64,000 nt of DNA. Origin: Persicimonas caeni (GTDB lineage Bacteria > Myxococcota_A > Bradymonadia > Bradymonadales > Bradymonadaceae). Location of the stretch: positions 186,001 through 250,000 of the forward strand of contig NZ_CP041186.1 of the NCBI RefSeq assembly GCF_006517175.1, given 5' to 3'. The position numbers were made by a program, and so were the translations under genes. Shown here piece after piece: positions 1 to 64,000 of this stretch; the stretch's first letter is position 1, and each line of letters begins with the position of its first letter. A model generated the notes under the pieces. It saw only the letters and a program-made list of their open reading frames with translations. It had not been told where the DNA came from and did no database searches.

Positions 1-288
1 CTCGAAGTACAGCCGGTCGACCGCCTGCGCCTCGCGTCCGTGTGGGGCACGCAAAAACTCGAACAGCTCGTCGGCCGCGCCATCAGCGTTCTCGATAAGC
101 GCCTGTGCGTTCGGCGACTCGCTCCACAGCCACATCGCTCGCATTTGACCGGCCCGGCGCTCCCCGGACTGACTCGCCTGCACCTGGTTGGCCGGTGGCG
201 ACTGAGGCGTCGAGCAGCACGTCATTCCCCCACCCACCGCCAGGAGAACACAGCTCAGCGTGACGGCTTGGAAGACACGGGTCGGCAT
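1..288 (-). CDS. Secreted protein, probable lipoprotein (C-terminus beyond window)
   Basis: The reading frame is open from an ATG at 288 to the left edge, so only the first 96 codons are visible. The N-terminus begins MPTRVFQAVTLSCVLLAVGG and runs into GMTCCS, a hydrophobic signal peptide followed by a Cys pair. The lipobox is not canonical, so lipidation is likely but unproven. The mature part starts with a Pro/Gln/Ser-rich linker and then a charged, probably helical stretch (QALIENADGAADELFEFLRA). No family is recognised. The frame shows the codon bias of its neighbours, which supports it as a real gene. It is transcribed away from the lipoprotein gene at 623. Confidence 0.7.
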   Translation of the reverse strand, partial: MPTRVFQAVTLSCVLLAVGGGMTCCSTPQSPPANQVQASQSGERRAGQMRAMWLWSESPNAQALIENADGAADELFEFLRAPHGREAQAVDRLYFE

Positions 289-622
289 AGGTCGGCTCTG
301 GATCGAAGCGGAGGAACGGTGATGAACGGGCGTGCTCCAAATGTATGCACGTCGTGCCGCTGCTTCCGAGGAGTCGACCGTTCTAGAACCCCGTCCGACC
401 CACCTTCGAGCGTTTCGGCACCAAAACTGCACCGTCGACGACGAGGGGCACGACCAAAGACACGTAAACCACTGAAGATCCACACCTTTCACATCCTTAG
501 ACTGTTTTAGTTGTACCTTATGGCCTCGGGCGGGACGATATAAATGTCAACGATGACCGAGGTCGCTAGGCAGGTGGCCGAGGAACTCGATCTGCTAATT
601 CGATGTGTCATGAGGGCAAACG
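289..622. other. Divergent intergenic region
   Basis: This 334-bp region separates two divergently transcribed secreted-protein genes. It has no convincing ORF, and the short open frames lack ribosome-binding sites and the local codon bias. An AT-richer patch around 495-545 (TTGTAC at 511, TATAAA at 539) is the most promoter-like part. The spacing of 22 bp is too long to call it a sigma70 promoter. Confidence 0.4.
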
Positions 623-1801
623 ATGAGAAACGGAACGAAATCTAGGCGACTGATGATGGTGGCTTGTCTAGCGGCGTCGGTGGCGTTGGCGGCTTGTGGC
701 GGCGACGACAACCCTGCCGGCAATAACGCGAATCTCAGCGCCAACAACGGTGCGGACACAGGCGAGCCGGACACTGGTACCCCCGATGCCGACGAGCAGG
801 ATGCCGGCGATGAGGACGGCGGCGAGCAGGATGCCGGCGATGAGGACGGCGGCGAACAGGATGCCGGCGACGAGGACGCCGACGTCGAAACCTGCGAATT
901 CGACGACATGCTCAGCCAGGCGGCCGACCTCGAGCTCGACGAGAGCGCCAACAGTTGGTCGCTACAAGCCGAGACCGGCGCGCAGATGCTCTCGCTCTGG
1001 ATCGGCAAAGACGCCGGAGCGACGGGCACCGGCTCGGTCGACTTCGCAGACTCCCCGCTGGCCGACCAAGACAACGCGCTGGTCGTCGGACGAGGCTGTT
1101 CGTCGGAGGGCTGCGATGCCTACTTCATGGCGATCGGGGGCTCGATGGATATCACCACCTGGGATAAGGACACCGCCGGAAGCTTCGAAGCCGACATCTC
1201 CGACGTCGAACTGGTCGAGATTGCCGCGACAGCGAACGGCTTCGAGCGCGTCGACAGCGGCCTAACCTCGTGCATCGACAGCCTCAGCCTCACCGCGGCG
1301 ACCGATCCGATGGACGCCTTTCCGGACGTCACCACCTGCGACCGCGACGGAATCACCACCGCTGGTGGAAACTCGGCGGTTCCGACCGATAGCGGCGCAC
1401 TGATCGTCGAGGCGGCTACCGACGGCCAAGCCACTCAGGACTTCCTGTCGCTGCAGATCTATCCCGACCTCGCCGGCGCGGCGACCTCCGCAGGCACCTA
1501 CCAGCTCACAGACTTTAATTACGCGACCTGCGAGAACTGTCTGCTGATCTACGCCGGCTGCGACGATCAGACCTGCCAGAAGACGTTTATCGCCGGCGAA
1601 GGCACCCTCGAGGTCACCAACGCCGGCACGGTCGACGGCGCATTCACCGCTGGAGAGCCGTTCACCGCGGCGCTGACAAACGCCAAGCTCGTCGAGGTGA
1701 CCATCGACGCGAATTACGACACCGAGGTCGTCGAAGGCGGCGAGAGCTGGTGCATCAGCCAGTACTACTGGGACGGCGCGATTCAATCTCCCCTGCCCTG
1801 A
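623..1801 (+). CDS. Lipoprotein with acidic repeat stalk and duplicated Cys-containing domain
   Basis: The product is 392 aa. A signal peptide ends in a clear lipobox (ALAAC, Cys about residue 25), so it should be a lipidated envelope protein. GAGGG lies 7 bases before the ATG. Residues about 30-85 form a low-complexity stalk of Asp, Glu, Ala, Gly and Asn with near-perfect copies of DEDGGEQDAG, and the DNA repeats too. The rest seems to hold two related beta-rich domains of about 120-150 aa. Each has a GTxxxxDF-type strand, a CxxxxC pair and a 'F.A.....VEL/KLVEV' ending. No enzyme motif is visible. The function is unknown; a surface adhesin or binding role would be inference. Confidence 0.88.
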   Translation: MRNGTKSRRLMMVACLAASVALAACGGDDNPAGNNANLSANNGADTGEPDTGTPDADEQDAGDEDGGEQDAGDEDGGEQDAGDEDADVETCEFDDMLSQAADLELDESANSWSLQAETGAQMLSLWIGKDAGATGTGSVDFADSPLADQDNALVVGRGCSSEGCDAYFMAIGGSMDITTWDKDTAGSFEADISDVELVEIAATANGFERVDSGLTSCIDSLSLTAATDPMDAFPDVTTCDRDGITTAGGNSAVPTDSGALIVEAATDGQATQDFLSLQIYPDLAGAATSAGTYQLTDFNYATCENCLLIYAGCDDQTCQKTFIAGEGTLEVTNAGTVDGAFTAGEPFTAALTNAKLVEVTIDANYDTEVVEGGESWCISQYYWDGAIQSPLP

Positions 1802-1896
1802 GCCGCGGCTCATCGCGCCATCACACCGAGCGGTTCGTGGTGGCGCGTGTCTCACCACCGAATGTTCAACGCCTGAATTTTTTTAAAGAGGACACC

Positions 1897-2847
1897 ATGA
1901 AGAATCTCCATGACAGAACGCAACATCTCTCCCCGCGTCTTGCGGGACTCGCCCTGACCGCCGCCGTTTCGCTGGCAGCAGTGGGATGCGGAAACCTCGA
2001 CGAGCAGCACCTCGTCTTCGATACCCGGCAGCTCGCAGTAGGCGGGGACGCCTACCACGACGCGGTCAATGACGACGGCGATTGGATCAAGGTCTGCGAC
2101 AACGACCCCAGCATGGATCCCTACGTCGAGTCGGAAGGCACGTTGGAGACCTGGGAGGAGTGGGCGCTCGACTGCATGAATGGCGGCGCGGCTCCGTCGC
2201 CAGGAACCGTCGGCGTCATCTACGAGTGCTCGACGACCGCCGAGGTGATGAGCGACACCGGCGATCGCACCGACCTTCGCGTCTTCCAAGGCGAGTGCAA
2301 GGAAGCCGGTGAAGGAACTCTAATCAAACACGCCACCAGCCTGCTGCCGACGAGCGAGCCCGTCGGCCGGACCGGCAGGGACGCGGACCGCGTGGGCGAC
2401 TCTCGCACCGACTTGAAGCGCGACGACGGTTTCGACGCCTGGGGAAGCGACATCTACGTGTGCCGCGGAACCAATTGGTCGATGTTGGCCTCCAAAGGGG
2501 CCATCGCCTTCGACTTCTTCGAGAGCAAATGCCGACACGCAGGCAGCACGGTCATGCGCGGCACCGTCGAGCAAGGCCGTGCTCCGGCGCCCAAGGCACG
2601 AGGCATGGCCGGCCGTGGTGACGTCAGCGTCGGTCCCGCCGACGTGATCCACAAAGAGATCGAAAGGGGGAGCAAAAACGGAGAAGTCTGGTACAAATGC
2701 GTGGAGACCGGGGACGTTGTGTGGCACTCGGAGGGCATCCACGCCTACAATGACCTGGTCGCAGATTGCAACGCAGCCGGCGGGACCATCTCTACTGGGA
2801 TCACCTGGTTCGGCGAGCCCTATATCACCAACGATAGTAGTTTCTAG
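1897..2847 (+). CDS. Lipoprotein with four two-Cys repeats
   Basis: The product is 316 aa. The start at 1897 is preferred over an in-frame start at 1750, because AAAGAGGA lies just upstream and the signal peptide (LTAAVSLAAVGC lipobox) follows directly. The mature protein looks like four diverged units of 35-50 aa. Each has a Cys after an aromatic or hydrophobic strand (KVC, YEC, YVC, YKC) and a second Cys near a Gly/Ala turn (DCMNGG, ECKEAG, KCRHAG, DCNAAGG). Between units 2 and 3 lies a polar linker. The gene follows the 623 lipoprotein by 95 bp and ends at a strong terminator. The family is not recognised. Confidence 0.85.
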   Translation: MKNLHDRTQHLSPRLAGLALTAAVSLAAVGCGNLDEQHLVFDTRQLAVGGDAYHDAVNDDGDWIKVCDNDPSMDPYVESEGTLETWEEWALDCMNGGAAPSPGTVGVIYECSTTAEVMSDTGDRTDLRVFQGECKEAGEGTLIKHATSLLPTSEPVGRTGRDADRVGDSRTDLKRDDGFDAWGSDIYVCRGTNWSMLASKGAIAFDFFESKCRHAGSTVMRGTVEQGRAPAPKARGMAGRGDVSVGPADVIHKEIERGSKNGEVWYKCVETGDVVWHSEGIHAYNDLVADCNAAGGTISTGITWFGEPYITNDSSF

Positions 2848-2870
2848 TAGATACTGAGCTGAACCAAAGA

Positions 2871-2896
2871 CCCGGCCGACATCGGCCGGGTTTTTT
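2871..2896 (+). terminator. Rho-independent terminator
   Basis: CCCGGCCGA and TCGGCCGGG form a GC-rich stem, immediately followed by six T residues and a further T-rich stretch. It lies 23 bp after the stop of the lipoprotein gene and would end that transcript. Confidence 0.85.
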
Positions 2897-2933
2897 CGTT
2901 TTTGTGTTCTTGCCTCAGCTAATCCTCGAGCCC

Positions 2934-3476
2934 TCACCCCGTTCGCTTCTCGACCTCGTCGGGATGGATCTGCTCGCCGGTGATGACGCTCAAGGCGTTG
3001 GCCAGCGCTTCGTGCTCGGACGCGCCTCGTCCGCTGGCGGTCGCGTTGCTGTTCAGCTGGATTTCGGCGATCCAGGTGCCGTCGTAACGGCACCCGACGA
3101 TATACGGCACGCTCTTGCCCTCGACATCGAGGAGGCCCTGGCGATACCCCTGTAGCGGCTGACGCGGTGCGAGCGCGGCGTCCGGCGGCAGGCCGGGCCG
3201 GTCGTCCGAGCCGAGCCTCCCCACATGGGTATGGCCAATCTGCGTAAAGCTGCCCTGCGAGGAACGGCCCTGCGAGTGGCCGCCCTGCGCTGCTTGTTCA
3301 GCGCCGCCTCCCAGATACTCGGCCATGCACGCAGCCCTGCAAAACACACCTGCGTCGAGGCGTAGCTTCTCGCTGCGCTTTGACTGCGGCCCGATGTCGG
3401 TCTCCATGAAGTCGACCGCGTCGAGCTTCCAAATCGGCGAGGCAAATTCAGTCCCACACTGTTTGCACGTCGGCAT
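2934..3476 (-). CDS. Hypothetical protein with N-terminal zinc-ribbon-like Cys motif
   Basis: The product is 180 aa and cytoplasmic, with no signal peptide. It starts MPTCKQCGTEF, a CxxC knuckle, with a second possible Cys pair at about residues 46-50 (FCRAAC). A Gln/Gly/Ser/His-rich linker at about 58-85 precedes a C-terminal alpha/beta part. That part carries YIVGCRYDGTWIAEIQ and ends in an acidic-basic tail. GGAG lies 6 bases before the ATG. It may bind zinc, but the partner and process are unknown. It is followed on the same strand by the YebC-like gene's 3' neighbourhood and is probably an independent unit. Confidence 0.8.
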   Translation of the reverse strand: MPTCKQCGTEFASPIWKLDAVDFMETDIGPQSKRSEKLRLDAGVFCRAACMAEYLGGGAEQAAQGGHSQGRSSQGSFTQIGHTHVGRLGSDDRPGLPPDAALAPRQPLQGYRQGLLDVEGKSVPYIVGCRYDGTWIAEIQLNSNATASGRGASEHEALANALSVITGEQIHPDEVEKRTG

Positions 3477-3579
3477 CTTTCACTCCATTTCGAGTCATCA
3501 AGTAAGCGCGCAAAACTTAGGAACACCAGGCACAATTGCCAGCCATGTCGCTCACTTGGCGACGCCCCCGTGGGGCGAA

Positions 3580-4305
3580 CTACGCCACGCTCCAATTGGC
3601 GTAGGCCCCCTGCACGTCTTCGTGGTCGGTGATCTTCTCGAAGAAGCTCAGGAAGCGCCGCGCCTGCTCGGGCGACAGCTCGACGCGCTGGGTGGGCTCG
3701 AACATGGTCGAGGCGGTGTGTACGGGGTAGCCGGCCCGCTCCATTGCCCGGTCGAGTTGGCGCACGTCGGTCGAATCGCAGAAGATGCGGTAGGTCGGAA
3801 CGCGCCCGTCGTCGCGGTCGCGCAAGATCGGGCCACGAAGCTCGTCGCCGCCCATCTCGATGACCTCCAACATGAACTGGTCCTCGTCATCGACATGGCG
3901 TGTGTCGACGCGAACGACTCCGCGACGCTCGAACTGCCATTCGACACAGCCATCGTCGCCGATATTTCCGCCGTGCGCTTCGAATAACTCCTCGAGCTCG
4001 TGACTCGTCCGACGCACGTCGTCCGTGATGGCTTCGACGAGGACGGCGATCCCGTCCGGCCCGTAGCCCTCGAAGATCACCTCCTCGTACGTCGGCCCCG
4101 CCACCTCGCCGACGCCTTGCCGTCGCGCGCGCTCGATGAGGCCCTCCGGCATATTCGCCTCCTCGGCGCGTCGCACCGCGTAGCGCAGACGAAAGTTATC
4201 GTCGGCCTCCCCTCCTTGCTCGCGTGCAGCCACTGCAATCTCGCGCTGCATCGTCGAAAAGGTACGGTCTTGCTCGGTCGTCGAATCGGTCGTTTCAGTT
4301 ATCAT
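3580..4305 (-). CDS. YebC/PmpR-family regulatory protein, N-terminally divergent
   Basis: The product is about 241 aa. It matches the YebC family from 'STMQREIAVAAREQGGEAD' to the typical end 'DHEDVQGAYANWSV'. It includes the NxRLRxAxxxAxxANMPxxxIERA helix and the F.G.GPxGxAxxVE strand. YebC proteins act as translation or transcription factors. The usual N-terminal MAGHSKWANIKHRK block is absent and is replaced by a short acidic Thr/Ser-rich stretch. The start at 4305 gives a normal family length. ATG at 4314 and 4416 are in frame, so the true start is uncertain. No operon partner is evident. Confidence 0.8.
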   Translation of the reverse strand: MITETTDSTTEQDRTFSTMQREIAVAAREQGGEADDNFRLRYAVRRAEEANMPEGLIERARRQGVGEVAGPTYEEVIFEGYGPDGIAVLVEAITDDVRRTSHELEELFEAHGGNIGDDGCVEWQFERRGVVRVDTRHVDDEDQFMLEVIEMGGDELRGPILRDRDDGRVPTYRIFCDSTDVRQLDRAMERAGYPVHTASTMFEPTQRVELSPEQARRFLSFFEKITDHEDVQGAYANWSVA

Positions 4306-4466
4306 ATCCACCATGTGCGGCAGGAAACTGCGTGAGTCGAACGCTTCTTTTTCGATTGGGTCCGGTCTGCAGAGGCTAATCACGACCTCGGCGAACTCAA
4401 TCGCACACTCGCTCATCAACCGTGCTCCAACCCGACTCCCCCCCCAGGCGTCGCATGGCCGCATAG

Positions 4467-4498
4467 AATGGGCTCCGTCGGGGAACCCCATGCCCTTA
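4467..4498. repeat. 32-bp intergenic repeat, copy 1
   Basis: It begins AATGGGCTCCGTCGGGG and ends CCCCATGCCCTTA. An identical 32-bp segment occurs at 5643-5674. ATGGG/CCCAT ends allow a small hairpin. Both copies lie outside genes, about 100 bp before or directly after a coding region. Confidence 0.7.
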
Positions 4499-4599
4499 CG
4501 ACGCGCAGACAATACGCATACTTGACGCCCCTCGACTCGTCTGCAGATTCGACGTCCGAAGGCGTAGTTTTCGGTCGACACCGGCAAAGGAGAGTCACG

Positions 4600-4782
4600 A
4601 TGGCAGACGAACAGCAACCGCAAGAGGAGCCCCAAGAGCGCGAAGCTACCCAAGAGGAGCTCGACCACCACGCGAACCAGCAGAACCCGAACAACGAAGC
4701 GCACAAGAAACAACAGGACAACCGCGCCGATCAGCTCAACCCCAACAACCCGAAATACCGCAAGTCTCGAAAGAAAGACTGA
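4600..4782 (+). CDS. Small hydrophilic, probably disordered protein
   Basis: The product is 60 aa. AAAGGAGA lies 6 bases before the ATG, a strong ribosome-binding site that fixes this start over the longer frame. The composition is extreme: Gln, Glu, Asn, Asp and Lys dominate, there is no Cys, and almost no hydrophobic residue. The motif NQQNPNNEAH is echoed by ADQLNPNNPKY near the basic C-terminus (RKSRKKD). Such proteins are often disordered or stress-related, but that is inference. The next gene follows after only 5 bp, so the two are probably co-transcribed. Confidence 0.7.
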   Translation: MADEQQPQEEPQEREATQEELDHHANQQNPNNEAHKKQQDNRADQLNPNNPKYRKSRKKD

Positions 4783-4787
4783 CCACC

Positions 4788-4967
4788 ATGCAAACCACCC
4801 TCACCGTGCAGTGCCCCTGGTGCTTCGAGCGACTCGAGCTGTGGGTCGACCCATACACCGCCGGCGAGTTCGTGCGCGACTGCGACGTGTGCTGCCGGCC
4901 GTGGCGAGTCTTCGTGGCGCGCGACGCATCCGGCCGCCTGCAGGTCAACGTGCAGCGGTCGGGTTAA
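4788..4967 (+). CDS. CPXCG-type cysteine-rich small protein
   Basis: The product is 59 aa and is read directly from the sequence: MQTTLTVQCPWCFERLELWV, then VRDCDVCCRPWRV. The CPxC plus DCxVCCRPW arrangement is the hallmark of the Cys-rich CPXCG family (short zinc-ribbon-like proteins of unknown role). Here the Gly of CPxCG is Phe. The length is normal for the family. The start lies 5 bp after the stop of the 60-aa gene, so the pair looks like a small operon. Function unknown; metal binding is likely. Confidence 0.8.
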   Translation: MQTTLTVQCPWCFERLELWVDPYTAGEFVRDCDVCCRPWRVFVARDASGRLQVNVQRSG

Positions 4968-5015
4968 GTCGACGACGCCCTCCTATTCACTCCGCTGGCC
5001 TGTTAGCATCCCCGC

Positions 5016-5642
5016 ATGGACATCAACCTCATCGTCATCGCCCTCGTCTTCCTGGTCATCATCGCTGGCAGCATGGCCGCCATCGGCGCACTGGTCTGGC
5101 TGGTCAAAAGAGGCGGCTCGGCTGGGCCTGTGCCCGTGCCGATCGGACGAAACAGGGCCGCGGCTGAAGGCGAGCCGGTTCGCGACTGTGAGGTATCGGT
5201 GCGAAGTTATACGCGCCGAAGAGGCGTCGTGCGGGACACTCCGAACGACCACGAACTCGACTTCTATTTCGAGGCCGACGTCACTATCCCGCTGCCCGAC
5301 GACCTGCAGCTTTATTGTTCACTTGGCCTCTACGGGCCGGCCGATATCCCTGGCGGACTCATGCTCGGCCTCGATGACCTCGAGCAGACATTTCGCGTCT
5401 ACAGCAAAGATCCAGCCCAAACCCGCACCTTCTTCGACGCCCCCGACTTGGTCGACGCGCTGTGCGACTTGGCCTACGACGCCGACGAGACGCGCCTGCA
5501 GCCCGGCTTTCTCATCGTCAAGCTCGACGAGCGGCCCGCCCCCGACAAACGAAGAGCGATTCTCGACGGGCTCGCGCGCGCAGTGAAGGCGCTCGAGCAG
5601 CGTGATCGCGAACTTCATGCGGGACGTCGCGGACCCGCATGA
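5016..5642 (+). CDS. Membrane-anchored hypothetical protein
   Basis: The product is 208 aa. One N-terminal transmembrane segment (about residues 4-30, LIVIALVFLVIIAGSMAA...) is followed by a Gly/Pro linker. A soluble alpha/beta domain of about 150 aa faces the cytoplasm or periplasm. The domain has strands such as ELDFYFEADVTIPL and a C-terminal charged helix (ILDGLARAVKALEQRDREL). No catalytic motif or known family is recognised. The gene starts 48 bp after the CPXCG gene and may belong to the same transcript. Confidence 0.75.
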   Translation: MDINLIVIALVFLVIIAGSMAAIGALVWLVKRGGSAGPVPVPIGRNRAAAEGEPVRDCEVSVRSYTRRRGVVRDTPNDHELDFYFEADVTIPLPDDLQLYCSLGLYGPADIPGGLMLGLDDLEQTFRVYSKDPAQTRTFFDAPDLVDALCDLAYDADETRLQPGFLIVKLDERPAPDKRRAILDGLARAVKALEQRDRELHAGRRGPA

Positions 5643-5674
5643 AATGGGCTCCGTCGGGGAACCCCATGCCCTTA
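5643..5674. repeat. 32-bp intergenic repeat, copy 2
   Basis: Identical over 32 bp to 4467-4498. It begins directly after the TGA stop of the preceding gene, in the same orientation as copy 1. Confidence 0.7.
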
Positions 5675-5780
5675 TGACACGGAGCTACGGGGGTGGATAT
5701 AGTTGGCCCATCATGGGAGGTCGGTTCTCGTACGTTCGCTCCGCCGCGGGGGCGGAGCCGGAACTGGGGGAGACTCTGCG

Positions 5781-6347
5781 TTACTCCGACGTCTGCGCAT
5801 GCACCGCCACGTCGATCGACGCGCAGTCATCGGCCGCCACCCACTCGTTGACCAGCTCGCCGGCGACCGTGGCCGTCGGGGCGTACGGGTTGTGGGCGAT
5901 GCTCACGAATAGCTCGTCGCCGCCGGTCTCGAGGCCCAGTTCGTAGTGATAGGTGCCGTACTGGTCCGGGGCGAGGCAGGCCTCGCCGGTCCACACGCCG
6001 TCGGTTTCCTGCAAGGGCACGCCCTCGGCGGTGTCGAGCGGGTAGAGGCTGCCGCGGAGCACGGCCTCTTCGACCTCGGCGGGGTTGCGGGGGGCGAAGG
6101 CGAACGTCACCGGGCAGCACTCGGCGCCGGTGTCCTGTCGGACCCGGTCTTCGCGGACGTAGGCGTCGCGCTCGGGCGGCGCGTCGTAGCCGGCGTCGCC
6201 CGATGGACCGCCCAACGTGGGCAGGTTGCGCTCCGGATTGTCCGGCGGGGTGACCGGCTTCTGGGAATCGTCCGGCGAGTCGTCGCCGCATGCGACTGCG
6301 CCGACGAGGAGCACCAAGACAATGCTACTGCTTACAAATCGTCTCAT
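5781..6347 (-). CDS. Small lipoprotein, last gene of surface-protein operon
   Basis: The product is 188 aa. The signal peptide MRRFVSSSIVLVLLVGAVAC is followed by a Ser/Asp/Pro linker, and Cys20 is the lipobox Cys. AGGAGA lies 9 bases upstream, overlapping the end of the previous gene, so it is translated from the same message. The mature domain of about 120 aa begins after a CC pair. It has an immunoglobulin-like or carbohydrate-binding beta pattern: VTFAFAPRNPAEVEEAVLRG, then a 'DGVWTGEACLAPDQYGTYHYEL' region, resembling isoamylase/CBM48-like folds. That similarity is a guess from strand pattern. It is probably part of the same envelope complex as its three upstream genes. Confidence 0.83.
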   Translation of the reverse strand: MRRFVSSSIVLVLLVGAVACGDDSPDDSQKPVTPPDNPERNLPTLGGPSGDAGYDAPPERDAYVREDRVRQDTGAECCPVTFAFAPRNPAEVEEAVLRGSLYPLDTAEGVPLQETDGVWTGEACLAPDQYGTYHYELGLETGGDELFVSIAHNPYAPTATVAGELVNEWVAADDCASIDVAVHAQTSE

Positions 6348-6361
6348 GGAACCGTGTCTCC

Positions 6362-8431
6362 TCATCGGGCCGTCTCTCCTGCGCCGCTGTCGAACGCGGG
6401 AAGCGGAATATCGCCGGGGGTCGTCTTGTCGCCAGTCGGGCCGGCCTCGCTCGAATGGGCGTTCAAGCGTTGCGCCACCTCGAGATAGATCTGATCGCGA
6501 CGCTCGGGCTCGATATGCTCGTGCATCATGCGGTGCAAGCCGGTCTTTTGCTCGAACTCGTACGGCAAGAGCTCGGCGAAGGCGTCCTCGATGCCCAGCT
6601 CGTCGTTCTCCATCTGGGCTTTGGCTCGGCCGAGCAGCCTGATGAGCGACTTGCGGGTGATCGGACCGGGCTTTTTGCGCAGGTCGCGCACCGCGTACTC
6701 GAGCACCTCGCGGCTGGTCATCTCGCGCGCGTCGAAGGTCTGCAGCTCGACGGTGTGCCACAGCTTGCGCAACACGTTGGCGTCGGTCTCCTTGGCCAGC
6801 CAGCGCGCCGTGAAGTCGGCCGTGGCCGCCGGCGGCATACGTCGAAACACGATCGCAGCCACCTCCCGTACACGCGGGTCGGCGTGCTCCGGGATATGGG
6901 CGACCAGTCGAAGCGAGTCCGGCTCGCCCACGTTGGCGAGCGCGCCGAAGACGGGCCGCTGGTACGCCGCGCTCTTGCCGCGCACCTCTTCGAGGAGCGT
7001 GGCGATCTGGCTGAGCGCAGCCTGCTTGATATCTTGGTCGTGCGGCTTGCGCCCCGACATCGCTCCCAGCGCCAGCAACGACTGGCGAGCCATGACGCGC
7101 TCGCCCTTGGTCTTGCCGCTGGCTAGCGCGTTCGACCGCCCGCTCAGGTAGCTCGCAAGCTCCACGCCCACGTCGGAGCGGTCGATAAGGGCGAGCACCG
7201 CCCGGCTGCGCTCGATGGTGGGCGCGTTCTCGTCGCGCATCACGCCCTCCAGCGCCGCCTTGGCCTGCGGGGTGCGCGCGTTGCCGAGCGCGATATAGGC
7301 GCCCATGGTCGCCTCCGCGGGCAACTCGCCGCGCTTCATTTTGTCGATGACCGCGTTGGCGGCTTCGGGCTTGGCCTCCAGGAAGGTCCGCAGCGGAGGC
7401 CACGTATCCTTGATGCCGACCTCGTCGCTCGTGGCACGGGCGACGTATTGATCGACGGCCTGGTCGACCGTCAGCTTGCGCGCCTCGGCCAGCGCGGCGA
7501 GCTCGGCCTTGCTCGGAGGCTGACGCTCTTGGAGCGGAATCATCTGGGGCAAGAGGTCGGCCCACACATAGGCCGACTCCGCCGTGGGCGCGTCGTCTAA
7601 CGTTGTCACGTCGTCGTCGGCGTAGGTCGCCCGCGTCGTGTGCTGCACCCGAGAGTGAGCGCCTTCGTACGAGGCTCGCGCCTCGAGGCTTTCGAACCAG
7701 GCGACGTCTCCGGGAACGACGAGTTGGTGGCTGTCGGTGACCCTTGCCACCGAGCCCGCACCCTGCGTCCACGGCTCGAAGGAGGTGATCGCCTGAGCGA
7801 GCGCGGGCTCGCCATTTTTCTGTGTCTGGGTCACGGTGGCCACGAACGAGCCGTTGGCGCCACGACCTCCGAGAGAGCCCTTGCCGTCGGCCGGCCACAG
7901 CCAGCCAAGCTCGTGCACCAGCGCTTGCTGCACGCGAGCGTAGCCTGCGTCCATGCCCTTTCGATGGGCAAAGCCGTCGATCCCGCAGTCCGGGCCCACG
8001 CGCACCAAGAACGGCGCACGAAGCTCGGCGTCCTCGACGATGGTATCCGCCTCGATGCTGGCGAAGCGGCCCAGTAAGACGCTCCCTTCCGGGTCGGTCG
8101 ACAGCGCCCGCAGCTCCAGGCGCGCCCGGGTGGTCGCGCGCAGGTCGGTGCCCGCCTGCACCGGCACGTTCACGCCGAGACCGCTCAGATCGAGATCGGC
8201 CTTATCCTCGCTCACCAGGTCGTAGGCGAGTTGGACGCCCGGCGTAAAAGCACACCCGCGAGCACGCTCGCCCGACGCTCGAACACCTTCTACCAGATGG
8301 GCATGCTCGGCGCGCTCGACGGCCGCGTCGGACTGCGTCGAGGGCGCTGCGTAGTAGAGCCACGCGCCCGCCCCACCCACACAGGCGACGCCGGCCACGG
8401 CCAGGAGCCATTTGGTCTGTATCGTCATCAT
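6362..8431 (-). CDS. Secreted or membrane-anchored protein: lipid-transport (vitellogenin-N)-like region plus HEAT-like helices
   Basis: The product is 689 aa. The start ATG at 8431 overlaps the upstream stop (ATGA), which implies translational coupling. Residues about 8-28 are a hydrophobic anchor or signal. Residues about 45-260 are beta-rich, with 'PGVQLAYDLVSEDKADLDL', long alternating strands and a 'LRAPFLVRVGPDCGIDGF' segment. In order and spacing this recalls the N-terminal domain of eukaryotic large lipid-transfer proteins. Residues about 320-670 are paired helices with 'P.A.AALEG.M', 'LALGAMSG' and 'LARHIPEHADPRVREVAA'-style HEAT features, as in the helical part of vitellogenin. Similarity is by eye and unproven; a plain HEAT-repeat protein is the alternative. 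It sits between lectin-like and small lipoproteins. Confidence 0.8.
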   Translation of the reverse strand: MMTIQTKWLLAVAGVACVGGAGAWLYYAAPSTQSDAAVERAEHAHLVEGVRASGERARGCAFTPGVQLAYDLVSEDKADLDLSGLGVNVPVQAGTDLRATTRARLELRALSTDPEGSVLLGRFASIEADTIVEDAELRAPFLVRVGPDCGIDGFAHRKGMDAGYARVQQALVHELGWLWPADGKGSLGGRGANGSFVATVTQTQKNGEPALAQAITSFEPWTQGAGSVARVTDSHQLVVPGDVAWFESLEARASYEGAHSRVQHTTRATYADDDVTTLDDAPTAESAYVWADLLPQMIPLQERQPPSKAELAALAEARKLTVDQAVDQYVARATSDEVGIKDTWPPLRTFLEAKPEAANAVIDKMKRGELPAEATMGAYIALGNARTPQAKAALEGVMRDENAPTIERSRAVLALIDRSDVGVELASYLSGRSNALASGKTKGERVMARQSLLALGAMSGRKPHDQDIKQAALSQIATLLEEVRGKSAAYQRPVFGALANVGEPDSLRLVAHIPEHADPRVREVAAIVFRRMPPAATADFTARWLAKETDANVLRKLWHTVELQTFDAREMTSREVLEYAVRDLRKKPGPITRKSLIRLLGRAKAQMENDELGIEDAFAELLPYEFEQKTGLHRMMHEHIEPERRDQIYLEVAQRLNAHSSEAGPTGDKTTPGDIPLPAFDSGAGETAR

Positions 8432-11400
8432 TCCAAGCTCTCGAAAATGGGTGTATCGACGTCGTAAAGCTTCCCTTCGGCGGCGGTGATCCCGTCGTAG
8501 GTCAACAGATTCCACTTGATGGAGAACCACAAGAAGTTGACCGCGGCGTCCACCGAGCCCGTAAAGAGCTTGAGCGCCCAGGGCACCGAAATATTGGTGT
8601 TGCCGCGGCGGCTAAACGGCTCGGCTTCGCCGTCTCGGTACAGCCAGTGGTAGATATTTTCGTAGACCGGCCCGATATTGAACGAGACGACGTTGAAGCC
8701 TGCCCCCAGGCAAAAGCCGGGGTTGTCGCTCGGCACGCAGCCGGTCAGGTTGAAGCCGGCGGCCGCGCCCATCTTGAGCGCCAGTTGCCAGCGGAAGAAG
8801 CGCTCCTTGGCGGCCGCGTCGAAGGTGCACAGGTAGGGCTTCTGGTAGTTCACGCCCAGCCGGCGCAGCGTCCCGTCGGGCATGTAACTCACCGCGCTGG
8901 CGTTCGGGTAGCTGGTGCTCAAGCCCGACTGAGTAGCGTTGTAGATGGCGTCGGAGTCGTACGTCGGCGCGGCTTCTGCGTCGTTGGACGCGAAGGCCAC
9001 TGAATTCGACATCCAGCGATACTCGGTCTCGCTGCCCGTGAGGCATTCCGACCGGGTGAAGTTCGTCGCGCACTGGGGCTCGGGGTATTGGTAGGCGAGT
9101 TGAGCGCCCAGCCAGACCTCGTCGCCGCCGCGCTTTGCGTCGACCGCGTTCGCCTCGGCCTGGCTACTCAGCTCGGCGAGCCGACCGCCCTGCACGTTGC
9201 AGTTGCGCGCAGCCTCGCGGAACCCGGCCGGCTCGTCGACCTTCACCACACACGAGTCGGTGCCGATGCACGGATATTTCTGGTCCTCCTCGGGGCCGAA
9301 TTGCAACTGCGCCTCGACCTCGACCGACGCGCCCACGGTGAAGGTGAACGTCACCAACACCGGCACCGGGCCGATCTGCCAGCGCCACTTGTAGCCCCAG
9401 CCGACGCCCAAGCCCATCTGGCCGCCGTAGCGTCCGGTCGTCCATTCGGTCGACGGGTTGCCCTGGTTGGCCCGCTCGAGCGCACTCTTGATGTCGTCCC
9501 ACGGCGGCGCCAGCGTGATCTTGACCGGCGTGGAGGACGCTGTGGACGAATCGGCTGGGAAAGGGACCGACGAGCTCTCCGGGTCCATCGGGTCGATGAG
9601 TTGGAAGCCGAGCATCTCGGCGGTCATGCTCGTGCTGACCTCCTGGCCCGGGTTGCGGCTCAGTTGGTTCTCGAGGTCATAGGTCGACCGGCCGCTCTCC
9701 CCGTCGGTGCGGTTGCCGCCGTTGACCGTCTCCACGCAGTTGTCTTTGGCCTGCCCCTGGCAGTTGATCTCGGTGTCGTTGTCGTTGCTACCCGACATCT
9801 TCGCGTTGCCGGTCTTGGTGTTCTTTGAGCTGCCGCTAAATCCGGTCGTCGCGATCGGCTCGAGCGGGGTGACGAAGCGGTCGAGATTGACCTGCAGCAC
9901 GCCCTCTGAGACCCGACAGCCGCGCAAGGTCTTACCGAAGACTTTGCGGGCATTCTCGGCGGCCGTCTCAGTGTCTACTTCTAGCGAGTACGCCGTGTGG
10001 TAGGTTTCGGGAGAATCCCAGTCCGGCGAGGAGGGGTCGGGGACGTATTCGCTGAGCGTGTAGTTCGGGGTGAGTTGCCGGGTGCAGTAGTCGCGATTGG
10101 GACAGGAATAATATTCGGTTCCCTGACGCGTCACGAAGGCGTCGCCGTCGTACTCGGGCCGGTCGTCCGACTCGATGCAATACAGCAGGCTGAACAGGCG
10201 CGAGTCTCCAGTGATGCGTACTCCCGACCCAAACGCAGTGAAGTAGCCTTTGATTTTCTCGGTGATCGGCAGATTCACCGACTGGGTCGTCCCCTCGGGA
10301 CTCGGGCCCTCCAGCGGAACCTCGCCGAGCTTGTAGTGGAACAACTTCGAGGTGTCCCACGTGGCCTGTTTCGGAACGATGTAGACGGAGGCTCGCAGAT
10401 TCTTGGGCCCGTAATTGGCCGTCGGTGACGATTGGCCGTCCTCCCAGGCCCCGCCGATCTCGACGTCTTCGGCCCAGGGGTTGAACGGGTTTTCCTCGTT
10501 GAGGTTCGCCACCGACCAGCTCAGGTCGACGGGCAGGCTGGCGTTTAGGTTCGACTCGGTGCGAATGGTCAGATCCGAGCGCGCCTCGATGTCGCCGGGC
10601 ATGATATACGCGCGGCGGCCGACGTCGGGCTCGACAAAGTGGATATCGAGCCGCTTGGCGAATTCGCGCTGCTCGTAAAAGGCGATCAGATCATAGGTCC
10701 CGCTGGCGGCGTCGAAGAAGAAGTCCTGCGGGTTCGGCACGCATTCGGGAGTATGACTGGCGAGGTAATCGGCGCCGATGCGTTGCGGGTTGACGTCGAC
10801 CTTGTGCCAGGCCGCCTGTCCTTCCATGTCGTAGGAGGCGCGCAACGCCGAGTTGAAGTAGTCATATTGCTGGCGAAACTCGCTCACCGACAGCCCCAGC
10901 TTTTTGGCGGCGTTGTCCTCGGAGACGCTCCTTCCATCGGCGCAATCCTGGGCGATGGGCCCTTGGTATTCGATGGTGAAGCGTTGCTCCTCGCCGACGG
11001 TCTCGGCCTCGTCGGGAACGATGTCGCGCTTGAACGCCACGCACCGAAAGCCCTGCACGAGCTTTTTGGTCTCTTTGTGCTCGTACTCGTCGCTGACCCA
11101 GACGACCACGCTCGAGGTCGGCGGCACGATCCCCCAGCCAAATTTGGTCCACAGTCTGATGGTGTAGGGCATCCCCGGATAGATGGGAATGCCCGGCCCG
11201 AAACCGCCGCCATCATGAATGTCGGGATGCGGCCGGGTATCGACGTCCACGCCTCGCAAAACGTTGACATTTCGCTGCGTCTGGGCGTCGTAGTGCGGGA
11301 CGACATAGTCAAATTCTTGGTTCCCTCGGCGGGGACTGTACAGGGTGTACGTATCGAAGCCGCCCCACATGGCCACGTCCGTGGCGCTGGGGTTCTCGAC

Positions 11401-11970
11401 ACACTCCATGTCTAGGTTGCGCCGCGCGCGGCCGTGGCACTGGCGAGGAATACACGCGGTGCGGGTTTCGACCTCGATGGCCTCCTCGGCCGGCTGCGCG
11501 CAGGTCATCTCGACGGTGCTACCGGTGGCGGTGTAGGTCTTCTGGGTGCCGTCGTCGTTCGTGTCGCCGGCGCCGCAGGTGTAGGTTACCTCGAAGTCTT
11601 GCGCGCAGCTCGTCGAGTAGCGACACGTTAACGAGCCTGCGCACTCGTTGCGCAGCTGGTTGATCTCAGCGCTGTCGTTGGCGCCACAGGTGGCCGACTG
11701 GATCTCGATGGCGTAACGCTCCGTGATCCGCACGGTCGCACTGTCCCCGGCACGGCTGGCGTACTCCTCGGAGTTGGGTTCGAGCGACTCGGCAAAACGC
11801 CAGCCGACCTCGCCCTCGGGGCAGTCGATCGACTCGTCGAGCCCCAGGCGCGTGGTCGGACTGGAGTCGTCCGGCGCCGGGTCGTTCACGCACCCGGCGA
11901 GCCCTGCGCTCAACGCCGCGCCCAAGAGAATATACAAATATTGTCGTCGCATCTTACGTCCTGTGTTCAT
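8428..11970 (-). CDS. Large lipoprotein with lectin-like N- and C-terminal regions
   Basis: The product is about 1180 aa. The ATG at 11970 overlaps the upstream stop as ATGA; an internal ATG at 11952 has AGGA upstream and is the alternative. A signal peptide ends in GLAGC. Residues about 85-140 contain CGANDSAEI...CAGSLTCRYSTSC...VTYTCG, a Cys pattern resembling SUEL-type galactose-binding lectins. Residues about 905-1050 look like a C-type lectin fold: FREAARNCNVQGGRLAELSS, WLGAQ, YRWM and a terminal PYLCTF. The middle 700 residues are beta-rich with long tyrosine-rich segments and a Gly/Trp-rich patch (GVGWGYKWRWQIGPVP). Carbohydrate binding is inferred from these two regions. The stop couples to the HEAT gene. 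Confidence 0.82.
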   Translation of the reverse strand: MNTGRKMRRQYLYILLGAALSAGLAGCVNDPAPDDSSPTTRLGLDESIDCPEGEVGWRFAESLEPNSEEYASRAGDSATVRITERYAIEIQSATCGANDSAEINQLRNECAGSLTCRYSTSCAQDFEVTYTCGAGDTNDDGTQKTYTATGSTVEMTCAQPAEEAIEVETRTACIPRQCHGRARRNLDMECVENPSATDVAMWGGFDTYTLYSPRRGNQEFDYVVPHYDAQTQRNVNVLRGVDVDTRPHPDIHDGGGFGPGIPIYPGMPYTIRLWTKFGWGIVPPTSSVVVWVSDEYEHKETKKLVQGFRCVAFKRDIVPDEAETVGEEQRFTIEYQGPIAQDCADGRSVSEDNAAKKLGLSVSEFRQQYDYFNSALRASYDMEGQAAWHKVDVNPQRIGADYLASHTPECVPNPQDFFFDAASGTYDLIAFYEQREFAKRLDIHFVEPDVGRRAYIMPGDIEARSDLTIRTESNLNASLPVDLSWSVANLNEENPFNPWAEDVEIGGAWEDGQSSPTANYGPKNLRASVYIVPKQATWDTSKLFHYKLGEVPLEGPSPEGTTQSVNLPITEKIKGYFTAFGSGVRITGDSRLFSLLYCIESDDRPEYDGDAFVTRQGTEYYSCPNRDYCTRQLTPNYTLSEYVPDPSSPDWDSPETYHTAYSLEVDTETAAENARKVFGKTLRGCRVSEGVLQVNLDRFVTPLEPIATTGFSGSSKNTKTGNAKMSGSNDNDTEINCQGQAKDNCVETVNGGNRTDGESGRSTYDLENQLSRNPGQEVSTSMTAEMLGFQLIDPMDPESSSVPFPADSSTASSTPVKITLAPPWDDIKSALERANQGNPSTEWTTGRYGGQMGLGVGWGYKWRWQIGPVPVLVTFTFTVGASVEVEAQLQFGPEEDQKYPCIGTDSCVVKVDEPAGFREAARNCNVQGGRLAELSSQAEANAVDAKRGGDEVWLGAQLAYQYPEPQCATNFTRSECLTGSETEYRWMSNSVAFASNDAEAAPTYDSDAIYNATQSGLSTSYPNASAVSYMPDGTLRRLGVNYQKPYLCTFDAAAKERFFRWQLALKMGAAAGFNLTGCVPSDNPGFCLGAGFNVVSFNIGPVYENIYHWLYRDGEAEPFSRRGNTNISVPWALKLFTGSVDAAVNFLWFSIKWNLLTYDGITAAEGKLYDVDTPIFESLE

Positions 11971-14900
11971 GGCGCCACGCACCGCAACACTACACATCCA
12001 TCACCGCCGGCGTTGAAACCGGAGCCCAGTTGATTCGAACCGGCCCCCACCGAGCCCGAGCTAATGCCCTGGCACAGCGAGTAGTCGGGCGCCGAAGTAT
12101 TCGCAGGCACGCCGTCGAGGCCGTCGGCCGTGCTGAACCCCGTGGGATACGTCCCGTAGGTTCCCGCGGCGCCGGCGTTATTCGGACCGACGGACACACC
12201 GCCCACCTCGCCCGCACCACCGCCGGCCTCGCCGGAGGCGACGAAGGCGTCTTCGCCGTTCGAGTCGGTCGCCCCGCCGCCCGAGCCGGCCGCGACGTCG
12301 TCGCCGCGGCCAAACTCGGTGCCGCCGCCTCCGGCGGGCACGACGAACGAAGCCGACGTGCTGCCGCTGACCTGTACGCTGGTCAGCCCGCCGCCACCGC
12401 CACCACCGCCGGTGAACGAGTCGCCGTCGCCCAGGCCGCCGCGGGTGTCGACGCCATATTTGGAGCCGATGCCCGGCGTGCCGCCGAAGTCGTAGACGAC
12501 GCCGAAGTCTCCGCCCTGGCCGACCCATACGTCGATGACGTCGCCCTGGCTGACGCTGAGCGTGCCACTGACGTAGCCGCCCGCACCGCCCGGAGTGCCT
12601 CCGGTGCCGGGCCCGGGGCCGCTCGCGCCGTTGCCGGAGCCGCCGGCGGCGCCCCAGGCCTGTACGTAGACCTGTGAGCATTGGGCGGGCACGGTGAACG
12701 ACCCGCTGACGGTGGTGCCGTCGGTGGTGGGCTGATCGACGACGAGCTTGCCCGCCCCGCAAGTGCCCGTGTTGCCCGCGCAGTTGCCCGAGCTTGCGCC
12801 ACACTCGCAGTTGCTGGTCGAGCAATCCGTGTCGAGCGTACACGCCGAGCCCGCGCCGCAGCCGCCGCAAGACGAGCCGCCGCAGTCGACGCCGGTCTCG
12901 TCGCCATTCTGGATGCCGTCGCTGCACGAGGCTGCGCACGTGCCGCCCGAGCAGTTGCCTCCGGCACAATCACCGTCGGCGTTGCAGCTGTCTCCAATCG
13001 CGCACGTATTCGAGCACACCCCGCCGCAATCAGTGTCTGATTCGTCCTGGTTTTGCACGCCGTCCGAGCAGGTCGCCGTGGCGCACACATTGTTCAGGCA
13101 ATAATTCGAGGTGCAGTCGCTGGCCGTCGAGCAGACTTGCCCATCAGCGCACCCGCCGCACGTCAGCCCCCCGCAGTCGACGTCGCTTTCGTCCTGGTTC
13201 AGGATGGTGTCGTCACAGGTCGGCGTGGCGCAGACGTCGTTGAGGCAATAATTCGAGGCGCAATCACCGGCGACGGTGCAGGCTTGCCCGTCGGTGCATC
13301 CACTGCAGTTCGACCCACCACAGTCGACGTCGGTCTCGTCCTGGTTTTGGAGCCCGTCATCGCACGTGGCCGATTGGCAGGTGCCGCTGACACACTGCGT
13401 GCTGCTCACGCAATCACTGTCTGTGTAGCATTGCTGGTTCTCCGCGCAGGGGCTACACACGCCGCCACAGTCGACGTCGGATTCGTCCTGGTTCTCGACG
13501 GTGTCCGAGCACGTGGCCGTCTCCGTCCACACACACAGCACCGTGATGTAGCGCCTGTTGTTCCGTCCGCTATCGCCGAACATGACCGAACAATCATAGC
13601 TGCCCATTTGACCGGGGTTGTAGGGATCCTCGACTGCACTCAGCGGCTGCTTGATGACCTCAGCGCTCCACGAGTCGGAAAAGGTCCCCAACGCCTTGTT
13701 GCCGGAGTCCCCACTCATCGTGAACTCCGAAGACACGCCATCTTTGACCAATGCCACCGTCACGGGGTCGTCGTCCGGCACGGGGGCGAGATCAAATTGA
13801 TACTGAAAATCTGCGATGAGGGAGTAGGTCCCCTCTGGCGGGCATTCGACGTCGATGATGCCACGCACCTCCTGGTCGTCGTCCGCGGTGATCCCGGTAT
13901 AGTGCTCGGTGAGGTCGGCGACACATTTCCCGGCGTCGTCGACCTGATATTTATACGACGCTCCAATCACGAACTGCTCGGGCGCCTCCGGCGTGTCTGA
14001 CTGCATCCGGAACCTGTGCTTCACTCCGTCGAGACGGTAGCGGATGGTGACGCCTTCTTGTGGAAGCCGGTCGACGTTGACCACAATCGGTTGTCCAATC
14101 CGGCAGCGCCCGTCGATGCAATGGCCGGTGTCGCAGTCGGACGGTGCGACACACGCCGGGGTCGTGCGCTGATCGACGGTCGCCTCGCAAGGTCCGCACA
14201 GGCTCCCGCCGCAGTCGACGTCAGTCTCCTCGCCGTTCTTGGCGCCGTCGCGACACTGATTGGAACGGCAGATCCGGTTCTCGCCCTCCCCGTAGCAGGT
14301 GCCGCCCTCGCAATCCTCATCCACCTCACATCCTTTCCCTTCCGCGCAGGGCTCGCACTCGCCGCCGCAGTCGACATCGGTCTCGAAGCCGGCGTCGAGC
14401 ACGCCGTTGGCACAAATGCCGCCGGTGACGTCGTCGGCGTTCTCGACCGCGATCCTGCCATCGGCCGGGTCGACGGTGGTCTTCGAGGTTCCGCCATTGG
14501 ATTTGAAGGTCGCCGACTCGCGGGTGTCATTGCTGCCATCGGAGTCGACCCGTCGGACCGATACCGAGACCTCCTTTCCCTCGGGCAGATTCTCCACTTC
14601 GATGACCGACTCGCCATCTTCGTTGGTCGTGACCTTGACGGTGACGTCCGTGTCCGGGTCGCCGGAGCCTTCTACCTCCACCGTAACCGAGTAAAACACA
14701 CCATCCTCGCCTGACTGCGTGGAGATGGCGACGCCATTGCCAGAACCCGACTTGTACGTAGTCGAGCCCCCTTCACGGAAGGTCACTTCGTCCTTAGACA
14801 CATCGCCTTCCGGGTAGGCCGTGGTGGTGTAGTTGGGTCCGGTCCCGGTGATCCAGTCGAGGTTGCCGTCTGCGGGCGACCTGCCGCTACGCCCGCTTCC

Positions 14901-16019
14901 GCTTCCGACACCCTGGTTGGTCCGCACCTCGCCCTCGGCGTAGATCTCGATGGGGTCGCCGGGTTCGGGGGTCTCAACACCCTGCTTGATGAGCGTCTGG
15001 TTGATGATCGGCACGTTGGCGCCACAGCGCGGGCAGGCCGAGAAGCCCGGCACCACCCGGTTGCCGTCGGCCTCGAGCACCTCGCCGTCACGGATGCCGG
15101 TCTCTCGATCGCCGCGCGTGGCGACCACCGAGATCGACGAGTAGTTGATGGTGAACACACCCGAGTCGGGTGCGAACGGCGCCTTCAACTCGCCCAGGCG
15201 GTCCTCGACGGCCGAGAAATATAGCAGGTTGCCGTTCTCCGGGGTGCCCTCGTAGATGATGGGCTCGTCGTTATCGATCGACGGAATCTCGTAGCGCCAG
15301 GTATTGGCGACCGGGTTGATCTCGATGCGGCGTTCTTTGTCCGGAAAGTTGTTGTCGTAGATGCGCAGCCAGTAAACGTCGCCCTCGCCTTTGTAGTAGC
15401 CGATGGGCGTGACCGCGTGACCGCGCGCAAAGCCGGTCTCGGTGCGCTGGGCGATGGCGAGTCGGTAGTGCTTGTCGCTGTCGGGCTGGAGCGCCTTGGC
15501 CAAGAAGTGAAGGACGTCTTTGGCCGCATAGCGCACGTCGCCTTCGACCGCCGAGGGGACCGCCTGGGTTGCCGCCCAGTAGGCGAGCTCTTGTTGGAGC
15601 GCCGGGTTGCCGAAGAGCCGCAGGTCGGCGACCGTCTCACCGCCAAAATCCCGCGGGTCGAGCTCGCCTGCATGGAAGAGCAACGAGGTGACCGCGAAGC
15701 CCTCGCTTCGCCCCTCGTTCAAGGTGCCGTTGGTCGCGTTCATCCAGCCTTCGGCGACCGGGTTGAGCTCGCAGGGCAGCTCCCCGCCCAAACACACGTT
15801 CTCGGCGCCGAACATGCGCGCCACCAAGCTCGGAGTGAGCTGTGGGCCGGCCGACGCGCCCCCGAAATTCTCGAAGACGAAGGCGTCTTCCAAAAAGACG
15901 AAGCCCGAGTCGACCTGCCGCGGCACTTGCTTGGAAGAATCCGGGGAGGAGGAACAGGAGAGACCGGCTACAGCCAACGCGAAGGTCAGCAGACCGCGAA
16001 TCCAAGCAGACTTCCACAT
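11967..16019 (-). CDS. Giant secreted protein: papain-like pseudoenzyme region, seven DVDCGG Cys repeats, glycine-rich domain
   Basis: The product is 1350 aa, first gene of the operon. Signal peptide with Cys22 (AGLSC). Residues about 90-245 resemble a papain-like cysteine-peptidase fold seen in secreted bacterial proteins: GRSEGFAVTSLLF, then GHAVTPIGYY (His201) and RIYDNNFP (Asp222/Asn223). The expected nucleophile Cys is Ser105, so it may be inactive. Residues about 535-640 and 835-1095 hold seven copies of a Cys repeat with core DVDCGG, known from myxobacterial surface proteins, often flanked by NQDES. Residues 1110-1350 are a glycine-rich domain (GGGGGG, GSGNG, PAGGGG) like that of ALK/LTK-type receptors. 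It starts without an obvious ribosome-binding site. Confidence 0.85.
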   Translation of the reverse strand: MWKSAWIRGLLTFALAVAGLSCSSSPDSSKQVPRQVDSGFVFLEDAFVFENFGGASAGPQLTPSLVARMFGAENVCLGGELPCELNPVAEGWMNATNGTLNEGRSEGFAVTSLLFHAGELDPRDFGGETVADLRLFGNPALQQELAYWAATQAVPSAVEGDVRYAAKDVLHFLAKALQPDSDKHYRLAIAQRTETGFARGHAVTPIGYYKGEGDVYWLRIYDNNFPDKERRIEINPVANTWRYEIPSIDNDEPIIYEGTPENGNLLYFSAVEDRLGELKAPFAPDSGVFTINYSSISVVATRGDRETGIRDGEVLEADGNRVVPGFSACPRCGANVPIINQTLIKQGVETPEPGDPIEIYAEGEVRTNQGVGSGSGRSGRSPADGNLDWITGTGPNYTTTAYPEGDVSKDEVTFREGGSTTYKSGSGNGVAISTQSGEDGVFYSVTVEVEGSGDPDTDVTVKVTTNEDGESVIEVENLPEGKEVSVSVRRVDSDGSNDTRESATFKSNGGTSKTTVDPADGRIAVENADDVTGGICANGVLDAGFETDVDCGGECEPCAEGKGCEVDEDCEGGTCYGEGENRICRSNQCRDGAKNGEETDVDCGGSLCGPCEATVDQRTTPACVAPSDCDTGHCIDGRCRIGQPIVVNVDRLPQEGVTIRYRLDGVKHRFRMQSDTPEAPEQFVIGASYKYQVDDAGKCVADLTEHYTGITADDDQEVRGIIDVECPPEGTYSLIADFQYQFDLAPVPDDDPVTVALVKDGVSSEFTMSGDSGNKALGTFSDSWSAEVIKQPLSAVEDPYNPGQMGSYDCSVMFGDSGRNNRRYITVLCVWTETATCSDTVENQDESDVDCGGVCSPCAENQQCYTDSDCVSSTQCVSGTCQSATCDDGLQNQDETDVDCGGSNCSGCTDGQACTVAGDCASNYCLNDVCATPTCDDTILNQDESDVDCGGLTCGGCADGQVCSTASDCTSNYCLNNVCATATCSDGVQNQDESDTDCGGVCSNTCAIGDSCNADGDCAGGNCSGGTCAASCSDGIQNGDETGVDCGGSSCGGCGAGSACTLDTDCSTSNCECGASSGNCAGNTGTCGAGKLVVDQPTTDGTTVSGSFTVPAQCSQVYVQAWGAAGGSGNGASGPGPGTGGTPGGAGGYVSGTLSVSQGDVIDVWVGQGGDFGVVYDFGGTPGIGSKYGVDTRGGLGDGDSFTGGGGGGGGLTSVQVSGSTSASFVVPAGGGGTEFGRGDDVAAGSGGGATDSNGEDAFVASGEAGGGAGEVGGVSVGPNNAGAAGTYGTYPTGFSTADGLDGVPANTSAPDYSLCQGISSGSVGAGSNQLGSGFNAGGDGCVVLRCVAP

Positions 16020-16276
16020 ATAACAACCCGAAAGCGCACATCGCAGAGGCGCCTGGGCGTCAATGCGTCGTGGGTTAAGAGTAACAAGGCTCTAAGTTCA
16101 CCTTAGCCTATCACCACCTCAATCCGAAATCCTTTTTTTCTTGGTTCTCGTAAGGAATGCCGCTGCGTGCGCTCCTCACGGCATACCGACAGGTCAACGC
16201 CGCTTGCGCGGCTACTTTTGTAGGCGAGTACGCTCACGCCGCGTCCACGGCATCTCCTCACGACCTGTGCCCTTCC

Positions 16277-17362
16277 ATGCTCGACTGGATCTTCAGCGCG
16301 CAATGGCCCCTGTGGCCGAGCATCGTCAGCTTTGCGATCGCCGCAGGCATCGTGGCATGGCTTGGCATTAAGATGGGGCGGCTCGCCCAGGTGCTCGCGC
16401 GGCGCACCGGAATGGGCGAAGCGTTGACAGGTGCGCTGCTGCTCGGGTTGTCGACGTCAATCCCCGGTGTGGTCGCGGTGGTGACCGCCGGCGTCAACGA
16501 CCAGCCGGAGGTGGCCGTGTCGACCGGCCTCGGCGGCATCATCGCCCAGACGTCCTTTTTGGTGATCGCCGACCTGCTCTACAAACGTCACAACCTCGAG
16601 TACGACGCGACCACGCCCGACAACATGGCCACCGGCATGGTGCTCATCAGTATGCTGATGCTGGTGGTCGTCGCGCTCGTCAGCCCCGAAATCAGCGTAT
16701 TCGGGATACACCCGGCGACAATCGCGCTGCCGCTGGCGTATTTGGGCGGCTTGCACGTGGTCAACCGCATCCGCAAAGCGCCGGGCTGGCTGGCGGTGCA
16801 CAAAGACGAACACGACGCCGAGCAGCCCACCGACCCCGAGCGCATCCCGCCGCCCGAAGAAGCACACGGCGAGGACGCAACCTACACCCACCTGGGCAAC
16901 GGCGCGCTCGCAGCTCGATTCGCCGTCGTCGCCGCCGTGGTCGCTCTATGCGGCTGGGTGCTGGCGCGCTCGGGCATGTCCATCGGCGCCGAGTTCGGCC
17001 TGGCCGACTCGCTGGTCGGCAGCCTGCTCATCGGCCAGGCGACCTCCTTGCCGGAGCTGCTCACGGCGGTGGCCGCGGTTCGCATCGGCGCACCGGTGCT
17101 CGCTATCGGGGATATCGTGGGCGGCAACATGTTCGACGTGCTCTTCGTGGCCATCGGCGACGTGGCCTACCCGGAGGGCTCGATTTACCACGCCGTCAGC
17201 GACCAATCGGCGTTCCTCGCCGCGATGGGCGTCTTGGCGACGACGATGCTCCTTCTCGGGCTGTTGCGCCGCCAGAAGCGAGGCTTTTTGCACGTGGGCT
17301 TCGAGGGAACGGCGATCTTCTTGGTCTACATCGGTGGGTACGTAGCGCTCTTTTTTTGGTGA
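16277..17362 (+). CDS. Sodium/calcium exchanger family membrane protein (CaCA-like)
   Basis: The product is about 361 aa. It has two sets of about five transmembrane helices separated by an acidic, His-rich cytoplasmic loop (KDEHDAEQPTDPERIPPPEE). Each half carries an alpha repeat. The first contains 'TGALLLGLSTSIPGVVAVVTAG' and 'GLGGIIAQTSF'. The second contains 'GSLLIGQATSLPELLTAVAAV' and 'GDIVGGNMFDVLF'. These are the cation-binding repeats of CaCA exchangers, which extrude Ca2+ or other cations in exchange for Na+ or H+. An in-frame ATG at 16157 would add 40 non-hydrophobic residues. The later start is chosen because transmembrane helix 1 then lies at the N-terminus. The gene is divergent from the lectin operon. 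Confidence 0.87.
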   Translation: MLDWIFSAQWPLWPSIVSFAIAAGIVAWLGIKMGRLAQVLARRTGMGEALTGALLLGLSTSIPGVVAVVTAGVNDQPEVAVSTGLGGIIAQTSFLVIADLLYKRHNLEYDATTPDNMATGMVLISMLMLVVVALVSPEISVFGIHPATIALPLAYLGGLHVVNRIRKAPGWLAVHKDEHDAEQPTDPERIPPPEEAHGEDATYTHLGNGALAARFAVVAAVVALCGWVLARSGMSIGAEFGLADSLVGSLLIGQATSLPELLTAVAAVRIGAPVLAIGDIVGGNMFDVLFVAIGDVAYPEGSIYHAVSDQSAFLAAMGVLATTMLLLGLLRRQKRGFLHVGFEGTAIFLVYIGGYVALFFW

Positions 17363-17380
17363 CGGGTCGCGAGCGGCAAG

Positions 17381-18688
17381 TTACTCGACAGGCGGCTCCG
17401 CCTGCTGCGAAGGCGTCGCGAGCACCTTGTCGATGCGGTAGCCGTCGAGGTCGACGATCTCGAAGCGCCACTCGCTCCACGTGACCGCCTCGCCGACCTT
17501 CGGCAGCCGGCCGAACTCCTTGATGAGCCAGCCGGCGAGCGTGTGATAGCCCTCCCCGCCGGTGAGCTTGCGCAGCTCGAGGCGCTCGCCGGCCTCGTCG
17601 ACCGGCATGCCGCCGTCCAGAAGCCAGGAGCCGTCGGGGCGTCGCACCGCGTGCTGCTCGGGCGCTCGGTCGTGCTCGGCGAGCTCGCCGAAGATCACGC
17701 CGGTCAGGTCGCTCGTGGTCACCACGCCCATCAGGCTGCCGTATTCGTCGACGACCGCGGCCAGGTGCACCGGCGAGCGGCGAAACAGGTCGAGCACGCT
17801 CAGCGTGCTCATCGTCTCAGGGACGACCGGCACCTCCCTGACCACCGCGCGCAGGTCCAGCTCCTTGCCCTCGAGGCTGCGCTCGAGCAGATCCTTGGCC
17901 TGCACGACGCCCAACACCTCGTCGACCTTGCCGTTGCAGACGAGCACGCGCGAGTGGGTGGTGCTCCGCAGTTGCTCGCGCACGATCACCTCGTCGGCGC
18001 CCACGTCGATCCAATCGATGTCGGGCCGCGGGGTCATCACCGCCTCGACCGGCCGGTCGGCCAGCCGCATGACTCCCCAGATCATCTCCTTTTCAGCCGG
18101 CTCGACCACGCCCGCCTCGGCCGCCTCGTGGACGATCCCGCGGATCTCCTCGTCGGTCACCGGCGAGCGCTGCGACGGGCTGATGCGCAGGAGGCGCATC
18201 CCGAAACGCGTGGAGACGTCGAGCACCCACACCAGCGGGCTGACCGCGCGCGCCAGCGCCGACATCGGCAGCGCGACGGCCGCGGCGATCGACTCGGCGT
18301 GGCTGAGCGCGAGCCGCTTGGGCAACAACTCTCCGATGACCAGCGAGATGTAGGTGATGGCCGCGACGACCAGGCCGAAGGCGATCTCGTCGGCGCTCTC
18401 CTCGACCCACGCAATCTGCGCGAGCACGTCGCCCAGCGGCTCGGAGAGCGCGCTGCCGCCCACCGCACCGGCCAAGATGCCGATAAGCGTGATCCCGATC
18501 TGCACGGCCGACAAAAAACGGCCCGGATTCTCGGCGAGCTCGAGCGCGCGCCCGGCCCCACGCCGCCCGTTGGCCGCCATCGTCTTGAGCAGCGCCTTAC
18601 GCGCCGAGACGATTGCGAGCTCCGACATCGCGAAGAAGCCGTTCAACACGATGAGCAGCAAGACGATGAGGATCTGGAAAATTAGCAT
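17381..18688 (-). CDS. CNNM/HlyC-CorC family membrane protein with CBS pair
   Basis: The product is 435 aa. It has an N-terminal DUF21/CNNM transmembrane domain (about 1-190: LIVLLLIVLNGFFAMSELAIVSARK, GITLIGILAGAVGG, ISLVIGELLPKRLAL). A pair of CBS domains follows (about 205-330, starting MTPRPDIDWID and ending VVTTSDLTGVIFGEL). The C-terminal CorC_HlyC domain (about 345-425) contains 'DGSWLLDGGMPVDEAGERL' and 'YHTLAGWLIKEFGRLPKVGE'. Family members are linked to Mg2+/Co2+ efflux or resistance. All three domains are complete. The gene is convergent with the exchanger gene, 18 bp apart, so the neighbouring ion-transport roles may be coincidental. Confidence 0.93.
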   Translation of the reverse strand: MLIFQILIVLLLIVLNGFFAMSELAIVSARKALLKTMAANGRRGAGRALELAENPGRFLSAVQIGITLIGILAGAVGGSALSEPLGDVLAQIAWVEESADEIAFGLVVAAITYISLVIGELLPKRLALSHAESIAAAVALPMSALARAVSPLVWVLDVSTRFGMRLLRISPSQRSPVTDEEIRGIVHEAAEAGVVEPAEKEMIWGVMRLADRPVEAVMTPRPDIDWIDVGADEVIVREQLRSTTHSRVLVCNGKVDEVLGVVQAKDLLERSLEGKELDLRAVVREVPVVPETMSTLSVLDLFRRSPVHLAAVVDEYGSLMGVVTTSDLTGVIFGELAEHDRAPEQHAVRRPDGSWLLDGGMPVDEAGERLELRKLTGGEGYHTLAGWLIKEFGRLPKVGEAVTWSEWRFEIVDLDGYRIDKVLATPSQQAEPPVE

Positions 18689-18797
18689 AGGGGACGGGCA
18701 TCAAGAGACAGTCACACACGCCGCCTCATATAACATAGGCATGAGCCCTGCCATTTTAGTGAATCGGAATACCAGCGCCAGTCCCCCGAATGTCGCC

Positions 18798-19508
18798 TCA
18801 GAGCTCGAAGCCGATATTGGCTACCGCTCGCCAGGTGCCGACGTCGCTGTCGCCATTGGTCGACTCGCGCAACAGGTCCTCCTCGAACGACGGCGCGAAC
18901 TGCACGCGCAGGTCGGCAAAGAGCCAGTCGTAGCCGTACGAAAACCCGCCGGCCAACGGCACCGAGAAGACGTCGCCCGAGTCGCGCAGCGGCGCGGCGT
19001 CCTCGTCGGCGTTCTCGACCGAGTAGTGCATCCAGCTCGCCCCCGCCAGTAGGTAGGGTTGGAAGTCATACACCGGCGGCAGAAGCCCCAGCCGCAGCGC
19101 GGCGCTGGCGCCGTGGCCGACCAGCGACGCGTCGTCGGGCAGGCCGAGGGCGTCGAACTCGTTGGAGGTGCCCAGGTACGCGGCCTCGAAGCCCAGCCAG
19201 CTATCCGTGCCCACGAGCACGCGGGCCTCCCAGCCGCCGCCCGGGTCGACCACGTCGTTGACCTCATCGTTGAGGAAGCCGGCATAGCCGCCGCCGGCCG
19301 AGAAGGCGAGCCCGATGGGCAACAGCGACTCGTCGCGCGCGACCCCGGCGACCTCGGCCGGCTCCTCGTAGGGCTGGTCGATGGTGACGGCCTCGGACAT
19401 CGGCGCGGCCTCTTCGCTGTCGCCCTCTTCCTGTGCCGCGACCGGCGCCGCGGCCAATATCGTGCCTACGACGATAGAGAATCCCATCCATAACGTGGTC
19501 TGCTTCAT
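18798..19508 (-). CDS. Outer-membrane beta-barrel protein
   Basis: The product is 236 aa. The start at 19508 puts a Sec signal peptide first (MKQTTLWMGFSIVVG, cleavage after APVAAQ), with GGGGA upstream. A short acidic linker (about 25-70) follows. The rest alternates glycine/aromatic beta strands typical of an eight-stranded OmpA/OmpW-like barrel: IGLAFSAGGGYAGF, LGFEAAYLGTSNEF, QPYLLAGASWMHY, FSYGYDWLFADLRVQFAPSF, ending in ANIGFEL with a terminal hydrophobic residue. A structural or small-solute role is likely but unspecified. It stands alone between the CNNM gene and a lipoprotein. Confidence 0.85.
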   Translation of the reverse strand: MKQTTLWMGFSIVVGTILAAAPVAAQEEGDSEEAAPMSEAVTIDQPYEEPAEVAGVARDESLLPIGLAFSAGGGYAGFLNDEVNDVVDPGGGWEARVLVGTDSWLGFEAAYLGTSNEFDALGLPDDASLVGHGASAALRLGLLPPVYDFQPYLLAGASWMHYSVENADEDAAPLRDSGDVFSVPLAGGFSYGYDWLFADLRVQFAPSFEEDLLRESTNGDSDVGTWRAVANIGFEL

Positions 19509-19681
19509 CACTGTCCCCCAAGCTTGCAAACGGAAAGTCATTGCTGCTGCAGTGTTAAAGCTAAAACTACATGCAGCGGGATCAAGCCCGAGAAACGCTC
19601 CAGCGTCGCGTGACGCTGTTGTCGATGGGCGCGCAGGTTGGTAGCCTCCCAGCCCATTTACGATCTATCTGGGAGGTTGAA

Positions 19682-20239
19682 ATGATGTCTTCGCGCCCAT
19701 CCACGCCCTTGCTGACCATCGCCTTGGCAGCCCTGCTGACCGTTGGCTGTAGCGATCCCGACTCCGGCTCGAGCTCCGGCTCAGACGCCGAACACGCCGA
19801 CTCCAGCTCCTCCGACACAGGGTCGACCCTTTCGGACATCGACTTCCCCGATACCGAACCTTCCTCCGAAAGCGTCGGGATCCACGCCGACGTCGACGGC
19901 GCCTCGCAGAGCTTCGTGTACTACAGCGTGACCAAAGAAGACGGCAACATGGTCTTGTGGGCCAATGGAGCCGGCGGAGATTGGGAACTGACCCTCCCGG
20001 ACGTCCAAGAGGGCACCTACAACTGCGGCGAAACCACGACCATCGAGCATTTCAACACGTACCACCAGGCCGACTTCATCGCGGGGACGCAGGGTAGCTG
20101 CACGATCCAGATCACCGAGGTTCGTACCGGTCGAATCGTCTCCATCTTCGGCCGCTTCGTGGCTGACTTGGTAAATATCGAAGATCCCTCCCAACACCTG
20201 CCGGTCTCCGCCAACTTCTACTTCGACTATCAGCAATAA
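19682..20239 (+). CDS. Lipoprotein with Ser/Asp linker
   Basis: The product is 185 aa. GGGAGG lies a few bases before the tandem ATGATG at 19682, which rules out the longer upstream start. The signal peptide has the lipobox LTVGC. A Ser/Asp/Gly-rich linker follows (SGSSSGSDAEHADSSSSD). The mature domain of about 120 aa has one CGE and one GSC Cys and a beta pattern (SFVYYSVTKEDGNMVLWANG, GSCTIQITEVRTGRIVSIFGRF). This layout is common to small myxobacterial lipoproteins of unknown function. No partner gene is adjacent on the same strand until the permease. Confidence 0.83.
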   Translation: MMSSRPSTPLLTIALAALLTVGCSDPDSGSSSGSDAEHADSSSSDTGSTLSDIDFPDTEPSSESVGIHADVDGASQSFVYYSVTKEDGNMVLWANGAGGDWELTLPDVQEGTYNCGETTTIEHFNTYHQADFIAGTQGSCTIQITEVRTGRIVSIFGRFVADLVNIEDPSQHLPVSANFYFDYQQ

Positions 20240-20390
20240 CACTCCCGGCGTCGCCAAAACTTCGACCAAACCGAATCAAACCATCGACATTACTATATGG
20301 ACGAACCCACCACCTCCTCTTAGCTTTGATGGAGGGAGTTGACCGACCACCGTGGGAGATTCGCCCGGCGAATCGAGGGTTCGACCAGTC

Positions 20391-22295
20391 ATGGCCAAGC
20401 TCAAGAAAAACCTGAAGCTTTTCGACGTCTACGCCATCAGCACCGGGGCAATGTTCAGCTCGGGGCTCTTCTTGCTGCCCGGCATCGCGGCCGCGCAGAC
20501 CGGCTCGTCCATCGTGCTGGCCTATTTGTTGGCGGGCGTCTTGATCCTGCCGGCCATGCTCAGCATCGCCGAACTCTCCACGGCGATGCCGCGCTCGGGG
20601 GGAAGCTACTTCATCGTCGACCGCGCCATGGGCCCCCTGATCGGCATGATCGGCGGCCTGGGTACCTGGATCGCGCTGGTGCTCAAGAGCGCCTTCGCCC
20701 TCATCGGCATGGGCGCTTATCTGGGGATCTTCTTCGACGTGCCCATCGTGCCGCTGGCGGTCGCGCTCACCGTCGGCTTCGGCGTGCTCAACCTGGTGGG
20801 CGCCAAAGAGAGCAGCGGCCTGCAGAACTTCCTCGTCTCGGTGCTCCTCATCCTGCTCGGCGTCTTCGTCGCCCAGGGCCTCGCCACCCTCTTCTTCGAC
20901 CCCACGGCGACAGCGAGCGCCGCGGGCGCGGCCGACGCGGGCGGCGAGTCACGAGAATTTCTGACCGACGGCATCGGCGGCCTGATGGCCACGGTGGGTA
21001 TGGTCTTCGTCTCCTACGCCGGGTTGACCAAGGTCACCAGCGTGGCCGAGGAGGTCGAAAACCCCGACCGCAACATCCCCCTGGCGATGATCCTGTCGCT
21101 GGCGACGGCGACCACCCTGTACTGCGTGGGCGTCTACGTGATGAACGCCGTGCTCGACCCCGAGGTCTTCTACACCGACCTCACCCCGGTCGCCACGGCC
21201 GCCGAGGCCTTCAATAGCTGGCTCCCCGGCGATATCGGCGTGATGATGATGGTCGTGGCGGCCATCGCCGCCTTCGCCTCGACGGGCAACGCCGGGGTGA
21301 TGTCGGCCAGCCGCTACCCCTTCGCGATGGCCCGCGACAAGTTGATGCCCCCGGCCTTCGGCGAGATCTCGGCCAAGGGGATTCCGGTGTGGGCGGTCAT
21401 CGGCACCGTCGTCACCATGATCGTGTGCCTGGTCACCCTCGACATCGCCGCGGTCGCCAAGCTGGCCAGCGCCTTCCAGCTCATCCTCTTCGCGCTCATC
21501 TGCGTGGCCGTCATCGTCATGCGCGAGAGCAAGCTCGAGTTCTACCGGCCGGGCTTCCGCTCACCGCTGTATCCGTGGGTCCAGATCGCCGGCGTGCTCA
21601 TCTCGGGATGGCTCATCTGGAAGATGGGTTGGCTGGCGGTGGGCTTTAGCCTCGCGCTGGTCGTCCTGGCGGTGGTGGCCTACAAGCTGTACGCCGCCGA
21701 TAAGGTGAGCCGCCGCGGCGCCATCCGCCACGTGTGGGCGCGACTGGGTCGCACACGCCACCACGAACTCGGCCACGAGCTTCGCCGGGTCGCCTCCTAC
21801 GAAGGGCTTCGCGACGAGGACGCCTTCAAGCGCCTCTTCGACGAGGCCATCGAACTCGACCTCGCCGGGCCAATGAGCTTCGAAGAGATGCTCGTCCACG
21901 CCTCCGACCTCCTCGCCAACGACGTCGACGTCGACACCTGGGATCTGATGGAGTGCTTCCTGGAGCAGAATCGCATCGGCATGATGCCCATCGAGGACCA
22001 GGGCGCGGTCCCGCACCACCTGTACCACGGGCTCGACGCGCACAAGATGCTCATCGTGCGCGTCGACGGAGGGGTCTCATTGGAGCTCGACGAGGCCACC
22101 ACTCACGTGGCCTACGCCGGACGCATCTCGACATTCGTCTTCGTGCTCAGCCCCGACGACAACCCGGCGCAGCACTACCGATTCGTCTCCGAGATAGCCA
22201 ACCGGCTCCACGGACAAGAGCCCTTCGACCCCAAACGGCCGCCCGTCTACATATCGAGCGACAACTCGCCGCCGCGGTCGACCGCGCGCTTGTAG
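20391..22295 (+). CDS. APC-family amino-acid permease fused to EIIA-like C-terminal domain
   Basis: The product is about 634 aa. Residues about 1-430 are an APC permease with 12 or so membrane helices: FDVYAISTGAMFSSGLFLLPG, SGGSYFIVDRAMGP, FVSYAGLTKVTSVAEEVENP and ASRYPFAMARDKLMP. A cytosolic linker leads to a domain of about 150 aa with 'FEEMLVHASDLLANDV'. It continues with 'GAVPHHLYHGLDAHKMLIVR', 'GGVSLEL' and 'HYRFVSEIANRL', as in EIIA domains of the fructose/mannitol PTS, whose catalytic His sits in an (I/V)PH motif. Here PHH is present, so phospho-regulation of transport is possible. GTG at 20352 is an alternative start. The last 49 bp overlap the convergent GST gene. Confidence 0.87.
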   Translation: MAKLKKNLKLFDVYAISTGAMFSSGLFLLPGIAAAQTGSSIVLAYLLAGVLILPAMLSIAELSTAMPRSGGSYFIVDRAMGPLIGMIGGLGTWIALVLKSAFALIGMGAYLGIFFDVPIVPLAVALTVGFGVLNLVGAKESSGLQNFLVSVLLILLGVFVAQGLATLFFDPTATASAAGAADAGGESREFLTDGIGGLMATVGMVFVSYAGLTKVTSVAEEVENPDRNIPLAMILSLATATTLYCVGVYVMNAVLDPEVFYTDLTPVATAAEAFNSWLPGDIGVMMMVVAAIAAFASTGNAGVMSASRYPFAMARDKLMPPAFGEISAKGIPVWAVIGTVVTMIVCLVTLDIAAVAKLASAFQLILFALICVAVIVMRESKLEFYRPGFRSPLYPWVQIAGVLISGWLIWKMGWLAVGFSLALVVLAVVAYKLYAADKVSRRGAIRHVWARLGRTRHHELGHELRRVASYEGLRDEDAFKRLFDEAIELDLAGPMSFEEMLVHASDLLANDVDVDTWDLMECFLEQNRIGMMPIEDQGAVPHHLYHGLDAHKMLIVRVDGGVSLELDEATTHVAYAGRISTFVFVLSPDDNPAQHYRFVSEIANRLHGQEPFDPKRPPVYISSDNSPPRSTARL

Positions 22296-22915
22296 GCCGG
22301 ACGATTTCGCACCCGGTCGAGGTATGCGACGACGCGCGGATACTTCTTGCGCCACTTGTCGCTGGTGGTCAGCCCCTCGAGCGGGAAGCTCATCTGGATG
22401 TCGGCGGCGGTGAACGCGTCGCCGGCAAAGTAATCGTACGCTGAGAGCTCCTCCTCCCAATACCCCGCGTGCTGCTCGACGCGCGGGTGGATGAACTCGC
22501 CGCGCACGCCCTTGGAGATGAGCTTGACGAGCGGGCGCACCGGCCACGGCGACTCACGCGGCAACATCCCGAAGACCAGGTCGAGCAAAAGCGGCGTCAT
22601 CGCCGAGCCCTCGGCGTAGTGCATCCAATAGCGGTAGCGCAGGTACGCGTCGGTGCCCTCCTCCGGGCGAAGCTTCCCGTCGCCGTGGACGTCGAGGATA
22701 TACTCGATGATCGCCCCCGACTCGGCGACGGTGCGCTCCTCGTCGGAGATCACCGGCGACTTACCCAGCGGGTGGACCTTGCGCAGGCTGTCGGGCGCGA
22801 GCTTGGTCTTCGGGTCGCGCTTGTACTCCTCGATGGCGTAGTCGACCTCGAGTTCTTCGAGGAGCCAGAGGATGCGGTGCGACCGAGAGTTTTCGAGGTG
22901 GTGGACGGTAATCAT
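22247..22915 (-). CDS. Glutathione S-transferase family protein
   Basis: The product is 222 aa, normal for a full GST. The N-terminal thioredoxin-fold part (1-80) has 'HHLENSRSHRILWLLEELEV' in the glutathione site region and 'HPLGKSPVI', the cis-Pro motif. 'AESGAIIEYIL' follows, with the Glu/Ser that bind the gamma-glutamyl group. The C-terminal helical domain carries 'YFAGDAFTAADIQMSFPLE', the N-capping box. It may conjugate or reduce electrophiles with glutathione. Its 3' end overlaps the permease gene by 49 bp on the opposite strand. No ribosome-binding site stands out. Confidence 0.92.
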   Translation of the reverse strand: MITVHHLENSRSHRILWLLEELEVDYAIEEYKRDPKTKLAPDSLRKVHPLGKSPVISDEERTVAESGAIIEYILDVHGDGKLRPEEGTDAYLRYRYWMHYAEGSAMTPLLLDLVFGMLPRESPWPVRPLVKLISKGVRGEFIHPRVEQHAGYWEEELSAYDYFAGDAFTAADIQMSFPLEGLTTSDKWRKKYPRVVAYLDRVRNRPAYKRAVDRGGELSLDM

Positions 22916-23020
22916 ATCGATGGCGTCGTCGTGTGAGGGTGGATGGCAGGTACGGCACGCTGTCTTGGATGCATATCACCGCCCCGCCGTAACGACCAAC
23001 CGTCGCGGCGCCCCATATTC

Positions 23021-23208
23021 GGTGCGAGTGCTTCCAGCTCTCGCAGGCGAGGGCAAGATGCCCCCGCACCGAACACTTCGCGCGCTTTCGGTGCGAGTGC
23101 TTCCAGCTCTCGCTGGCGAGGGCAAGATGCCCCCGCACCGAACACTTCGCGCGCTTTCGGTGCGAGTGCTTCCAGCTCTCGCTGGCGAGGGCAAGATGCC
23201 CCCGCACC
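23021..23208. repeat. 50-bp structured repeat, cluster A (3 copies, period 69 bp)
   Basis: Copies are at 23021-23070, 23090-23139 and 23159-23208, separated by a 19-bp spacer that starts GAACACTTCGCGCG. Each copy begins GGTGCGAGTGCTTCCAGCTC and ends AAGATGCCCCCGCACC. GGTGCG/CGCACC can form an outer stem, with inner hairpins CTCGC-TG-GCGAG and GGGC-AAGAT-GCCC. The cluster sits between the GST and lyase-like genes. ORFs drawn through it are artefacts of the repeat. Confidence 0.9.
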
Positions 23209-23242
23209 GAACACTTCGCGCGAAAGTCTTCCGTGAATTCAC

Positions 23243-24469
23243 TTACGGGCGCGCAGTTTGCGGGGTGACGCAGTGGAGCCCGTCGGCTCCGATATGGTCG
23301 CCCTCGAGGCGAGAGAGGATGCGCACCGGCCCCATAAAGACCTCCAGGTGGTCGACGCCCTCGTCCAGCGACCGCTGGATGTCGTCCTCGTAGCGCCACG
23401 TCCCGTGGTACATCCCCAATTTGAGCATCGCGCCGTAGGGGTGGTCCTTGTTCTCCGGGTTCTCGAAGGTGTTCCCGCCGGCGCTGCTATAGTACTTCTG
23501 GCCGTTGATCCAAAACTCGGTCAGCCCCTCGCCGCCGCTCTCGGTGTCCCAGACGGTGTGCAGCACGAAGTCGTACCACTGGCCGGCCTCGGGTTTGACG
23601 TCGGTGATGGCGACCTCCCCGTCCATGCCGTCATCGGGAAAGAGGCGGTGCAAGACGAACTCGTCGCAGTCGCCCCCGGCGCAGCGCCCCTGCGGGTAGT
23701 CCGGATACTCCCTCGGGTTCCACACCCGCAGGTCGAGCGGGGCGGCGCCGTGGCCCACGTGGGCCTGCATGAACTTGGTGCTGGCGGTGTCTCCGGCCAC
23801 GAAATCGGGCGGATAATAATACGACCAACTGATCCACTCCTCGCTTTTGAGCGGCTTGTCCGGCGCCCACGAGACGGTGTCGCCGGTGTGAAACTCGTAC
23901 GACTCGTAGATCTCGGCGCGCAGGTTGCCCGCGTGGGAGGTCGAGTCGGGCGGCGACGGATTGCGCGGGTCGATGTAGAACCGCAGGCTCTTGGTGCCCG
24001 GCTCGCGCAGCCGGTCCTCGGCGCTCACCACCGAAATCGACTCCGGGTCGTGCTCGATATTCGTGCCCCAATGATGGTCGGAGAAGTAACTCCCCTCGAT
24101 GACCCCGTCGTCCAGGTCCGTCCAGTCGTACACCCGCAAGCCGCGGCAATCCGGCGGGTCACTCGCGTCGGGCTCCTCACAGCCGGGCCCGCCGTCGACG
24201 CAGTCGGAGACGTCGGCCTGGGCACACCCGTCGCCTTCACACCCCGTGTCGACGGCCGTGTCGGACACGTCCTGCGCCGCCGCATCTTGCGGGGCGACGT
24301 CGCCCCCCGAGTCCTCGGCGACATCCGACACATCCGCGCCGGCTGCATCGAGGCCGCCCTCGCGCGCCTCGTCTGCGTCGCACGACATCGCGCCTCCGGC
24401 CAACAAGCCCAACCCCAAACACACCATCGACACCTGCCGACGAACACGTTGCGAACCAAAAACAGACAT
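23243..24469 (-). CDS. Lipoprotein with polysaccharide-lyase-like domain
   Basis: The product is 408 aa. GGGAGG lies 7 bases before the ATG at 24469. The signal peptide ends at a Cys (GGAMSC). A linker of about 75 residues rich in Asp, Ala, Val and Ser, with Cys pairs (DTGCEGDGCAQADVSDC), follows. The catalytic-like domain spans about 125-395. It contains 'KSLRFYIDP', 'GNLRAEIYES', 'WISWSYYYPPDF', 'KFMQAHVGHGAAPLDLRV', 'GQWYDFVLHTVWDTE' and 'EFWINGQKYYSSAGGN'. This is the jelly-roll pattern of the heparin-lyase-like Polysacc_lyase family, which cleaves acidic polysaccharides. Substrate and activity are not shown. It would act on the outer surface or in the periplasm. Confidence 0.85.
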   Translation of the reverse strand: MSVFGSQRVRRQVSMVCLGLGLLAGGAMSCDADEAREGGLDAAGADVSDVAEDSGGDVAPQDAAAQDVSDTAVDTGCEGDGCAQADVSDCVDGGPGCEEPDASDPPDCRGLRVYDWTDLDDGVIEGSYFSDHHWGTNIEHDPESISVVSAEDRLREPGTKSLRFYIDPRNPSPPDSTSHAGNLRAEIYESYEFHTGDTVSWAPDKPLKSEEWISWSYYYPPDFVAGDTASTKFMQAHVGHGAAPLDLRVWNPREYPDYPQGRCAGGDCDEFVLHRLFPDDGMDGEVAITDVKPEAGQWYDFVLHTVWDTESGGEGLTEFWINGQKYYSSAGGNTFENPENKDHPYGAMLKLGMYHGTWRYEDDIQRSLDEGVDHLEVFMGPVRILSRLEGDHIGADGLHCVTPQTARP

Positions 24470-24604
24470 ATGCAATCCTCCCAAATCAAAGCCATTCGAA
24501 GTTCGTGCAGCATAGCGCGAAGGCGCGAAGGCGTGAAGGTTGATACAACGCGCCTCCGCGGCAACAATTCGAGAGACGCGGTTCTGTAACCTAGGAGGTA
24601 TCCC

Positions 24605-24793
24605 GTGAACAAAATCCTTCTCATCATTGTCACCATCTTGCTGCCCCCGCTCGGGGTCTTCCTCAAGGTCGGGCTGGGCAATCACTTTTGGCTCAATCTG
24701 ATCCTGACCATCCTCGGCTACATCCCCGGGATTATTCATGGCCTCTGGATCGTCGCGCTCGACGGCGCGCGGCCTGCATCCGCGACGAGCTAA
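24605..24793 (+). CDS. YqaE/Pmp3-family membrane peptide
   Basis: The product is 62 aa with a GTG start at 24605 and AGGAGG 6 bases upstream. It has two transmembrane helices joined by a short loop. The family signature is clear: 'LLPPLGVFLKVGLGNHFWLNL' in helix 1 and loop, then 'LTILGYIPGIIHGLWIV'. Pmp3/YqaE proteins sit in the cytoplasmic membrane and are linked to salt and membrane-potential stress. The length is typical. It is followed immediately by repeat cluster B. Confidence 0.93.
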   Translation: MNKILLIIVTILLPPLGVFLKVGLGNHFWLNLILTILGYIPGIIHGLWIVALDGARPASATS

Positions 24794-24821
24794 GTAACTG
24801 CACGGAGATCTGTCCTCAATC

Positions 24822-25057
24822 GGTGCGAGTGCTTCCAGCTCTCGCTTACGAGGGCAAGATGCCCACGCACCGAACCCTCAATCGGTGCGTGGGCTTCCAG
24901 CTCTCGCTTACGAGGGCAAGATGCCCACGCACCGAACCCTCTATCGGTGCGAGTGCTTCCAGCTTTCGCTTACGAGGGCAAGATGCCCACGCACCGAACC
25001 CTCTATCGGTGCGAGTGCTTCCAGCTCTCGCTTACGAGGGCAAGATGCCCTCCCACC
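24822..25057. repeat. 50-bp structured repeat, cluster B (4 copies, period 62 bp)
   Basis: Copies start at 24822, 24884, 24946 and 25008, separated by 12-bp spacers (GAACCCTCTATC or close). The unit differs from cluster A mainly in its inner loop, CTCGCTTACGAG instead of CTCGCTGGCGAG. This keeps the stem paired (CTCG/CGAG). Copy 2 has GTGGG in place of GAGTG, and copy 4 ends TCCCACC. Confidence 0.9.
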
Positions 25058-25235
25058 GAACAAAGTGCCCCTGCCCCGGGCTTCGCCGGGGACCCCCCTT
25101 CCCTTACAATGGCCACCTCGAGTGCACCCCATCTGCACGAAATGATCATCTCGCGCGAACGCTGACGCCATACTCGGCGCGTAGCTTCGACATGTTGCTT
25201 TCAATGCTTTCAATGAATGTTGGAGACCAGATCCG

Positions 25236-26606
25236 ATGCACACACCACGGACAAACGACCACGCCGAGCCTCGGCCGATGAGAGGCGACGGGATGCGCAG
25301 CCGCGCGCTGTCCACCGCCCTCTTCGCCATCTGCGTCGCCGTCGTTGTGAGCCTGGGCGCAGCGGGATGCAAGTCGTCGCCGCCGCCGGCCAACGACGCG
25401 TCTGCGCAGGCGACGACCGACGACGAGCCTGCCGCGCCTCGAGCCCAATCGCCTACCCAGGCTGACTCCCCTGACAGCGGGACCCCGCAGCCGACGCACG
25501 ACTTCGAGATCACCGAACTCGCCGTGCTCGGCCCGGGCACGGACCACACGAGGATGCTGATCGCCAAGGTCTTCGAGCGCGTGGGCGACCGTCTGTTCTT
25601 CCAGCGCGTGGGCGAGCCCAACGTCGAGATCTGGACCACCGACGGCTCCCCCGAGGGCACCCGCAGCCTCCAGGACCTTCGGCCCCCCGAGACACGGCGG
25701 TTCGGCGACATCCACGTCACTCGGGTGCTCGGCGACAAGTTCATCTTCGAGGAGTCGCAGGGCAACGTGCCCGACGAATACGCCGTCTGGATGACCGACG
25801 GCACCCGCCAGGGCACCAAACTCCTCGCCGTGCTCGAGGACCCTTATGAGATGCGCAACCCCCATCCCCCGTCCCGCCACTTTGTCGAAAGCCGCGGCCT
25901 TGTCTTCTTTGTCGGCCGCGATGATGCGCACGGCGTCGAGCTTCGCGTCGTCGACAACCCGGGAGACGGCGAGCACCGCGTGCTCGACCTGGCGAAGGGT
26001 TGGAGGAGCAGCTCCCCGACCGAGGTCGAGGCGCTGGGCGACCGGGTCTTCTTCGTGAACGGCGAGGCGGGCGCGCCGAACGGCCGGGAGCCCTGGTCGA
26101 CCGACGGCACCGACCAGGGAACCTTCATCCTGGCCGACATCGCCCCCGGCAAGTCGAGCTCCCTGGTCGAGGTCCTCGCCAACCTCGACGGCGTCGCCGT
26201 CTTCACCGCGGTCGGCAAAGGCGGCGCTCGGCAACTGTGGCGCACCGACGGCACCAAGCAGGGAACCTCCCTGCTCCACGCCTTCTCCGACCCCGACGTG
26301 TCGGTCGGCTCGCAGTCCTATCAACTCCGGATCGTCGACCAGAAGGTCTACTTCAAGGTGAACACCCCAGACGGCGCGCAGTTCTGGGCCTCCGACGGCT
26401 CCAAAGCGGGCACGGGCCCGGTCGATTCACTCCCTCCCGTCGAGAAGCCTGCCGACACCCTCTCGGACGACATGCTCGCTGCCTTGTGCCCCGGCGACTG
26501 CGCCGTCGACGTCAAACGCACCCAACGCATCGGCGACCGCCTCTTCGTCGACGCCGTAGTCGGCCCCGACGACAAGCGCGTGCGCAAGCTGTGGGTGATT
26601 CACTAG
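25236..26606 (+). CDS. Lipoprotein with ELWxxDGT-type repeats
   Basis: The product is 456 aa. GGAG lies 10 bases before the ATG at 25236; internal ATGs at 25278 and 25293 are closer to the signal peptide. The signal peptide ends VVVSLGAAGC, followed by a Pro/Ala/Ser/Gln linker. The mature region holds five copies of the ELWxxDGT motif: EIWTTDGSPEGT, AVWMTDGTRQGT, EPWSTDGTDQGT, QLWRTDGTKQGT and QFWASDGSKAGT, each before a beta strand. Such repeats form a beta-propeller-like fold in surface proteins. The ligand is unknown. It is 35 bp upstream of the next gene, which it may co-express. Confidence 0.88.
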   Translation: MHTPRTNDHAEPRPMRGDGMRSRALSTALFAICVAVVVSLGAAGCKSSPPPANDASAQATTDDEPAAPRAQSPTQADSPDSGTPQPTHDFEITELAVLGPGTDHTRMLIAKVFERVGDRLFFQRVGEPNVEIWTTDGSPEGTRSLQDLRPPETRRFGDIHVTRVLGDKFIFEESQGNVPDEYAVWMTDGTRQGTKLLAVLEDPYEMRNPHPPSRHFVESRGLVFFVGRDDAHGVELRVVDNPGDGEHRVLDLAKGWRSSSPTEVEALGDRVFFVNGEAGAPNGREPWSTDGTDQGTFILADIAPGKSSSLVEVLANLDGVAVFTAVGKGGARQLWRTDGTKQGTSLLHAFSDPDVSVGSQSYQLRIVDQKVYFKVNTPDGAQFWASDGSKAGTGPVDSLPPVEKPADTLSDDMLAALCPGDCAVDVKRTQRIGDRLFVDAVVGPDDKRVRKLWVIH

Positions 26607-26641
26607 ACGCTCCGGTGTTCGAAGCTGACAAACACCCGCCG

Positions 26642-27766
26642 ATGGGTCAAAATGACCCGCCACTTCGTTGTCCTTGCCGTAAAGCCCGCGCTGTGAACTT
26701 TCCCTGGCATTCGCTCCATTCGATCATCGGCGGCCTCTCCGCCATCGACGTACCCCAATTGGACGTCGACGGCCGCGAGGGCGCCGTGGCGTTTTTGGCG
26801 TGTTACGGGTTCGACTGGGAGCTCGAGGCGCACCGCGACGAGGTCGAAAAGATCCGCCGGGAGGCGGTGGCGTTCATCGAAGGGGAGTTGCTCGACGCCG
26901 AGCGCGTGCCCGCCGAGATTCGCGAGCAGACCGACGTGCCCGAGCTGCTCGTGTGGGCGTCGTCCGAGCAGCCCTCCCCTCGCCGGCAGTGGACGTGCGC
27001 GCTGCTCCGGGTGATGCACACCGCGGCGCACTGCTCATCGTTCTTCAACGAGCGCTACGCCTCGCATATCCGCGAGCAAGTCTTGGCGCGCTTCGAGCCC
27101 CACCTGCACCTCGACGAGGAGGGCCTTCGGCTGGGCGACGACGACGAGGCGATCGCGCTGGTCGACTTCGAGATCAAGCCCGTCAAACCGGCGCGCTCGG
27201 TGCTCATGAAGCTGTTGCACAAGCCCGAGAACGTCGCCGCCGACGTCTTCGACCGCGTGGGCGTGCGCTTCGTGACCCGCGACCGCCTCGACGCGCTGCT
27301 GGTGGCCCACCGGCTGAGGCAGCAGAACATCGTCATGTTCGCGAACGTCAAGCCGAGCCGCTCGCGCAACACGCTCATCGACCTGGAGTGGTTCCAGACC
27401 GAGCTCGAGCGCCTCGAGGCCGCCGGGCCCGAGCTACCCGCCGATTGGCGCACCGCGCGCGACGAGCTTCGCCGCATCGCCGAGCGCGCCCCGGCCGCCG
27501 GCGGCACAGACGAGCGCAGCCACAACCCGTTCAGCTCGTCCACCTACCGGGCGATCCAGTTTACTTGTCGTCAGATGATTCGGGTGCCCGCGCCCAACGA
27601 AGAGCGCGGCGAGGTGAGGTTCTTCTTTCCCTTCGAAGTCCAGATCTTGGACGAGGAGAGCCACCGCCAGAGCCGCGCGGGGCGCGCCTCCCACGCCCGC
27701 TACAAGCACCGCCAGCGCGAGGCGGTGCGCCGCCGCGTGCTCGGCGGGCTGGTCGACGTCCTCTAA
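26642..27766 (+). CDS. Conserved hypothetical protein (TIGR04552-like), stop codon at MITE junction
   Basis: The product is about 374 aa and soluble, with no signal peptide. It has conserved-looking motifs 'FPWHSLHSIIGGLSAIDVPQ', 'FLACYGFD', 'CALLRVMHTAAHCSSFF', 'KLLHKPENVAADVFDRVGVR' and 'VKPSRSRNTLIDLEWFQ'. These fit a family I recall as TIGR04552, found in delta-proteobacteria, with no assigned role; treat that name as tentative. GTG at 26693 is an alternative start. The last codons read GACGTCCTCTAA. The stop is made of the TA target site plus the first base of the MITE at 27766, so the native C-terminus may have been cut or altered. Confidence 0.8.
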   Translation: MGQNDPPLRCPCRKARAVNFPWHSLHSIIGGLSAIDVPQLDVDGREGAVAFLACYGFDWELEAHRDEVEKIRREAVAFIEGELLDAERVPAEIREQTDVPELLVWASSEQPSPRRQWTCALLRVMHTAAHCSSFFNERYASHIREQVLARFEPHLHLDEEGLRLGDDDEAIALVDFEIKPVKPARSVLMKLLHKPENVAADVFDRVGVRFVTRDRLDALLVAHRLRQQNIVMFANVKPSRSRNTLIDLEWFQTELERLEAAGPELPADWRTARDELRRIAERAPAAGGTDERSHNPFSSSTYRAIQFTCRQMIRVPAPNEERGEVRFFFPFEVQILDEESHRQSRAGRASHARYKHRQREAVRRRVLGGLVDVL

Positions 27767-27979
27767 GTACAAGCACACAATTTCTGTGACTTACGAGAAG
27801 TGCCTGCTCCTATGAGCCTCCATGACAGTTGCAGCCGTTCTTGGTTCTTGGTTCTTGGTAAAGACGTCGAAGCATCGACCAAGAACCAAGAACCAACCAC
27901 CAAGAACGGGTGCATGCTTCCCAGGCGATTCAGCGGCCGGAGTGCGACTCTTAAAGTACAAGACTTCCGTGTTTGCACT
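27766..27979. mobile_element. MITE-like non-autonomous relative of the adjacent IS630 element
   Basis: This 214-bp element lies between TA dinucleotides (27764-27765 and 27980-27981). Its left end, AGTACAAGCACACAATTTC, resembles the right end of the neighbouring IS. Its right end, read inward, is identical to the left end of the IS for about 21 bases (AGTGCAAACACGGAAG...). So it is inverted relative to the IS and shares the central TA. The middle contains an internal inverted repeat of TTCTTGG/CCAAGAA units. It has no gene. Confidence 0.7.
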
Positions 27980-28560
27980 TAAGTGCAAACACGGAAGTCT
28001 TGGTGCTTTGAGCCAATGATCGATAGCACCTTATGGCGCAGTCGATTACAGCGATCGAAAAAGTCATTGGTGGCATCGACAAGCGCGTCGATGGTTTCAA
28101 ACAGTTCGCAGTGAGTCACTTCCCGGCGCCAGTGCCTCCACAGCATCTCGATCGGATTGAGCCATGGTGAGTAGGTCGGCAGATACAGCAGCTTGAGTCT
28201 ACCATTGCTCTGGTCGACGACGTGATCGATTTCCTTTTTTGAGTGCATCGCAGCGTTGTCCCAGACGACGTAAACGGTCTTGTCGGGGTGCTTGGTAAGT
28301 AAGGCTTCGAGCAGCTCACATGCCTCGATGCGTCGTTTGCGCCTTCGCACCAGAACGATGCAGTCGCCGGTCTGCCAGTTGACCGCGCCGAGTCCGTAGC
28401 GTCGGGTGGTGATGCCAGGCGTCGGAATCATGACCTGTTGGCCGACGGGCGACCACATGGCTCGAAGCGTGGGCAGCCAGCTGATGTTGAATTCGTCTGC
28501 GTAGTAGAGCACCTCGTCGTCGCCTAAGTTTTCTCGGGTGGCTTCAATCTGCGCTTTTTT
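27979..28560 (-). CDS. IS630 transposase, catalytic part (ORFB, reached by -1 frameshift)
   Basis: Read from the slippery site, the product continues KKAQIEATRENLGDDEVLYY, then ADEFN. It contains the DDE triad: Asp in 'YADEFNISWLP', Asp in 'VYVVWDNAAMHSKKE' and Glu in 'YLPTYSPWLNPIEMLWRHWRR'. It lacks its own good start codon (a GTG at 28512 is the first), so frameshift expression from ORFA is the likely route. The TAA stop at 27981-27979 spans the edge of the element and its TA target. It would be the catalytic half of the transposase. Confidence 0.88.
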   Translation of the reverse strand, partial: KKAQIEATRENLGDDEVLYYADEFNISWLPTLRAMWSPVGQQVMIPTPGITTRRYGLGAVNWQTGDCIVLVRRRKRRIEACELLEALLTKHPDKTVYVVWDNAAMHSKKEIDHVVDQSNGRLKLLYLPTYSPWLNPIEMLWRHWRREVTHCELFETIDALVDATNDFFDRCNRLRHKVLSIIGSKHQDFRVCT

Positions 28561-29048
28561 ACGCGGTACAACGGATCGGGGCTTGTGATCTTGTGCTGTG
28601 GACGGCGCAAAACGATTCCATTGTCGGCGAGATGCCGGCGAATGGTCTCGCCACTGACCTCGATATCGAACTCTTCGGCCATGAACTCGGCAAGATGCTC
28701 GAGCGTCCAGGTCGAAACAGACTGGTCCAGGGCACGCGGGCGGTGGCGCACCACCTCGATGAGCCGCTCGACAAACTCCTCAGTTACTTTCGATGGAGCA
28801 CCGGTTCGAGGCCGATCTGCAAACCCATCAATGCCTTCATCGAGATATCGAGCAATCCATCTACCCACGGTCTGCTGGCTCATGTTCACGAGGCGTGCAA
28901 TTTCAGGGGCAGACAGGCCTTGCTCGCCAGCGAGCAACACTATTTGGGCTCGCGTTCGCTCCCTGGCGACCTTGGCGTGGTGATAGAACTCGTGCAACTC
29001 GTTGATTTGCTCTTTTGCGAGCTGGATATGTTTGGCAGGACGTCCCAT
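28524..29048 (-). CDS. IS630 transposase, N-terminal DNA-binding part (ORFA)
   Basis: The product is 174 aa, starting MGRPAKHIQLAKEQINEL. It carries the helix-turn-helix 'LSAPEIARLVNMSQQTVGRWIARYLDEGIDGF' and a second winged helix-like block (about 90-150: STWTLEHLAEFMAEEFDIEV, RRHLADNGIVLRRPQHK). These bind the terminal repeats. A longer start at 29117 lacks support. The frame ends shortly after A-AAA-AAG, a classic -1 slippery heptamer, where ribosomes would enter ORFB. The pair gives a fused transposase of about 350 aa, the family size. Confidence 0.88.
   Translation of the reverse strand: MGRPAKHIQLAKEQINELHEFYHHAKVARERTRAQIVLLAGEQGLSAPEIARLVNMSQQTVGRWIARYLDEGIDGFADRPRTGAPSKVTEEFVERLIEVVRHRPRALDQSVSTWTLEHLAEFMAEEFDIEVSGETIRRHLADNGIVLRRPQHKITSPDPLYRVKKRRLKPPEKT
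28554..28560 (-). promoter_or_regulatory. Probable -1 ribosomal frameshift site
   Basis: On the minus strand the heptamer is A AAA AAG in the ORFA frame (GTA AAA AAG). Slipping one base back continues into the DDE-containing ORFB frame. The site lies 12 codons before the ORFA stop. No stimulatory hairpin was examined in detail. Confidence 0.75.
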
Positions 29049-29137
29049 GATTTCGTCTCCGGTCAAGGTGGGGCTCATTCCCCAGCAAGACCCGAATCTA
29101 GACACCGTTTCTGCCAAAAATTATGTGATTGCACTTA

Positions 29138-29389
29138 AGCCTACGCATCGCTGGGAGCGCCCGATGCGGGCGGCGACCGTCTCGTGCATTATCCCCTCGA
29201 GGGCGACCGCCGCACGGTCGATGAGCTCGCTCATGCGGTGGACGCGCGCCTCGATCTCGGACCGCGAGGCGGGGTGACACGTCTGCAGGCGCGTTGGACG
29301 TTCAACAGCGGCGAGCGCGCGTGGTGGTCGCTCACCTTATGGTGCCCTCGCGCTCGCAGGGCCTCCCCCGATTTCACGAAGGCCTCCTG
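29138..29389. other. Region without confident gene; possible gene remnant
   Basis: Between the IS and the tandem repeats, a short minus-strand frame (upstream stop near 29341, running into the IS end) reads SEIEARVHRMSELIDRAAVA and on to an IGRSQRCVG end. It has the codon bias of real genes and strong helix character. It may be the remnant of a gene cut by the IS. Nothing else supports it. Confidence 0.3.
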
Positions 29390-29758
29390 CGCGAGTTTTG
29401 GGCCTTTGTGAAACTCACGAAGCCCTTCCACGCGAGTTTTGGGCCTCTGTGAAACTCACGAGGCCTCCCCACGCGAGTTTTGGGCCTTTGTGAAACTCAC
29501 GAAGCCTCCCCACGCGAGTTTTGGGCCTTTGTGAAACTCACGAAGCCTCCCCACACGAGTTTTGGGCCTTTGTGAAACTCACGAAGCTCTTCCACGCGAG
29601 TTTTGGGCCTTTGTGAAACTCACGAAGCCTCCCCACGCGAGTTTTGGGCCTTTGTGAAACTCACGAAGCCCTTCTGCGCGAGTTTTGGGCTTCTGTGAAA
29701 CTCGCGAAGCCCTCCTGCGCGAGTTTTCGGCGTTCGTGAGTTTCACACAGGCTCCCCG
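29390..29758. repeat. 41-bp tandem repeat array (nine units)
   Basis: Units start at 29390, 29431, 29472, 29513, 29554, 29595, 29636, 29677 and 29718, exactly 41 bp apart. The core is CGCGAGTTTTGGGCC followed by TTTGTGAAACTCACGAAGCC. The inner GTGAAACTCAC is a near-palindrome, and an inverted GTGAGTTTCAC occurs in the last unit. Variation is concentrated in the TCCCCA/CTTCTG segment. There are no unique spacers, so it is not CRISPR. The array ends about 160 bp before the next gene. Confidence 0.93.
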
Positions 29759-29916
29759 CACGCGCGTTGCGCGATCGGGACCGGTCTTTTATGCTGCCGG
29801 TTATCGTTTTCACATTTGTGTAGGGGAAACGACCCGTAATCCCGGCGCCCCATGCGTGTTTCGCAAGAGGGCACCGCCGTTGATTTCTTTTCTGATTTCT
29901 TGATGAGGAGGATGTG

Positions 29917-30720
29917 ATGCAGGGTTCGTTGAACAAGACTACGAAGAACAAGCTGGCGAATGGAAAGCAACTCGTGGCGATGGCCGAGGTCAATGGCCCG
30001 GCGGTGGCCGAGGACCTCGAGCGGCGCCAGAAAGGTGCCGATGGCCAGCGCTGGACGAAGACGCAATTCGAGACGCTCTTTGTCTGGATCGCCGGCCAGA
30101 TGCAGGCGGCCAACGATCATCTCAAGAAGGCCGCGTTGAAATACGCGGCCGAGCAAGCCGACGATGCCAGCAACGCGACCATGCAAGAGTCGCTCGTCCA
30201 CCGCCTGCGCACGGTGCGCAACACCGCCGGCGAGATTGTCGGCGTGGACAAGCTTCGCCAGTTCGGGCTGAACAACCAGCCGCCCCACGACCAAGAAGGC
30301 GTCATCCCCTACGCCGAAAACGTCGTCGAGTTGCTGCGCGCCAACCCCGACCCGGTGACAAATGACGTCGGCCTGACCTTCCAGAGCGTGCCGGTGGCCG
30401 ACGCCCTCGAGGCCAAGCTCGTCGAGTACCGCGACGAGCGCACCGACGCCAACCGCGAGAAGCGCCAGCTGCAGCAGGCCAAGGCCGACCACGACCGCGC
30501 GGTCGACTACTGGGACGACATCTACCAGGGCGTGGCCAGCCAGCTCGAGGGCCTGTTCCGCCAGGCCGGCCGCCACCAGCTCGCCGACCGCGTGCGCCCG
30601 ACCTGGGCGAAGTCGACCGGCCGCGAGCGCGCCGACGAAGACCCCGTCATCGACGCGGGCGACGAGCCCCGGGTCGACAGCGGCGAGTCGCCCCAGGTCG
30701 ACGAGCCGGTCGAGGCTTGA
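29917..30720 (+). CDS. Soluble helical hypothetical protein
   Basis: The product is 267 aa. AGGAGG at 29906-29911 lies 5 bases before ATG 29917, a strong ribosome-binding site. The sequence is helical and charged, without a signal peptide or Cys: residues 1-110 'TTKNKLANGKQLVAMAEVNG...', a middle region with 'VGVDKLRQFGLNNQPPHDQEG', and a coiled-coil-like 'LEAKLVEYRDERTDANREKRQ' at about 165-200. The C-terminal 35 residues are acidic and repetitive (DAGDEPRVDSGESPQVDEP). No family is recognised. It is a monocistronic unit between the tandem repeats and a strong terminator. Strong translation and termination signals suggest high expression. Confidence 0.82.
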   Translation: MQGSLNKTTKNKLANGKQLVAMAEVNGPAVAEDLERRQKGADGQRWTKTQFETLFVWIAGQMQAANDHLKKAALKYAAEQADDASNATMQESLVHRLRTVRNTAGEIVGVDKLRQFGLNNQPPHDQEGVIPYAENVVELLRANPDPVTNDVGLTFQSVPVADALEAKLVEYRDERTDANREKRQLQQAKADHDRAVDYWDDIYQGVASQLEGLFRQAGRHQLADRVRPTWAKSTGRERADEDPVIDAGDEPRVDSGESPQVDEPVEA

Positions 30721-30747
30721 GGCCTCTGGCGTAGGCCCCCAAGACCG

Positions 30748-30783
30748 AGCCCCCGGCGAGCCCCTGCTCGCCGGGGGCTTTTT
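30748..30783 (+). terminator. Rho-independent terminator
   Basis: A perfect 13-bp stem, AGCCCCCGGCGAG with CTCGCCGGGGGCT, has a CCCCTG loop and runs into TTTTT. It starts 27 bp after the stop of the helical protein gene. Confidence 0.92.
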
Positions 30784-31150
30784 CATTTATGAGACGTTGC
30801 GCGCAAATTGCTCGCGTTATGAACGTCGAAAAACGCTGTATACGTCCCACCGAGGGCCACTCAACAAAAACCCACGCAGAAATTTCGCGCCACCACAGGT
30901 CGATGCATCTTGTGCACCGTCGCGCGGCCGACGACGAAGCGTCGAATGTCGACAACCTCCCTCTTTTCTTTCCCCTTGACGCCCCGCCTCAGCAACCGCA
31001 TTCGCACTTCCTCCGACGAAACCTGCAGACCCTCACCTCCTTGGCATGTGAGTTGCGTTCTTAAAGGGCCATGAAGACATCGGCGTAGCGAGTCGCTTCG
31101 CCACTTCAAACAACTTTAAGACTGCTCGAATACACTGCACTAAGTAATTC
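30784..31150. other. Intergenic region, no gene seen
   Basis: No frame with a ribosome-binding site and the local codon bias was found between the terminator and the repeat copy at 31151. The stretch is AT-richer than its surroundings (for example around 30960-31060). Confidence 0.5.
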
Positions 31151-31200
31151 GGTGCGGGGGCATCTTGCCCTCGTCTGCGAGAGCTGGAAGCACTCCCACC
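31151..31200 (-). repeat. 50-bp structured repeat, single inverted copy (C)
   Basis: It is read on the minus strand as GGTGGGAGTGCTTCCAGCTC ... AAGATGCCCCCGCACC. The inner stem is CTCG-CAGA-CGAG, another variant that keeps pairing. This is the only isolated full copy, 62 bp before the lipoprotein gene at 31262. Confidence 0.85.
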
Positions 31201-31261
31201 GAAAGACGAAAGTGCTCCGTAATTGCACTTCAAGCCCGGCACCGCCGAAGGAAGCCCCCCG

Positions 31262-32905
31262 ATGACGAAATACACTCGAATGGCATGGTTCGCCACGATC
31301 GCCTTGATTGTCCTATCCCTCGTCGCAGCGTGCGGCGATGGGACGGAAGATGACGGGCCCCTCGAATCGACGACAAATAACGGAGCCGACGCCGGCGACA
31401 TCGACGGCGGAAACAACGACGCCGGCAACAACGACGGCGGCAACGCCGACGCAGGCAACAACGACTCCGGAAACAAGCAGGAGGAGATCGACCCCAACGA
31501 AGCCGAGCTGCTCGACCCCGCTGATTACAAGTACAGCAACGAGTACACGTTCACCCTGGACAACGTGCTGGGCGGCGTCGACGGGGTGACCGCGGCCGAC
31601 GACCCGAGCATCATCTGCCAGAACGGCTGCGACGAAGACGTCATGGTCGACGGCTCGCTGACCCTGTACCCCATCGACAACGGGTTCGGCTGGAACGCGG
31701 TCGACTTCGTGGGCGCCATGCAGCGCCCCAGAGACGGGGTGCACGAGGAGGGATGGGTCGGCCCGCTGAGCGACGCCGACGGCAACCACCAGGGCATCGC
31801 GGTGGCCAACGTGCCCACGCTCAAGTACAGCGTCGGGCCGGGCCGCGGCCAGTGGTGCGCCGGACTCGGTGGCGCGATGGTCAAGTGCAAGACCGACCAC
31901 TACGTGACCATGGAGCATATCCTGACGTGCCACGAGACGGTGCCGTACCTGAACTTCGACCCGGTCACCGGCCAGCCGACGATGTCGGACTACGAGAATT
32001 GCCCGCCGCTCGACGACAACCTGGACATGGATCCGCTCGAGCTCACCGAGTACATGTTCGACCTCGACGAGTCGAATATGGCTCAGAGCTCCGACTACAC
32101 GATCTATCTGGGCGAGCACGAGGGTGAGTACAAGTACCTGTGGGGCAACTACGAGAAGCGCCCCACCGACGTCCGCCTGCTGGCGCACGTGCCGCTGCCG
32201 GACGAGTGGAAAGAGGCCGGGCGCACCTTCGAGGTCACCGAGGCCAAGCTGGCGATCGTGCACACGATCACGAACAACCCCAACGACAAGATCCTCATCG
32301 AGGACCTCGACACCGAGGTTCCGTCGGGACGCCTGCCCGGCTACGAGATCGAGCCCGACGGCCGCTGGGTCTCCACCCGCGACTGCTACGAGGGCGACGG
32401 CGACTTCATCCCCGCCGGCACGACCCTGCGCAACCCGCCGTACGCCGACACCGCTCGGTTGACCGAGGACCTGCAGGACGGCTTCACCAACGCCTGGTAC
32501 ACCACGCTCGACCGCGAGCCGTTCGTCAACGAGGGCACGGGCCATCGCTGGAGGCTCAAGGCGCCCAAATTCGGCCAGGACCTGCCCGGCGTCGAAATCC
32601 CGGTCGACGCGTGCACGCCCGCGCCCCTCAAAAAGGAGCAGATCAAGTACAGCCGCGGTGACCTGACCACCACCATCATCGACCTGCTCGCCGACCTCGA
32701 AGAAGGCGAAGGCACCCCGTTCTCGATGAGCACGGGCTTCGTGCAGCCGAACGCCGAGCAGGACATCGTCGCGGAGAACCTGACCGCCAACGGCGTGCGC
32801 TTGACCGAGGACCTCGAGCTGTCAGTCTACGTGAAAGCCGACCGCAAGCCGGTCCGCCTCTACAAGGCGGTGCTCTACCTCAACTACGAGGAAGTCACCG
32901 AGTGA
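31262..32905 (+). CDS. Large lipoprotein with Asn/Asp/Ala/Gly repeat stalk
   Basis: The product is 547 aa. The start at 31262 has GAAGGAA about 9 bases upstream. The signal peptide ends LVAAC. Residues about 38-75 are a low-complexity stalk of GG/NN/DAG units (GGNNDAGNNDGGNADAGNND). The mature domain of about 460 aa is acidic with scattered Cys pairs (IICQNGCDED, WCAGLGGAMVKC, DCYEGDGDF). It ends in a beta strand region 'RLYKAVLYLNYEEV'. No enzyme motif is recognised. The stop overlaps the start of the metalloprotease gene (TGATG), so the two are translationally coupled, and a role as its partner or substrate anchor is plausible but unproven. Confidence 0.87.
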   Translation: MTKYTRMAWFATIALIVLSLVAACGDGTEDDGPLESTTNNGADAGDIDGGNNDAGNNDGGNADAGNNDSGNKQEEIDPNEAELLDPADYKYSNEYTFTLDNVLGGVDGVTAADDPSIICQNGCDEDVMVDGSLTLYPIDNGFGWNAVDFVGAMQRPRDGVHEEGWVGPLSDADGNHQGIAVANVPTLKYSVGPGRGQWCAGLGGAMVKCKTDHYVTMEHILTCHETVPYLNFDPVTGQPTMSDYENCPPLDDNLDMDPLELTEYMFDLDESNMAQSSDYTIYLGEHEGEYKYLWGNYEKRPTDVRLLAHVPLPDEWKEAGRTFEVTEAKLAIVHTITNNPNDKILIEDLDTEVPSGRLPGYEIEPDGRWVSTRDCYEGDGDFIPAGTTLRNPPYADTARLTEDLQDGFTNAWYTTLDREPFVNEGTGHRWRLKAPKFGQDLPGVEIPVDACTPAPLKKEQIKYSRGDLTTTIIDLLADLEEGEGTPFSMSTGFVQPNAEQDIVAENLTANGVRLTEDLELSVYVKADRKPVRLYKAVLYLNYEEVTE

Positions 32906-33711
32906 TGTCGCGCACCTTACGCCCCATCATGCTCGCGCTGGCGGCCCTCGCGGCCGCCAGCTGCGGCGAGCCCGCCCCGGAAGGAACCTTCGACAAGGTC
33001 GACCCGGCCCGCGTCGAGGATTATATCCGCAGCGACAGCCATCGGCGCCTGGTCTTGGAGGTCGACTACGTCAGCGGGCATGCGCCCTCCCCGGAGTCGA
33101 TCGCCCAACTGGTCGACGGCCTCGACGGCCTGGTCGACAAGCCGGGCGGCGTCGAGGTGGTGCTCGATGAGGCGTTGGCCGCCGGCGGCGACGACGACGT
33201 GTGGACCCTGTCGCGAATCGACGCCGTCGAGCGCGACACCTTCGATCTGGACGTCGACGCCGAGACCATCAAGATGCACGTGCTCTTTTTGGACGGCCAC
33301 TACGAGCGAGACACCGCCGACACCCAGATCCTGGGCTTGTCGTGGGCCAACCGCAACGTGGTGGTCTTCAAAGAGCGACTCGACGAGACCTGCGCCAACG
33401 ACAGCGGCGAGACGCTTCGCCGCCGCGGCCTCGTCGAGAAGGCGTGCCAGCAGACCGAGCTGGCCATCTGGACCCACGAGGTCGGCCACGCCCTCGGCCT
33501 GGTCGCCAACGGCCTGCCGATGGTCGACGACCACCAAGACCCCGCCCACCCCCACCACGACCACAACGACGCGTGCGTCATGCACTGGGCCTACGACCGC
33601 GCCCAGGCCTTCGACGAGGTACGCAAGCGCGTCGTCGACGACGAAGACGCCCCCCCGCTGGGCTTCGACGACGCCTGCCGCGCCGACATCGCCGCGATGC
33701 GCGAGCGGTGA
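32905..33711 (+). CDS. Lipoprotein zinc metalloprotease (HExxH)
   Basis: The product is 268 aa. The signal peptide ends ALAAASC, so it is lipid-anchored. Residues about 190-235 contain WTHEVGHALGLVANGLPMVDDH, the zincin HExxH motif plus a third His ligand candidate. A His/Asp-rich stretch (HPHHDHND) and CVMHW, like a metzincin Met-turn, follow. The N-terminal 150 residues are an alpha/beta pro-domain-like region. It should act on proteins outside the cytoplasmic membrane, though whether it is active is not shown. It is coupled to the genes before (TGATG) and after (GTGA). Confidence 0.88.
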   Translation: MSRTLRPIMLALAALAAASCGEPAPEGTFDKVDPARVEDYIRSDSHRRLVLEVDYVSGHAPSPESIAQLVDGLDGLVDKPGGVEVVLDEALAAGGDDDVWTLSRIDAVERDTFDLDVDAETIKMHVLFLDGHYERDTADTQILGLSWANRNVVVFKERLDETCANDSGETLRRRGLVEKACQQTELAIWTHEVGHALGLVANGLPMVDDHQDPAHPHHDHNDACVMHWAYDRAQAFDEVRKRVVDDEDAPPLGFDDACRADIAAMRER

Positions 33712-34202
33712 CCGGCCGCCAGTTGGCATCCCCGTCACATGTCTACTATTTGATCGATCCCCGGCGGGTCCCACCACCATCGGCCTGCGCCGACGTCTTC
33801 GAGTGGGCAGCCCCCGGCAACCTCCTACCCAAAGGCGCCGAACTCGCCGTCATCGAGGGCGACCTGAACGACGACGAGATCGCGGTTGTCCGGCTGCGCT
33901 TTCCCGCCGGTTACGTCATGCCGCCCCACACCCACTCGTCGACCGACGAGCGCATCACCGTGCTCTCCGGCGCGGTCCACTTCGCCAACGAGGCCGAGTT
34001 CGACAAGCAGGCGTCCACGCGCATGGAACCCTTCTCCTACGTGCGAGCGCCGGCAAAGCAGCCACACTTTGCCTGGACCGCCGAGGGCGAGGAGACCGTC
34101 ATGGAGATCGTGATGGATGGGCCCTTCGACATCACCTACGTCAACCCGGAGGACGATCCGCGGCGCGCCGTCGGCGGCGGGCCTGCCGAGGGCGAAGACT
34201 AG
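33708..34202 (+). CDS. Cupin-domain protein
   Basis: The product is 164 aa with a GTG start that overlaps the protease stop (GTGA), so it is coupled. The cupin beta barrel spans about 35-140. Motif 1 is 'GYVMPPHTHSSTDERITVLSGAVHF', with the metal-binding HTH and Glu. Motif 2 contains 'AKQPHFAWTAEGEETVMEI', with the second His. It is cytoplasmic by sequence, without a signal peptide. The C-terminus has 'FDITYVNPEDDPR'. Cupins can be isomerases, dioxygenases or binding proteins, and the substrate is unknown. Pairing with a secreted protease operon is unusual. Confidence 0.87.
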   Translation: MTGRQLASPSHVYYLIDPRRVPPPSACADVFEWAAPGNLLPKGAELAVIEGDLNDDEIAVVRLRFPAGYVMPPHTHSSTDERITVLSGAVHFANEAEFDKQASTRMEPFSYVRAPAKQPHFAWTAEGEETVMEIVMDGPFDITYVNPEDDPRRAVGGGPAEGED

Positions 34203-34218
34203 TGGGGTAAGTCCCTAC

Positions 34219-34236
34219 CCGTGGCCGTGGCCACGG
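34219..34236. repeat. Short perfect hairpin
   Basis: CCGTGGCC-GT-GGCCACGG follows the cupin stop by 16 bp. There is no T-tract, so it is only a weak terminator candidate. Confidence 0.35.
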
Positions 34237-34256
34237 TCACGGTCAGTCGCCTTCAT

Positions 34257-34286
34257 TTGGAGGCAGCGCTTCCAGCGCTGGTTGCA
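34257..34286. repeat. TTGGAGGCAG-type repeat, copy 1
   Basis: The motif TTGGAGGCAGCGCTTCCAGC continues as GCTGGTTGCA. It pairs AGCGCT-TCC-AGCGCT internally. The same framework occurs at 35660, with AGACCT-TCC-AGGTCT in place of that stem. It lies directly before cluster D and a partial 50-bp repeat (34305-34329). Confidence 0.7.
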
Positions 34287-34340
34287 TGAGCGTACGGCCT
34301 TGCAACCAGGACAAGATGCCCACGCACTGAACCGTCTTTC

Positions 34341-34736
34341 GGTGCGAGTGCTTCCAGCTCTCGCTGACGAGGGCAAGATGCCCACGCACCGAACACGTCA
34401 CGCTGTCGTCTGTCGGTGCGAGTGCTTCCAGCTCTCGCTGGCGAGGGCAAGATGCCCACGCACCGTACACATCGCGCTGTCGTCTGTCGGGGCGAGTGCT
34501 TCCAGCTCTCGCTGGCGAGGGCAAGATGCCCACGCACCGAACACATCGCGCTGTCGCCTTTCGGGGCGAGTGCTTCCAGCTCTCGCTGGCGAGGGCAAGA
34601 TGCCCACGCACCGAACCCCCTTTCGGTGCGAGTGCTTCCAGCTCTCGCTGGCGAGGGCAAGATGCCCACGCACCGTACCCCCTTTCGGTGCGAGTGCTTC
34701 CAGCTCTCGCTGGCGAGGGCAAGATGCCCACGCACC
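34341..34736. repeat. 50-bp structured repeat, cluster D (6 copies)
   Basis: Full copies start at 34341, 34415, 34489, 34563, 34625 and 34687. The first four are 74 bp apart, with a spacer like GAACACATCGCGCTGTCG. The last three are 62 bp apart with a short spacer. Copies 3 and 4 start GGGGCG instead of GGTGCG. Inner hairpins are CTCG-CTGA-CGAG in copy 1 and CTCGC-TG-GCGAG in the others. Confidence 0.92.
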
Positions 34737-34846
34737 GTACCCTCTTTCGGTCACGGGGGCGATTGAGAGCTTCGGGAGTCTGGCGCTGTGAGTCCCTACG
34801 ATCATACACTCCCGGAGACTTTTTACCTCCGAGCCCCGACCGCGCC

Positions 34847-35647
34847 ATGAACGACATCGTCATCTCCTCGCTGCACATCTACCCCGTCAAGTCCGCCGCC
34901 GGCGTCGAGGTCGACGCCGCGCGGGTGACCGACCGCGGCTTCGCGCACGACCGACGCTGGATGGTCGTCGCGCCGGACGGCACGTTCATCACGCAGCGCT
35001 CGCATCCGAAGCTCGCGCTGGTGCGGCCGAGCCTGGGGGGCGGTGAGCTTCGCCTGGAGCGGGCGGGAGCGGCGCCCCTGGTCGTGCCTGCGGAGCTCGG
35101 GCGAGGCGCGGAGCTCGAGGTCGAGGTGTGGGGTGAGCGGTGTAAGGCGCTCGATGCGGGCGACGAGGCGGGTCGGTGGTTCGGTGAGGAGTTGGGCACT
35201 GACTGTCGGCTCGTGTTCATGCCCGAGTCGACCCGCCGCGCGGTCGACCCGAAGCATGGCGGCGCCGATGACATCGTCAGCTTCGCCGACGGCTACCCTT
35301 TCCTGCTCATCGAGCAGGCGTCGCTGGAGGACCTGAACGGCCGGCTCGACGCGCCGGTGCCGATGGACCGGTTTCGGCCGAATATCGTGGTCGACGGCGC
35401 CGAGGCGTTCGCGGCCGACGACTGGGAGCGGGTGCGCATCGGGAAGGTCGAGTTTCGCGTGGCCAAGCCGTGCGACCGCTGCGTGGTCACGACCATCGAC
35501 CAGGCGACCGGCGAGAAGGGCAAGGAGCCGCTGCGGACGCTGGCGACCTATCGGCGCGAGGGGAGCAAGGTGCTCTTCGGGCAGAATCTGATCCAGCAGA
35601 ATGAGGGCGTGGTGCGCGTGGGGGACCGGCTGGAGGTGTTGGAATAG
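34847..35647 (+). CDS. MOSC-domain protein (YcbX-like)
   Basis: The product is 266 aa. An N-terminal MOSC_N beta-barrel (about 1-120: SSLHIYPVKSAAGVEVDAAR, GFAHDRRWMVVAPDGTFITQR) precedes the MOSC domain (about 130-266: MDRFRPNIVVDG, KPCDRCVVTTIDQATGEKGK, VLFGQNLI). The conserved Cys in PCDRC is the residue thought to hold molybdenum cofactor or sulfur in MOSC proteins. YcbX homologues are molybdoenzymes that reduce N-hydroxylated compounds. That function is family knowledge. The gene stands alone, 111 bp after the repeat cluster. Confidence 0.92.
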   Translation: MNDIVISSLHIYPVKSAAGVEVDAARVTDRGFAHDRRWMVVAPDGTFITQRSHPKLALVRPSLGGGELRLERAGAAPLVVPAELGRGAELEVEVWGERCKALDAGDEAGRWFGEELGTDCRLVFMPESTRRAVDPKHGGADDIVSFADGYPFLLIEQASLEDLNGRLDAPVPMDRFRPNIVVDGAEAFAADDWERVRIGKVEFRVAKPCDRCVVTTIDQATGEKGKEPLRTLATYRREGSKVLFGQNLIQQNEGVVRVGDRLEVLE

Positions 35648-35659
35648 TGGTCGAGTTGT

Positions 35660-35732
35660 TTGGAGGCAGACCTTCCAGGTCTGGTTGCAGGAGCGTGCGC
35701 TTTGCTTCCAGACCTGGAAGGTCTGCCTCCAA
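35660..35732. repeat. Long inverted repeat, two TTGGAGGCAG motifs
   Basis: Arms of 25 bp are perfectly complementary (35660-35684 and 35708-35732), starting TTGGAGGCAGACCTTCCAGG and ending GCCTCCAA, with a 23-bp loop. Each arm is a TTGGAGGCAG family motif in opposite orientation. It lies between the convergent MOSC and di-heme genes and may act as a bidirectional terminator, though the T-tract is short. Confidence 0.85.
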
Positions 35733-35772
35733 TTTTTCGAAGTTGGCGAGAGCAGGGATGCACTCGCACCGA

Positions 35773-37932
35773 TCACTCGAAGTTGGCCCGCAGATACGTA
35801 AACAAGTCGGTCAGCTCCTCGTCGCTCAGGCGCTCGCCCCAGGCGGGCATATTGCCGCGGCCTTCGATGATCGTGTGCAACAGTTGCCAGTCGGTCTTCT
35901 GCGCGAAGCGTTGGGCGAGCGCGGGGCCGAAGCCGCCCTCCCCTTCGGCGCCGTGGCAGTCGGTGCAGCTCTCCTCGGCGGTGGCGTTTCGGAACACCTC
36001 TTCGCCGCGCGTCGGCGAGCCTTCGCCGTGTAGGATGTCGTTGCGGCGGGCCCACTCTTCGTCGCGTGCGCCCTGGTATTCGACCTCGGTGCGCACCAGC
36101 TCGGTCAGATCGTCCAGGCGGCTAAAGGCCCACGAGTAGTCGGCGGCGAAGTGCGTGCGGCGGCGCAGCCGGCCGTTGGCCGGGTAGCGGTTGGCCTCGT
36201 TCATGTCGGCCGATTCGTGGGCGATGATCTCGTCGACGTCGAAGGGCTGCGGCTCGTCGCCCAGGGCTTCTTTGTAGCGCGAGCCGGCGTGCTGGTGGCA
36301 GCCGATGCAGTTGGTGCGCGCGTTGCCCTCGGCGTGCTCGATATACGGGTTGCTGCACCAGGTGGGCGCGCCCGGCTCGGGGTTCGTCGCCGCCAGCGCG
36401 GCCTGCAGGCTGGGCAGGTCCTCGAAGCGCGCGAGCACGTCGGCGTCGGCCTCGGTGTAGTCGACGACCACGCACATCTTGTAGTTGCTCCACACCGGGT
36501 CGAGCTCGCCGAAGCTGTCGGGGCGGTCGGCGCCGAAGTCGGAGTCGGGCGTGTCGCTCCACCACAGCGTGATCCACTGCCAGTGGCGAAGCTCCTTGGT
36601 CATGATGTGCAGGCCGGTCAGCCGGTAGACGCCGCCCGAGGAGGTGCGAATCGTGTAGATGTCGTTGGGGCCCGGGAAGGCGAGCTCGGTGGGGTCCTGC
36701 GGGGACTCGTAGGTGCGGTCGCCCTCCTCGTCCCACAAGGCGTTCTGGCCGGGGCCGATGCGCCGCTCGAGCGCCTCGGCGTCGGTGTCGTAAGCGGGGA
36801 GCTCGAAGCCAAAGCCCACGCGCGACCAGGTCGCCTTGATGAGCACGGTTCCGCCGGCAGACGGCAGGCCGACCAGGTGTCCGGCCTCCTCGGGGTCGAG
36901 CCCCTCCCACGGGTCGCCGGCGTCGGCTGGAAACTCATTCGCGAAACACGTCGAGAAGTTCTCGGGCGGGTCGACGCAGTCGTCGCCCTCGGCGCACCAG
37001 GTGTCGGCGAGCTTGTCGTCGCGGCAGGCCAAGATCTCGGGATAGTTGCGCATCATGTGCAGCACCATCGCCGGGCTGTAGACCATGCGCGCGATGCCGC
37101 CGCCTGCGGCCGACGAGCCGCTGAACTTGCTCTGGCGCGCCTCGGCGCAGCGCTGCTGCCAGTCTTCTTCGCTCTCGCCCTCGAATCGCTCGATCTCGCA
37201 GCCGTACAGGTCGAGCACCGCGTCGGTGTAGCGCCTCAGCGGCCAGCGGCTCGAGCGCTCGACGGCCGTGTGGTTGTAGTGGAAGGCGTCGCCGATCTGC
37301 ACGTCCGACAGCGGCGCGCGGGCGAGCCGCTCCTCGTCGGTGAGCTGGGCGTAGGCGTGCTTGAAGATGCGGTTGATGTCTTCGACGCCGTACCAGGTCG
37401 CCCAGCGCGGGATCTTCGGGATTTCCTGGCCGTCGGGCAGCGTCAGGTGATCGCAGGTGGGCTGGCAGGTGCTCGTCGCTTCGTCCCAGGCGCACAGGCC
37501 GTCGACGTCCTTGGGCGCGAACGCTGCGCAGGCGTCGGCGTCGTCTTGGCGCGCGCAGCGGTCGATGTCGCGCGTCGAGACCTCGGCGGGACACTCGGGG
37601 AGCGCCTCGATTTGGTCTTGGAGGCCGAGCAGCGGGACGGGTTCGAGGACCTTGAAGGCCGACTGCCAAGCGACCTCGCGCCGGCGGCGCATGTTGGTCT
37701 TGAGCTCGGCTTCGGCGTCGACGGGGTTGTCGAGCAGCTCGCTCGCCGGCACGTAGGGGTCGGGCACGCCTACCAGGGAGCGGCCGAAGACGTCTTCCTT
37801 GCCGTTCTCGGAGCTGTCCCACGGAAAGCCGAGGGAGTCCTGCTCGGCGCGTGTTTGGTCGGCCCCGGAGGGGTTACACGCGGTGAGCAGGGCTGCCAGG
37901 GTCAGCAACAAAAATGTGGAGGATGAGCGCAT
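35773..37932 (-). CDS. Di-heme c-type lipoprotein
   Basis: The product is 719 aa. ATG at 37932 opens a signal peptide with lipobox LLTAC. Two CxxCH heme motifs are seen: CIGCHQHAG at about 560 and CTDCHGAEGEGGFGP at about 665. The latter belongs to a C-terminal cytochrome c domain of about 80 aa ending 'GNMPAWGERLSDEELTDLFTYLR', with the axial Met. The N-terminal 500 residues carry several Cys and no heme motif and resemble no enzyme I know. It would transfer electrons at the outer or periplasmic face. The IS at 38006 lies 74 bp upstream and could separate it from its promoter. Confidence 0.88.
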   Translation of the reverse strand: MRSSSTFLLLTLAALLTACNPSGADQTRAEQDSLGFPWDSSENGKEDVFGRSLVGVPDPYVPASELLDNPVDAEAELKTNMRRRREVAWQSAFKVLEPVPLLGLQDQIEALPECPAEVSTRDIDRCARQDDADACAAFAPKDVDGLCAWDEATSTCQPTCDHLTLPDGQEIPKIPRWATWYGVEDINRIFKHAYAQLTDEERLARAPLSDVQIGDAFHYNHTAVERSSRWPLRRYTDAVLDLYGCEIERFEGESEEDWQQRCAEARQSKFSGSSAAGGGIARMVYSPAMVLHMMRNYPEILACRDDKLADTWCAEGDDCVDPPENFSTCFANEFPADAGDPWEGLDPEEAGHLVGLPSAGGTVLIKATWSRVGFGFELPAYDTDAEALERRIGPGQNALWDEEGDRTYESPQDPTELAFPGPNDIYTIRTSSGGVYRLTGLHIMTKELRHWQWITLWWSDTPDSDFGADRPDSFGELDPVWSNYKMCVVVDYTEADADVLARFEDLPSLQAALAATNPEPGAPTWCSNPYIEHAEGNARTNCIGCHQHAGSRYKEALGDEPQPFDVDEIIAHESADMNEANRYPANGRLRRRTHFAADYSWAFSRLDDLTELVRTEVEYQGARDEEWARRNDILHGEGSPTRGEEVFRNATAEESCTDCHGAEGEGGFGPALAQRFAQKTDWQLLHTIIEGRGNMPAWGERLSDEELTDLFTYLRANFE

Positions 37933-38005
37933 ACGGTTCTTGATGTGAAACAGTTGTGAGATGCCTTGCAGGTTCGCGGCCTCGGCCCCCGGCGCCTGCG
38001 CGCCG

Positions 38006-40383
38006 CCACCCCCGTGCGAGGCCCACTCGATTCGGATCACCTATTCGCCTTGTTTTGAAAGGGGGGATCCGATGCGGGGGTATTTGCCTCCGGTAAAAGA
38101 CGTGCGGCAGTTAAGGGGGCTCTGATGGCGATTGTTATGTTGGCCTGCTGGGGCAGGCTGTTCCACTGTAGCCGCTCGTCCCAGGTTTTCCGGCGTCGCT
38201 GGCGACGTGCGGCGGTCATCGCCAGATAGTCTACGTGGCGAGTTGAGGAATCCGGTGGAGATTTTGTCACCTCGACCTTGAGGCTTCGAGCAGCTTTTCG
38301 AAAGGCGTTGCGAAAGGTGCTTGCGACCAGTACCGGCTGACGCATGTGGAGGTCGCCGGGTTCGGGCAAGTCGTCAGGAATCGACAGTCTAAGCCCTAGC
38401 AGGGCCGTTGAGGGCGACGCCTTATCAGCGGGATCACTGCCATGCGTCGGCGCGTCAGCGGCCTTATCTTGGCCTTGGATCGCAGCTGGCTCATCGTGCG
38501 CACCCAGCGTGGCTGGCGGCGGCATGTGAATCTCGATCTCTTTTCTGTAGGTCGGCGACGTCGACGAGGTGCATTCGCGGCGGAAGGGGCAGCCCTGGCA
38601 GGCTTGTGGGGAGCCGATGCGGAATCTGACGATCACACGGCCGCCGCGCTGGCGCATTCCGGACAGGCCCAGATAGGCGCCTTTCGCACAGCCGATCTGG
38701 CGGGTTTGAGCGTCATAGCTGAATCCATCGAGCCCACCGATGCGCTGCTCGACCTTTCGGGTGACACTCTGCCACCAGGCGTGCGATGCCTCGAAGCCGA
38801 CGGCGAGCGAGGCCGGCTCCGGACGGCCTGCCGCTGGGGCTGCGTGGGGTGCGGGGGCACCGGTCGGCGCGAGCGGCAGCGTGTCGGCCGATTCGAGCTT
38901 GCGCGGCGCAGCCTCGACGTCGATAGGCTCGAGCTCGCCGAAGAGCTCGGCGCCCCTAATAGCCCTGAAATTGTGTAGCCAAACCCCCAGCGCCATCATG
39001 ACCTGCTGGCCGGGCGCGCAATCCGAGTACATCTTCTCCAGATCCATGTGCCGATCGAGTCGGGCAAAGCCGTTTTCCTGGCGGCCGGCCCGGGCGTAGT
39101 AGGTGGTGACGACTTCTGCGGCCGGATAGGCCGTCGGGTCGAGATCGCAGGCGTAGACCTCGTACTGAAGCCCGTCGACAAAGCATCCGGCGCCGCGCTT
39201 CTTGCCGTCGGTCGGCTCAAAGCAGCTGACCACCAGCCTGGCCCGGGCGTCACCAAGCCAGTAGTCGCCCATTTCGGTCGCCCAGCGCTGGGGGCCGCTT
39301 CGGGAATCGTCGACCTTCTGCCATGTCTGCTGGGCCAGCTGAGCGCGCACCGCAGGATCTTTGAGCGGCTCGTAGTAACGAAGCCGGGTCAAAAAGTGCA
39401 CCGGCGAGCGAAGCGCCGCGCGCAGCTGGGCAAACCCTCCCTGGTGGCCGTCGATGGCCAGAAAACACCGGCCGGGCTCGAGCCCGCGGGCGTTGGCCCA
39501 TCGCTCTATCAGTGCCAGGCCCTGCGCAAAGTCATCGCTGAGCTGGCCGTTTCCGGCCGCATAATTCATCGCCAGATAAAGCCCGCTTCCCAGATGCTCC
39601 AAGATCGACGTCTCCATCTGGACGTCGGCGCGCTTTCGGCCCGAATAGCCCGGTTTGGCGCCCAAGCTGTCGACCCGACGGCGGGCGGGCGGGTACTCCT
39701 CGCCCTCGCACAGCGCCCGGCGTCGAAAAGGCTGCACGCGCCCATCGATGGCGAAGCCGTGCCAGGACTGCCCGGTGCAATCGCGCCACAGCACAGCCTC
39801 GTAGGCCGAAAAAGGCGCCGCCGGGGTCCATGCTCCGAGCAACTGCTCTTTGAATCGACACGCCATCTCCTCGGGAATGTCGCCCAAAACGCGCGACATC
39901 GATGCCTGGCTGCAAAGCCTGTCTCGCCCCCCTGCCGCTGCCAGGGCCTGCGACCACCCTCGGCCATTGACTTCGTCGAGCATCCCACGAAGCCCCGAGT
40001 ACGTGGGCTGGGCGCTAAAAAAGGCCAGCCCCGCCAGCACCGCGTCGATAAACTGGTAGCCGCTTCGGTCGAGCCGAAACTGCTGCTCGATCTCGTCGAA
40101 AATGCCCTCACCGCGCAGATGCTCGCAGGCTACGATATACTCGTTGAAGTGAGCGGGCACTGCTCGCTGCGGCTCGGAACGCTCGTGATTTTGGAGGCTG
40201 ACATTGAGGCGAGTGTCTGGCATGATCGTCTCCGGATGTAATGATTTCCAGGCTTTGTGCCCGGTTTGTTTTTGGTCGAACAAAATCATTACATCCTTTT
40301 TGTTTTCTTGACGATCCTCCCGATCGGTCGCCCCCCACGCCTCCTCGCTGATTCGGATCGAGTGGGCGAGGCAACGGGGGTGG
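38006..40383 (-). mobile_element. Insertion sequence with IS4-like DDE transposase
   Basis: The element is about 2.4 kb. Imperfect inverted repeats of about 34 bp bound it: left CCACCCCCGTGCGAGGCCCA at 38006-38039, and right, read inward, CCACCCCCGTTGCCTCGCCC at 40383-40349. Both continue into CACTCGAT..CG.ATCA. A 14-bp inverted repeat GGATGTAATGATTT flanks the start of the transposase gene (40235-40248, 40283-40296). Target duplication was not resolved. Confidence 0.75.
38037..40223 (-). CDS. DDE transposase (IS4-like)
   Basis: The product is 728 aa, with GGAG 6 bases before ATG 40223. The N-terminal half has the RNase H-like pattern of IS4/IS1380 transposases. Asp lies in 'AVLWRDCTGQSWHG', Asp in 'GRCFLAIDGHQGGFAQLRA' and Glu in 'ARAGRQENGFARLDRHMDLEK'. 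A Cys cluster 'QACQGCPFRRECTSST' at about 570-585 is like that of IS1182-type C-termini. The C-terminal 150 residues are Pro/Ala-rich, which is odd for the family. The frame is intact. Family assignment below IS4-like is uncertain. Confidence 0.82.
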   Translation of the reverse strand: MPDTRLNVSLQNHERSEPQRAVPAHFNEYIVACEHLRGEGIFDEIEQQFRLDRSGYQFIDAVLAGLAFFSAQPTYSGLRGMLDEVNGRGWSQALAAAGGRDRLCSQASMSRVLGDIPEEMACRFKEQLLGAWTPAAPFSAYEAVLWRDCTGQSWHGFAIDGRVQPFRRRALCEGEEYPPARRRVDSLGAKPGYSGRKRADVQMETSILEHLGSGLYLAMNYAAGNGQLSDDFAQGLALIERWANARGLEPGRCFLAIDGHQGGFAQLRAALRSPVHFLTRLRYYEPLKDPAVRAQLAQQTWQKVDDSRSGPQRWATEMGDYWLGDARARLVVSCFEPTDGKKRGAGCFVDGLQYEVYACDLDPTAYPAAEVVTTYYARAGRQENGFARLDRHMDLEKMYSDCAPGQQVMMALGVWLHNFRAIRGAELFGELEPIDVEAAPRKLESADTLPLAPTGAPAPHAAPAAGRPEPASLAVGFEASHAWWQSVTRKVEQRIGGLDGFSYDAQTRQIGCAKGAYLGLSGMRQRGGRVIVRFRIGSPQACQGCPFRRECTSSTSPTYRKEIEIHMPPPATLGAHDEPAAIQGQDKAADAPTHGSDPADKASPSTALLGLRLSIPDDLPEPGDLHMRQPVLVASTFRNAFRKAARSLKVEVTKSPPDSSTRHVDYLAMTAARRQRRRKTWDERLQWNSLPQQANITIAIRAPLTAARLLPEANTPASDPPFQNKANR

Positions 40384-40454
40384 GTATGGTCGGCTTAAAA
40401 ACCGAATCGGGTCATTGAGGCGGTTGAGGCTGTAAGGCAAACAAAACCGAACTC

Positions 40455-43400
40455 CTACAATTGCTGGGCCAAGCGAATCGCGGCGTCCGAGGCGACGGCT
40501 TTGTCGCCGTCGGGCCCGGAGACGAGGAAGTAGATCCAGCCGTCGGAGCGGAAGTGCGGGAAGAGCGCGCGGGTCTTCGCCGGCATGTCGGTGATTTGAT
40601 AGGTGTCGCCGGTGATGATGTCGGTCAGGTACAGGTTGGCCGTGTCGTTCTCGTAGTGGTGCGTGACCGAGTAGCGCTCGTCGAACGAGATATTCGCCTT
40701 GGCGCCCGGGGTGCACAAAAACTGGACCGGCTGGCTGATGTCGATGTCGTAGCTGCCCTGCGCGTTCGGGGTCGCGTCGACCTTGCGGATCATGTAGCCG
40801 AGCGCGTCGCCGTCGGGGCCGGCGAAGCGGCTGATGACCATCTTGCCGGACGGCGACAAGACCGAGTCACCCTCGTAGGGCGAGTCGACGACGACGGCTT
40901 CCTTTTGGGTCCACTCGGTTCCGTCGAAGACCATCGGCGAGAACTTCATCGTCGAGCCTTCGTAGAACGGCGCCTCGGGGTCTTCGCTGCCGCGGCCCGG
41001 GTCGCTGGTGAACTCGCTGTTGATGACGAAGTAGTCGCCGCCGTCGGTATTGACGGCCACGTGCTGGTACAGGTTGATGCCCTCGGCGTTGGTGCAGCCG
41101 GCTTCGCTGAAGTCGATGCCGTCTTCGATGGCGTCTTGCTGGGTCAGGACCGACTGGCCGCAGAGGCCGGCGCCGGCGCCCTGCATGATGAAGCCGTCGT
41201 TGTTGGGGAAGAAGCCCGGGTCGTACGAGCCGCGCACGCCGATATCTTCGCCGGTCACCAGGTCGGTGATGGTGGCGCGGAAGCCGTTTTTGTTGCCGCC
41301 GCCGTTGCCCACGAAGCGGCCGTCGGCCGACGAGCGCATCCAGTAAGAGGTGTCGAAGCCGAGGTCGCGGATCTCGACGACGCGGCTGTCGGCGACGGCC
41401 TCGTGGGCCCAGTCGGCCTTTTCGGTGTAGCCGTCCTCGAAGCAGTTGAGCGGGTCGGAGCCGGTGCAACCGAACATGTTGATGCCGTTCTCCTGGTTGC
41501 GCGCGCCCCAGCCGTCGAATTGCATGTCGTCGACGTGGTTTTCGAGCCACGGAATCGAGTTGGTCAGCCCGTAGCGGGTGCGCACGTCGTCGCAGGTCGC
41601 CGGGGGCGGCGTCTCGGGCAGGAACTCGTCGAGGTGGGCGAGGCCCTCCTCGGTGAACCACTTGTAGACGATGGCGAATTCACGCGCGCTCAGCGGCGGG
41701 TGGCTGCCCTTGGGCATGCTCACGCGCTGCAAAAACGCGCCGTACTCGAGGCCCCAGTCGGCGCCGTAGGCCTTCTCGAACAGCCTGGTGAAGAAGGGGA
41801 ACTGCGCGCCGGCGGCCATGATGCCAATTTTGTAAGCAGCGAAGACGCTCTCTTCGTTGTCGTCGCGGCGCATGTAGTTGACGAGCTCGCGCGCCTTCTC
41901 GGGCGTCATCGACTCGACGTCGGCCTTCATGTCGATGCCGTCCTGGACGGCGGTCACGGTGCGCTTGCGCCAGCTCCGGAAGCCGAAGCGCGAGGTGGCG
42001 TGGCATTCGCCGCAGCGGCGGGTGCCCTCGCTCGACTCGCCGTCGGCCTCGTAGGGCGCGCCGAGGATGGCGAGCGCCTCTTTGGCGAGCTCCTCGCCGC
42101 TCAGCTCGACCTCGGGAAGCTCGGTCGGGTCGCCGGGCTGCTTGGGAAGGTCTTCCCACTCACAGGCGCCGTCGCCGGGGTTTTCCGCGCAGTGGCGGAT
42201 GAAGTCCATCGCTTTTTTGTACTCCGAGTCGGCCCACAGCTCCTCGTTGAGCACGTCGTGGGCGTTCGGAGGCATCCAGTAGACGAATTCGAAGGCCTTG
42301 TGGCTCTCGGTCAACAGGGTCTCCCAGCGGGTGTCGGCGCCCTCGAGGCGGTCGAGCCAGGGGGCCTGGCCGCAGAAGACGCAGCCGCCGTCGGGGTTGT
42401 TGCGCGAGGAGTTGGTGCTCGGCGAGGTCCACTGGTCCATGCCGATGCGGTGGCAGCTCGTGCACGCGCTCGCCTCTTCGCTGACGAGGTGTCGGGGCTC
42501 TTCCCAGCCCTGGTCCTCGGCGTCGACGAGCTTGTAGGGGCCGTTGTAGCCCTCGACGAAGTCGGGGTGCTCGCCCATCTTCGGCACGACCGTGTTGCCG
42601 TCTTCGTCGACCGCGCCGTCGATCCACGGGGTGTGGATGAACGGGTCGGTGCTGTGACAGCCCTGGCACTGGATGCCGCCGTCGGGGCCGATGCCGCCCT
42701 CGATGCCGCCCCACAGGTCGCTCCACATCTGCGGCGACGCCTCGCTTTTGACGTTGTCGGCCGGGTGCGGGATCTGCATGCCGTCGTTCGACGGGCGGTG
42801 GGTCTCACCGTTGGGCAATTGGTTCTGGAAAAAGCAGGTCTGACCGGTGAACGGGTTGTGCCCGATCATCGCCATGTCGTTGTAGCGGCCCACCGTCTCG
42901 CGGTGCGACTTGCGGCAAAGGAGGACCCAGTGGGTGCCCTCTTCGTTGCGGGCGTGAGCGACGCGCGGGCCGTTGGCTCCGGTGCGAGCGTCGGGCTCGC
43001 AGTGGCTGTAGATCGTCTGAGGGTTGTCGCACTCGTCGACCCATTTGTCCTGGGGGACGCCGTCGACGGTCGAGGGAATGGGCGTGCCGACTTCGGTGCA
43101 GTCGACGGTGTTCCAGTCGGGCGGCGCGAAGCGGTCGCCCTGGGAGTCGGCGTACGCTTGGAGGTCGGCGATGGTCACCTCGCCGATGCCGTCGATGTCG
43201 TCGAGCTCCTCGATGTCCTCGAAGGTCCGGTCGTCGTCGGTGTCGAGCTCGCCGTCTTCACCGGCTCGATAGTCGATGATGAGCTGGGCGCGGTCGGAAC
43301 GGATGCCGACGTCGTTGATAAGCTCGTCGAGCGTCAGCGTGTTGGCCACTGCCAGCGTGCCGGGGCCACCGCCGATGCGCTCGCCCCAGAACGGGATATC

Positions 43401-43949
43401 GCCCATCTCGGTGATGCAGGCTTCGGCGTAGGCCTGGTTGCTGACGATGCGCACGCCGTCGTCGTAGGCGTCGAATTTGCCGTTCTCACCCAGGCGGTCG
43501 AGCGCCTGGCGGATATCGTAACGCGCCTGGTGCACGATGCCGTTGCCGGCCTGGATGCAGACGTCGACGTAATAGGTGTTCTCGAGGCGCTCTTGGTACT
43601 GCTCTTCGGTCTCGCCCAAGAGGCTGTGGGGCGTGGTCGCGTTCTCGAACATCGACAGGTCGACCGCCGGGCCGGTGTAGACGTGGTCGCCGCGATTTTG
43701 GTTATGCGCGGGCATGTCGGGCGCCATCGACTTGCAGTCGAGGCTGTCGCCCTCGGCCAGGGAGCGCACGCGAGCGCGCAGCTTCTCGCCGCCTTGCAGA
43801 TCACGGTTCAAGATGATGACGAGCTTGCTCTCTTGGGTGTCGTAGCCGAGCTGCGACTCCAGGGGCTTGCTCTTGTCGGGACCGCTACATGCTGCCAATC
43901 CCACTGCACTAACGAGGCAAATACCTGCCAAATAGCTGCGATGTGTCAC
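40455..43949 (-). CDS. Tri-heme c-type lipoprotein with HhH-like region
   Basis: The product is 1164 aa. The signal peptide ends VGLAAC. Residues about 215-265 contain 'LTLDELINDVGIRSDRAQLI' and 'LDDIDGIGEVTIADLQAYAD', a helix-hairpin-helix-like pair. Heme motifs CQGCHST, CTSCHRI and CGECHAT occur at about residues 430, 490 and 655; CVFCGQ near 525 lacks the His. The C-terminal 400 residues form a WD/PD40-like region (DADGRFVGNG-type strands, 'ALFPHFRSDGWIYFLV'). It looks like an outer-surface multi-domain cytochrome. The gene lies 72 bp from the IS. The antisense strand is open over the same length, but that is a codon-bias artefact. Confidence 0.87.
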   Translation of the reverse strand: MTHRSYLAGICLVSAVGLAACSGPDKSKPLESQLGYDTQESKLVIILNRDLQGGEKLRARVRSLAEGDSLDCKSMAPDMPAHNQNRGDHVYTGPAVDLSMFENATTPHSLLGETEEQYQERLENTYYVDVCIQAGNGIVHQARYDIRQALDRLGENGKFDAYDDGVRIVSNQAYAEACITEMGDIPFWGERIGGGPGTLAVANTLTLDELINDVGIRSDRAQLIIDYRAGEDGELDTDDDRTFEDIEELDDIDGIGEVTIADLQAYADSQGDRFAPPDWNTVDCTEVGTPIPSTVDGVPQDKWVDECDNPQTIYSHCEPDARTGANGPRVAHARNEEGTHWVLLCRKSHRETVGRYNDMAMIGHNPFTGQTCFFQNQLPNGETHRPSNDGMQIPHPADNVKSEASPQMWSDLWGGIEGGIGPDGGIQCQGCHSTDPFIHTPWIDGAVDEDGNTVVPKMGEHPDFVEGYNGPYKLVDAEDQGWEEPRHLVSEEASACTSCHRIGMDQWTSPSTNSSRNNPDGGCVFCGQAPWLDRLEGADTRWETLLTESHKAFEFVYWMPPNAHDVLNEELWADSEYKKAMDFIRHCAENPGDGACEWEDLPKQPGDPTELPEVELSGEELAKEALAILGAPYEADGESSEGTRRCGECHATSRFGFRSWRKRTVTAVQDGIDMKADVESMTPEKARELVNYMRRDDNEESVFAAYKIGIMAAGAQFPFFTRLFEKAYGADWGLEYGAFLQRVSMPKGSHPPLSAREFAIVYKWFTEEGLAHLDEFLPETPPPATCDDVRTRYGLTNSIPWLENHVDDMQFDGWGARNQENGINMFGCTGSDPLNCFEDGYTEKADWAHEAVADSRVVEIRDLGFDTSYWMRSSADGRFVGNGGGNKNGFRATITDLVTGEDIGVRGSYDPGFFPNNDGFIMQGAGAGLCGQSVLTQQDAIEDGIDFSEAGCTNAEGINLYQHVAVNTDGGDYFVINSEFTSDPGRGSEDPEAPFYEGSTMKFSPMVFDGTEWTQKEAVVVDSPYEGDSVLSPSGKMVISRFAGPDGDALGYMIRKVDATPNAQGSYDIDISQPVQFLCTPGAKANISFDERYSVTHHYENDTANLYLTDIITGDTYQITDMPAKTRALFPHFRSDGWIYFLVSGPDGDKAVASDAAIRLAQQL

Positions 43950-44021
43950 GGGTTCATCCTTGTATCTTTCAACATATCTTTCAAAAAACGGAAAGCTCGG
44001 GCGCTCGGTCGCAGCGCCCCG

Positions 44022-45290
44022 TCAATATGCCTGGCATCCCTGGATTTCCCCGTCGCTGCGCTCGGCCTTCTGGAGGCAGTTGGCGGCGGCGCGCTCGACG
44101 AGGCTGCGCGTGGGCAGGTAGCACCGACCGTCATCACCGGTCTGGCTGATCCACTTGATGAGATGCGTGCGCCACGCCCACAGCACTGCTCCGCTGGGAT
44201 AACCCGTGCTGTCTTCGTGGCTGTAGTCGTCGTTCCAGTTGAAGAAGCGCCCGCCCCACTCGGAGTTCTCCTCGAGCTCGACCAGGGCTTCGGGCGGGTC
44301 GGCCATGATGGCCTCGAAGCGAATCGCGGCCGCGGTCATGCACTTGCGCCCCGCCTCGGTGCCCTCGGAGTAGCTGTAGGTCGGGTTGTGACCGCCGGGC
44401 CACTTCTGCCAGAACTCGGTGCCGGAGAGGCGGAACGGCGCGTCGGTGCTGGGGTAGTCGTAGTCGGGAGCCGGAAGCTCGGGGTCGATGGTGATGACCG
44501 CGAGTTCGACGTCTTTGGCGGCGGCAAACGGGTCGGGTACGACTTCGGTGCCCTCGGACTCGCCGGCGGCGAACTCGAAGGTCTGCTCGAAGCGCTTGTC
44601 GTCGAAGGAGCCCGACACGCGGATGCTCAGCGTGTCCCAGCTGGGCAACGTGGCGAGGTCGATGGCCTCGGAGACGAACGTCGCGCGCTCGGCATCGTAG
44701 CTGAGTTCAGCTTGAAGCGGCTCGTCGGCCGCGGTGTCGCCGGTGAGAGCCCAGATCTTGGCGGACAGGGCCTCGTCGCCGGTCAGCTGTTCGAGCTGCT
44801 CGTCGGAGACGGCCGCCACGAGCCGGAACGACTCGTCTTCGGCGTCGGTCGAGGTGTCTGCGGCGTCCGCCGAGCCCGCGTCCGTCGAGCCTGCGTCCGT
44901 CGTCTCGTCTCCGGCGTCTGCGAAACCTGCGTCGGTCGTGCCCGTGTCCGCGGTGCCAGCGTCTGCGAAACCCGCATCGGCCGTGCCCGCGTCCGCGGCG
45001 CCGGCGTCGGCGTCGGCGAAGCCTCCATCGACCGAGCCCGTGTCCGTCGAGCCGGCATCGGCCTCAGAAACGGGATCGTCGAACGCCTCGTCGGCGACCA
45101 GCGTCAGGCTGACGAGCGGGCGAAACGCAGACGCCGTCGAGTCGCACTTGCCCGTGCAGGTCTGGGCACTGTCGCCGTTGTTGTTCGGAGCGTCGGTCTC
45201 GTCGCCGACGCAACCCGACGCGAGGAGCGCCACCGACAACGCGGCGGTCGCAGGAAAACGGAGCCAAGAAATAGCAGGAGGAGTGATCAC
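44022..45290 (-). CDS. Lipoprotein with long DAG stalk
   Basis: The product is 422 aa with a GTG start at 45290 and AGGA about 8 bases upstream. The signal peptide ends LLASGC, then a CTGKC pair. Residues about 75-150 are a repetitive stalk of Asp/Ala/Gly/Thr (TDAGFADAGDETTDAGSTDA). A beta domain at about 155-270 follows. A C-terminal region with conserved-looking Trp and Cys ends it: FWQKWPGGHNPTYSYSEGTE, 'KCMTAAAIRFEAIM', and terminal CLQKAERSDGEIQGCQAY. Probable two-Cys C-domain, function unknown. It is the first gene on this strand before the tri-heme gene (72 bp gap), so they may share a transcript. Confidence 0.86.
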   Translation of the reverse strand: MITPPAISWLRFPATAALSVALLASGCVGDETDAPNNNGDSAQTCTGKCDSTASAFRPLVSLTLVADEAFDDPVSEADAGSTDTGSVDGGFADADAGAADAGTADAGFADAGTADTGTTDAGFADAGDETTDAGSTDAGSADAADTSTDAEDESFRLVAAVSDEQLEQLTGDEALSAKIWALTGDTAADEPLQAELSYDAERATFVSEAIDLATLPSWDTLSIRVSGSFDDKRFEQTFEFAAGESEGTEVVPDPFAAAKDVELAVITIDPELPAPDYDYPSTDAPFRLSGTEFWQKWPGGHNPTYSYSEGTEAGRKCMTAAAIRFEAIMADPPEALVELEENSEWGGRFFNWNDDYSHEDSTGYPSGAVLWAWRTHLIKWISQTGDDGRCYLPTRSLVERAAANCLQKAERSDGEIQGCQAY

Positions 45291-45386
45291 AGGGGGGTCC
45301 TAACTCATTAAAAAACCAGACATGTAACTCTTAGAACACATCCAACATAGAACGGTCCGCCCGACATCACAACAGGCTTGCGCGAT

Positions 45387-45761
45387 TCATTTTTCGGCGA
45401 CGTAACACCGGTTGTCGTCGATTTTGACGAGGGAGGCGTGTTCGACGGGTTGCTGGTCGTCGACGGTGATGAAGGAGCCGGAGACGAAGGGGTTGTAGCG
45501 CACGGGGACGGGCAACTCTGGTTCATCGGAGGGTTCGACCCAGCGCCCGTGCACCTTGGCGTGCACGGTGCGACGCTCCCCGCTCACCACGCGCTGGCGC
45601 ATCGTCTGGCTGACTCGGAACTCGGCGTCTTCGAGGTAGGCCGTGTCGCATCGATAGATGACGCGATTCTGGGTATTGGTGACTGAGAGGCCGCCGATAT
45701 GGAGGTTGTAATGCACCCGCACCCACTGGCCGGGCGCCGGCTTCTGATCGTACTTGCTCAT
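45387..45761 (-). CDS. Small hypothetical beta protein
   Basis: The product is 124 aa. The start at 45761 has GGGGA upstream and begins MSKYDQKPAPGQWVRVHYNL. The sequence is a beta-rich cytoplasmic domain without Cys clusters until 'NRCYVAEK' at the end. Arg/Lys and aromatic residues alternate along strands (GERRTVHAKVHGRWVEPSDE). The family is not recognised. The codon bias matches neighbours. Confidence 0.7.
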   Translation of the reverse strand: MSKYDQKPAPGQWVRVHYNLHIGGLSVTNTQNRVIYRCDTAYLEDAEFRVSQTMRQRVVSGERRTVHAKVHGRWVEPSDEPELPVPVRYNPFVSGSFITVDDQQPVEHASLVKIDDNRCYVAEK

Positions 45762-45978
45762 GCTGGGTCCCCTGCGAATCTCAGGGCCGTGGACGCTCGA
45801 ATTTCCACACCAAGTACAGGGATGCCAGAGCACCCATTCCCCCAGAAGGGGTGGTCACCATGTGCGGCTGCGCCACTCCATTTGCCAAAGTGTGGGCAGT
45901 CTGCAGCAAGCTTGGCCGAGACGCAACCCCCAGGGTCGGGGCCCATCGGCTATGCCCCTAATTGTGGGAGTCCGACCA

Positions 45979-46569
45979 TCAATGCTTCTTCCACACCAAC
46001 ATCCGATTATTCGCCGGCATCGCGCGATCGTCGATGAGCGTGAAATCGTGGCGATGAGCGAACGCCTCGATGTCTTCAAAGAGGCGGATGCCGCTATTGG
46101 GGTCGCGCTCTCGAAGCCAATGGTCGAAGCGCTCGTTGCTCGGCTCGAGGGGGCGGTCGGCGTAGCGAAACGGGCCGTAGAACAACACGAGCCCACCGGA
46201 GCGCAGGTGCGCTTTGGCATGGCCGAAGAGGCGCTCGGCGGCCTCGAGCGGGGCGATGTGGATGACGTTGGCCGAGAAGAACGCGTCGAACTCGCCCACC
46301 GGCCACGACTCTTCGAACAGGTCGAGGGCGACCGGCTCGCACACATTGTCGAGTGCGGCGTCATCTCGCCAAGCCTGCACGCTGTCGAGCGAGCCGGGGC
46401 GGTCGGACGGCTGCCAGACGAGATGCGGCAGGTGTCGCGCGAAAAAGACCGCGTGCTGACCGGTGCCACTCCCCACTTCGAGCACACGCTCGGCGTCGGC
46501 GAGCACCTCTTGGAGCACCTCCAAGATCGGCTCCTGGTTTCGTTGGCATGCTTGGGAAAATTGCTTCAT
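45979..46569 (-). CDS. DUF938-type SAM-dependent methyltransferase
   Basis: The product is 196 aa, full length for the family. It has the Rossmann motifs 'RVLEVGSGTGQHAVFFARHLP' (motif I, SAM binding), 'WQPSDRPGSLDSVQAW', 'FSANVIHIAP' and 'GGLVLFYGPFRYADRPLEPSNERFDHWLRERDPNSGIR'. It begins MKQFSQACQRNQEPILEVLQ, the usual DUF938 start. The substrate is unknown. It is flanked by genes on the same strand on both sides (37-bp and 217-bp gaps), with no clear partner. Confidence 0.9.
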   Translation of the reverse strand: MKQFSQACQRNQEPILEVLQEVLADAERVLEVGSGTGQHAVFFARHLPHLVWQPSDRPGSLDSVQAWRDDAALDNVCEPVALDLFEESWPVGEFDAFFSANVIHIAPLEAAERLFGHAKAHLRSGGLVLFYGPFRYADRPLEPSNERFDHWLRERDPNSGIRLFEDIEAFAHRHDFTLIDDRAMPANNRMLVWKKH

Positions 46570-46606
46570 CGCTTCTCTCCTCTAAATGGCGTTGCACGTC
46601 TCGACA

Positions 46607-49600
46607 TCACTCGGCGGCGACAAACAAATCGAGCGCTGCCGTGCGCACGGCAATATCATCATCGCGGCGAAGCTGACGCAACACCTCGACCGTATCCGGC
46701 GGCCAATAAAAACGTGGGCCGACCACGGAGAGCAAGGCGACGCTCATCCGACGGAGGCGCTGGTCTTGCGAGTCGGCCATCACACCAGTGAGGGAACGCA
46801 AGACCGATTCATTCCGCGCACTGAGCACGGTGCTCGCATGGGATGAAAAGCGGCGGCTCAGCTCCGCCGGCGTCAGGTGTGTGTCGCGAAGGTCGTCGAG
46901 TAACTCGACCAGATCATCGTGCGCCGACTCGACTGAGTCCAACTGAAGCGCGGCGAGCCGAAGGCCGACGCGGAGCGCCGCCAACGTCGGATCTTCGGAG
47001 AGCTCCCGGTCCAAGTCGCGCAGGAGCGGACGAAGCTCGGAAGCCCACGGTTCGCCCAACTGGCCGAAGCGGGCGGTCAGTGCTTTGAGGCGTTGCCTCG
47101 CCGGCAGGTCTCGGTCGGCTTCGGCTTCGGGCTGGGCGTCGAGTTCGAGGGTGCGCAGTGTGCAGGCCGCACCGACGATGTGCTGCCGCACGTCGCCATG
47201 ACGCGAGGCCCTCTCGAGAGCGCGCAGTCCTTCCCTCCAGCAGTCCGAGTCGAGGTCCGAGAGATGTTGCTCTCCGACGCCGGCAACTTTGTGGGGGTCG
47301 ACCTCGGCCCAGCGCGCGAGTGCGGTGACGGCCGACGTCTGCGCGATGGGATCGTCGTGACGCGCGACCTTCAAGATGATGTCGAGATAACGCCGAGCAT
47401 CGACGGTGGAGAAGCTCGCACAACTCTCCCAGACCAAGCTCGACGCCACATAGCGGTTACCGTCTTTTGCCAGCATCTCGACGATATCCCAGGCGCGCCC
47501 GAGGTGCAGCAAATTGCGGGCGGCGAGTCCGACCGCGATCTTGACGTCGCGGTGGAGGTCGCGCCCGTCGACATAGTCGAAGAGCAGTTCGACATTCTCC
47601 TTGCTCGGAAAACGAGACAGCAGTCGAACTGCCTCCTTCTCGACGGTTACTTTGAGACGGTCGCGCTCGAGGATCGTGCCGAGCAGCCGATGCACCGCAG
47701 CCAACGGTGCGTAGCTCGCGGCGCGGTGCATCGAGTACATCGCCACGCGCGCCCTGCTCGACCCCAGATGTTCGGCGAGCAAGGAACACGAGCGCGCCGG
47801 GCAATCGAGGTGCGAGGTCCCGTGCAGCGCCGCCTCGGCGATATTAACGTCGTCGGACGCGACCCACGGTGCGAGGTCCTCGAGACGGGTGGTGAGCAGC
47901 CTCGCCCTCACCCGCATCGCCGACGTTCGGTTCCAGGTCGAGTTGCCTTCATCGTCGATGAGCTGGTCGAGCAACTCGCCGTAAGCGCGCTGCTGTCGCG
48001 GCAACCATCGGAAGAAGCCATGGGTCGCCGGCACCACGTAGATGGTCTCGCCAGACAGGAACCGCCCCAGAATCGCGCGCTTCGTCAAATAGGCGTCGAG
48101 CAAGTCCTGGCGGCGCCGATGCACGTGTTGGAAGACCGTCCACAGCCGAATCGCGCTGCGGTCGCGACGAAGCACTTCCACCACCCGCTCGTCTCTGGTC
48201 TTAGGGTGCTCGAGCCAGAGGCCAATCGCGGTATGAGCCACGCTGTCGGGCTTGGCGCGCGTGGCCTTCTCGAGCAGCGACTGAATGACCTCCGAGTTCC
48301 AAGCGCGGCGACCGAGAGCACGCGCAAAGAGGAAGAGCAGCGAGTACTCCTCGCGCTCGACGGAGTCGCGCAGTGGCTTCTCGAGCACCTCGATGAGCGG
48401 CTCTTCCGCCCCACGCGGCAGACGATGCTCGAGGTCGACCCACAAATACCCCGACTGCTTGGCCAGCTGTTCGATGAGGTCCAAGGCCAGCGCAAAAATC
48501 TGCCCCTGCGGACGTGTCGCGTTGGCTTGAAGAAGGCGCACCGACAAATCACGGATGGGGGTTCGGGTCTGCCAGGAGGTGTCGCGTGCGTCGAAGGCGT
48601 ACGCGATCACCGAAAAGAGCAGCTCGGCGTGCGCATCCTGGAAGACTGTCGGCGGGCATTCGGAAAGCGCGCGGTAGACGGCGCGTCTGACCGGGTCTTG
48701 GTCATTCTCGATCTTCTGGCAAAACTCGAGCACCTCCCCGACGCCGCGGCGGTTCAGGCCGGCACAGCGCACCAAACTACCGAGAGCGATAGCTCTCTCG
48801 CCTGCATCGGAAGCCCGGGTCGCCTCTTCGAGAACACACCGGGCCTCCTCCAAAGGAAGGTAGGCAGACAACTGCAGGCGTTGAATTGGGTCCGACTGAA
48901 TGTCCTCCAGCTCCAACACTCGCCTGGCTTCGCGATGGCGAGCCTCATGGGGGAGCACCTCGAGGAGTGCCTGACTCCACGGCGCACGGGCCGCATCGAG
49001 TTCGCTGCGCGCGTGTTCGAGCAGCTCGGCTCGCTCGGACGGGGCGTGGGCGGAGAGCAGCTCGGCCAGATGGTCGGGGGACCGCCCGAGGATCCGGGCG
49101 AACTTGCGGCGATGTTTGGGGCTCAATGAGCGAATGGCTCCGAGTAGGCTCGACGGGAGCCCCCGCGCTTGGAGTCTCGGCACGTTCTTCTCGGAGGTGA
49201 GCAACTCGAAGGTCAGCTGCGGCACGCGACGGGCGAGCACACCGATGATAACCTCGAAGCCGAACGGAAGACTCTCGGCCGGCCCGTACTCGAGGGCGAG
49301 TTGCGCGATGTCCTCTGCGTGTTCGAGACACAAGGCCCCCACCGCCCGGTGATATCGCCGCCACACTGTCGCTGTTTGGGCGACACTCGCCTCCTCGAGA
49401 CGCTCCCGTAGTGTCGCCAAGACGACGTCGGGATGGCGCATGGCCAATGACTTCCAGTTGGACACGGCGTACTCGTAGTTGACGAGCGCCTCGCGAACGG
49501 TCTGGGAACCACACGCCGGCAGCAGCACCATGGCGCGCGCTGGTCCAGCCTCGGCGAGGACCTTCGGGAACAGCGCCTCGGCCGCCTCCGTGCGCTCCTG

Positions 49601-49957
49601 CCGCACGATGCGACGCAGAAGACTGCGCCGTACCGCCGGGACCGCTCGTTCGTAGGCGTTCACGAGCGTGTCTGCGTCGCCGGCTACCCGCGCCAAATGT
49701 TTGGCAGCCGACTGCATGACCAGCGCCGAACCAGAGACCAGCGCCCGCCGAAGAGGCTCGACCCGCCCGGTCAACGAGGCGAGTTGCACAGCGAGGAATG
49801 ACTCGAAAGTTTCACCGGCCTCCAACTCGGTGATGAGGCGGTCGATCTCGGAGCTGTCGGCATGCTGCTGAGCGAGCAAGCCCAGCACACGCATGCGCTC
49901 GTCGTGGCAAAGAGAATCGAATTGCTCGAGCAGCTTTACGGCGGAGGGGACGGACAT
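46607..49957 (-). CDS. Large helical (HEAT-like) repeat protein
   Basis: The product is 1116 aa, cytoplasmic. GGAG lies 6 bases before ATG 49957. Start to end is alpha-helical in pairs, Leu/Ala/Arg-rich, without Cys clusters or a signal peptide. Helix-turn-helix repeats such as 'RVEPLRRALVSGSALVMQSAAKHL' and 'DDIAVRTAALDLFVAAE' at the very end resemble HEAT or armadillo repeats. No catalytic domain is visible. Such proteins scaffold others; some occur in defence loci, but no defence partner lies here. Genes before and after are unrelated. Confidence 0.78.
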   Translation of the reverse strand: MSVPSAVKLLEQFDSLCHDERMRVLGLLAQQHADSSEIDRLITELEAGETFESFLAVQLASLTGRVEPLRRALVSGSALVMQSAAKHLARVAGDADTLVNAYERAVPAVRRSLLRRIVRQERTEAAEALFPKVLAEAGPARAMVLLPACGSQTVREALVNYEYAVSNWKSLAMRHPDVVLATLRERLEEASVAQTATVWRRYHRAVGALCLEHAEDIAQLALEYGPAESLPFGFEVIIGVLARRVPQLTFELLTSEKNVPRLQARGLPSSLLGAIRSLSPKHRRKFARILGRSPDHLAELLSAHAPSERAELLEHARSELDAARAPWSQALLEVLPHEARHREARRVLELEDIQSDPIQRLQLSAYLPLEEARCVLEEATRASDAGERAIALGSLVRCAGLNRRGVGEVLEFCQKIENDQDPVRRAVYRALSECPPTVFQDAHAELLFSVIAYAFDARDTSWQTRTPIRDLSVRLLQANATRPQGQIFALALDLIEQLAKQSGYLWVDLEHRLPRGAEEPLIEVLEKPLRDSVEREEYSLLFLFARALGRRAWNSEVIQSLLEKATRAKPDSVAHTAIGLWLEHPKTRDERVVEVLRRDRSAIRLWTVFQHVHRRRQDLLDAYLTKRAILGRFLSGETIYVVPATHGFFRWLPRQQRAYGELLDQLIDDEGNSTWNRTSAMRVRARLLTTRLEDLAPWVASDDVNIAEAALHGTSHLDCPARSCSLLAEHLGSSRARVAMYSMHRAASYAPLAAVHRLLGTILERDRLKVTVEKEAVRLLSRFPSKENVELLFDYVDGRDLHRDVKIAVGLAARNLLHLGRAWDIVEMLAKDGNRYVASSLVWESCASFSTVDARRYLDIILKVARHDDPIAQTSAVTALARWAEVDPHKVAGVGEQHLSDLDSDCWREGLRALERASRHGDVRQHIVGAACTLRTLELDAQPEAEADRDLPARQRLKALTARFGQLGEPWASELRPLLRDLDRELSEDPTLAALRVGLRLAALQLDSVESAHDDLVELLDDLRDTHLTPAELSRRFSSHASTVLSARNESVLRSLTGVMADSQDQRLRRMSVALLSVVGPRFYWPPDTVEVLRQLRRDDDIAVRTAALDLFVAAE

Positions 49958-50100
49958 ATCGGACTCCGTTGAGTATCTCGTCGCCGCTTGCGAGGGCGCC
50001 CCCGCGAACCCGGCGGTTTGTCGAACGAATGAGTGTCGTGTCGGGTACACGTACCACAAGGAGATTCGACTGTCCCCTGAGATCGAGTCGACCAGCTGAT

Positions 50101-50164
50101 GCACACGTTGGTGTGCGGGGAATTGCCAAGAATTTGCGGCAAGCCCTAAGTAACTTGCTATAGT
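50101..50164 (+). promoter_or_regulatory. Candidate operator hairpin and promoter
   Basis: A perfect palindrome, GCACACGTTGGTGTGC (50101-50116), lies 112 bp before the Lnt-like start. TTGCGG at 50134 and TATAGT at 50159 are 19 bp apart, close to a sigma70 pattern. Weak evidence only. Confidence 0.35.
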
Positions 50165-50212
50165 CTTATAGACCCCTACTCGACTTCGGCCCGGTTGAAA
50201 GCTCGGACAGTG

Positions 50213-51673
50213 ATGAGCACAAGCGCAGCAAAGAAGCCTTCTACGATTCGACTAATCGGCCTTGAGACACGCCCGTATCATTGGCTGCTCGCAGGGATTG
50301 TGCTGACCGCCATATCGGGGATGCGCTACAACGTCGCTCTGGCAGGCTGGATTGGGAGCGTTCCGTGGCTGATTTATCTGCGGCACACGGATGGATGGAA
50401 GTCGAGGCTGGTCTTCGCCGGGGTGCTTCAAGTCGCTGCATTCTTGGCAGTACTCAAAATCGTCACAGAGCCCCTGCCCTGGTTTTTTGCGCTGATGTTC
50501 TCGGTTCCGTCGGCCGTGATGTCTGCGGTGCTCTACGTGCTCTTCGAGTGGCTGCGCCGGCGGGCTGGTGACCGCTGGGGGCTGGCGATTTTCCCGGCGC
50601 TCGTCATCGTGTCGGAGTGGGCCTCGTCCGGGTTTAGTGAGATGGGAAGCTGGGGTGCGCTAGCCTACACCCAGATAGACAACCTGGCGTTGATGCAGAC
50701 GACCTCGCTTTTTGGACTCTCGGGGGTGACCGGCTTGCTCGGCCTGACGTCAGCGATCATCGCGGTTGCGCTGGCTGAACCTGACGCTCGCTGGTGGCGT
50801 CGACCCGCCGCGGTGCTCGCCGCCGTCATCTTCTTGGCGCACGGCTGGGGAGTGTTCCGGCTCTTTCAACCGCTGGAGGGCCCAATCGTTCGTATCGGGA
50901 CCGTGGTGAGCGATCTTCGCCTCGGGCCCGATGCGCCTCCCGACGACGCCGAGCTCGCCCGAGCGACCAATACGCTTTTCGAACGCACCGAAATTGCCGC
51001 CGAGCGTGGCGCCGATCTGATCGTGTGGAACGAGGGCGCGACCTCTGTCGATGCCGACGACGAAGCTGCTCTGCTGGAGCGCGGCCACCAACTCGCGCGC
51101 CTCCACGATGTCGATATCATCATGGCCTATGTCGTCCCTCGCGAGGGGATGGAGCAGTTCGAGAACAAATTCACCTGGATGACCCCCGAGGGGGGCATCG
51201 AAGACTATTTGAAGCACCATCCGGTGCCCGGTGAGGGTTCCATCAAAGGCGATGCCCCCTTCGTCGCCCACGACCGACCCTACGGCCGAGCTGCCGGAGC
51301 CATCTGCTACGATTACGATTTTCCGTCGATTGGCCTGCAGCACGCGCGATTGGGGGTCGATCTGGCGGTCGTGCCGTCGAGCGACTGGGAGGGCATCGAC
51401 CCGTATCATACCGAGATGGCCGCCGTGCGGGGCATCGAGGGAGGTTTCGCGGTCGCGCGCTCGGTACGCCACGCCACCAGCGCAGTCTTCGACGCTCATG
51501 GTGTGGCGAGGGGACGCGCCCGTGACCGCGAGGGAGTGCACGTAATGGTCACTGCGGTGCCGGTCGAGGGCCAGCGCACGCTCTATTCGATGACCGGCGA
51601 CCTCTTGCCGCTACTCGCCGGGCTGGTGGTGCTTAGCGGCGGTGTCATCGCGTTTCGTCGTCGGAACAACTAG
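50213..51673 (+). CDS. Apolipoprotein N-acyltransferase-like protein
   Basis: The product is 486 aa. About seven N-terminal membrane helices (residues 20-215) precede a nitrilase-fold domain (about 220-460). The Lnt catalytic triad is visible: Glu in 'LIVWNEGA', Lys in 'EDYLKHHPVPGEG' and Cys in 'GAICYDYDFPS'. A last membrane helix follows. Lnt acylates the N-terminal Cys of lipoproteins in the inner membrane, apt for a lipoprotein-rich genome. Sequence around the triad departs from the usual 'WPETA' and 'ND.WFG' motifs, so it may be a paralogue with a different acceptor. Alternative TTG start at 50195. Confidence 0.88.
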   Translation: MSTSAAKKPSTIRLIGLETRPYHWLLAGIVLTAISGMRYNVALAGWIGSVPWLIYLRHTDGWKSRLVFAGVLQVAAFLAVLKIVTEPLPWFFALMFSVPSAVMSAVLYVLFEWLRRRAGDRWGLAIFPALVIVSEWASSGFSEMGSWGALAYTQIDNLALMQTTSLFGLSGVTGLLGLTSAIIAVALAEPDARWWRRPAAVLAAVIFLAHGWGVFRLFQPLEGPIVRIGTVVSDLRLGPDAPPDDAELARATNTLFERTEIAAERGADLIVWNEGATSVDADDEAALLERGHQLARLHDVDIIMAYVVPREGMEQFENKFTWMTPEGGIEDYLKHHPVPGEGSIKGDAPFVAHDRPYGRAAGAICYDYDFPSIGLQHARLGVDLAVVPSSDWEGIDPYHTEMAAVRGIEGGFAVARSVRHATSAVFDAHGVARGRARDREGVHVMVTAVPVEGQRTLYSMTGDLLPLLAGLVVLSGGVIAFRRRNN

Positions 51674-51701
51674 TGGGGCGACACGCTCGCGCTCTCGCCA
51701 A

Positions 51702-53192
51702 TCACTCTCCGCGGGTGGCGACCTCCACCCAAGGCTGCGCTCGCTCGAGCTGGCCGGCGAGCGACAGCAGCGTGCCGTCGGCGCCGTGTGGGCCGATGAA
51801 TTGAGTGCCCACGGGCAGCCCTTCGTGGCGGTGCAGCGGCACGGACATCGCCGGGAGGCCGGCGGTGTTGGCGATGGGGGTCAAGCCGGCATAGGCGAAC
51901 AGCGACTCTTCGATCTCTTCGAGGGTTTGGCCGGCGGCGTCGTACGAGCCGGTCTTCCAGGGAAGCTGGGTGATGGTGCTGGTCAACAGCACGTCGTGGT
52001 CGTCGAAGAAGTGGGTCATGTCGGCGGTCGCCACGTTGAGTTGCTGCCAGATGACCCACAGGTCCGCCGGGCTCATGCGGTCGGAGTGACGGGCCAGCCG
52101 AAGCGTGAGGGGCTCGACCATCGGGAAGCCGACGACCTGGGCGGCGCGCAACGCCGCCTCGAGTGTGCCCGGAAGCCGCAACAGGCGCACCACGGGCGCC
52201 GGGATTTCTTCCATGGTGTCGAGCTCGGCGCGCACTCTCTTCAAAAAGAAGCTCGCTCCCACCGCCCACAACTGACTGAAGGCGGCCCGGTAGGCGAGGC
52301 CGTCGATGGGCGGGGTGATTTCGACGACGTCGTGGCCCAGGTCCTCGCAATGACGCGCGGTCTTCTCGATGGCGGCGCGGCACGCCGGATGCAGCGCCTC
52401 TCCCAAGAAGTCCGTGAACATCACGCCCACTCGGAGCGGCTCGGGGTCGCATTGGGCGGCCTCGGCGCACGAGCGAGTCGCCGGCGGGCGCCACCGCGAG
52501 CCGGGGCTGACGCCGGTGGACAAGTCGAGCAAGAGCGCGCTGTCGCGCACCGTACGGCTGACGCAATGGTGCGACACGAACCCCTCGGGCACCTCGTCGA
52601 GAGCTTCGACGGTGAGCCCGCGGCTGGGCTTGAACCCGAAGAGTCCGCACGCCGAGGCGGGGATGCGAATCGATCCGCCTCCGTCGGCCGCGTGGGCCAC
52701 CGGCACGATTCCGGCGGCGACCGCGGCTGCCGACCCGCCGCTCGACCCACCTGGCGAGCGTTGCACGTCCCACGGGTTTTTAGTGGGGCCGTAGACGATG
52801 GGCTCGGTGGCCGGCATCAAGCCGAGCTCGCTCATATTCGTGCGCCCGACGAGCAGGAGCCCCGCCTTCAGGTAGCGCTCGACCAACGGGTGCGTGCTCT
52901 GGGAGTCGTACCCGTCGAGGAGCCGCGAGCCCAGCGTCATCGCGTGGCCCTCCCACTCGAGCATGTCTTTGATCAGAAACGGCACTCCGGCCAGCGGACC
53001 GCTGGGCGCGTTCGACTGGCACGTCTGGCGCGCTTGGTCCACCCACGACTCGACCACCGCGTTCAGCCGGCCGTTCCACGCGTCGAGCCCTTCGGCAGCC
53101 GCGTCGACCAGTTCACTTGGAGAGACCTCGCCGTTACGTACCATCTCGGCGAGAGCGACGGCGTCGTGCTCGCGGTATTCTCGAAAGTCCAT
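51702..53192 (-). CDS. Amidase (amidase signature family)
   Basis: The product is 496 aa, a complete amidase. The Ser-cisSer-Lys triad is visible: Lys in 'VPFLIKDML' (about residue 78), the cis-Ser in '[17 protein letters not shown]' (about 150) and Ser in '[22 protein letters not shown]' (about 175). GatA-type and fatty-acid or nylon amidases share this core. There is no GatB/C gene nearby, so a free amidase hydrolysing amides is more likely than the tRNA amidotransferase. It is cytoplasmic. The 3' end lies 28 bp from the convergent Lnt-like gene. Confidence 0.93.
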
Positions 53193-53209
53193 CGTGATGC
53201 CCCGTCTGC

Positions 53210-54205
53210 TCAATCGGTCTTCGGTTGATTCGTCGAAGCCCGCAATCGCACGAACTCGGCCTGCTCGACAAGTCCCTGCTCTGCATAAAACTCGGCGAGC
53301 GCCAAATAACGTCGATGAATATCGAAGCTGACGGCGTGGTGGAGCTTTCTGAGATCGACGGGACACAGGTGAATGGGCTGCGAGTCGGTCTCGTACAGTG
53401 AGTTGCTACCGTTCATGTTGCATTCGTAGTGCAAGCAGTGGGTGATACCGAACATGTGACCGGTTTCGTGGGACATCACTTTCATGCTGCGCAGCAAAAT
53501 CATCCGCCGGCGGTCGTCTGCCGGACGAACACCGGGACCGGGGTCGTAGCGCGCGAAACTGTAGATGCCCACGCGGCCTGACAGCCGCGCCTGCCCGAAG
53601 ACGAAGTTCCAGCCGTCCCCCGGCCACAAATCGGTCATTGTCAGCCCGAGCATCGCGTAGGCGTCATTCGGCAATCGGGTCTCGAGTTCGTCGAGCACGT
53701 CGGTCGTCAGCCACTGCTCCTCGCCGCCGAGTTGCCGCTTGGAGAGCTCTAGGCTCGCAGGGTCGAGCGGCTCCATGACTTTCACCGGCAAGCCGAAGTA
53801 GATGCGCCCGAATTCGGCCAGCGTCTCCATATCGGGGCTCGCCTCGGCGTCGAAGCTGCCGATCGGTTGCAAATACAGTGTTCGCCGCTCCTGTGTGACA
53901 TCCTGGCGCTTGCGGTCGAGCCAGTCGGAGAAGCACTGCCTGGGCTCCTTGTGAATCGCTCGCCAATCGCCACCGCCAGGCTCGTCGAGCGGGGTGAACG
54001 CCGCGACGTCCACCACGCCAGATGCCCAATCATCGCTCCCCAACTCCGCCTCGGCCTCGGGGTCGCAGCGCTCCACGCCAGCGGCGAGCTGGGTTTCGGC
54101 GACGAACCACGCCGATACGGCTGCGACCAACACCACCGCCGAAGCGGCGAGGACGAGGCGTTGGTGGCGAACCCACCACGGCAAAAAGTCGGACGTGTCA
54201 TCCAT
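53210..54205 (-). CDS. Membrane-anchored archaemetzincin-like metalloprotease
   Basis: The product is 331 aa. Residues about 15-38 form one transmembrane helix (LVLAASAVVLVAAVSAWFVA). The rest is the peptidase domain. The signature HETGHMFGITHCLHYECNMN matches the archaemetzincin consensus HExxHxxGxxxCxxxxCxM, and a second Cys region follows about 17 residues later as 'LCPVDLRKLHHA'. The usual last CxxC is CPVD here, so one zinc ligand Cys is missing. The start puts MDDTSDFLPWW first. Family members are poorly understood. It would act in the periplasm if the orientation is as predicted. It is 17 bp from the amidase gene on the same strand. Confidence 0.88.
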   Translation of the reverse strand: MDDTSDFLPWWVRHQRLVLAASAVVLVAAVSAWFVAETQLAAGVERCDPEAEAELGSDDWASGVVDVAAFTPLDEPGGGDWRAIHKEPRQCFSDWLDRKRQDVTQERRTLYLQPIGSFDAEASPDMETLAEFGRIYFGLPVKVMEPLDPASLELSKRQLGGEEQWLTTDVLDELETRLPNDAYAMLGLTMTDLWPGDGWNFVFGQARLSGRVGIYSFARYDPGPGVRPADDRRRMILLRSMKVMSHETGHMFGITHCLHYECNMNGSNSLYETDSQPIHLCPVDLRKLHHAVSFDIHRRYLALAEFYAEQGLVEQAEFVRLRASTNQPKTD

Positions 54206-54399
54206 CGGCTTGCTCGATTCGAGGCACGGGGTCGGTGTGCGGGGGCAACGGTAGGACAACGGCGCGGGCTGACGGTTCCCCCATCTTGCGAGCTTGCAAT
54301 TTGCGACAGTATGTTTTGTTACATCTACGAACGCAACGATGGCGCCAGATGGCAACACCGCGTAGTATGCCGGCAACTCTTCGAAAGCATGCAGGGACC

Positions 54400-55851
54400 A
54401 TGGAAACACCACACGTCGACGTACTGATCATCGGAGCCGGCCTCTCCGGCATTTGCGCGGGCCACTACATGCAGGCGGAGTGCCCCGACAAGACGTTTAC
54501 GATCTTGGAGGGACGCGACTCGCTTGGAGGCACCTGGGATCTGTTCCAATACCCGGGGATTCGCTCCGACTCCGATATGCACACGCTCGGCTTTTCGTTT
54601 CGGCCGTGGCCCGACCCGCAGGCCATCGCCGACGGGCCATCGATCCTGCAGTACCTGCGCGACACGGTCGAGGAGACCGGGCTCGGCGACAAGATTCGCT
54701 ACAACCACCAGGTCCAGAAGGTCAGCTGGTCGTCCGAAGACGCGCTCTGGACGGTCACCGCGCGCCATCCCGACACCGGCGAGGAGTCGGTCTACACGTG
54801 TGACCTGCTCTGGTTTTGCACCGGGTATTATCGCTACGACCGCGGCCATATGCCCGAGTTTCCGGGCGCCGACCGCTTCGAGGGCGAGCTCGTCCACCCG
54901 CAGTTTTGGACCGACGATATCGACTACGAAGGAAAGAACGTGGTGGTCATCGGCAGCGGCGCCACCGCGGTGACGCTCGTGCCTGCGATGGCCGACCGCG
55001 CCGCCCACATCACCATGTTGCAGCGCTCGCCGAGCTACGTGATGAGCGTTCCCGAAGACGACGCCATTTCCGAGTGGGCGACGCGCGTTCTGGGCGACAA
55101 GATCGGCGCAGGTGTGACGCGCTGGAAGAATATCCTGCGGTTGATGCTCTTCTACCAATTCTCGCGTCGCATGCCGAAGCAAGCCCGCAAGTACATCACC
55201 GACCTGGTGCGCGAGACGATCGGAGACGTGGTCGACGTCGACACCCACTTCAACCCGAGCTACGACCCGTGGGACCAGCGGCTCTGCTTCGTGCCCGACG
55301 ACGACCTGTTCGACGCGCTGCGCGAGGGCAAAGCCTCCATCGTCACCGACCACATCGAGAATTTCGACGAGACGGGCATCGTGCTGCGCTCGGGCGAGCA
55401 CCTCGACGCGGACATCGTCGTCAGCGCCACCGGCCTCGAGATCGTCATCGCCGGCGGAGCGACCATCGAGGTCGACGGTAAGGTCGTCGATCCGGGCGAA
55501 GAAACGATGTACAAGGGCGCGATGCTCAGCAACGTCCCCAACGCGGTGATGTCGGTCGGCTACACGAATGCCTCCTGGACGCTCAAATGCGAGCTCATCA
55601 GCCAGTGGACCTGTCGTCTGCTCGAGCATATGGACGAGCACGGCTTCGACGTGTGCGTGCCGCGACTCCCCAAAGAAAAGGACGCAGACGTCCCGCTCAT
55701 CGACTTCAACTCCGGCTACGTACTGCGAGCGCTCGACGAGTTGCCCAACCAGGGCGAGAAGCTGCCGTGGCGGCTCTACCAAAACTACATTTTCGACAGC
55801 GTGCTCTTTCGCTACGCGCCGATCGCGGACGACGCGTTGGTATTCGAGTGA
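54400..55851 (+). CDS. Flavin-containing monooxygenase (EthA/Baeyer-Villiger-like)
   Basis: The product is 483 aa. FAD Rossmann motif 'VDVLIIGAGLSGICAGHYMQ' (about residues 7-26) and NADPH motif 'NVVVIGSGATAVTLVPA' (about 185-200) frame the fingerprint 'FEGELVHPQFWTDDIDYEG' (BVMO-like F-x-G-x-x-x-H). 'GGTWDLFQYPGIRSDSDMHT' is another family block. Baeyer-Villiger and related monooxygenases insert oxygen into ketones or sulfides using NADPH and O2. EthA homologues are known, but the substrate here is not. A start at 54367 is possible. It is divergent from the archaemetzincin gene. Confidence 0.9.
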   Translation: METPHVDVLIIGAGLSGICAGHYMQAECPDKTFTILEGRDSLGGTWDLFQYPGIRSDSDMHTLGFSFRPWPDPQAIADGPSILQYLRDTVEETGLGDKIRYNHQVQKVSWSSEDALWTVTARHPDTGEESVYTCDLLWFCTGYYRYDRGHMPEFPGADRFEGELVHPQFWTDDIDYEGKNVVVIGSGATAVTLVPAMADRAAHITMLQRSPSYVMSVPEDDAISEWATRVLGDKIGAGVTRWKNILRLMLFYQFSRRMPKQARKYITDLVRETIGDVVDVDTHFNPSYDPWDQRLCFVPDDDLFDALREGKASIVTDHIENFDETGIVLRSGEHLDADIVVSATGLEIVIAGGATIEVDGKVVDPGEETMYKGAMLSNVPNAVMSVGYTNASWTLKCELISQWTCRLLEHMDEHGFDVCVPRLPKEKDADVPLIDFNSGYVLRALDELPNQGEKLPWRLYQNYIFDSVLFRYAPIADDALVFE

Positions 55852-55927
55852 GCACACCGTAGATCCAAATTGACCGTCGCTGCGTTGATAGTTCGTGTCA
55901 CTCACGGACTATGGACGCAGCCCGGCC

Positions 55928-57307
55928 ATGAACCACCACACTATCTCCTTCGTCCTCCTCGGCGTACTCTTCTGCCTCCCAAGCGGTGCGAGCGCCGAGT
56001 CCCCTGCCCTGCAGCGTTTGAGCCAAGCCGGCGACGAGATGCCCGGCGACGAGGTGCCCGGCGACGAGGTGCCCGGCGACGGACCGAGCATCTACCCGAC
56101 CGTGTCGGCCGACGGCACGACCGTGGCCTTCATGTCCCAGGCGACGAACCTGGTCGACGTGAAGCTCTACGACGACGAGGTCCCCAAGCACCTACACATT
56201 TTCACGCGCGATTTGGCCACGGGCGTCGTCGGGCTCGCCAGCCGAGCCGCCGACGGTACGCCGGCCAACGCCCACGCGATGTATCCCGACCTATCCGCCG
56301 ACGGCCGGCTGCTGGTCTTTGCCTCCAGGGCATCCAACCTCGTCGACGGTACGGAGGGTAAGGCGTGGCGAGTGTACGTGAAGAACCTCGAGACCGGTGC
56401 GGTCCAGCTCATCAGTCATCCGAATAAGGAAATGCGGGTCTTTTGGCCGCGCATCTCTGATAACTCTGATTATGTAACCTTTCTAACACATAGCGCCGAG
56501 GATCTTGGCGCGCCCGCGCAAATCTACCGCCACCACTTGCCGACCGGAGAGTTGCAGCCGGTCAGCAGTTCGAAGGACGGCGCACCAGGTGACGGCGACA
56601 GTCGCTACGCAGAACTCTCGGCAAATGGTCGGTATGTGGTCTTCGAATCGCAGTCGACGAATTTGGCCGACGTTGCCACACCGCACGGCGGCGTGTTCGT
56701 CAAAGACATGCAGACAGGCGCGGTCGAGTTGGTCGCGGCTCGCTCGCCGGGCGCAGGTTTCGAAAAGTGTCGCCCCAGTGTGTCGGCCGACGGTCGGCGC
56801 GTCGTCTTCTACGCCAGGACGACCGTGCGCACGCCCGATGCTCTCCCGGGCGTTTGGCAAGTCGCGGTCAAAGATCTCGACACCGACGAGATGCGCCTGG
56901 CGAGCACGAATGTCAAGGGAGAGCCAGCCAACGCGCGAAGCCACGGCGCCACGCTCTCGGCGGACGGTCGCTACGTGGCGTTTCAGTCCGACGCGAGCAA
57001 CCTGCCCGGTCCTGGGCGCGTGCGCCGCTCTCCGTTTTATCTGAAAGACTTGAAGACCGGAAAAGTCGTACGGATCTCGCCTCATGTGCCGCGCAAGGAG
57101 GGAGAGCCACTCGGCAGCAGTGGAGTGAATCACGGCTTTGCCAGTCTTTCGGCAGACGGCTCGAAGGTCGTCTTTCACTCCGACGCGCCCATCGACTCGG
57201 ACAGCAGACAAGCTCAGGTATATCTGTTCGAGTCGCAATGTTCGCCCAAACACGCTACCATGCGCCTCAAGTGCAATGATTTTGGCTCTAAGAGAGGTGT
57301 GGCATGA
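55928..57307 (+). CDS. Secreted PD40/TolB-like beta-propeller protein
   Basis: The product is 459 aa. The signal peptide is MNHHTISFVLLGVLFCLPSG with cleavage after ASA. Residues about 38-52 are tandem GDEVP repeats. The rest is six or so PD40 units with the core 'SADGRxVVFxSxAxNL': 'YPTVSADGTTVAFMSQATNL', 'YPDLSADGRLLVFASRASNL', 'YAELSANGRYVVFESQSTNL', 'RPSVSADGRRVVFY', 'GATLSADGRYVAFQSDASNL', 'FASLSADGSKVVFHSD'. This forms a beta-propeller, often in Tol-associated or polysaccharide-binding proteins. The stop overlaps the next start (ATGA), so they are coupled. Confidence 0.9.
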   Translation: MNHHTISFVLLGVLFCLPSGASAESPALQRLSQAGDEMPGDEVPGDEVPGDGPSIYPTVSADGTTVAFMSQATNLVDVKLYDDEVPKHLHIFTRDLATGVVGLASRAADGTPANAHAMYPDLSADGRLLVFASRASNLVDGTEGKAWRVYVKNLETGAVQLISHPNKEMRVFWPRISDNSDYVTFLTHSAEDLGAPAQIYRHHLPTGELQPVSSSKDGAPGDGDSRYAELSANGRYVVFESQSTNLADVATPHGGVFVKDMQTGAVELVAARSPGAGFEKCRPSVSADGRRVVFYARTTVRTPDALPGVWQVAVKDLDTDEMRLASTNVKGEPANARSHGATLSADGRYVAFQSDASNLPGPGRVRRSPFYLKDLKTGKVVRISPHVPRKEGEPLGSSGVNHGFASLSADGSKVVFHSDAPIDSDSRQAQVYLFESQCSPKHATMRLKCNDFGSKRGVA

Positions 57308-57855
57308 ATAAGCAGCTTCTAGTGATGTCGATGGCGTTGGCTGCCTGCCTGGTCTTTCCGTCGTTCGCCGGCGCGCAGGACTCCGGCTCGGACGACGCAA
57401 AGAAGAAGTTCAGCGGGACCTACGTCCTCGCCAACAGCAAGAAGAAAGAGCGCAAGAAGATCAACAAGAAGATCGAGAAGCTCGTCGACAAGATGTCCTT
57501 CTACAAGCGCCCCTTCGCCCGCGGCGAGCTCAAGGATTCGACCGAGCCCTGCCCGAAGCTGAACGTGATCTTCAGCGGCGACGACATGGCGATCAATTGC
57601 GTGGGCAACGTCAAAGCGAAGTCGCCGGCGAACGGAAAGGCGGTCAAATGGGTCGATAGCGACGACGAGGAGATGCGTCTGTCTCAGAAGCTCGAGAAGA
57701 ACCGCATGGTCCAGAAATTTCGCAGCGAGAACGGCCTGCGCACCAATATCTACCGTCTCAAAGACGGAGGAAAGAAGCTCGTAATCGACGTCAAGATCAC
57801 AAGCGAGCAGCTTCCCCACCCGCTGGAATATCAACTGGTGATGCGCCGCAAATAA
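57304..57855 (+). CDS. Secreted Lys-rich hypothetical protein
   Basis: The product is 183 aa, start coupled to the PD40 gene (ATGA). The signal peptide cleaves after FAGAQ. The mature part is Lys-rich with a long charged helix (NSKKKERKKINKKIEKLVDK) and a beta half (PKLNVIFSGDDMAINCVGNV ... NIYRLKDGGKKLVIDVKITS). Two Cys could pair. No family is recognised. It is probably translated with the propeller protein and may bind it. An inverted-repeat element begins right at its stop. Confidence 0.82.
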   Translation: MNKQLLVMSMALAACLVFPSFAGAQDSGSDDAKKKFSGTYVLANSKKKERKKINKKIEKLVDKMSFYKRPFARGELKDSTEPCPKLNVIFSGDDMAINCVGNVKAKSPANGKAVKWVDSDDEEMRLSQKLEKNRMVQKFRSENGLRTNIYRLKDGGKKLVIDVKITSEQLPHPLEYQLVMRRK

Positions 57856-58018
57856 TACTACAACGTCACTTCCGACGTGAGCGCCCTCGGCGAGGCCATG
57901 GAGCCGAGGCCAAGGCGCTGGCGCGCGGGCGATGCGGCTGAGCATCGTCGAGCGACGGCAACGCAGGCATCGGTTTCATGGATCGGCGAGGCGCCGCGAG
58001 GGAAGTGACGTTGTAGTA
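57856..58018. repeat. 163-bp inverted-repeat element
   Basis: Perfect 18-bp terminal inverted repeats (TACTACAACGTCACTTCC at 57856-57873, its complement at 58001-58018) with imperfect pairing continuing inward. It contains no gene. It begins directly after the TAA stop of the previous gene and separates it from a terminator at 58050. It looks like a small mobile or MITE-type element. Confidence 0.75.
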
Positions 58019-58049
58019 ATATGCGCGCCTTCGCCCTTGACCTCCTCGC

Positions 58050-58095
58050 ACCGATTCGTACCTTTCGCGGTCTGAAGGTACGAATCGGTTTTTTT
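58050..58095 (+). terminator. Strong terminator, in leader of the hotdog gene
   Basis: ACCGATTCGTACCTT (58050-58064) pairs perfectly with AAGGTACGAATCGGT (58075-58089), followed by seven T residues. It lies 22 bp before the next start codon. It is most simply the terminator of the 57304 gene displaced by the inverted-repeat element. Confidence 0.9.
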
Positions 58096-58117
58096 ATGAC
58101 TGCAGGAGAACACGACC

Positions 58118-58630
58118 ATGGCTACCGACCAAAGCACCGACGCCTCGATGGATCTTCGCGAGGGAGGACAAGCCTTTCGCAACCGCGTCATCAACCCGAT
58201 GATGTTTCGCGCGTACATGCTCGTCAAAATGCCGGTGCTCGGGGTGACGGGGACGTACCTCGAGGAGATCGATACCCACCGATGCGTCGCCACCCTGCCC
58301 TGCGGCTGGACGACCAAAAACCTCTTTGGGAAGACGTTCAACGCGGCCGTGCTCGCCGCCGCCGAGACGGCCAGCGTGGCGCTTCTGGTGCTGCACATTC
58401 GCAACCAGGCTGCCGACGTCACCCCGGAGATGATCGAAATCGACGGCCGCTTCGGCGAGCCGGAGCTCGAAGAATTGACGATTCGGTGCGACGACGGCGA
58501 TCGCTACGCCGACTTCGTGGCTCGCGCCAAAGCCTCCGACGAGCCCATCGAAGAGACGTTTACCGTCCATGCGCAGGATGCCCGCGGCCAGGCTCGCCAC
58601 GAGGTCGACATTACCTGGCGTCTTTCCTGA
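58118..58630 (+). CDS. Hotdog-fold protein (DUF4442-like)
   Basis: The product is 170 aa. AGGAGA lies 8 bases before the ATG. It has a hotdog-thioesterase pattern: 'INPMMFRAYMLVKMPVLGVTG', 'RCVATLPCGWTTKNLFGKTFNAAVLAAAETASVALLVL' (helix after the characteristic N/F..T...G turn), and beta strands 'MIEIDGRF' and 'FTVHAQDARGQARHEVDITW'. DUF4442 members are putative acyl-CoA thioesterases. No catalytic residue is certain here. A partial repeat cluster follows it. Confidence 0.85.
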   Translation: MATDQSTDASMDLREGGQAFRNRVINPMMFRAYMLVKMPVLGVTGTYLEEIDTHRCVATLPCGWTTKNLFGKTFNAAVLAAAETASVALLVLHIRNQAADVTPEMIEIDGRFGEPELEELTIRCDDGDRYADFVARAKASDEPIEETFTVHAQDARGQARHEVDITWRLS

Positions 58631-58653
58631 GTAAACTTGTTCCGAACAGCATA

Positions 58654-58736
58654 GGTGCGGGGTCATCTTGCCCTCGACTTCGGTGCGGGGGCATCTTGCC
58701 CTCGTATGTGAAAGCAACGATGCACTCGCTCCTAAA
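58654..58736 (-). repeat. 50-bp structured repeat, degenerate cluster E (2 partial copies)
   Basis: GGTGCGGGGTCATCTTGCCC at 58654 and GGTGCGGGGGCATCTTGCCC at 58682 are the 3' halves of the repeat seen on the minus strand; the rest has diverged or been lost. They sit between the hotdog and SfsA genes. Confidence 0.7.
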
Positions 58737-58739
58737 AAC

Positions 58740-59471
58740 CTAAAGCTCGACCGGCACTGCCGTGCCCCAACACAAGCCGTCCCGGTCGAGCGAGCAGCGC
58801 CGCGCGTACACCTCCACGCCCTGCTCCCTCGCCTCGACGAGCGCCCGATGCAGCTTCGGGTCGATGTCGGTGTCGACCTCCACCCGGTCGGCGTGCTCGC
58901 CCTGGACCAAAAAGCACAGCACAGCGCGTGTGTTCTCGTCGCCGGCGAGCTCTGCGAGCTCTTCGACGTGACGCCGCCCGCGGCTGGTGGGCGCGTCGGG
59001 AAAGCGCGCCACGCCGTCGGCGTCGAGACGCCCCACCGACTTGACCTCGAGCACCACCCTTCGCTCGCCGTCCTCGAGCCAAAAGTCGAAGCGCGACCCG
59101 CCGATGGTCTTCTCTTTTCGCCAATGGGCGTAGCCGGCGACCTCCTCGAAGACATCCGCCTCGAGCGCCCGGGCGACGAGCTTGTTGGGCAGTTGGGTGT
59201 CGAGCGAGACGAGCCGGCCGTCGACCACCGCGGCGACCGCCGAGTAGTCGGTCTTTCGATGCGGCGCGGGACGGTGGGCGAGCAACAGCGGCCGGCCGGG
59301 CACGAGCACGTCGAGCAGGCGGCCGCGGTCGGCCATATGGGCTTTGACCTGCTCGCCGTCGAGCTCGGCGATGACCACGAATTGGTTGGGACGCTCGACA
59401 AATCGCGCCTCGACGAGAGGCGCGCCGCCGCCGAGCGGGATGCGGGGCGTGGATGTGGGTGTATCTTTCAT
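58740..59471 (-). CDS. sfsA: SfsA-family sugar fermentation stimulation protein/nuclease
   Basis: The product is 243 aa, standard length. Motifs: 'ADRGRLLDVLVPGRPLLLAH' in the OB-like N-terminal part, and 'SRFDFWLEDGERRVVLEVKSVGRLDADGVARFPDAPTSRGRRHVEEL', whose D-ExK and E-RH resemble a PD-(D/E)xK nuclease core. SfsA proteins bind DNA or RNA and affect maltose metabolism regulation in E. coli. Start at 59471 gives the family N-terminus; longer frames are unsupported. It is divergent from the 59611 gene by 139 bp. Confidence 0.92.
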   Translation of the reverse strand: MKDTPTSTPRIPLGGGAPLVEARFVERPNQFVVIAELDGEQVKAHMADRGRLLDVLVPGRPLLLAHRPAPHRKTDYSAVAAVVDGRLVSLDTQLPNKLVARALEADVFEEVAGYAHWRKEKTIGGSRFDFWLEDGERRVVLEVKSVGRLDADGVARFPDAPTSRGRRHVEELAELAGDENTRAVLCFLVQGEHADRVEVDTDIDPKLHRALVEAREQGVEVYARRCSLDRDGLCWGTAVPVEL

Positions 59472-59610
59472 GGGTACATCTGGAAGGTAGCGTACACGAT
59501 TGACTCGGGCCGAGCTTACCCTCACTGAGTGTGGTCTTCCAAGCTGCAACGGCATATACTCTCGGCACACTCTTAGCCCCTTGCCTCTACCTCACGGCAC
59601 AGGTGATTCG

Positions 59611-61767
59611 ATGCGATGTTGGACCGACGGCAACCGAAGCGTGTTCAGGGAAGGTCGACGCCTCGACTGGGTCAAAGACGGCGTCGCGCGAAGCCTCGAC
59701 GGCTTCGACGAAGCCAGCTCCTACGGACCGTTCGACGCACTCGCCGTCCATCCTTCGAAAGACGTCGTATGGATTGGCGGTGACCGCTGCGCGACTTGGC
59801 GCGTCGACATGTCAACCGGCGAGCGAAGGCGCTTCGACACGACCGTCGCCGACCTCTGTTATGTGAACGAAGACGAAATATGGGCCGTCAGCGGCACCGA
59901 TAGCTCGACAGGGGTGTCGGGTTCGCGAAGAATGCTTCGCTTTGGCGACAGTGCAGCGGCCGCCCCCACCGAGTTCGAGCTTCCCGCAACCCGGCCCGTG
60001 CGATGGCCATACGGGCCCGCCTACGCCTACGGCGCCGCTCCGGCCGACGGCCAGCGGCTTTCGCCCTTCGAAGAGATTCGCATCACGACCACGCGCCACG
60101 GCATCTGCATTGCTTCGTCGGGCGGTTTTATCTGGGGATTCCCCAACGACGCCGCTCCATTTGGCTGGCAGGTCGCGCCTGTCTACCAGGGGTGGCTCGT
60201 CGCCCGACTGACCGATGAAGGGGTGCTGGCGACCGCGCTTCAAAACGGACGCACCGGTGAGATTGTCCTCTTCGACCATGACGGCTGTTGGTACGACGCC
60301 TTCGACACTCAGTGGCGAAGCATTTCGCCCGCGGTGCCGGTCGTCGACGGTTACTTGGTGGGTTGGGACGCCGACAGCGCGCGCGTCCTGGCAGGCCACC
60401 CGATGCAGACGGTCATCGAGGGCGTCGTCGGCGCGCGCATCACCGATCTGGAGGTCGCCGACGATGGCAGCTTCGCCGTGTGGGTCGGCCCCGGCGAGCG
60501 CGGTAGCATACGTCGCAAAGACGGCCAGTGGGTGAGTCGGCGAAGTGAAGATATCTACGATGCCGACGTTCTGCGACGTGTCGCCGATCCCGTTGTTTCG
60601 CTCGCACGCTGGACTTGGGAGCGAATCGATGCCCCGTCGATCCCGGAGTTGTCGCCGGCGGTTCCAGATCCCGAGCGCACCGAGGAACTGGTCGAAACGG
60701 TTCGCCAAGCCCGCGACACCGACTCGCCCGCTACCCGCGAAAAGCTTTTGGCCGAGGCGAACCGGCAATTCCCCTGGCATCCATGGAAGGACGAAGACCT
60801 TCGAAAGCCGAAGGAAAGTGTCTACTGGCGTTTGATGCGCGAGACGGCGCCGCCGCGCCCGACTCGCCGCCAAATGCGTGCGCTCGCGGCGCGGTTGCTC
60901 GACCCCGACCTGTCGGACTTCGAGCACTTTCACGCCCGAGCTTGCCTGTCTGGCAGCCCCCACGCCGAGGTGGACGGCCGCGACGTCGACGACGTACTCG
61001 ACTCCGCGCTACGTGGCCCCGAAGAGCAAGTGTCGATCTCGGGTCGCAACTACCGCGTCCGCCGCGCACGGCTCTCCGGTGCACTCGACAACTCGGGTGT
61101 ACGGTGGACGGCCATTGTCGACTTGTTCGACGGCCCCACGATAGCGCTGGAGACGCAGGCATTGGCGCCCCAATCGCTCACGGGAGCAGTCGAATCGAAC
61201 GCCGGGAAATCGACCGCCGAAGGCACAGTCGGCGAGGATCCCGTCTCGCGAGCGCGCCTGGAGGTCGACCGCGACGGAGACCATGCCCATCGCCTTATGG
61301 GCGAGTCTCGGGACCCGACGATGTGGTTCGAGTGTACGGCAAATTTCCGCGGGCTCGTGCTCCCCACGTGCGACCACGTCGCCGACGCCGTCGCGCTCGC
61401 CGCGCGTCACGTCGACCTGACTGGCTGGTATGCCGAATCGATCGACGGCGGCGTGCGCCTGTCGGTTTTCGAAGCCGACCTGCACCACCCTATGGCCTGT
61501 GAAAACCCCGCGCCCGATCCAGCCGCACACCAACTCATAGACCGGCTCGTTGTAGAAGACCTTCTGCTTATCGATCGCCCGTTCACCGACGACGAGCTTC
61601 GCACGATCCAGTGGGCCCTCTTCGCAGGGGGCTCGGTCGACGAGCGCGCCGAGTTGATCGAGGACGCGCTGTTCGAATTGGACGCCGTCGCGGAACTGTT
61701 CGGCACGACCGACGACTTCGCCCGAGTCGTCGCCGCCACGTTGGGCGAATTGGGAAGACATGACTAA
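59611..61767 (+). CDS. Large hypothetical protein
   Basis: The product is 718 aa, without a signal peptide, ATG 59611 with AGGTG upstream. The N-terminal 330 residues have beta-propeller-like strands: 'VVWIGGDRCATWRVD', 'IWAVSGTDSSTGV', 'GFIWGFPNDAAPFGWQVAPVYQGWLVA', 'GYLVGWDADSARVLAGH'. Residues about 340-470 are helical and charged with Trp (REKLLAEANRQFPWHPWKDE). The C-terminal half contains 'FDGPTIALETQAL', 'RDPTMWFECTANFRGLVLPTCDHVADAVALAARHVDL' and ends helical. No family known to me. The stop overlaps the following membrane-protein start by 8 bases, so they are one unit. Confidence 0.8.
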   Translation: MRCWTDGNRSVFREGRRLDWVKDGVARSLDGFDEASSYGPFDALAVHPSKDVVWIGGDRCATWRVDMSTGERRRFDTTVADLCYVNEDEIWAVSGTDSSTGVSGSRRMLRFGDSAAAAPTEFELPATRPVRWPYGPAYAYGAAPADGQRLSPFEEIRITTTRHGICIASSGGFIWGFPNDAAPFGWQVAPVYQGWLVARLTDEGVLATALQNGRTGEIVLFDHDGCWYDAFDTQWRSISPAVPVVDGYLVGWDADSARVLAGHPMQTVIEGVVGARITDLEVADDGSFAVWVGPGERGSIRRKDGQWVSRRSEDIYDADVLRRVADPVVSLARWTWERIDAPSIPELSPAVPDPERTEELVETVRQARDTDSPATREKLLAEANRQFPWHPWKDEDLRKPKESVYWRLMRETAPPRPTRRQMRALAARLLDPDLSDFEHFHARACLSGSPHAEVDGRDVDDVLDSALRGPEEQVSISGRNYRVRRARLSGALDNSGVRWTAIVDLFDGPTIALETQALAPQSLTGAVESNAGKSTAEGTVGEDPVSRARLEVDRDGDHAHRLMGESRDPTMWFECTANFRGLVLPTCDHVADAVALAARHVDLTGWYAESIDGGVRLSVFEADLHHPMACENPAPDPAAHQLIDRLVVEDLLLIDRPFTDDELRTIQWALFAGGSVDERAELIEDALFELDAVAELFGTTDDFARVVAATLGELGRHD

Positions 61768-62296
61768 CTCACCGAAAGCCCCACCAAGCCAATCCGTGAA
61801 GCCCTACCGAGTGCTCACCTTCAGCTCGGTCGCCGCGCTGGTGCTCGCATCGCTCGGAGCTGCGCTGCTGCCGTACGTCATCATCGGCATGTTCGGCTGG
61901 TTGCTGTCGTTCGTCGCGCTCGTCTTGGCCTTTCGCGTGGCCCTCTCGGCCCTGCCATCGGGCGAACCTGAGCGCGAATCCGGGGACAATGACACAAGCG
62001 CTATCTTGCTGATTGTCGGTGGAGTGCTCCTCATGGCGGCGGCGAACGGCTCGCTCGGTCTTGCGGTTCCGCACATCTTGCGCCCCGAGAATTTTCGCGG
62101 CGATCCCCCCTCGATTGTGGTCTGGGGAGTGCTCGCGCTCGTCGGCCCATTCATGGTCACGGCAGGCGTGCGCCGCGCCGCCAAGTTGAACGACTCCCGC
62201 ATGCTGGCCGTTTGGGCGTATTGGTTCAGCTATGCTCCTGCTGTGATTACGACCAGCCTGCTGATTGCTTTGCGGGGTTGGGGCGGGCGCACTTGA
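61760..62296 (+). CDS. Small multi-pass membrane protein
   Basis: The product is 178 aa, overlapping the previous gene by 8 bases. It has about four to five transmembrane segments: LTFSSVAALVLASLGAALLP and LLSFVALVLAFRVALSAL, then ILLIVGGVLLMAAANGSLGL, VVWGVLALVGPFMVTAGV and AVWAYWFSYAPAVITTSLLI. Loops are short, with one polar stretch (GEPERESGDNDTSA). There is no signature of a transporter family. It probably works with the 718-aa protein, given their coupling. Confidence 0.8.
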   Translation: MTNSPKAPPSQSVKPYRVLTFSSVAALVLASLGAALLPYVIIGMFGWLLSFVALVLAFRVALSALPSGEPERESGDNDTSAILLIVGGVLLMAAANGSLGLAVPHILRPENFRGDPPSIVVWGVLALVGPFMVTAGVRRAAKLNDSRMLAVWAYWFSYAPAVITTSLLIALRGWGGRT

Positions 62297-62342
62297 ATGT
62301 AACAAATATGTTACGCATGAATACTCACGGTCTGCGATCGTC

Positions 62343-62374
62343 CTAGTGCACACGGATTTCCAGATCCGTGCACT
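62343..62374. repeat. Imperfect palindrome upstream of the FG-GAP gene
   Basis: CTAGTGCACACGGAT pairs with ATCCGTGCACTAG, apart from a 2-base bulge, around a short loop. It lies between the membrane-protein stop and the start at 62416. It may be an operator or a weak terminator; there is no T-tract. Confidence 0.5.
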
Positions 62375-62415
62375 AGTGTCAGACATTGTCATACGTAGCC
62401 TGGTCCGGAGCATTC

Positions 62416-64000
62416 ATGTTGTTTAGAAGCACTCGTCTCGTAGCGGCGACCGCCGCTCTGACCGCCTTTATCAATGCATGCCAATACGACCCGCAGCACA
62501 ATGAAAGCCCCGATGCTGGGCTCGATGCTGCGGCGTCGGTCGACGGCAGCGGTGACAGAGCGGCCGCGGCGGTTCAGACGCGCCGAAACGAGCTCTCCTC
62601 CGTGTTCCAGACGGGCGACCGTTGGACCTTCTTCGGCGGACTCGAAGACGCCCACGTCGGCCGCTCGGTCGGCACCGGTGACTTCAACGGTGATGGCTAC
62701 GCCGATGCGCTGGTCTATCGGCGCGACCCGGCCAACTTCCGCACCTCCGTCGACCTCTACCTCGGGTCGGCCACCGGCTTGGCCAACACACCGGTGTGGA
62801 GCAACAACGACAATTATCTGAGCGCCGGGGCCGAGGCGGTGGCTTCGGCCGGCGACGTCAACGGCGACGGCTTCGACGATATCGTCACCGGCGGCGGGTC
62901 GATCCACGTCTACTTCGGCTCGTCGAGCGGCCCATCCAACTCGGCTGACTGGAGCTTCACGACGGGCCCCAGCACGGCGCTGGGCGGTGCCGCCCAGGCC
63001 GTCGCCTCCGCCGGCGACGTCAACGGCGACGGCTTCGACGATATCGTCGCAGGCAACCCGAGGGCCGACGACGGCGAGACCGACGAAGGCGTCGCGGTGG
63101 TCTTCTACGGCTCGTCGACCGGGCCGAGCTCTTCGCCGGACTGGACGATGCACATCGACGAAGCGGGCGCCGAGTTCGGCCACTCGGTCGCCTCGGCCGG
63201 CGACGTCAACGCCGACGGCTTCGACGACCTCATCGTCGGCGCGCCAGAGCATCCCGATTTTACCAACGAGCCCGGCTTTGCCTTCGTCTTTCACGGCTCG
63301 TCGACCGGTCTGCGCCCGAAAGCGCCGATGACCCACCCTGCGGACACGCTGTTGAAGGGTCCCGCCAATCACGGCATAGGTGACTCGGTCGCCGCGGCCG
63401 GCGACGTCAACGCCGACGGCTTCGACGACGTCATCGTCGGCGCCGAATGCTCCAATTCGTCGTGCAACGGCTTCGTGCGCGTGTACTTCGGCTCGAGCAC
63501 GGGCCTTCAAACCGGCCTGTCGACCTACTGGTCAGAGTTGAGCCCCGCCCAAGACGCCCGCTTTGGCGCGGCGGTCGCCTCGGCCGGCGACGTCAACGCC
63601 GACGGCTACGACGACCTGCTCGTCGGCGCCCCCTACTACAGACCCTCGGGTCTCTTTGGAGACAGCGCCGGCGCGCTCTACGTCTACCTAGGCGGCGCCA
63701 ACGGCGCGTCGCTCGGCTGGAAGGTCGAGTCGCCCGAAGACCACGCGCTGCTTGGCTCCACGGTCGCCGCGGGTGATTTCAACGGCGACGGCCTGAGCGA
63801 CATCCTCGGTGGCGCACCGACCTACGAGGACACCGAGCCCAACGAAGGCGCGGCGCTCGCCTACTACGCCCAGCCGGTCCACGCGCTCGACGTCTCCGAA
63901 ACCACCGACGAGAACACACCCATCACCATCCAATTGCGCGGGCGCGTTCCGGCAAACACGACGCCGACTTACGCCATCACCTCCTCTCCGACCGACGGTG
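62416..64000 (+). CDS. FG-GAP/integrin-alpha-type repeat lipoprotein (C-terminus beyond window)
   Basis: ATG at 62416 has CGGAG upstream. The visible 528 codons start MLFRSTRLVAATAALTAFIN and then AC, giving lipobox FINAC. Seven FG-GAP repeats follow, each with a DxNxDGxxD calcium loop: GDFNGDGYADALV, GDVNGDGFDDIVTG, GDVNGDGFDDIVAG, GDVNADGFDDLIVG, GDVNADGFDDVIVG, GDVNADGYDDLLVG, GDFNGDGLSDILGG. They should form an integrin-alpha-like beta-propeller. The end visible (ENTPITIQLRGRVPANTTP) suggests a cadherin-like or Ig-like repeat next. Surface adhesion or calcium-dependent binding is likely. The frame is open at the right edge. Confidence 0.9.
   Translation, partial: MLFRSTRLVAATAALTAFINACQYDPQHNESPDAGLDAAASVDGSGDRAAAAVQTRRNELSSVFQTGDRWTFFGGLEDAHVGRSVGTGDFNGDGYADALVYRRDPANFRTSVDLYLGSATGLANTPVWSNNDNYLSAGAEAVASAGDVNGDGFDDIVTGGGSIHVYFGSSSGPSNSADWSFTTGPSTALGGAAQAVASAGDVNGDGFDDIVAGNPRADDGETDEGVAVVFYGSSTGPSSSPDWTMHIDEAGAEFGHSVASAGDVNADGFDDLIVGAPEHPDFTNEPGFAFVFHGSSTGLRPKAPMTHPADTLLKGPANHGIGDSVAAAGDVNADGFDDVIVGAECSNSSCNGFVRVYFGSSTGLQTGLSTYWSELSPAQDARFGAAVASAGDVNADGYDDLLVGAPYYRPSGLFGDSAGALYVYLGGANGASLGWKVESPEDHALLGSTVAAGDFNGDGLSDILGGAPTYEDTEPNEGAALAYYAQPVHALDVSETTDENTPITIQLRGRVPANTTPTYAITSSPTDG

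What the first reader, a model, noticed from the sequence alone, without database searches (positions are those of the whole stretch)
5781..16019. Four-gene translationally coupled surface module combining a giant Cys-repeat/glycine-rich protein, a lectin-like lipoprotein, a lipid-transfer-like HEAT protein and a small lipoprotein
Seen: three genes overlap or abut by ATGA at 11970 and 8431, and the fourth has its ribosome-binding site in the end of the third. All four products carry a signal or lipid anchor. Known: the Cys repeat with DVDCGG, glycine-rich ALK-type domains and C-type lectins are extracellular interaction domains. Inference: they form one outer-surface complex for capturing a ligand such as a lipid or glycan. 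The combination of eukaryote-like domains in one operon is not something I recognise.
Basis: partly seen in the sequence, partly recalled or inferred. Interest (0 to 1): 0.75.

Follow-up and report, generated by a model that had tools for sequence, protein, structure and literature searches.

The report
Bacterial operon with yolk-protein-like subunit
A predatory marine bacterium carries a conserved four-gene unit in which one protein is predicted to fold like the front half of the proteins that load lipid into animal egg yolk and blood lipoproteins, next to a protein with animal-type lectin domains; this hints at a bacterial lipid-handling machine that still has to be tested.

Summary
The four genes are real, co-oriented and coupled, and form one conserved unit. 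A-B-C-D is complete in six genomes including the window's; A-B-C, cut by a contig end, is in a seventh. A C start overlapping B's stop by 1 or 4 nt is available in 9 of 9 operons.

C (8431-6362): AlphaFold pLDDT 83.9. Its ten best Foldseek PDB matches are all large lipid transfer proteins (MTP, lipovitellin, vitellogenin, apoB; E from 1.4e-12). It has the barrel and helical horseshoe but not the lipid-cavity sheets.

B (11970-8428): a C-type lectin fold (Z 15.8) without EPN/QPD/WND motifs (0 of 12). A relative carries a SUEL lectin domain.

A (16019-11967): the conserved core is an undescribed N-terminal domain with papain-like Cys/His/Asn motifs, Cys replaced by Ser in the clade that includes this genome. 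The Cys-repeat/Gly-rich tail is not core.

D: a small putative lipoprotein.

Most likely an envelope lipid-handling complex; lipid binding and the complex are inferred.

The parts
11967..16019 (-). Gene A, 1350 aa, putative lipoprotein: papain-like-motif head, Cys repeats, Gly-rich C-terminus
15150..15914 (-). A head domain (about residues 36-290); Ser105 in place of the Cys of most relatives, His201, Asp222/Asn224
   Evidence: fold not tested
12795..13517 (-). A main Cys-repeat stretch (residues 835-1075); two further repeats at residues 548 and 600
11979..12713 (-). A glycine-rich domain (residues 1103-1347), Gly_rich_2-like, E 0.022
8428..11970 (-). Gene B, 1180 aa, putative lipoprotein with lectin-type modules; ATGA overlap with A
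11575..11724 (-). B N-terminal Cys module (about residues 83-132), aligned with the Labilithrix SUEL lectin region but not itself recognised by Pfam
8812..9282 (-). B C-type lectin-like domain (residues 897-1053), inserted in a beta domain
8437..9555 (-). B long-strand beta domain around the lectin insert (residues 806-896 and 1054-1178)
6362..8431 (-). Gene C, 689 aa, LLTP-N-module-like protein with an N-terminal hydrophobic segment; ATGA overlap with B
7532..8254 (-). C beta barrel with inner helix (about residues 60-300)
6446..7510 (-). C helical horseshoe, HEAT-like (residues 308-662)
5781..6347 (-). Gene D, 188 aa putative lipoprotein (start could be 6365)

Best explanation
A-B-C-D is one translationally coupled operon for an exported, envelope-attached protein assembly that handles lipid. 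C is its core: a bacterial relative of the N-terminal module (beta barrel plus helical horseshoe) of animal large lipid transfer proteins (supported by predicted structure and profile links). B is a putative lipoprotein with SUEL-like and C-type-lectin-like recognition domains on a long-strand beta domain (supported by profile and predicted structure); it probably docks on C and recognises lipid-bearing material such as membranes or glycolipids (inferred). A offers an altered papain-like head on a Cys-rich, Gly-rich stalk, and D is an accessory lipoprotein (sequence shown, roles inferred). The likeliest use is to take up or move prey-derived lipid at the cell envelope (inferred).
For: Fold of C: ten best Foldseek PDB matches all MTP, lipovitellin, vitellogenin or apoB; lipovitellin Z 15.9 over 507 residues. 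All 6 fetched Myxococcota proteins that exceed the Vitellogenin_N cut-off also match the C-family profile over most of its length. Lectin fold in B and SUEL lectin in a relative. Conserved order and overlaps. Lipid need: PMC7460792 (passages) reports that Bradymonabacteria lack FabB/F and FabI/L and carry many fadL; in this genome no FabF match exceeds the cut-off (over it in 9 of 14 controls) and six FadL-family matches do.
Against: No lipid binding, complex or location was shown. C lacks the sheets that line the lipid cavity in LLTPs. B's beta domain is clearly amphipathic in only 3 of 9 strands. The B C-terminal model is modest (pLDDT 65.6). Helical repeat proteins score as high as LLTPs by Z against C's helical part (best 16.4). 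B and C are missing in 18 of 21 genomes of the family, so the unit is not how the lineage generally obtains lipid.
Confidence: 0.42

Rival explanations
1. Recognition and adhesion complex without lipid transfer: the LLTP-like barrel and HEAT horseshoe of C is only a protein-binding scaffold that assembles or presents the lectin lipoprotein B and the stalked protein A for prey contact or social recognition.
For: HEAT arrays commonly bind proteins (general knowledge); C has no cavity sheets; B has two lectin-type modules; A has a long Cys-rich, Gly-rich stalk.
Against: The Foldseek matches cover barrel plus horseshoe together and rank LLTPs ahead of other helical repeat proteins.
Confidence: 0.33
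2. Assembly or maturation station for secreted surface proteins: the A head descends from a thiol peptidase (Cys form kept in Labilithrix) and C acts as a chaperone, as MTP does for apoB; in the window's clade the peptidase became a binding platform.
For: Cys form in a complete Labilithrix operon and Ser form in one sister clade; a trypsin-family gene in the related arrangement of G205 and G063.
Against: No fold test of the A head; Pfam, NCBIfam and PDB profile searches empty. No substrate known.
Confidence: 0.17
3. Four functionally unrelated neighbours.
For: C relatives occur without detectable A or B in eight other Myxococcota loci examined, one of them only 4.3 kb long.
Against: The same order with 1-4 nt overlaps recurs in diverged genomes; D is strongly matched (E below 1e-15) only in genomes with A-B-C among 359 searched.
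Confidence: 0.03

Closest known systems
Large lipid transfer protein superfamily (MTP, lipovitellin/vitellogenin, apoB), Pfam Vitellogenin_N PF01347
   Same: C has the N-terminal barrel and helical horseshoe in the same order; bacterial relatives of C exceed the Pfam cut-off
   Different: No lipid-cavity sheets; 689 aa; bacterial; encoded with lectin-type and papain-like-motif partners; the window's own C is not matched by PF01347
C-type lectin-like domains (mannose-binding protein, CLEC receptors)
   Same: Fold of B residues 897-1053, Z 15.8 to mannose-binding protein-C
   Different: No EPN, QPD or WND motif in 12 of 12; inserted inside a long-strand beta domain
SUEL (D-galactoside/L-rhamnose-binding) lectins, PF02140
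   Same: Labilithrix B has a full-length domain above cut-off (E 1.1e-7)
   Different: The window's B and two G005 copies are not recognised by the model
Papain-like (clan CA) peptidases; Ser-for-Cys relatives such as SERA5 and silicatein (recalled, from no call)
   Same: Cys, His, Asn/Asp motifs in that order in the A-head family; Ser replaces Cys in one clade
   Different: No detectable match to Pfam, NCBIfam or PDB families; fold not tested

Membership tests
Large lipid transfer protein (LLTP) | N-terminal beta barrel with inner helix | tested here: met
   AlphaFold model residues 67-290, inner helix 162-173; apoB barrel 9bd8 Z 15.9 over 283 residues
Large lipid transfer protein (LLTP) | Helical horseshoe following the barrel | tested here: met
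   Helices 308-662; lipovitellin 1lsh aligned over model 61-631, Z 15.9, rmsd 9.2
Large lipid transfer protein (LLTP) | Match to Vitellogenin_N PF01347 | tested here: inconclusive
   Window's C: no match. Relatives: 9 of 18 at E up to 0.5, best 4.8e-5; 7 of 188 genomes above cut-off, no control genome rang, so no positive control; 6 of 6 fetched match the C profile
Large lipid transfer protein (LLTP) | C-terminal sheets that form the lipid cavity, in the same chain | tested here: not met
   C ends after the helical part; B could supply a sheet, untested. So C is a relative of the N-terminal module, not filed as an LLTP
Large lipid transfer protein (LLTP) | Lipid binding or transfer | not testable with these tools
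   needs purified protein
C-type lectin domain | CTLD fold | tested here: met
   1bv4 Z 15.8, rmsd 2.1, 111 aligned; Lectin_C 8 of 12 members at E up to 0.5, best 7.7e-5, window's own 0.095
C-type lectin domain | EPN or QPD and WND calcium/sugar motifs of sugar-binding members | tested here: not met
   0 of 12; a C-type-lectin-like fold, sugar binding not implied
SUEL lectin PF02140 | Match above the Pfam cut-off | tested here: inconclusive
   1 of 5 B N-termini above cut-off (L137), one below (L136), window's and two others no match
Papain-like peptidase | Catalytic Cys followed by His and Asn/Asp | tested here: not met
   Ser at the Cys position in the window's A; 27 of 35 family rows have Cys
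Papain-like peptidase | Papain fold | not tested
ALK/LTK glycine-rich domain PF12810 | Match to PF12810 | tested here: inconclusive
   E 0.31, below cut-off; Gly_rich_2 fits better, 0.022 here and above cut-off in 2 of 4 relatives

The most novel reading that the evidence does not exclude
B and C are the two halves of a split bacterial lipid transfer particle: C supplies the barrel and horseshoe of an animal-type LLTP, B supplies the long-strand beta sheet and lectin-type targeting. Together with the pseudo-peptidase-like A and the lipoprotein D they form a dedicated machine, so far undescribed in bacteria, by which fatty-acid-deficient Myxococcota predators strip or accept lipid from prey membranes.
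Probability: 0.17. Interest if true: 0.92.

Novelty: new variant of a known kind. Interest (0 to 1): 0.7.

Why it matters
LLTPs underlie yolk and blood lipoproteins, and the papers seen here discuss them in animals. A bacterial family with the same barrel-horseshoe module, in an operon with lectin-type partners, would offer a prokaryotic version. It would bear on where the superfamily came from and on how predators with incomplete fatty-acid synthesis obtain lipid. The locus also defines two undescribed families (the A head and D) and a Cys-to-Ser switch inside an otherwise conserved operon.

Tried and rejected
Lectin_C searched in the own genome found nothing at E 0.001 and rang in no control, so it was uninformative; the fold test settled it. 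phmmer of A and B against the PDB gave nothing; for C it gave only T-cell-receptor chains at E 0.036 and worse, discarded as chance. The C profile against PDB sequences found HEAT arrays and similar, no LLTP; LLTPs appear only by fold. The A-head profile found nothing credible in PDB, Pfam or NCBIfam, and the Peptidase_C39_2 comparison is no confirmation.

A lipid-lined sheet in B was tested by face hydrophobicity: 3 of 9 strands positive, 6 not. No LLTP is among the 50 rows shown for the B model, which lectin domains fill; that says nothing about the beta domain. The genes called B-like in G205 and G063 were so called by eye; the B profile does not match them. Promoter-like and terminator-like sites were no more frequent than in shuffles.

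Rows seen but left out of the 35-row A-head alignment and tree: L104 and the second L144 copy (Cys), L145 (gap at that place), L106 (also Ser there, but His and YDNN lost: a degenerate copy), L107 and L109 (partial), and duplicates of the same place. One of the eight Ser rows (L118, second G049 copy) is split over two frames in its assembly.

Literature: searches listed no paper on bacterial LLTPs (listings only). A table in PMC4060292 (passage) already lists both lipovitellin SCOP superfamilies as shared by bacteria and eukaryotes, so bacterial occurrence as such is not new. Preprints and most subscription papers are not in that library.

Full report
Where it is. The window lies in a genome of 8,047,206 bases in one contig. 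A table in PMC11509652 gives 8,047,206 for Persicimonas caeni YN101, a predatory bradymonabacterium (passages; its text prints 8,047,306), so the window is very probably from that strain. Nearby genes with Pfam matches (YebC/TACO1, a sodium/calcium exchanger, a CNNM/CorC protein, an outer-membrane beta-barrel protein) give no functional hint.

Four minus-strand genes lie at 16019-5781 as described, with ATGA overlaps at 11970 and 8431. D has a GAGGAG in the end of C before the 6347 ATG; an alternative ATGA start lies at 6365.

B and C occur in the same 3 of 26 genomes of the order. The order A-B-C-D is complete in the window, G009 (Lujinxingiaceae MAG), G005 contig C21 (uncultured Myxococcales MAG), G194 (Deltaproteobacteria MAG HCUG1432-5) and two Labilithrix MAGs. 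Partial runs lie at contig ends: G005 C11 (end of A, B, C, D), C100 (A, B), C732 (end of A, B), C347 (C, D) and C51 (A); G049 C213 (A, B, C) and C71 (B, C). In G049 a D match sits at the start of another contig. The tool labels these genomes as at least three families (f1, f3, f17), besides Labilithrix. G005 holds B N-termini on four contigs, hence at least four copies if the MAG is clean. A C start overlapping B's stop by 1 or 4 nt is available in 9 of 9 junctions and a 4-nt C-D overlap in 8 of 8; A-B offers a 4-nt overlap in 5 of 8 and is 14-28 nt apart in 3 of 8. Starts are candidates, not mapped ends.

Distribution in the phylum sample at E up to 0.001: A head 23 of 377 genomes; B 41 of 377 (below 1e-100 in 7, the rest short and mostly in the lectin part); C 36 of 377 (below 1e-70 in 5, many of the rest in the HEAT part); D 14 of 359 (below 1e-15 in 5). 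The five genomes with strong C and the five with strong D are the same: the window's, G009, G005, G049 and G194. Some of these supplied the profiles, so this describes distribution and is not an independent discovery. The unit is patchy: 18 of 21 genomes of the window's family, the window's included in the 21, lack B and C.

C is related to the N-terminal module of animal large lipid transfer proteins. Pfam on the window's C gives HEAT_2 below cut-off. Among 18 aligned relatives HEAT_2 is seen in 18 and Vitellogenin_N in 9 at E up to 0.5, best 4.8e-5. AlphaFold2 with 18 sequences gave pLDDT 83.9 and pTM 0.66: strands between residues 67 and 290 with a helix at 162-173, then helices from 308 to 662. 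Foldseek's first ten PDB matches are all MTP, lipovitellin, honey bee vitellogenin or apoB (1.4e-12 to 1.8e-6); the next are unrelated helical repeats from 3.0e-4. VIA-align gives lipovitellin Z 15.9 (rmsd 9.2, 507 residues) and the apoB barrel Z 15.9 (rmsd 6.1, 283 residues). Helical repeat proteins head that list at Z 16.4 and fill most of it, but over the helical part. TM-scores over the whole chain are low (0.28-0.38 for the ten), so the arrangement of barrel and horseshoe is not well tested. Vitellogenin_N is above its cut-off in 7 of 188 Myxococcota genomes and rang in 0 of 14 control genomes, so there was no positive control. Six of the seven were fetched, and all 6 match the C-family profile over most of its length (2.2e-11 to 4.8e-40); they were not used to build it. 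No A or B match lies in the eight loci fetched there. Two Cys residues of C (60 and 149) are kept in 16 of 17 and 16 of 18 rows. C has no cavity sheets, so it is not filed as an LLTP proper.

B carries lectin-type modules. Its C-terminal 491 residues were predicted at pLDDT 65.6 and pTM 0.60, with 136 residues under 50, mainly the first 116. The lectin part matches mannose-binding protein-C at Z 15.8, rmsd 2.1 over 111 residues; Foldseek's best E is 2.4e-4. Lectin_C is seen in 8 of 12 members at E up to 0.5, best 7.7e-5, and 0.095 in the window's own. None of 12 has EPN, QPD or WND. The lectin domain sits inside a domain of long predicted strands (up to 26 residues), of which 3 of 9 are clearly amphipathic. 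Of five B N-termini scanned, Labilithrix L137 has SUEL lectin above cut-off (1.1e-7) and L136 below it (1.7e-5); the window's and two G005 copies have none.

A has a conserved head and a variable tail. In relatives, which reach Acidobacteria, Chloroflexi and Actinomycetales, the head shows G-C-E-G, G-H-A and Y-D-N-N motifs. The Cys is Ser in 8 of 35 rows: the window's, G009, three G005 copies, G194 and two G049 copies. They form one clade (support 100/99, one change, 0 of 500 shuffles as low), next to Labilithrix, which keeps Cys in a complete A-B-C-D operon. A further Ser copy, L106, was left out as degenerate. That the head is a papain fold is inferred from motif order; database tests were empty or weak. 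The tail here has seven DVDCGG-type repeats and a Gly_rich_2-like domain; the scanned Labilithrix A has DUF1554 and sub-threshold endostatin matches instead. In G205 and G063 the order is C, a large gene in B's place that the B profile does not match, a trypsin-family gene, then A.

Mechanism. The best-supported view is an exported lipid-handling assembly: C as core, B as recognition partner, A and D as accessory lipoproteins. Supported by sequence or predicted structure: the domains, the coupling and the conservation. Inferred: the complex, its location and lipid as ligand. PMC7460792 (passages) reports that Bradymonabacteria lack FabB/F and FabI/L, have many fadL copies and may incorporate prey fatty acids. 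In this genome no FabF match exceeds the model's cut-off, the best lying in a 3096-residue open frame, while 9 of 14 controls exceed it; six FadL-family matches exceed theirs. That makes lipid uptake plausible, but most relatives lack the operon, so it is at most one route. The main rival is a recognition scaffold that uses the same fold without lipid.

Novelty. Searches listed no paper on bacterial LLTP-like operons. PMC4060292 already tabulates lipovitellin superfamilies as shared by bacteria and eukaryotes, and Pfam recognises some bacterial members. What appears new is the structure-level link, the conserved four-gene unit with lectin-type partners, and the Cys-to-Ser clade.

Noticed in passing
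L119:10159-11439 (G063) and L120:2033-3058 (G205): Trypsin-family genes (E 6.1e-11 and 3.4e-15) lie between C-side genes and the A gene, a related but rearranged version of the operon.
   Followed up: partly
L201:9235-14427 (G129): A 1731-residue protein with Laminin_G_3 domains ends 3 bases before a Vitellogenin_N-like gene, another lectin-type gene beside an LLTP-like one.
   Followed up: no
L054:6486-10547 (G008): A-like protein with the same Cys-repeat and Gly-rich C-terminus (Gly_rich_2 5e-8) but without the A head.
   Followed up: no
G005 contigs C11, C21, C51, C100, C347, C732: One MAG carries several diverged copies of the operon, an expansion not seen in the other genomes examined, apart from two or three pieces in G049.
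   Followed up: partly
window 23243-24739, minus strand: Polysaccharide lyase match (PF14099, E 2.3e-16), with no evident link to the operon.
   Followed up: no
G000:C1:841123-843666 and four other places: Six FadL-family outer-membrane fatty-acid transporter matches in the window's genome, two of them adjacent.
   Followed up: no
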